Origin: Chitinophagales bacterium
GTDB lineage: Bacteria; Bacteroidota; Bacteroidia; Chitinophagales; JADIYW01
DNA length: 11,168 bases
NCBI GenBank assembly: GCA_020848315.1
Contig: JADLAH010000215.1
Span: 1 to 11,168 of the forward strand
Direction: 5' to 3'
Shown: positions 1 to 11,168 of the stretch, one piece after another
How the letters are laid out: each line of letters opens with the position of its first letter
Position numbering within the stretch: the stretch's first letter is position 1
Position numbers and translations under genes: made by a program
Notes under the pieces: model-generated
What the model saw: the letters and a program-made list of their open reading frames with translations, nothing else
What the model was told of the DNA's origin: nothing
Databases searched by the model: none

Positions 1-243
1 CTTGGCCACGAGCCGAAGCCGAAACCGATTGCCCAGTTGTTGTTGCACGGCAGCGATATTGATGTCCAGCCGGTTCAGGTCAAGTAGGGCGTGACTGCTG
101 CCCGGATAGCTTTCCTGCAGTGCGCGGTTGAGTTGCTCAAAATAGGGCGAATAACGACAAGCCACTTTTGCGGGCTTTTTGTAAACCAATACGAGCACCA
201 CCAAAACCGGCAGCAGCCAAAGGAATTTCGTCCATTGCTTCAT
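1..243 (-). CDS. Unknown membrane-anchored protein, N-terminal part (partial)
   Basis: The reading frame opens at ATG 243-241 and stays open to the left edge, giving the first 81 residues. An in-frame TGA lies two codons upstream, so this is the first possible ATG. Residues 1-6 are short and polar with a lysine. Residues 7-21 form a strongly hydrophobic stretch rich in L and V, followed by YKKPAK, which fits a single N-terminal membrane anchor or uncleaved signal with the rest outside the inner membrane. The visible remainder (SPYFEQLNRALQ and a later AAVQQQLGNRFRL) is mixed polar and probably helical. A TATATTTG -7-like box ends 4 bases before the ATG, and a REP palindrome lies 33 bases upstream. 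I do not recognise a family. The coding call rests on the uninterrupted frame, the sensible start and the hydrophobic leader. Confidence 0.7.
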   Translation of the reverse strand, partial: MKQWTKFLWLLPVLVVLVLVYKKPAKVACRYSPYFEQLNRALQESYPGSSHALLDLNRLDINIAAVQQQLGNRFRLRLVAK

Positions 244-247
244 GTAT

Positions 248-255
248 CAAATATA
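248..255 (-). promoter_or_regulatory. Candidate Bacteroidota -7 box (TATATTTG)
   Basis: On the minus strand TATATTTG matches the Bacteroidota -7 consensus TAnnTTTG exactly, but only 4 bases separate it from the ATG of the leftmost gene. No TTTG or TTG -33 element sits at the expected 19-21 base distance. If used, the transcript would be nearly leaderless. The same box and spacing recur in front of accB. Confidence 0.4.
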
Positions 256-275
256 CTAAAGAAAACAGTCGTACA

Positions 276-300
276 TCGTGCCACGATTATCGTGGCACGA
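276..300. repeat. REP palindrome, family 1, copy D
   Basis: This is a perfect 25-bp palindrome with left arm TCGTGCCACGA (276-286), loop TTA (287-289) and right arm TCGTGGCACGA (290-300). It shares the 25-nt size, the 11-3-11 layout and the GCCACGA/TCGTGGC core with four other copies around the RAYT gene. It lies just upstream of the leftmost gene, where a -33 element would be expected. Confidence 0.9.
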
Positions 301-312
301 TAAAAAGCTCCG

Positions 313-336
313 TCGGTTGGTGAGGATACCAACCGA
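313..336. repeat. Palindrome family 2, copy 1
   Basis: The arms are TCGGTTGGT (313-321) and ACCAACCGA (328-336). The tenth position pairs G322 with T327, which would be a wobble pair in RNA, leaving loop AGGA. Length and arm sequence match the second copy at 1254-1277. It is unrelated in sequence to the GCCACGA family. Confidence 0.8.
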
Positions 337-391
337 TAGAGGAAAATGCATGATATTGATTTAAGTAAATAGAGGAAGTTGCAAGAATGGC

Positions 392-417
392 GCAGAGTCC
401 TCTGCGAGAGACTCTGC
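392..417. repeat. Palindrome type 3 (GCAGAGTC hairpin)
   Basis: GCAGAGTC (392-399) and GACTCTGC (410-417) form 8-bp arms around a 10-base loop. The loop contains CTCTGC, so an alternative register is possible. The right arm begins an 18-base segment (410-427) that recurs exactly at 583-600, where the left arm is missing. Confidence 0.65.
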
Positions 418-427
418 TGAGAAAGTA
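410..427. repeat. 18-bp direct repeat, copy 1
   Basis: GACTCTGCTGAGAAAGTA occurs here and again, identically, at 583-600, 173 bases apart. This copy includes the right arm of the type 3 hairpin. The second copy lacks the left arm. Confidence 0.85.
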
Positions 428-530
428 GTGAAAAACTGTGGATGATTTTCTTCATACATCATGTCTTAAATTTAATCCAATTTTCCTTTCCTGTTTCGAT
501 GCAGTTGGCTAATGTTCTATCTGGTGCAAT

Positions 531-564
531 GCGGCAGGTGACGCTGCGCTAAAACACCTGCCGC
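531..564. repeat. Palindrome type 4 (GCGGCAGGTG hairpin)
   Basis: GCGGCAGGTG (531-540) and CACCTGCCGC (555-564) are perfect 10-bp arms around a 14-base loop. The hairpin sits 19 bases before the second copy of the 18-bp repeat. It lies downstream of the lipoprotein gene stop and is GC-rich. No T-tract follows on the minus strand, so it is not a typical intrinsic terminator. Confidence 0.7.
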
Positions 565-582
565 AGGCGGGGTAACACTACC

Positions 583-600
583 GACTCTGCTGAGAAAGTA
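583..600. repeat. 18-bp direct repeat, copy 2
   Basis: This copy is identical to 410-427. It lies 7 bases past the lipoprotein gene's stop codon, and the GCAGAGTC left arm that forms a hairpin at copy 1 is absent here. Confidence 0.85.
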
Positions 601-607
601 AAATTAT

Positions 608-1219
608 TTAGTGCGAATAAAATGTATGGGTTTTGTTAATGTCTTCCACTTCTATAATTAATAAACTGTCATCTATCTCTTTTATTGTACGTTTCATATA
701 ATATAACTCTTCACTTATATTAATTTTATCAGCAATTTTGTACGTTGTTTTCTTATTTGTATTTGGGAAATAGGCTATTAAATGTTCTTCATCTTCTGAA
801 AAATATACTAAAACTTGCCTAGTAGTGTCTATCACATACATGTAGCCCATTACAACCTCTTGATAATCTAACTTATTAAAGAGTGTAAAACAAAACGACA
901 TATTACTTCCGCAGCGTGTTTCTACCACAAAACTATTCCCTAAATCATAAAAATTTTGTAGTACATAATAAATCCTATCTTCTGAATAAGAGGTCTCGAA
1001 GAACTTATCGCATGAATTATTTTTTATAGCAAGAAAATAAAAAAAACTATCATCTCTACATCTTATTAGTTTGATATTTCCGCTTAGGTAAGTTGTATCT
1101 CCAACTGCCAAACATTTAAAGCTGTTCTCAATGTTTTTTTGGGAAGTTTTATTAGATTTCAAACCACTACAAGATAGTAGAACAATACAAAATATTATGA
1201 AATAGATATTTTTTTTCAT
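608..1219 (-). CDS. Small AT-rich lipoprotein of unknown function
   Basis: This gene encodes 203 residues. The N-terminus is a lipoprotein signal: KK at residues 2-3, a hydrophobic core, then LLSC with the lipidated cysteine at residue 17, so the mature protein is likely anchored in a membrane on the periplasmic or outer face. The mature part is rich in N, K, D, Y and I, with no motif I can assign. Stretches such as TTYLSGNIKLIRC and FFYFLAIKNNS suggest a beta-rich fold. The DNA is markedly more AT-rich than the neighbouring housekeeping genes, which suggests recent acquisition or weak codon selection. It lies downstream of accC in the same direction, with a family 2 palindrome (1254-1277) between them and the palindrome cluster on its other side. 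A TATAAGATTTA tract precedes the ATG without a clear -33 box. The gene call is fairly secure, the function unknown. Confidence 0.75.
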   Translation of the reverse strand: MKKNIYFIIFCIVLLSCSGLKSNKTSQKNIENSFKCLAVGDTTYLSGNIKLIRCRDDSFFYFLAIKNNSCDKFFETSYSEDRIYYVLQNFYDLGNSFVVETRCGSNMSFCFTLFNKLDYQEVVMGYMYVIDTTRQVLVYFSEDEEHLIAYFPNTNKKTTYKIADKINISEELYYMKRTIKEIDDSLLIIEVEDINKTHTFYSH

Positions 1220-1253
1220 CTTTAAATCTTATATCCTTTTAAAATTTCCCCTA

Positions 1254-1277
1254 TCGGTTGGTGTCCCCACCAACCGA
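1254..1277. repeat. Palindrome family 2, copy 2
   Basis: The arms TCGGTTGGTG (1254-1263) and CACCAACCGA (1268-1277) are perfect 10-bp complements with loop TCCC. It begins 6 bases past the accC stop codon. It could stabilise the accC mRNA 3' end or attenuate read-through into the lipoprotein gene. It lacks the T-tract of an intrinsic terminator. Confidence 0.85.
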
Positions 1278-1283
1278 AACTCC

Positions 1284-2630
<1,347 letters not shown>

Positions 2631-2639
2631 GGTTACGCT

Positions 2640-2664
2640 TCCTGCCACGATGTTCGTGGCAGGA
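2640..2664. repeat. REP palindrome, family 1, copy E (accC leader)
   Basis: The arms TCCTGCCACGA (2640-2650) and TCGTGGCAGGA (2654-2664) enclose loop TGT. The third arm position is C pairing with G, where copy D has G pairing with C and copies B and C have A pairing with T, so pairing is kept while the sequence changes. It ends 9 bases before the accC ATG. Its AGGA end overlaps the AGGAAG tract that could serve as accC's ribosome site. Confidence 0.9.
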
Positions 2665-2766
2665 TAATTTTTGAGTTAAACGATATTTTGTTATGCAAAA
2701 TAAAAAATTAACACCATATTTTATGGAAAATCACCCGAATATGCATCTTATAGGTAAAAAGATTGC

Positions 2767-3366
2767 ATGCGGTTTGAAAAAGGACAACTGTATCACGTTT
2801 ACAACAGAGGAAACAATAAACAGCCAATATTCTTTAGAGATGAGAATTACCTTTATTTCTTGAGAAAGATAAGAAAGTTAGTTTTGCCAAACTGTGAGTT
2901 GTTAGCTTATTGCCTGATGCCTAATCATTTTCATTTTTTGATGTATGCAGATGAGAGAACGGTGGCTGTTGATGATAAGGGTAGAAATGTCTTTAGTGAA
3001 GCCATCCGTAAGCTATTAAGTCAATACACGAAAGCTGTAAATATTCAGGAAAACAGAACTTCTTCCTTGTTCCAGCAGAATACAAACGCTAAGTTGGTGG
3101 GTGGTTTATCGTGGCACGAGCATCGTGCCACGAAGACGGTTTCATGCCACGATGCTCGTGGCATGATTGTTCAGGACGACGCGATAAACTGCTTCGTATA
3201 TATCCACAAAAACCCAATGGAAATGACAAACAATAATTTATCAAAATGGATATTTAGTTCTTATTTAGACTATGCCGGACTCCGAAATGGGACATTGTGC
3301 AATAAAGAACTTGCATACTCACTGTTGGGCTTTCACGCGGATGAATTTCTAAAAATGGTTGAATAA
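2767..3366 (+). CDS. REP-associated tyrosine transposase (RAYT, Y1/HUH family)
   Basis: RAYTs are single-copy relatives of IS200/IS605 TnpA that bind and cleave REP hairpins as single-stranded DNA through a tyrosine. The product has 199 residues. The opening QLYHVYNRGNN is typical. The HUH motif is MPNHFHFLMY, with metal-binding H54 and H56. The next conserved blocks are SSLFQQNTNAK (99-109) and YIHKNP, where Y145 is the likely nucleophile by analogy with other RAYTs. FSSYLDYAGLRNGTLCNKE closes the domain. Residues 115-123 and 126-133 (SWHEHRATK and SCHDARGM) are encoded by two REP palindromes. They lengthen the loop between the FQQNT block and YIHKNP beyond what I remember for relatives. The frame is intact, so the protein may still be active. 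The gene has no partner and is convergent with accB and divergent from accC. No clear promoter is visible. Confidence 0.93.
   Translation: MRFEKGQLYHVYNRGNNKQPIFFRDENYLYFLRKIRKLVLPNCELLAYCLMPNHFHFLMYADERTVAVDDKGRNVFSEAIRKLLSQYTKAVNIQENRTSSLFQQNTNAKLVGGLSWHEHRATKTVSCHDARGMIVQDDAINCFVYIHKNPMEMTNNNLSKWIFSSYLDYAGLRNGTLCNKELAYSLLGFHADEFLKMVE
3109..3133. repeat. REP palindrome, family 1, copy A (inside RAYT)
   Basis: The arms TCGTGGCACGA (3109-3119) and TCGTGCCACGA (3123-3133) enclose loop GCA. The copy lies wholly inside the RAYT coding region, starts at the first base of codon 115 and is read as SWHEHRATK. Relative to the other copies a G/C pair inside the arm is inverted, with pairing kept. Confidence 0.92.
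3142..3166. repeat. REP palindrome, family 1, copy B (inside RAYT)
   Basis: The arms TCATGCCACGA (3142-3152) and TCGTGGCATGA (3156-3166) enclose loop TGC. It is the exact reverse complement of copy C. It starts 33 bases after copy A, in the same codon phase (first base of codon 126), and is read as SCHDARGM. By loop sequence A and B are oppositely oriented, like a paired BIME unit. Confidence 0.92.
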
Positions 3367-3381
3367 TTTTTGTTGGGAAAA

Positions 3382-3406
3382 TCATGCCACGAGCATCGTG
3401 GCATGA
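3382..3406. repeat. REP palindrome, family 1, copy C (between RAYT and accB)
   Basis: The arms TCATGCCACGA (3382-3392) and TCGTGGCATGA (3396-3406) enclose loop GCA. It lies between the two convergent stop codons, 15 bases after the RAYT stop and 2 bases past the accB stop. It is well placed to act as a shared mRNA 3'-end hairpin. No T-tract follows on the accB strand. Confidence 0.92.
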
Positions 3407-3408
3407 GA

Positions 3409-3876
3409 TTAAGCCGGTTCCACCAGAAACAGCGGCTGATCGTATTCTACGGCCTGTGCATTGTCCACCATGACTTTCACTACTTTGCCGGATACTTCGC
3501 TCTGGATTTCGTTGAACAGTTTCATGGCTTCAATGATGCAGAGTACATCGCCTTTTTTCACTTTGTCGCCTACTTTTACAAAAGGCTCTTTGCCTTCGCC
3601 CGCGGCGCGGTAAAAGGTGCCTATCATCGGTGCTTTGATAGTATGGAAATTACCCGCAGGTGCGGCTGCCTCCTCATTTTTTGCCGGTGCAGCTGTTGGC
3701 GCGGCAGCCGGTGCCGGTGCAGCAGCTGGCGCAACTCCTGCGGCTATTGCAGGTGCTGCCGGCAGAAAGTCGCGGTGACGCAGTGTGATCTTGAAATCAC
3801 CTTCCTGTACTTTTATTTCTCCCAGATTGTTGTCATTCAGCAGTTGAATGAGCTTCTTTATTTGAGCGATGTCCAT
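3409..3876 (-). CDS. accB: Biotin carboxyl carrier protein of acetyl-CoA carboxylase
   Basis: AccB carries the biotin that AccC carboxylates and that the carboxyltransferase AccAD then uses to make malonyl-CoA. The product has 155 residues. Residues 1-35 form the short N-terminal region (MDIAQIKKLIQLL and KITLRH). Residues 39-74 are an alanine/proline-rich flexible linker. Residues 77-155 are the biotinyl domain, with APMIGTFYR (82-90) and EAMKLFNEIQ, where K119 is the biotinylation site. The APMIGTFYR thumb region and the linker identify AccB rather than another biotin-carrier protein. A terminator separates it from efp upstream, and TATATTTG (3881-3888) precedes the ATG by 4 bases, so it likely has its own promoter. 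Its usual partner accC is displaced by the RAYT insertion. Confidence 0.97.
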   Translation of the reverse strand: MDIAQIKKLIQLLNDNNLGEIKVQEGDFKITLRHRDFLPAAPAIAAGVAPAAAPAPAAAPTAAPAKNEEAAAPAGNFHTIKAPMIGTFYRAAGEGKEPFVKVGDKVKKGDVLCIIEAMKLFNEIQSEVSGKVVKVMVDNAQAVEYDQPLFLVEPA

Positions 3877-3880
3877 GTTT

Positions 3881-3888
3881 CAAATATA
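3881..3888 (-). promoter_or_regulatory. Candidate -7 box upstream of accB
   Basis: TATATTTG on the minus strand matches TAnnTTTG and ends 4 bases before the accB ATG. No -33 TTTG is seen at the usual distance. The efp terminator lies about 65 bases further upstream, so accB needs a start point in this interval, which supports the box or a weaker one nearby. Confidence 0.4.
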
Positions 3889-3952
3889 GGGAATAATTTG
3901 AAAATCAGGAATGAGCCGATGCAATAATCTTGGAAGGCAAGGTATATAAAAT

Positions 3953-3978
3953 AAAAAACTCCGCAATCGCGGAGTTTT
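3953..3978 (-). terminator. Intrinsic terminator after efp
   Basis: Read on the minus strand, AAAACTCCGC and GCGGAGTTTT form a 10-bp stem around loop GATT, followed by T-rich sequence (TTTTTTATTTTAT across the stem foot). It lies 21 bases past the efp stop codon. The A-tract on the left arm would also give a T-tract in the other direction, but it is shorter there. Confidence 0.85.
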
Positions 3979-3999
3979 CTACTATTGAGGAGCGTTGGA

Positions 4000-4566
4000 T
4001 TACGCTTTTACTCTTTCCATGTATTCGCGGGTTTCGGTGTTCACCTTAATTTTGTCGCCCACGTTTACGAAAAGGGGAATCATTACTTTTGCACCGGTAG
4101 ATACTGTACATGGACGCAGTGTGTTGGTAGCAGTATCACCTTTGATGCCCGGTTCCGCGTAGGTAACTTCCACCACAACAGAGGAAGGAAGCTCGCAGGT
4201 CAGTGGCATCTCATCTTCTGCACGAACGGAGATTTTCACGTTCATGCCTTCTTCCAGAAATTCCGGCGCGTTGATGATGCTGCCCGGCACGGTGATTTGC
4301 TCGTAAGTTTCATTGTTCATGAAAGTATACGCGTCATCTTCCGGATACAGATATTGGTATTCACGGTATTCTACGCGCACTTCGTCAAGCTTGGCACCTG
4401 CCGGAAATGTATTTTCCAATACGCGGCCCGTAGTGATACTTTTTAATTTTGTGCGCACGAATGCGGCACCTTTACCCGGTTTTACGTGCAGGAACTCCAC
4501 GATCTTGTAGATGTCGGAGTTGAAGTTGATGCACATACCATTTCTGATATCTGAAGTAGAAGCCAT
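4000..4566 (-). CDS. efp: Translation elongation factor P
   Basis: EF-P enters the ribosomal E site and relieves stalling at consecutive prolines. The product has 188 residues, the standard three-domain length: an N-terminal KOW-like domain (about 1-64) and two OB-fold domains. The tip loop of domain I is HVKPGKGAAFVRTK, with K32 at the position that is lysylated or otherwise modified in other bacteria; no modification enzyme is visible in the window. The C-terminus GDKIKVNTETREYMERV is the EF-P signature region. It starts at ATG 4566, 75 bases after the rpmF stop, likely within the same operon, and is closed by the terminator at 3953-3978. Confidence 0.97.
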   Translation of the reverse strand: MASTSDIRNGMCINFNSDIYKIVEFLHVKPGKGAAFVRTKLKSITTGRVLENTFPAGAKLDEVRVEYREYQYLYPEDDAYTFMNNETYEQITVPGSIINAPEFLEEGMNVKISVRAEDEMPLTCELPSSVVVEVTYAEPGIKGDTATNTLRPCTVSTGAKVMIPLFVNVGDKIKVNTETREYMERVKA

Positions 4567-4641
4567 TATAGATAGATTTTAAGAAGTGAGATTTTGAGGT
4601 GATAGGCTCACGGTCAAATTCCCAGTTCTGTTAGCCTGAGA

Positions 4642-4830
4642 TTATTTTACGTATCCTTCGATTAATACTTTTCCGTTGTAGTACAAATCGTTGCCGGAAA
4701 CATAAGCTCTGTGAGACAGGTGGCTTTCACCGGTTACTTTGCAGGTAGCCACGTTAGCTGCCGTCATTTTGTAGTGTGTACGTCTTTTGTCTCTTCTTTG
4801 TGTAGATGTTCTACGCTTAGGATGTGCCAT
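4642..4830 (-). CDS. rpmF: Large ribosomal subunit protein bL32
   Basis: This is a 62-residue basic protein opening [21 protein letters not shown], the L32 hallmark. The centre reads [16 protein letters not shown]. Only one of the four zinc-ribbon cysteines remains (C30), so this is the zinc-free (C-minus) form, which is what I recall for Bacteroidota. It starts 6 bases after the yceD stop. The yceD-rpmF pairing is widely conserved, and here efp follows directly instead of plsX/fabH. Confidence 0.96.
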
Positions 4831-4836
4831 GGTATT

Positions 4837-5376
4837 TTAATTTAATTTGTCTTTTAATTTATTTAATGCCGCCCATCTCGGGTCGCTGCTTTCCTCATTG
4901 TTTGTATCGCCTTCGAGTCTTTGAAGAATATCCTGATCGCAGTAGTCCGTTTTGCCGGGATTGTCACAGATGACATGCACCGGAATGGACAGGTGGGCGA
5001 ATTCATACAAATGCTGGGAAAGGTTGATTTCGTTGTCATCTTTCGCCAGATAGATGATTTCTTCCACATCGTCTGCTTCGCTGTCGGTATCGGCAGGCGT
5101 GTTTTTTACAAACAGCGTGAACGATTGATGAATGGCAATCGGAATGGAAGCGGTGCATTTATCGCAATCGCTCCAGACGGTACCATCCAGGTCAATTTCC
5201 AGCACCGCAGGCTCCTGTGTTTTGTCGAGCGCAACGTGTACCTGTACCTGACATTTGCGGATAAGGGTATTCTCAAAATTGGCAAAGAACGATTCGTCTA
5301 ACACAAAGTCAAACTCGTGTGTTTCCCTTCTTAATCCGGCAAATGGAATTTTATATTCTTTGAATACATCAGACAT
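4837..5376 (-). CDS. yceD: YceD/DUF177 family protein (rRNA accumulation)
   Basis: The product has 179 residues of the DUF177 family, whose members are linked to 23S rRNA accumulation and are commonly encoded just before rpmF, as here. The sequence has the VWSDCDKCTASI block (C71 and C74), a second cysteine pair (C137 and C146) that may bind a metal with the first, an acidic middle (about 95-107), and the conserved C-terminal DPRWAALNKLKDKL. It begins at ATG 5376, behind a possible promoter (5379-5411), and is the first gene of the yceD-rpmF-efp cluster. Confidence 0.9.
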   Translation of the reverse strand: MSDVFKEYKIPFAGLRRETHEFDFVLDESFFANFENTLIRKCQVQVHVALDKTQEPAVLEIDLDGTVWSDCDKCTASIPIAIHQSFTLFVKNTPADTDSEADDVEEIIYLAKDDNEINLSQHLYEFAHLSIPVHVICDNPGKTDYCDQDILQRLEGDTNNEESSDPRWAALNKLKDKLN

Positions 5377-5609
5377 ACCAAATGCTTATTCAGTTTAAAA
5401 AGGACTGCAAAAGTACGAATAAATTTGAAATTCAGGAAATTTGAAATGGAGAAAATATTTTTGATAAATACTTTATTTTCAATCGCTTAGCATATATAGC
5501 CTGTTTTTGACTGTTATCTTACTATTAAGCGACATCGCCGTAAATGAAAATATTAAATGGTCAGCGTCTAATAAATTGCTGATAGTCAGCCGATAAATGG
5601 AACATAGTT
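5377..5609. other. Intergenic region between hpt and yceD
   Basis: This AT-rich region has no gene I can support. It contains a direct repeat AAATTTGAAAT at 5421-5431 and 5437-5447, a small GCTGA/TCAGC inverted repeat (5578-5590) just past the hpt stop, and the possible yceD promoter. No strong terminator for the hpt operon is seen. Confidence 0.5.
5379..5411 (-). promoter_or_regulatory. Possible promoter of yceD-rpmF-efp
   Basis: On the minus strand TTTG (5411-5408) is followed by 19 bases and then TAAGCATTTG (5388-5379), which resembles the Bacteroidota TTTG-N19-TAnnTTTG arrangement with two extra bases in the -7 box. It ends 2 bases before the yceD ATG, so the transcript would be almost leaderless or the true start lies elsewhere. 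Confidence 0.4.
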
Positions 5610-6149
5610 TTACAGTGCCAGCTGATAGACCGCCGGCAGATTTCTGCCTTCGCCGTCGTAGTCGAGACCATAGCCTACCACAAATAATTCGGGGATGACG
5701 AATCCGGTGATGTCGATTTTTACCTCTTTCTGCAGGTTTTCAGGTTTGAACAAGAAAGAAACGAGCGTCACGGAAGCCGGTTCGAGCGATTGTATGTATT
5801 TCGTGAAAAAGTCCATCGTCAGTCCGGAATCCACAATATCTTCCAGGATAATGATATCCCTACCTCTGACGATTTCTTCTTTCAGCGGCTGGGTGATGTT
5901 GATTTTTCCGGTGGATTGCATGCCCGCGTAGGATGTCAGGCGCACAAACTCAATCTCACACGGATGATTGAATTTTTTCAGGATGTCGGAGGCAAACATG
6001 AATGCGCCGCGAAGTACCACAATAAACACAGGATGTTTGTCGCTGAATTTTCCCGATAATTCCTGCACGATGGCATCCACCCGTGCCTGAATTTCATCCT
6101 GAGACAGGTATTCCCTGAAGTGGCGGTCTTTGATTTGTATGGTAGACAT
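5610..6149 (-). CDS. hpt: Hypoxanthine phosphoribosyltransferase
   Basis: The enzyme joins hypoxanthine (often also guanine) to PRPP, giving IMP or GMP in purine salvage in the cytoplasm. The product has 179 residues, the normal length. Motifs are VLRGAF (45-50), the flexible-loop residues SYAG (73-76), the PRPP-binding loop IIILEDIVDSGLT (99-111) with acidic E103 and D104, FKP with the purine-contacting K135, and GYGLDYDGEGRNLP (159-172). Its ATG overlaps the stop codon of the glucosaminidase gene by one base (TAATG), implying coupled translation. Pairing a purine salvage gene with a wall hydrolase has no obvious functional logic and probably reflects operon packing. Confidence 0.95.
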   Translation of the reverse strand: MSTIQIKDRHFREYLSQDEIQARVDAIVQELSGKFSDKHPVFIVVLRGAFMFASDILKKFNHPCEIEFVRLTSYAGMQSTGKINITQPLKEEIVRGRDIIILEDIVDSGLTMDFFTKYIQSLEPASVTLVSFLFKPENLQKEVKIDITGFVIPELFVVGYGLDYDGEGRNLPAVYQLAL

Positions 6150-7642
6150 TAAGGCTGAATTTTTAAAACTTGCCCTAATTTAACAGTTTGTTCTGACATC
6201 TCATTCCATTCCTGCAATTGTGCCAGAGAAATCTGATAGCGTTTTGCAATATTATATAACGTGTCGCCTTTCACGACGGTGTGATATCCGTTGCTGCTTT
6301 TCGGGAGATTTGCATAATCAATCTGTGCGGGGTAGACGGTCGGCGTCACGGCATTTTCGGTAGTTGCCGTTTTTTGCGGAGTGGAAACAGGGGCGATGTC
6401 CACCGGCTTCGGTTGGCTTATGGTGGTCTGCGCAGGTGTCACCGGCGATTTCTCCAGCAGTTTGGTGTCTTTTTCCCAATCCAGCAACTTGTTGCTGTCA
6501 ATGGTGCTTTTATAGTTTTCTTTGATGGGCGGATATACCGTATCGTTGGCGCGGACAATGGCAATGGGCGCGGCAGCCGGTATGTTTCCTGTCTGCACTT
6601 TTGGCTTGTCAGTCACCTTTCCGTTCAGCGACAGTATTTCTCCGGCCAGCGGTTCTTCGCCCGGTGCCAGCAGGTTGAACTGCTGCAGTTGCAGCAGGCG
6701 AATTCCTTTTTGCTGTGCAATCCGCCACATATTATCTCCTGTTTGTACGGTGCAGTTCGCTTCTTTATTTTTTTTGCGTTTCGCTTGCAGGAAAATCGGC
6801 GTGCCTGCTGCAATCGGCTGTTCCGACTTCAGGTCGTTGTATTGCAGTAATTTCTCTTTGGTAACGGCAAAACGGTGGCTGATGGCCGCGAGCGATTGAT
6901 CCGCTGTTGAATAGATGGCTTTTTTACCGTTTATTTTTATGGGTTTGTCCGTGAGGGTTGGGACAGATGTTACCGTCTTTTCAATCAGTATAATCTTTTT
7001 TTTTTCGTCCTCCACCTGTGGCACCTGCGATTGCTGGGTGCTGTCAATCAGGGTCTGCTCGATTTCCTCCACAATATTTTCCGCCGGAACTTCGGGTATG
7101 ATATACGCAGGCAGTTCGCCGCGGTCGAAGGCCGCCAGTTGATAGTCTTCAATGGTTTTGATGATAATCTCGGCGTATTTCGGATTGGTGGCGTATCCCG
7201 CTTTTTTCAGGCCATGCGCCCATGCTTTGTAATCGTGTTTGTCGAGTTTGAAGAGACCGGCATAGTAAGGGCGATACAACAGGAAATCGGTATGATCTTT
7301 ATAGGAATCTTCCACGGTTTCATACACGCGGAAACACTCGTTTGGTGCATCGTCGGTATATTTAAAGGTTTTGCCTGTCCAGTTGGATTTGCACTTGATA
7401 CCAAAGTGATTATTGGTGTTTTTGGCAAGATAGCTGGTGCCGAAACTGCTTTCGTGGATGCCCTGCGCCAGTGTGATGCTGGCCGGAATGTTGGAGCGCT
7501 CCATTTCGCGGATGGCAATATCTTTATACTGCTTGATGTAGGCAATAATCTGGGTGGAATCTTTCCTGCTTTGCGCCTGGGCGCTCCAGCTCATGAATAA
7601 AAGGATAAAAGGAAAAAGGTATTTGCTGGCAGTCGGTTTCAT
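6149..7642 (-). CDS. Secreted glucosaminidase with LysM repeats
   Basis: This is a likely peptidoglycan hydrolase of 497 residues. Residues 1-23 are a signal peptide ending SAQAQ. Residues 32-168 are a glucosaminidase domain (GH73/FlgJ-like) with NIPASITLAQGIHESSFG, where E64 is the probable catalytic acid, then NNHFGIKC, YRPYYAGL and KAGYATNPKYAEIIIK. A linker follows (about 170-240). Next come three LysM-like peptidoglycan-binding modules: a degenerate one at about 243-286, one at about 297-339 (CTVQTGDNMWRIAQQ) and a canonical C-terminal one at about 453-495 (YHTVVKGDTLYNIAKRY). A proline/threonine-rich stretch (about 395-440) separates the last two. The gene begins 26 bases after the O-methyltransferase stop and overlaps hpt. 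It could act in wall turnover or cell separation. Confidence 0.93.
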   Translation of the reverse strand: MKPTASKYLFPFILLFMSWSAQAQSRKDSTQIIAYIKQYKDIAIREMERSNIPASITLAQGIHESSFGTSYLAKNTNNHFGIKCKSNWTGKTFKYTDDAPNECFRVYETVEDSYKDHTDFLLYRPYYAGLFKLDKHDYKAWAHGLKKAGYATNPKYAEIIIKTIEDYQLAAFDRGELPAYIIPEVPAENIVEEIEQTLIDSTQQSQVPQVEDEKKKIILIEKTVTSVPTLTDKPIKINGKKAIYSTADQSLAAISHRFAVTKEKLLQYNDLKSEQPIAAGTPIFLQAKRKKNKEANCTVQTGDNMWRIAQQKGIRLLQLQQFNLLAPGEEPLAGEILSLNGKVTDKPKVQTGNIPAAAPIAIVRANDTVYPPIKENYKSTIDSNKLLDWEKDTKLLEKSPVTPAQTTISQPKPVDIAPVSTPQKTATTENAVTPTVYPAQIDYANLPKSSNGYHTVVKGDTLYNIAKRYQISLAQLQEWNEMSEQTVKLGQVLKIQP

Positions 7643-7668
7643 AATAGTGATAAATTAAAAGTGTATGT

Positions 7669-8304
7669 TTATTTCTTGCGCATCATCATAATGCCGTCCC
7701 GGATAGATACAATGACATTTTCCACGCGGCTGTCCTGTTGTATTTTATCGTTGAAATCGGCTAAATGTTGTGTGTCTTTGTCTTTTTTTTCGTTAATAAT
7801 CTTCCCACTCCATAACACATTATCTGCCAGAATAATTCCGCCGCTGCGCACTTTGTCGATAACAAGGTCGTAATACAGGCTGTAATTCTGTTTGTCGGCA
7901 TCGATAAAAACGAGGTCGAAGGTCTCGTCTAGTGTGGGAATGATATCTTTTGCCTGACCAATGAGCGGAAAAATCTTTTCCTGCAATCCGGCCGCCAGCA
8001 GATGCTCTTTCACCATTGGTTCCAGTTCTTCGTTGATATCTATGGTATATAGTTTTCCATCGTTCTGCAAGCCTGCCGCCAGACAAATAGCGGCATATCC
8101 TGTGAAGGTGCCGATTTCCAGTACGCGGCGCGGTCGCAGCATGTGAGATAATATCTGCAGAAACTGTCCCTGCACTTTGCCGCTCAGCATCTGCGGCATC
8201 AGCACATCCGTATGGGTTTTGCGGTTCAGTGCTGCCAGCACAGGCTGTTCGTCCGTGGTGTGTTGTTCTATATATTGTTCTATGTCAGGAGCCACTAAGT
8301 GCAT
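7669..8304 (-). CDS. SAM-dependent O-methyltransferase, family 3
   Basis: The 211-residue product belongs to the CCoAOMT/COMT-like cation-dependent family. The SAM-binding motif I is VLEIGTFTGYAAICLA (61-76), with the acidic ribose contact in LYTIDINEE (85-93). The metal site is FIDADK (D135) plus ADNVLWSG (D161 and N162). Bacterial members methylate catechol-type hydroxyls in small molecules. The real substrate cannot be told from sequence. It starts MHLVAPDIEQYI, sits 39 bases behind the biotin-carrier gene and 26 bases ahead of the glucosaminidase, and is likely part of the same operon. Confidence 0.93.
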   Translation of the reverse strand: MHLVAPDIEQYIEQHTTDEQPVLAALNRKTHTDVLMPQMLSGKVQGQFLQILSHMLRPRRVLEIGTFTGYAAICLAAGLQNDGKLYTIDINEELEPMVKEHLLAAGLQEKIFPLIGQAKDIIPTLDETFDLVFIDADKQNYSLYYDLVIDKVRSGGIILADNVLWSGKIINEKKDKDTQHLADFNDKIQQDSRVENVIVSIRDGIMMMRKK

Positions 8305-8343
8305 GTGCGTTCAGATTTGTCGAGGGTAAAGGAGTTGCAGGAT

Positions 8344-8847
8344 TTATTCCATTTCTATCAGCAGCTGATTTTTTTCAACCGCGTCTTTTTTGTGGACAGG
8401 AATATTTTTTACCACGCCGCTGCCGCTCGCTTTGATGATGTTTTCCATTTTCATGGCTTCCAGAATCAGCAGGTTGTCGCCTTTCTGAACGGATTGTCCC
8501 GGTTCCACCAGGATGTCGAGCACGAGACCTGGCATCGGCGCCTTGACATTGTCCATTTTTTCGTCTGCACCTGCCGACATGCCCATCTGGTCCAGCAGGA
8601 TATCGAGTTCCGTCTGCAGATTCAGGTCGTAAATATTGTTGTTCACCTTGATGGAAAAACGCTTCAGCGCGTAGTCTGCATGAATCACTTCCAGATTGTA
8701 GGATTTGTGATGTTGCAGGATATGAAATTTGTGGTCAAGTATTTTTACCAAATCGATGTCGGTAGGCTGCCCGTCAATTTTAATCTGCTGCTCGTCCAGT
8801 TCGATTTCGTGCGATTTATCTTCCTGATAAAAAACTTTATATTTCAT
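8344..8847 (-). CDS. Biotinyl-domain carrier protein of an acyl-CoA carboxylase
   Basis: The product has 167 residues. Residues 1-95 are an N-terminal region of short strands with no assigned function. Residues 98-167 are a biotinyl/lipoyl domain with KAPMPGLVLDI and LEAMKMEN, where K133 is the biotinylation site. EAMKMEN and the absence of the AccB thumb segment point to the propionyl/methylcrotonyl-CoA carboxylase or decarboxylase type rather than the AccB found at 3409-3876. The carboxylase and carboxyltransferase partners are not in the window. The start MKYKVFYQEDK at 8847 is preferred over an ATG at 8886. The 13 extra residues MPNSLISCHNKPI look like read-through of the intergenic region. 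It is the first gene of the operon ending with hpt. Confidence 0.88.
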   Translation of the reverse strand: MKYKVFYQEDKSHEIELDEQQIKIDGQPTDIDLVKILDHKFHILQHHKSYNLEVIHADYALKRFSIKVNNNIYDLNLQTELDILLDQMGMSAGADEKMDNVKAPMPGLVLDILVEPGQSVQKGDNLLILEAMKMENIIKASGSGVVKNIPVHKKDAVEKNQLLIEME

Positions 8848-8929
8848 TATTGGTTTATTATGACACGATATTAAGGAATTAGGCATTATTGCTTACCTTT
8901 ACTTTTTCAAACGATGTTAATAAGTACTT
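8848..8929. promoter_or_regulatory. Divergent promoter region
   Basis: These 82 bases separate two divergent genes, so both promoters should lie here. For the peptidase, TACCTTTA (8894-8901, plus strand) is a near match to TAnnTTTG, without a good -33 box. For the minus-strand operon, TTTG (8911-8908) is followed after 19 bases by TAATGCCT (8888-8881), a poor -7 match. Neither is convincing on its own. Confidence 0.35.
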
Positions 8930-11168
8930 ATGCGCAGGACAGGCACATTTCTAATTATTCTTTTGGTATTCAGTTCATTACAGGCGAATAACCCCCGAAA
9001 AAAAGGCAAAAAATTTAACCCGAAACAACTTGAGGAGGTGGTGATAACCCCTAAAAATCCGTTTACAAGCTATCGTGCGACCTATCCGGCTTATTTTGAT
9101 CTGGTGCATACCAGCTTAAAAGTGAAACCCGTATTTGCAGAAAAAAAATTGTACGGAACTGCGGAACTGACCCTGACGCCACATTTTTATGAACAAAATC
9201 AACTCATCCTCGATGCCAAATGGATGCGTATCCGGTCGGTGGAATTGCTGCAGCCGGGAGAAACCCGCACGTTGTCTTACAGCTATGATACGTTGCAACT
9301 GAAAATAGATTTGGGCAAATACTTCAGGCAGTATGATACATTGAAAGTGCGCATACAATATGTGGCAGAGCCATATACACAAGACAGCAATCAGGTGGCA
9401 GACGGACGCGGGATGTATTTTATAGATGTGGAAGATAAAAATCCGTATAAACCGATGCACCTGTGGACACAGGGTGAGGAAGAATCTTCTTCCTGCTGGT
9501 TCCCAACGATAGAGGCGACTTATCAGAAAACGTCGCAGGAATTATGGGTGACGCTGGATACCGCCTTTATTTCTTTGTCCAATGGGTTGCTTATTTCAAC
9601 GGTAAATAACGGAGATGGCACCAAAACAGATTATTGGAAACAGGATTTGCCACATTCTCCGTATCTGTTTTTCCTGGGTATCGGCGATTACTTCAAACAC
9701 AGTGATAGCTGGAGAGGTAAAGAAGTATCGGCCTACACATTCCCGAAATATAAAGACGTACTGCCGGAGATTTTCAAAAACCTGCCGGAAATGATGGAGT
9801 TTTTTTCCAAACAACTGGGCGTGGATTATCCATGGGATAAATTGTCCAATATCATCGCATATGACTATACCGCCGGCGCGATGGAAAATACATCGGCTAT
9901 TATCTACTACGACCGCATGCTGTGCGACCACAGACATCTGCTGGATGGTAGTTTCGACTGGATTATCGCGCATGAATTATATCACCATTGGTTCGGCGAT
10001 CTGACGACGGCAGAATCCTGGGCAAATCTGACGCTGAATGAATCATTCGCGGATTATTCCGAATATCTGTGGGCGGAATATAAATATGGCAAAGAGGAAG
10101 CGGATGCCTATGCGCAGTCATCCCTGAAAAAATACCTGCATGCTTCCGCTTACAAAAAAGAACCGATTGTTAATTATTATTACGAAGATTCCCGCGAAAA
10201 CTTTGACGAACTCCGCTATGAAAAAGGCGGCCGCGTATTGCATTTGCTGAGAAATTATATCGGCGACGCGGCATTCTTTGAAGCGACGAAACGCTACCTT
10301 CAGAAAAACGCGTACAAAAGCGCCGAACTGGCCGATTGGAGAATGGCAGTGGAGGAAGTAACCGGCCAGGATATGAACTGGTTCTTCAATCAGTGGTGGC
10401 TGGATAAAGGTCATCCTATACTCGATGTCGCCCATCTCTACGACGAAAAAAATAAAACCATACAACTTACCGTAAAACAAATCCAGACAAGTGCGGAAGC
10501 ACCTGTTTTCCGTATTCCTACCAAAGTGGATGTGTATTTTCCGGGTGGCAAAAAAGAAACGCATTCCATCGATATCATCGACAGAAATATGACGTTCTAT
10601 CTGCCGGCAGGGCAAGCGCCGTTGTTGGTGAATTTTGATGCGGACAAAGTGTTGCTGTGCGAGAAAAAAGAAGCATTGTCAGAAGAACAACTGATATACA
10701 AACTGCAGAATGCGCCCTTATTCCTGGACAAACTGGAAGCCATCAAGGCCTTGTCACCGAAGCAAAAAGGAAATCAGGAGGTGCAGTCGCAGTTTATCAA
10801 GATGCTGCAACACAGCAATTACTATCTGCGTTCCGCAGTAGCCGACGAAATGGATGTGCTGCATTACAATGATAAAACACAATTGTCCATCGCGTTGCAA
10901 CAGGTGGTCAACACAGATAATAGTTCTCAGGTGCGAGAAAAAGCCCTGAATAAACTGGTGAAGCTGGAGAAAGGAAAAAGTGTGGCAGTACTGGAAAATG
11001 TACTGACAAAAGACTCTTCTTATCTCGTGCTCGCGGCGGCACTGACACATCTGCAGACTTATCAGAAACAGAAAGCGTACGCGTACGCGCTGCAGTTTTC
11101 TTCCACAGAAAATGCCACGCTGATGCCGGCAGTAGCGAAGGTGCTGAAGGATTCTTCAGATGCTGAGC
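8930..11168 (+). CDS. Secreted M1-family metalloaminopeptidase (3' end outside window)
   Basis: The frame runs from ATG 8930 to the right edge, 746 codons visible. M1 peptidases remove N-terminal residues from peptides with one zinc ion. Residues 1-19 are a signal peptide (hydrophobic FLIILLVF, then SLQA). An N-terminal beta domain follows. The substrate-recognition motif is GAMEN (316-320). The zinc site is HELYHHW (H348 and H352), with the third ligand in NESFADY (E371), giving HEXXH-X18-E. Y430 in RYEKGG is the likely transition-state tyrosine. After about residue 590 the sequence turns helical and repetitive (for example VREKALNKLVKLEKG), consistent with a HEAT-like C-terminal domain, as in several Bacteroidota members. 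All catalytic residues are present, and the protein is probably periplasmic or exported. Confidence 0.96.
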   Translation, partial: MRRTGTFLIILLVFSSLQANNPRKKGKKFNPKQLEEVVITPKNPFTSYRATYPAYFDLVHTSLKVKPVFAEKKLYGTAELTLTPHFYEQNQLILDAKWMRIRSVELLQPGETRTLSYSYDTLQLKIDLGKYFRQYDTLKVRIQYVAEPYTQDSNQVADGRGMYFIDVEDKNPYKPMHLWTQGEEESSSCWFPTIEATYQKTSQELWVTLDTAFISLSNGLLISTVNNGDGTKTDYWKQDLPHSPYLFFLGIGDYFKHSDSWRGKEVSAYTFPKYKDVLPEIFKNLPEMMEFFSKQLGVDYPWDKLSNIIAYDYTAGAMENTSAIIYYDRMLCDHRHLLDGSFDWIIAHELYHHWFGDLTTAESWANLTLNESFADYSEYLWAEYKYGKEEADAYAQSSLKKYLHASAYKKEPIVNYYYEDSRENFDELRYEKGGRVLHLLRNYIGDAAFFEATKRYLQKNAYKSAELADWRMAVEEVTGQDMNWFFNQWWLDKGHPILDVAHLYDEKNKTIQLTVKQIQTSAEAPVFRIPTKVDVYFPGGKKETHSIDIIDRNMTFYLPAGQAPLLVNFDADKVLLCEKKEALSEEQLIYKLQNAPLFLDKLEAIKALSPKQKGNQEVQSQFIKMLQHSNYYLRSAVADEMDVLHYNDKTQLSIALQQVVNTDNSSQVREKALNKLVKLEKGKSVAVLENVLTKDSSYLVLAAALTHLQTYQKQKAYAYALQFSSTENATLMPAVAKVLKDSSDAE

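Follow-up and report, generated by a model that had tools for sequence, protein, structure and literature searches.

Within its own coding sequence, a transposase gene of the RAYT (TnpA_REP-like) class from a Chitinophagales bacterium carries two perfect hairpins, translated in frame, of the same family as the hairpins found on both sides of the gene (2640-2664 and 3382-3406); relative to near relatives of the protein, these in-gene hairpins are an insertion. The explanation that we favour, with a probability of roughly 60%, is repeated self-insertion of the RAYT's own hairpins into tolerant loops, with continuing turnover. The stretch of DNA analysed, hereafter the window, comprises 11,168 nt of contig JADLAH010000215.1 (GCA_020848315.1) and belongs to an incomplete genome bin of 2.2 Mb in 352 contigs. 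In the region 2630-3411 of the window, the RAYT element lies between two genes on the opposite strand that we take, from their sequences, to be accB and accC. The features needed in what follows are these:

276..300, no strand assigned: hairpin of the dispersed subtype, loop TTA/TAA, outside the RAYT locus
2640..2664, no strand assigned: upstream flanking hairpin, loop TGT, 9 bp away from the start codon of accC (2630, other strand)
2767..3366, + strand: RAYT/TnpA_REP-like transposase gene, 199 aa, with HuH motif NHFH at residues 53-56 and Y145 in YIHKNP
3109..3133, no strand assigned: in-gene hairpin A, TCGTGGCACGAGCATCGTGCCACGA, perfect 11-bp stem, loop GCA, encoding SWHEHRATK (115-123)
3142..3166, no strand assigned: in-gene hairpin B, TCATGCCACGATGCTCGTGGCATGA, perfect 11-bp stem, loop TGC, encoding SCHDARGMI (126-134)
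3382..3406, no strand assigned: downstream flanking hairpin, loop GCA, 15 bp past the RAYT stop codon, 2 bp from that of accB

The RAYT gene and its hairpins

The window protein has the conserved order of HuH motif and single catalytic tyrosine seen in Y1 HuH transposases, as well as the TnpA_REP fold; across 41 aligned rows, H54-F55-H56 is invariant and Y145 nearly so. The NCBI RAYT family model NF047646 matches it with an E value of 2.4e-8 and 34 bits, against a model cut-off of 80, and a Pfam search returned no match for it at 1e-3. Its family membership suggests that the protein is active and would act on the in-gene and flanking hairpins. A promoter scan found one candidate versus 2.3 in shuffles, the upstream hairpin is terminator-like on the + strand (one found versus 0.5 in shuffles), and no Rfam match reached the gathering score. 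In five loci that belong to three other genera of the family, only 5-14 bp separate accB from accC between aligned parts. In six genus mates accB is followed by other sequence and accC is absent from the next 1.5 kb examined; in the genus mates G004 and G005 it lies further along the same contig. Because accC does not directly follow accB in the six genus mates, no clean empty allele (an accB/accC site free of the RAYT element) was found among these and the loci of other genera.

An earlier note, made from the letters of the window, had proposed that two REPs lie in frame inside the transposase gene, that their starts are 33 bases apart, each on the first base of a codon, and that they are translated as SWHEHRATK and SCHDARGM. 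All of this was borne out, the complete unit of copy B being one residue longer, so that both copies, each with a perfect 11-bp stem and a 3-nt loop, together code for residues 115-134. They are separated by 8 nt and their loops, GCA and TGC, face in opposite directions, as in a BIME; the opposite orientation that had been claimed thus stands, but it is read from the loop only, because the arms are nearly symmetric. Over 27 nt, copy B is the downstream flanking hairpin (3382-3406) exactly inverted; at one stem position copy A has a G-C pair in place of the C-G shared by the other 13 aligned genomic copies. A core pattern, composed after both copies were known, occurs at five sites in the window versus 0.01 expected from 200 shuffles. 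The segment that holds the two copies folds better than 200 of 200 shuffles, with z scores of -5.5 as RNA and -7.6 as DNA.

Across the bin there are 14 hairpin sites, namely 13 exact cores plus copy A. A search allowing up to three mismatches gave 22 sites per strand versus one in the control, and the eight with two or three mismatches were left out as likely chance in view of that control count. Of the 14 sites counted in this bin, which is incomplete at 2.2 Mb, only the four at the RAYT gene have its loop type (GCA/ACA); in the other ten, among them the one at 276-300, the loop is TAA or its complement. Outside the RAYT gene there are 12 copies, and no clear case of one within a gene was seen among them, as judged by eye and without annotation: the frames that overlap them are no longer than 142 aa or contain the hairpin within about ten codons of their start. 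The only in-gene copies found are those in the cognate transposase gene. The stems stay perfect through paired changes at two of 11 positions, and there is no broken cell in five distinct rows; in a covariation test of this small size, 61 of 500 shuffles had as many pairs changed on both sides, and one of 500 attained the cell and score values. The inverted pair does not recur elsewhere in the incomplete bin, where the nearest other pair of the 14 sites is 340 bp apart. By eye, no GTAG foot was seen next to the hairpins, GTGG being present inside the stem, and the hairpin core was absent from the viral contigs searched.

Two further repeats were noticed in the window. Positions 313-345 and 1245-1277 form an inverted repeat pair (33 nt, 91%), each arm with a GGTTGGTG...CCAACC hairpin, that brackets a lipoprotein-like ORF of 203 aa on the - strand (608-1219), and GACTCTGCTGAGAAAGTA is an exact direct repeat of 18 nt at 410-427 and 583-600.

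The inserted linker and its fate in relatives

The two hairpins fill the linker between FQQNTNAK and CF.YIH, which counts 32 residues in the window protein. In seven relatives that have no unit it counts 10 (P0031, P0048) or 12 (P0029, P0030, P0036, P0042, P0100). With one unit it measures 18-21 in five of six relatives (29 in P0020), and with two units 30-32 (34 in P0019, one of whose units is degraded); 12 further rows gave no linker length, as the pattern did not match. Residues of about 112-136, which the earlier note had asked to be aligned, are thus an insertion when compared with near relatives. Its remark that relatives have a much shorter link holds for near relatives without a unit but not throughout: by a looser measure, on which the window protein scores 35, P0034 and P0057 reach 30-31 without a unit and distant RAYT loci without a hairpin at this place range from 12 to 45. 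Linker length by itself consequently proves little, the place being variable in length anyway, and it is the palindromes and the comparison with near relatives that make the case for insertion.

By eye, each of the nearest proteins (P0001-P0028) has one or two units or a remnant, versus none of P0029-P0120. Had distant homologues carried the same residues without the palindromes, this would have been ordinary protein sequence; at the protein level no such homologue appeared, and the units of the clade are mostly compatible with a hairpin. In a tree made with the linker removed where the pattern matched, and with seven of P0001-P0028 omitted as near-duplicates or fragments, the window protein falls in a clade of 24 rows (support 100/99), 22 of which have a unit; the two unit-free members, P0031 and P0048, sit on long branches and their position is unsure. 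The 98% identical proteins P0002 (lgn, ena) and P0003 (jgi) have the same two-unit link as the window protein with a few residues changed.

The structural setting suggests why such an insertion could be borne. In an AlphaFold model with a mean pLDDT of 87.5, only residues 116-133 fall below 50, and they sit between a strand (107-113) and the helix (137-148) that contains Y145. The insert is hence the only segment predicted to be disordered, a loop between strand 4 and the tyrosine helix, and the HuH site (53-56) and Y145 lie in the confident core of the model, as the earlier note had envisaged when it asked whether a surface loop would leave both intact. In a model of the hairpin-free P0031 made from that protein's own alignment, no residue falls below 50, and a strand (107-110) passes into a helix (114-130). 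The loop is therefore predicted to tolerate the insert.

Is the hairpin maintained as DNA in these relatives, or only as inherited peptide? Searches for DNA of the close relatives (genome contigs, viral contigs, plasmids, sampled genomes) yielded no full-length match above 56% identity, the genome-contig search having used exact window-derived patterns that may miss relatives, so the persistence of the hairpins as DNA is judged here from protein sequence. In the window protein and 21 relatives, 25 of 37 units could be coded by a perfect 11-bp hairpin, and 30 of 37 with at most one broken pair, versus 0.12% and 2.5%, respectively, of 3,336 control windows outside the linker. Part of this compatibility is inherited likeness, because units were picked by their resemblance to the window motif and several of the proteins are near-identical. 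Among unit types with changed arm residues, eight of 20 are compatible where random change would give 2.85 (P 0.003), a value that overstates the weight of the result because three of the eight share one replacement (R-to-H) and shared ancestry is ignored. Hairpins also decay, since 12 of the 37 units cannot form a perfect hairpin, including one unit each in P0002 and P0004. Unit B of P0003 reads CHEHRG instead of CHDARG, exactly what an inverted loop (the other strand) would encode, which suggests a loop flip or an exchange with the downstream copy. All in all, the hairpin seems to be kept as DNA across the clade, with decay, and the occurrence of units in all of P0001-P0028 suggests that they are longer-lived than a pure passenger would imply. 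As a separate observation, the C-terminal tails of P0010 and P0025 (HATRIVA, CHDYRAT) look as though a hairpin downstream of the gene had come to be translated once the stop codon was lost.

In-gene hairpins among other RAYT genes and in published systems

A survey of RAYT genes, in which 139 matching frames were reduced to 133 distinct ones after two partial pieces and duplicates had been dropped, found a flanking palindrome (arms of at least 9 bp, within 400 bp) in 70 of 133 and an in-gene hairpin (arms of at least 11 bp) in 31, versus 1.1 expected from shuffled genes. The 34 in-gene hairpins concentrate in the loop after HuH, with 25 cases, or 26 if L151 is included (a partial protein without landmarks, listed as 'after Y', whose hairpin at residue 78 fits the loop after HuH). 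Two lie before HuH, three in the loop before Y (the two of the window and one in L048), and the remainder after Y. All three codon frames are used (12, 9 and 13), and frame-breaking insertions are under-counted because the survey needed open frames of at least 100 aa. Own-flank matches of 80% or better were obtained for half of the hairpins (17 of 34), versus 0.76 expected from the flanks of other loci, the other 17, including that of L048 at 73%, falling below this level. On a quick tree, the presence of an in-gene hairpin requires at least 23 state changes, a number that may be inflated because 49 of 130 inner branches are weak and in which gains and losses are indistinguishable; the nearest survey relatives of the window (L017, L049, L063 and L051) have none.

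Two surveyed genomes with an in-gene hairpin also have most of their matching sites at the RAYT gene, three of four in G057 (RAYT L048), where sites with one mismatch are weak given a control count of 3, and two of three in G013 (RAYT L047). Locus L111 has a pair of RAYT genes whose cognate hairpins differ, and each gene contains hairpins of its own kind. At L111:750-3060 (G402), these two genes flank a cas1-like gene, near cas2 and CRISPR-like repeats, the names of both cas genes being our presumption from sequence. Two other peculiarities of the hairpins were recorded: their arms are often near-palindromic themselves, as in TCGTGSCACGA of the window (among arms of at least 11 bp in survey loci L017-L152 and the window, 56 of 124, versus 6.5 expected from shuffled arms), and in L038 a perfect palindrome, with arms of 46 bp around a 3-nt loop, follows closely downstream of the RAYT gene, at about 609-703 counted from the gene start.

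The phenomenon of in-gene REPs is already published. In the part of the text available to us, Quentin et al. (2018; PMC6006769) describe REPs inserted in frame into tnpA_REP genes of TnpAY1 subclass 2.4, a property that they call unique to it, and place its variable insertion between strand 3 and helix C; for subclass 2.6, that part mentions flanking structures only. Most of the surveyed in-gene hairpins share this subclass 2.4 loop. The window differs in loop, clade and persistence: its insertion lies between strand 107-113 and helix 137-148, it consists of an inverted pair, and the motifs of its clade look nearer to subclass 2.6. The latter is defined by NH[LIV]H, YIH[QN]NP and an SS extension in Bacteroidetes, and the window protein, placed by motifs and not by tree, is one residue off in each of the first two (NHFH, YIHKNP) and has S164-S165. 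Because the same text says only that insertions are 'generally' between HuH and Y, a case like that of the window may already be among them; no insertion in the loop before Y was found in the literature searched, the main texts of which were available in part. Rickettsia palindromic elements and intragenic REPs (PMC2229807, PMC3733652, as far as their accessible text goes) are likewise small palindromic repeats translated in frame inside genes, but they occur in many unrelated genes, whereas the in-gene copies of the window were found only in the cognate transposase. From the TnpA_REP/RAYT of E. coli (PDB 4er8), to which the window protein is 20% identical in the alignment, the system differs by hairpins without a visible GTAG foot and by the extra low-confidence segment.

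Origin and meaning of the in-gene hairpins

How did these hairpins enter the gene, and what keeps them there? An assembly artefact or chance deserves almost no credence: the window does come from a fragmented bin of 352 contigs, but the two-unit link shared by P0002 and P0003 led to the rejection of assembly error, and the 0.01 sites expected led to that of a chance origin. It is improbable, too, that the peptide was what selection saw, with CH[DE]xRG as a functional motif (a metal or DNA contact, for instance) and the DNA palindrome as incidental. Cys-His, Asp/Glu and Arg-Gly are largely conserved in the clade, as this would require; however, the hairpin DNA is perfectly palindromic and recurs unchanged in a flanking copy that is non-coding, the 37 units differ in the codon across the loop (H, F, N, A, Y and L), the survey hairpins fall in every codon frame, and the segment is modelled at low confidence. 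A better, if still rather doubtful, candidate, in line with the self-targeting or autoregulation suggested by the earlier note, is that the in-gene hairpins were selected as a cis-acting control site, the enzyme binding its own gene or mRNA, or the hairpins pausing or destabilising the transcript, and so limiting its own level. The 31 genes with in-gene hairpins, half of these cognate to their own flanks, the units throughout P0001-P0028, the strong RNA folding of the segment and the excess of compatible altered units would fit such a role; against it count the 102 of 133 RAYT genes that do without an in-gene hairpin (arms of at least 11 bp), the 12 of 37 clade units that cannot be perfect hairpins, and the shared ancestry and shared R-to-H change behind the P value.

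Under repeated self-insertion, the preferred reading, the gene of a RAYT (a HuH/single-tyrosine hairpin endonuclease) bounded by its own hairpins would have received copies of these in frame in the loop that joins strand 4 to the tyrosine helix, where extra residues would do little harm. Their likely source would be the RAYT's own single-strand cutting and rejoining at nearby hairpins, and we infer that the RAYT itself made the insertions; a template switch at hairpins during replication would be an equally adequate source. Turnover after insertion would proceed by loop inversion, by exchange with flanking copies and by loss or gain of units, and it is to such continuing turnover that we propose to ascribe the in-gene hairpins staying cognate while their sequence drifts.

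A broader and more tentative idea, which we regard as possible but not probable, is that in this bacterial class RAYT genes would time and again take up their own hairpin within the reading frame and retain it because it acts as a resident recognition site, so that enzyme, gene and target would form one self-regulating unit, drifting together, the in-gene copy being flipped or re-templated from the flanks. RAYT genes that carry their hairpin in either of two loops, gained or lost many times on the tree, lend themselves to a direct assay by silent recoding. The findings add a second loop and another clade to what has been published on in-gene REPs, and they bear on the spread of REP hairpins and on the persistence of a single-copy transposase next to them.
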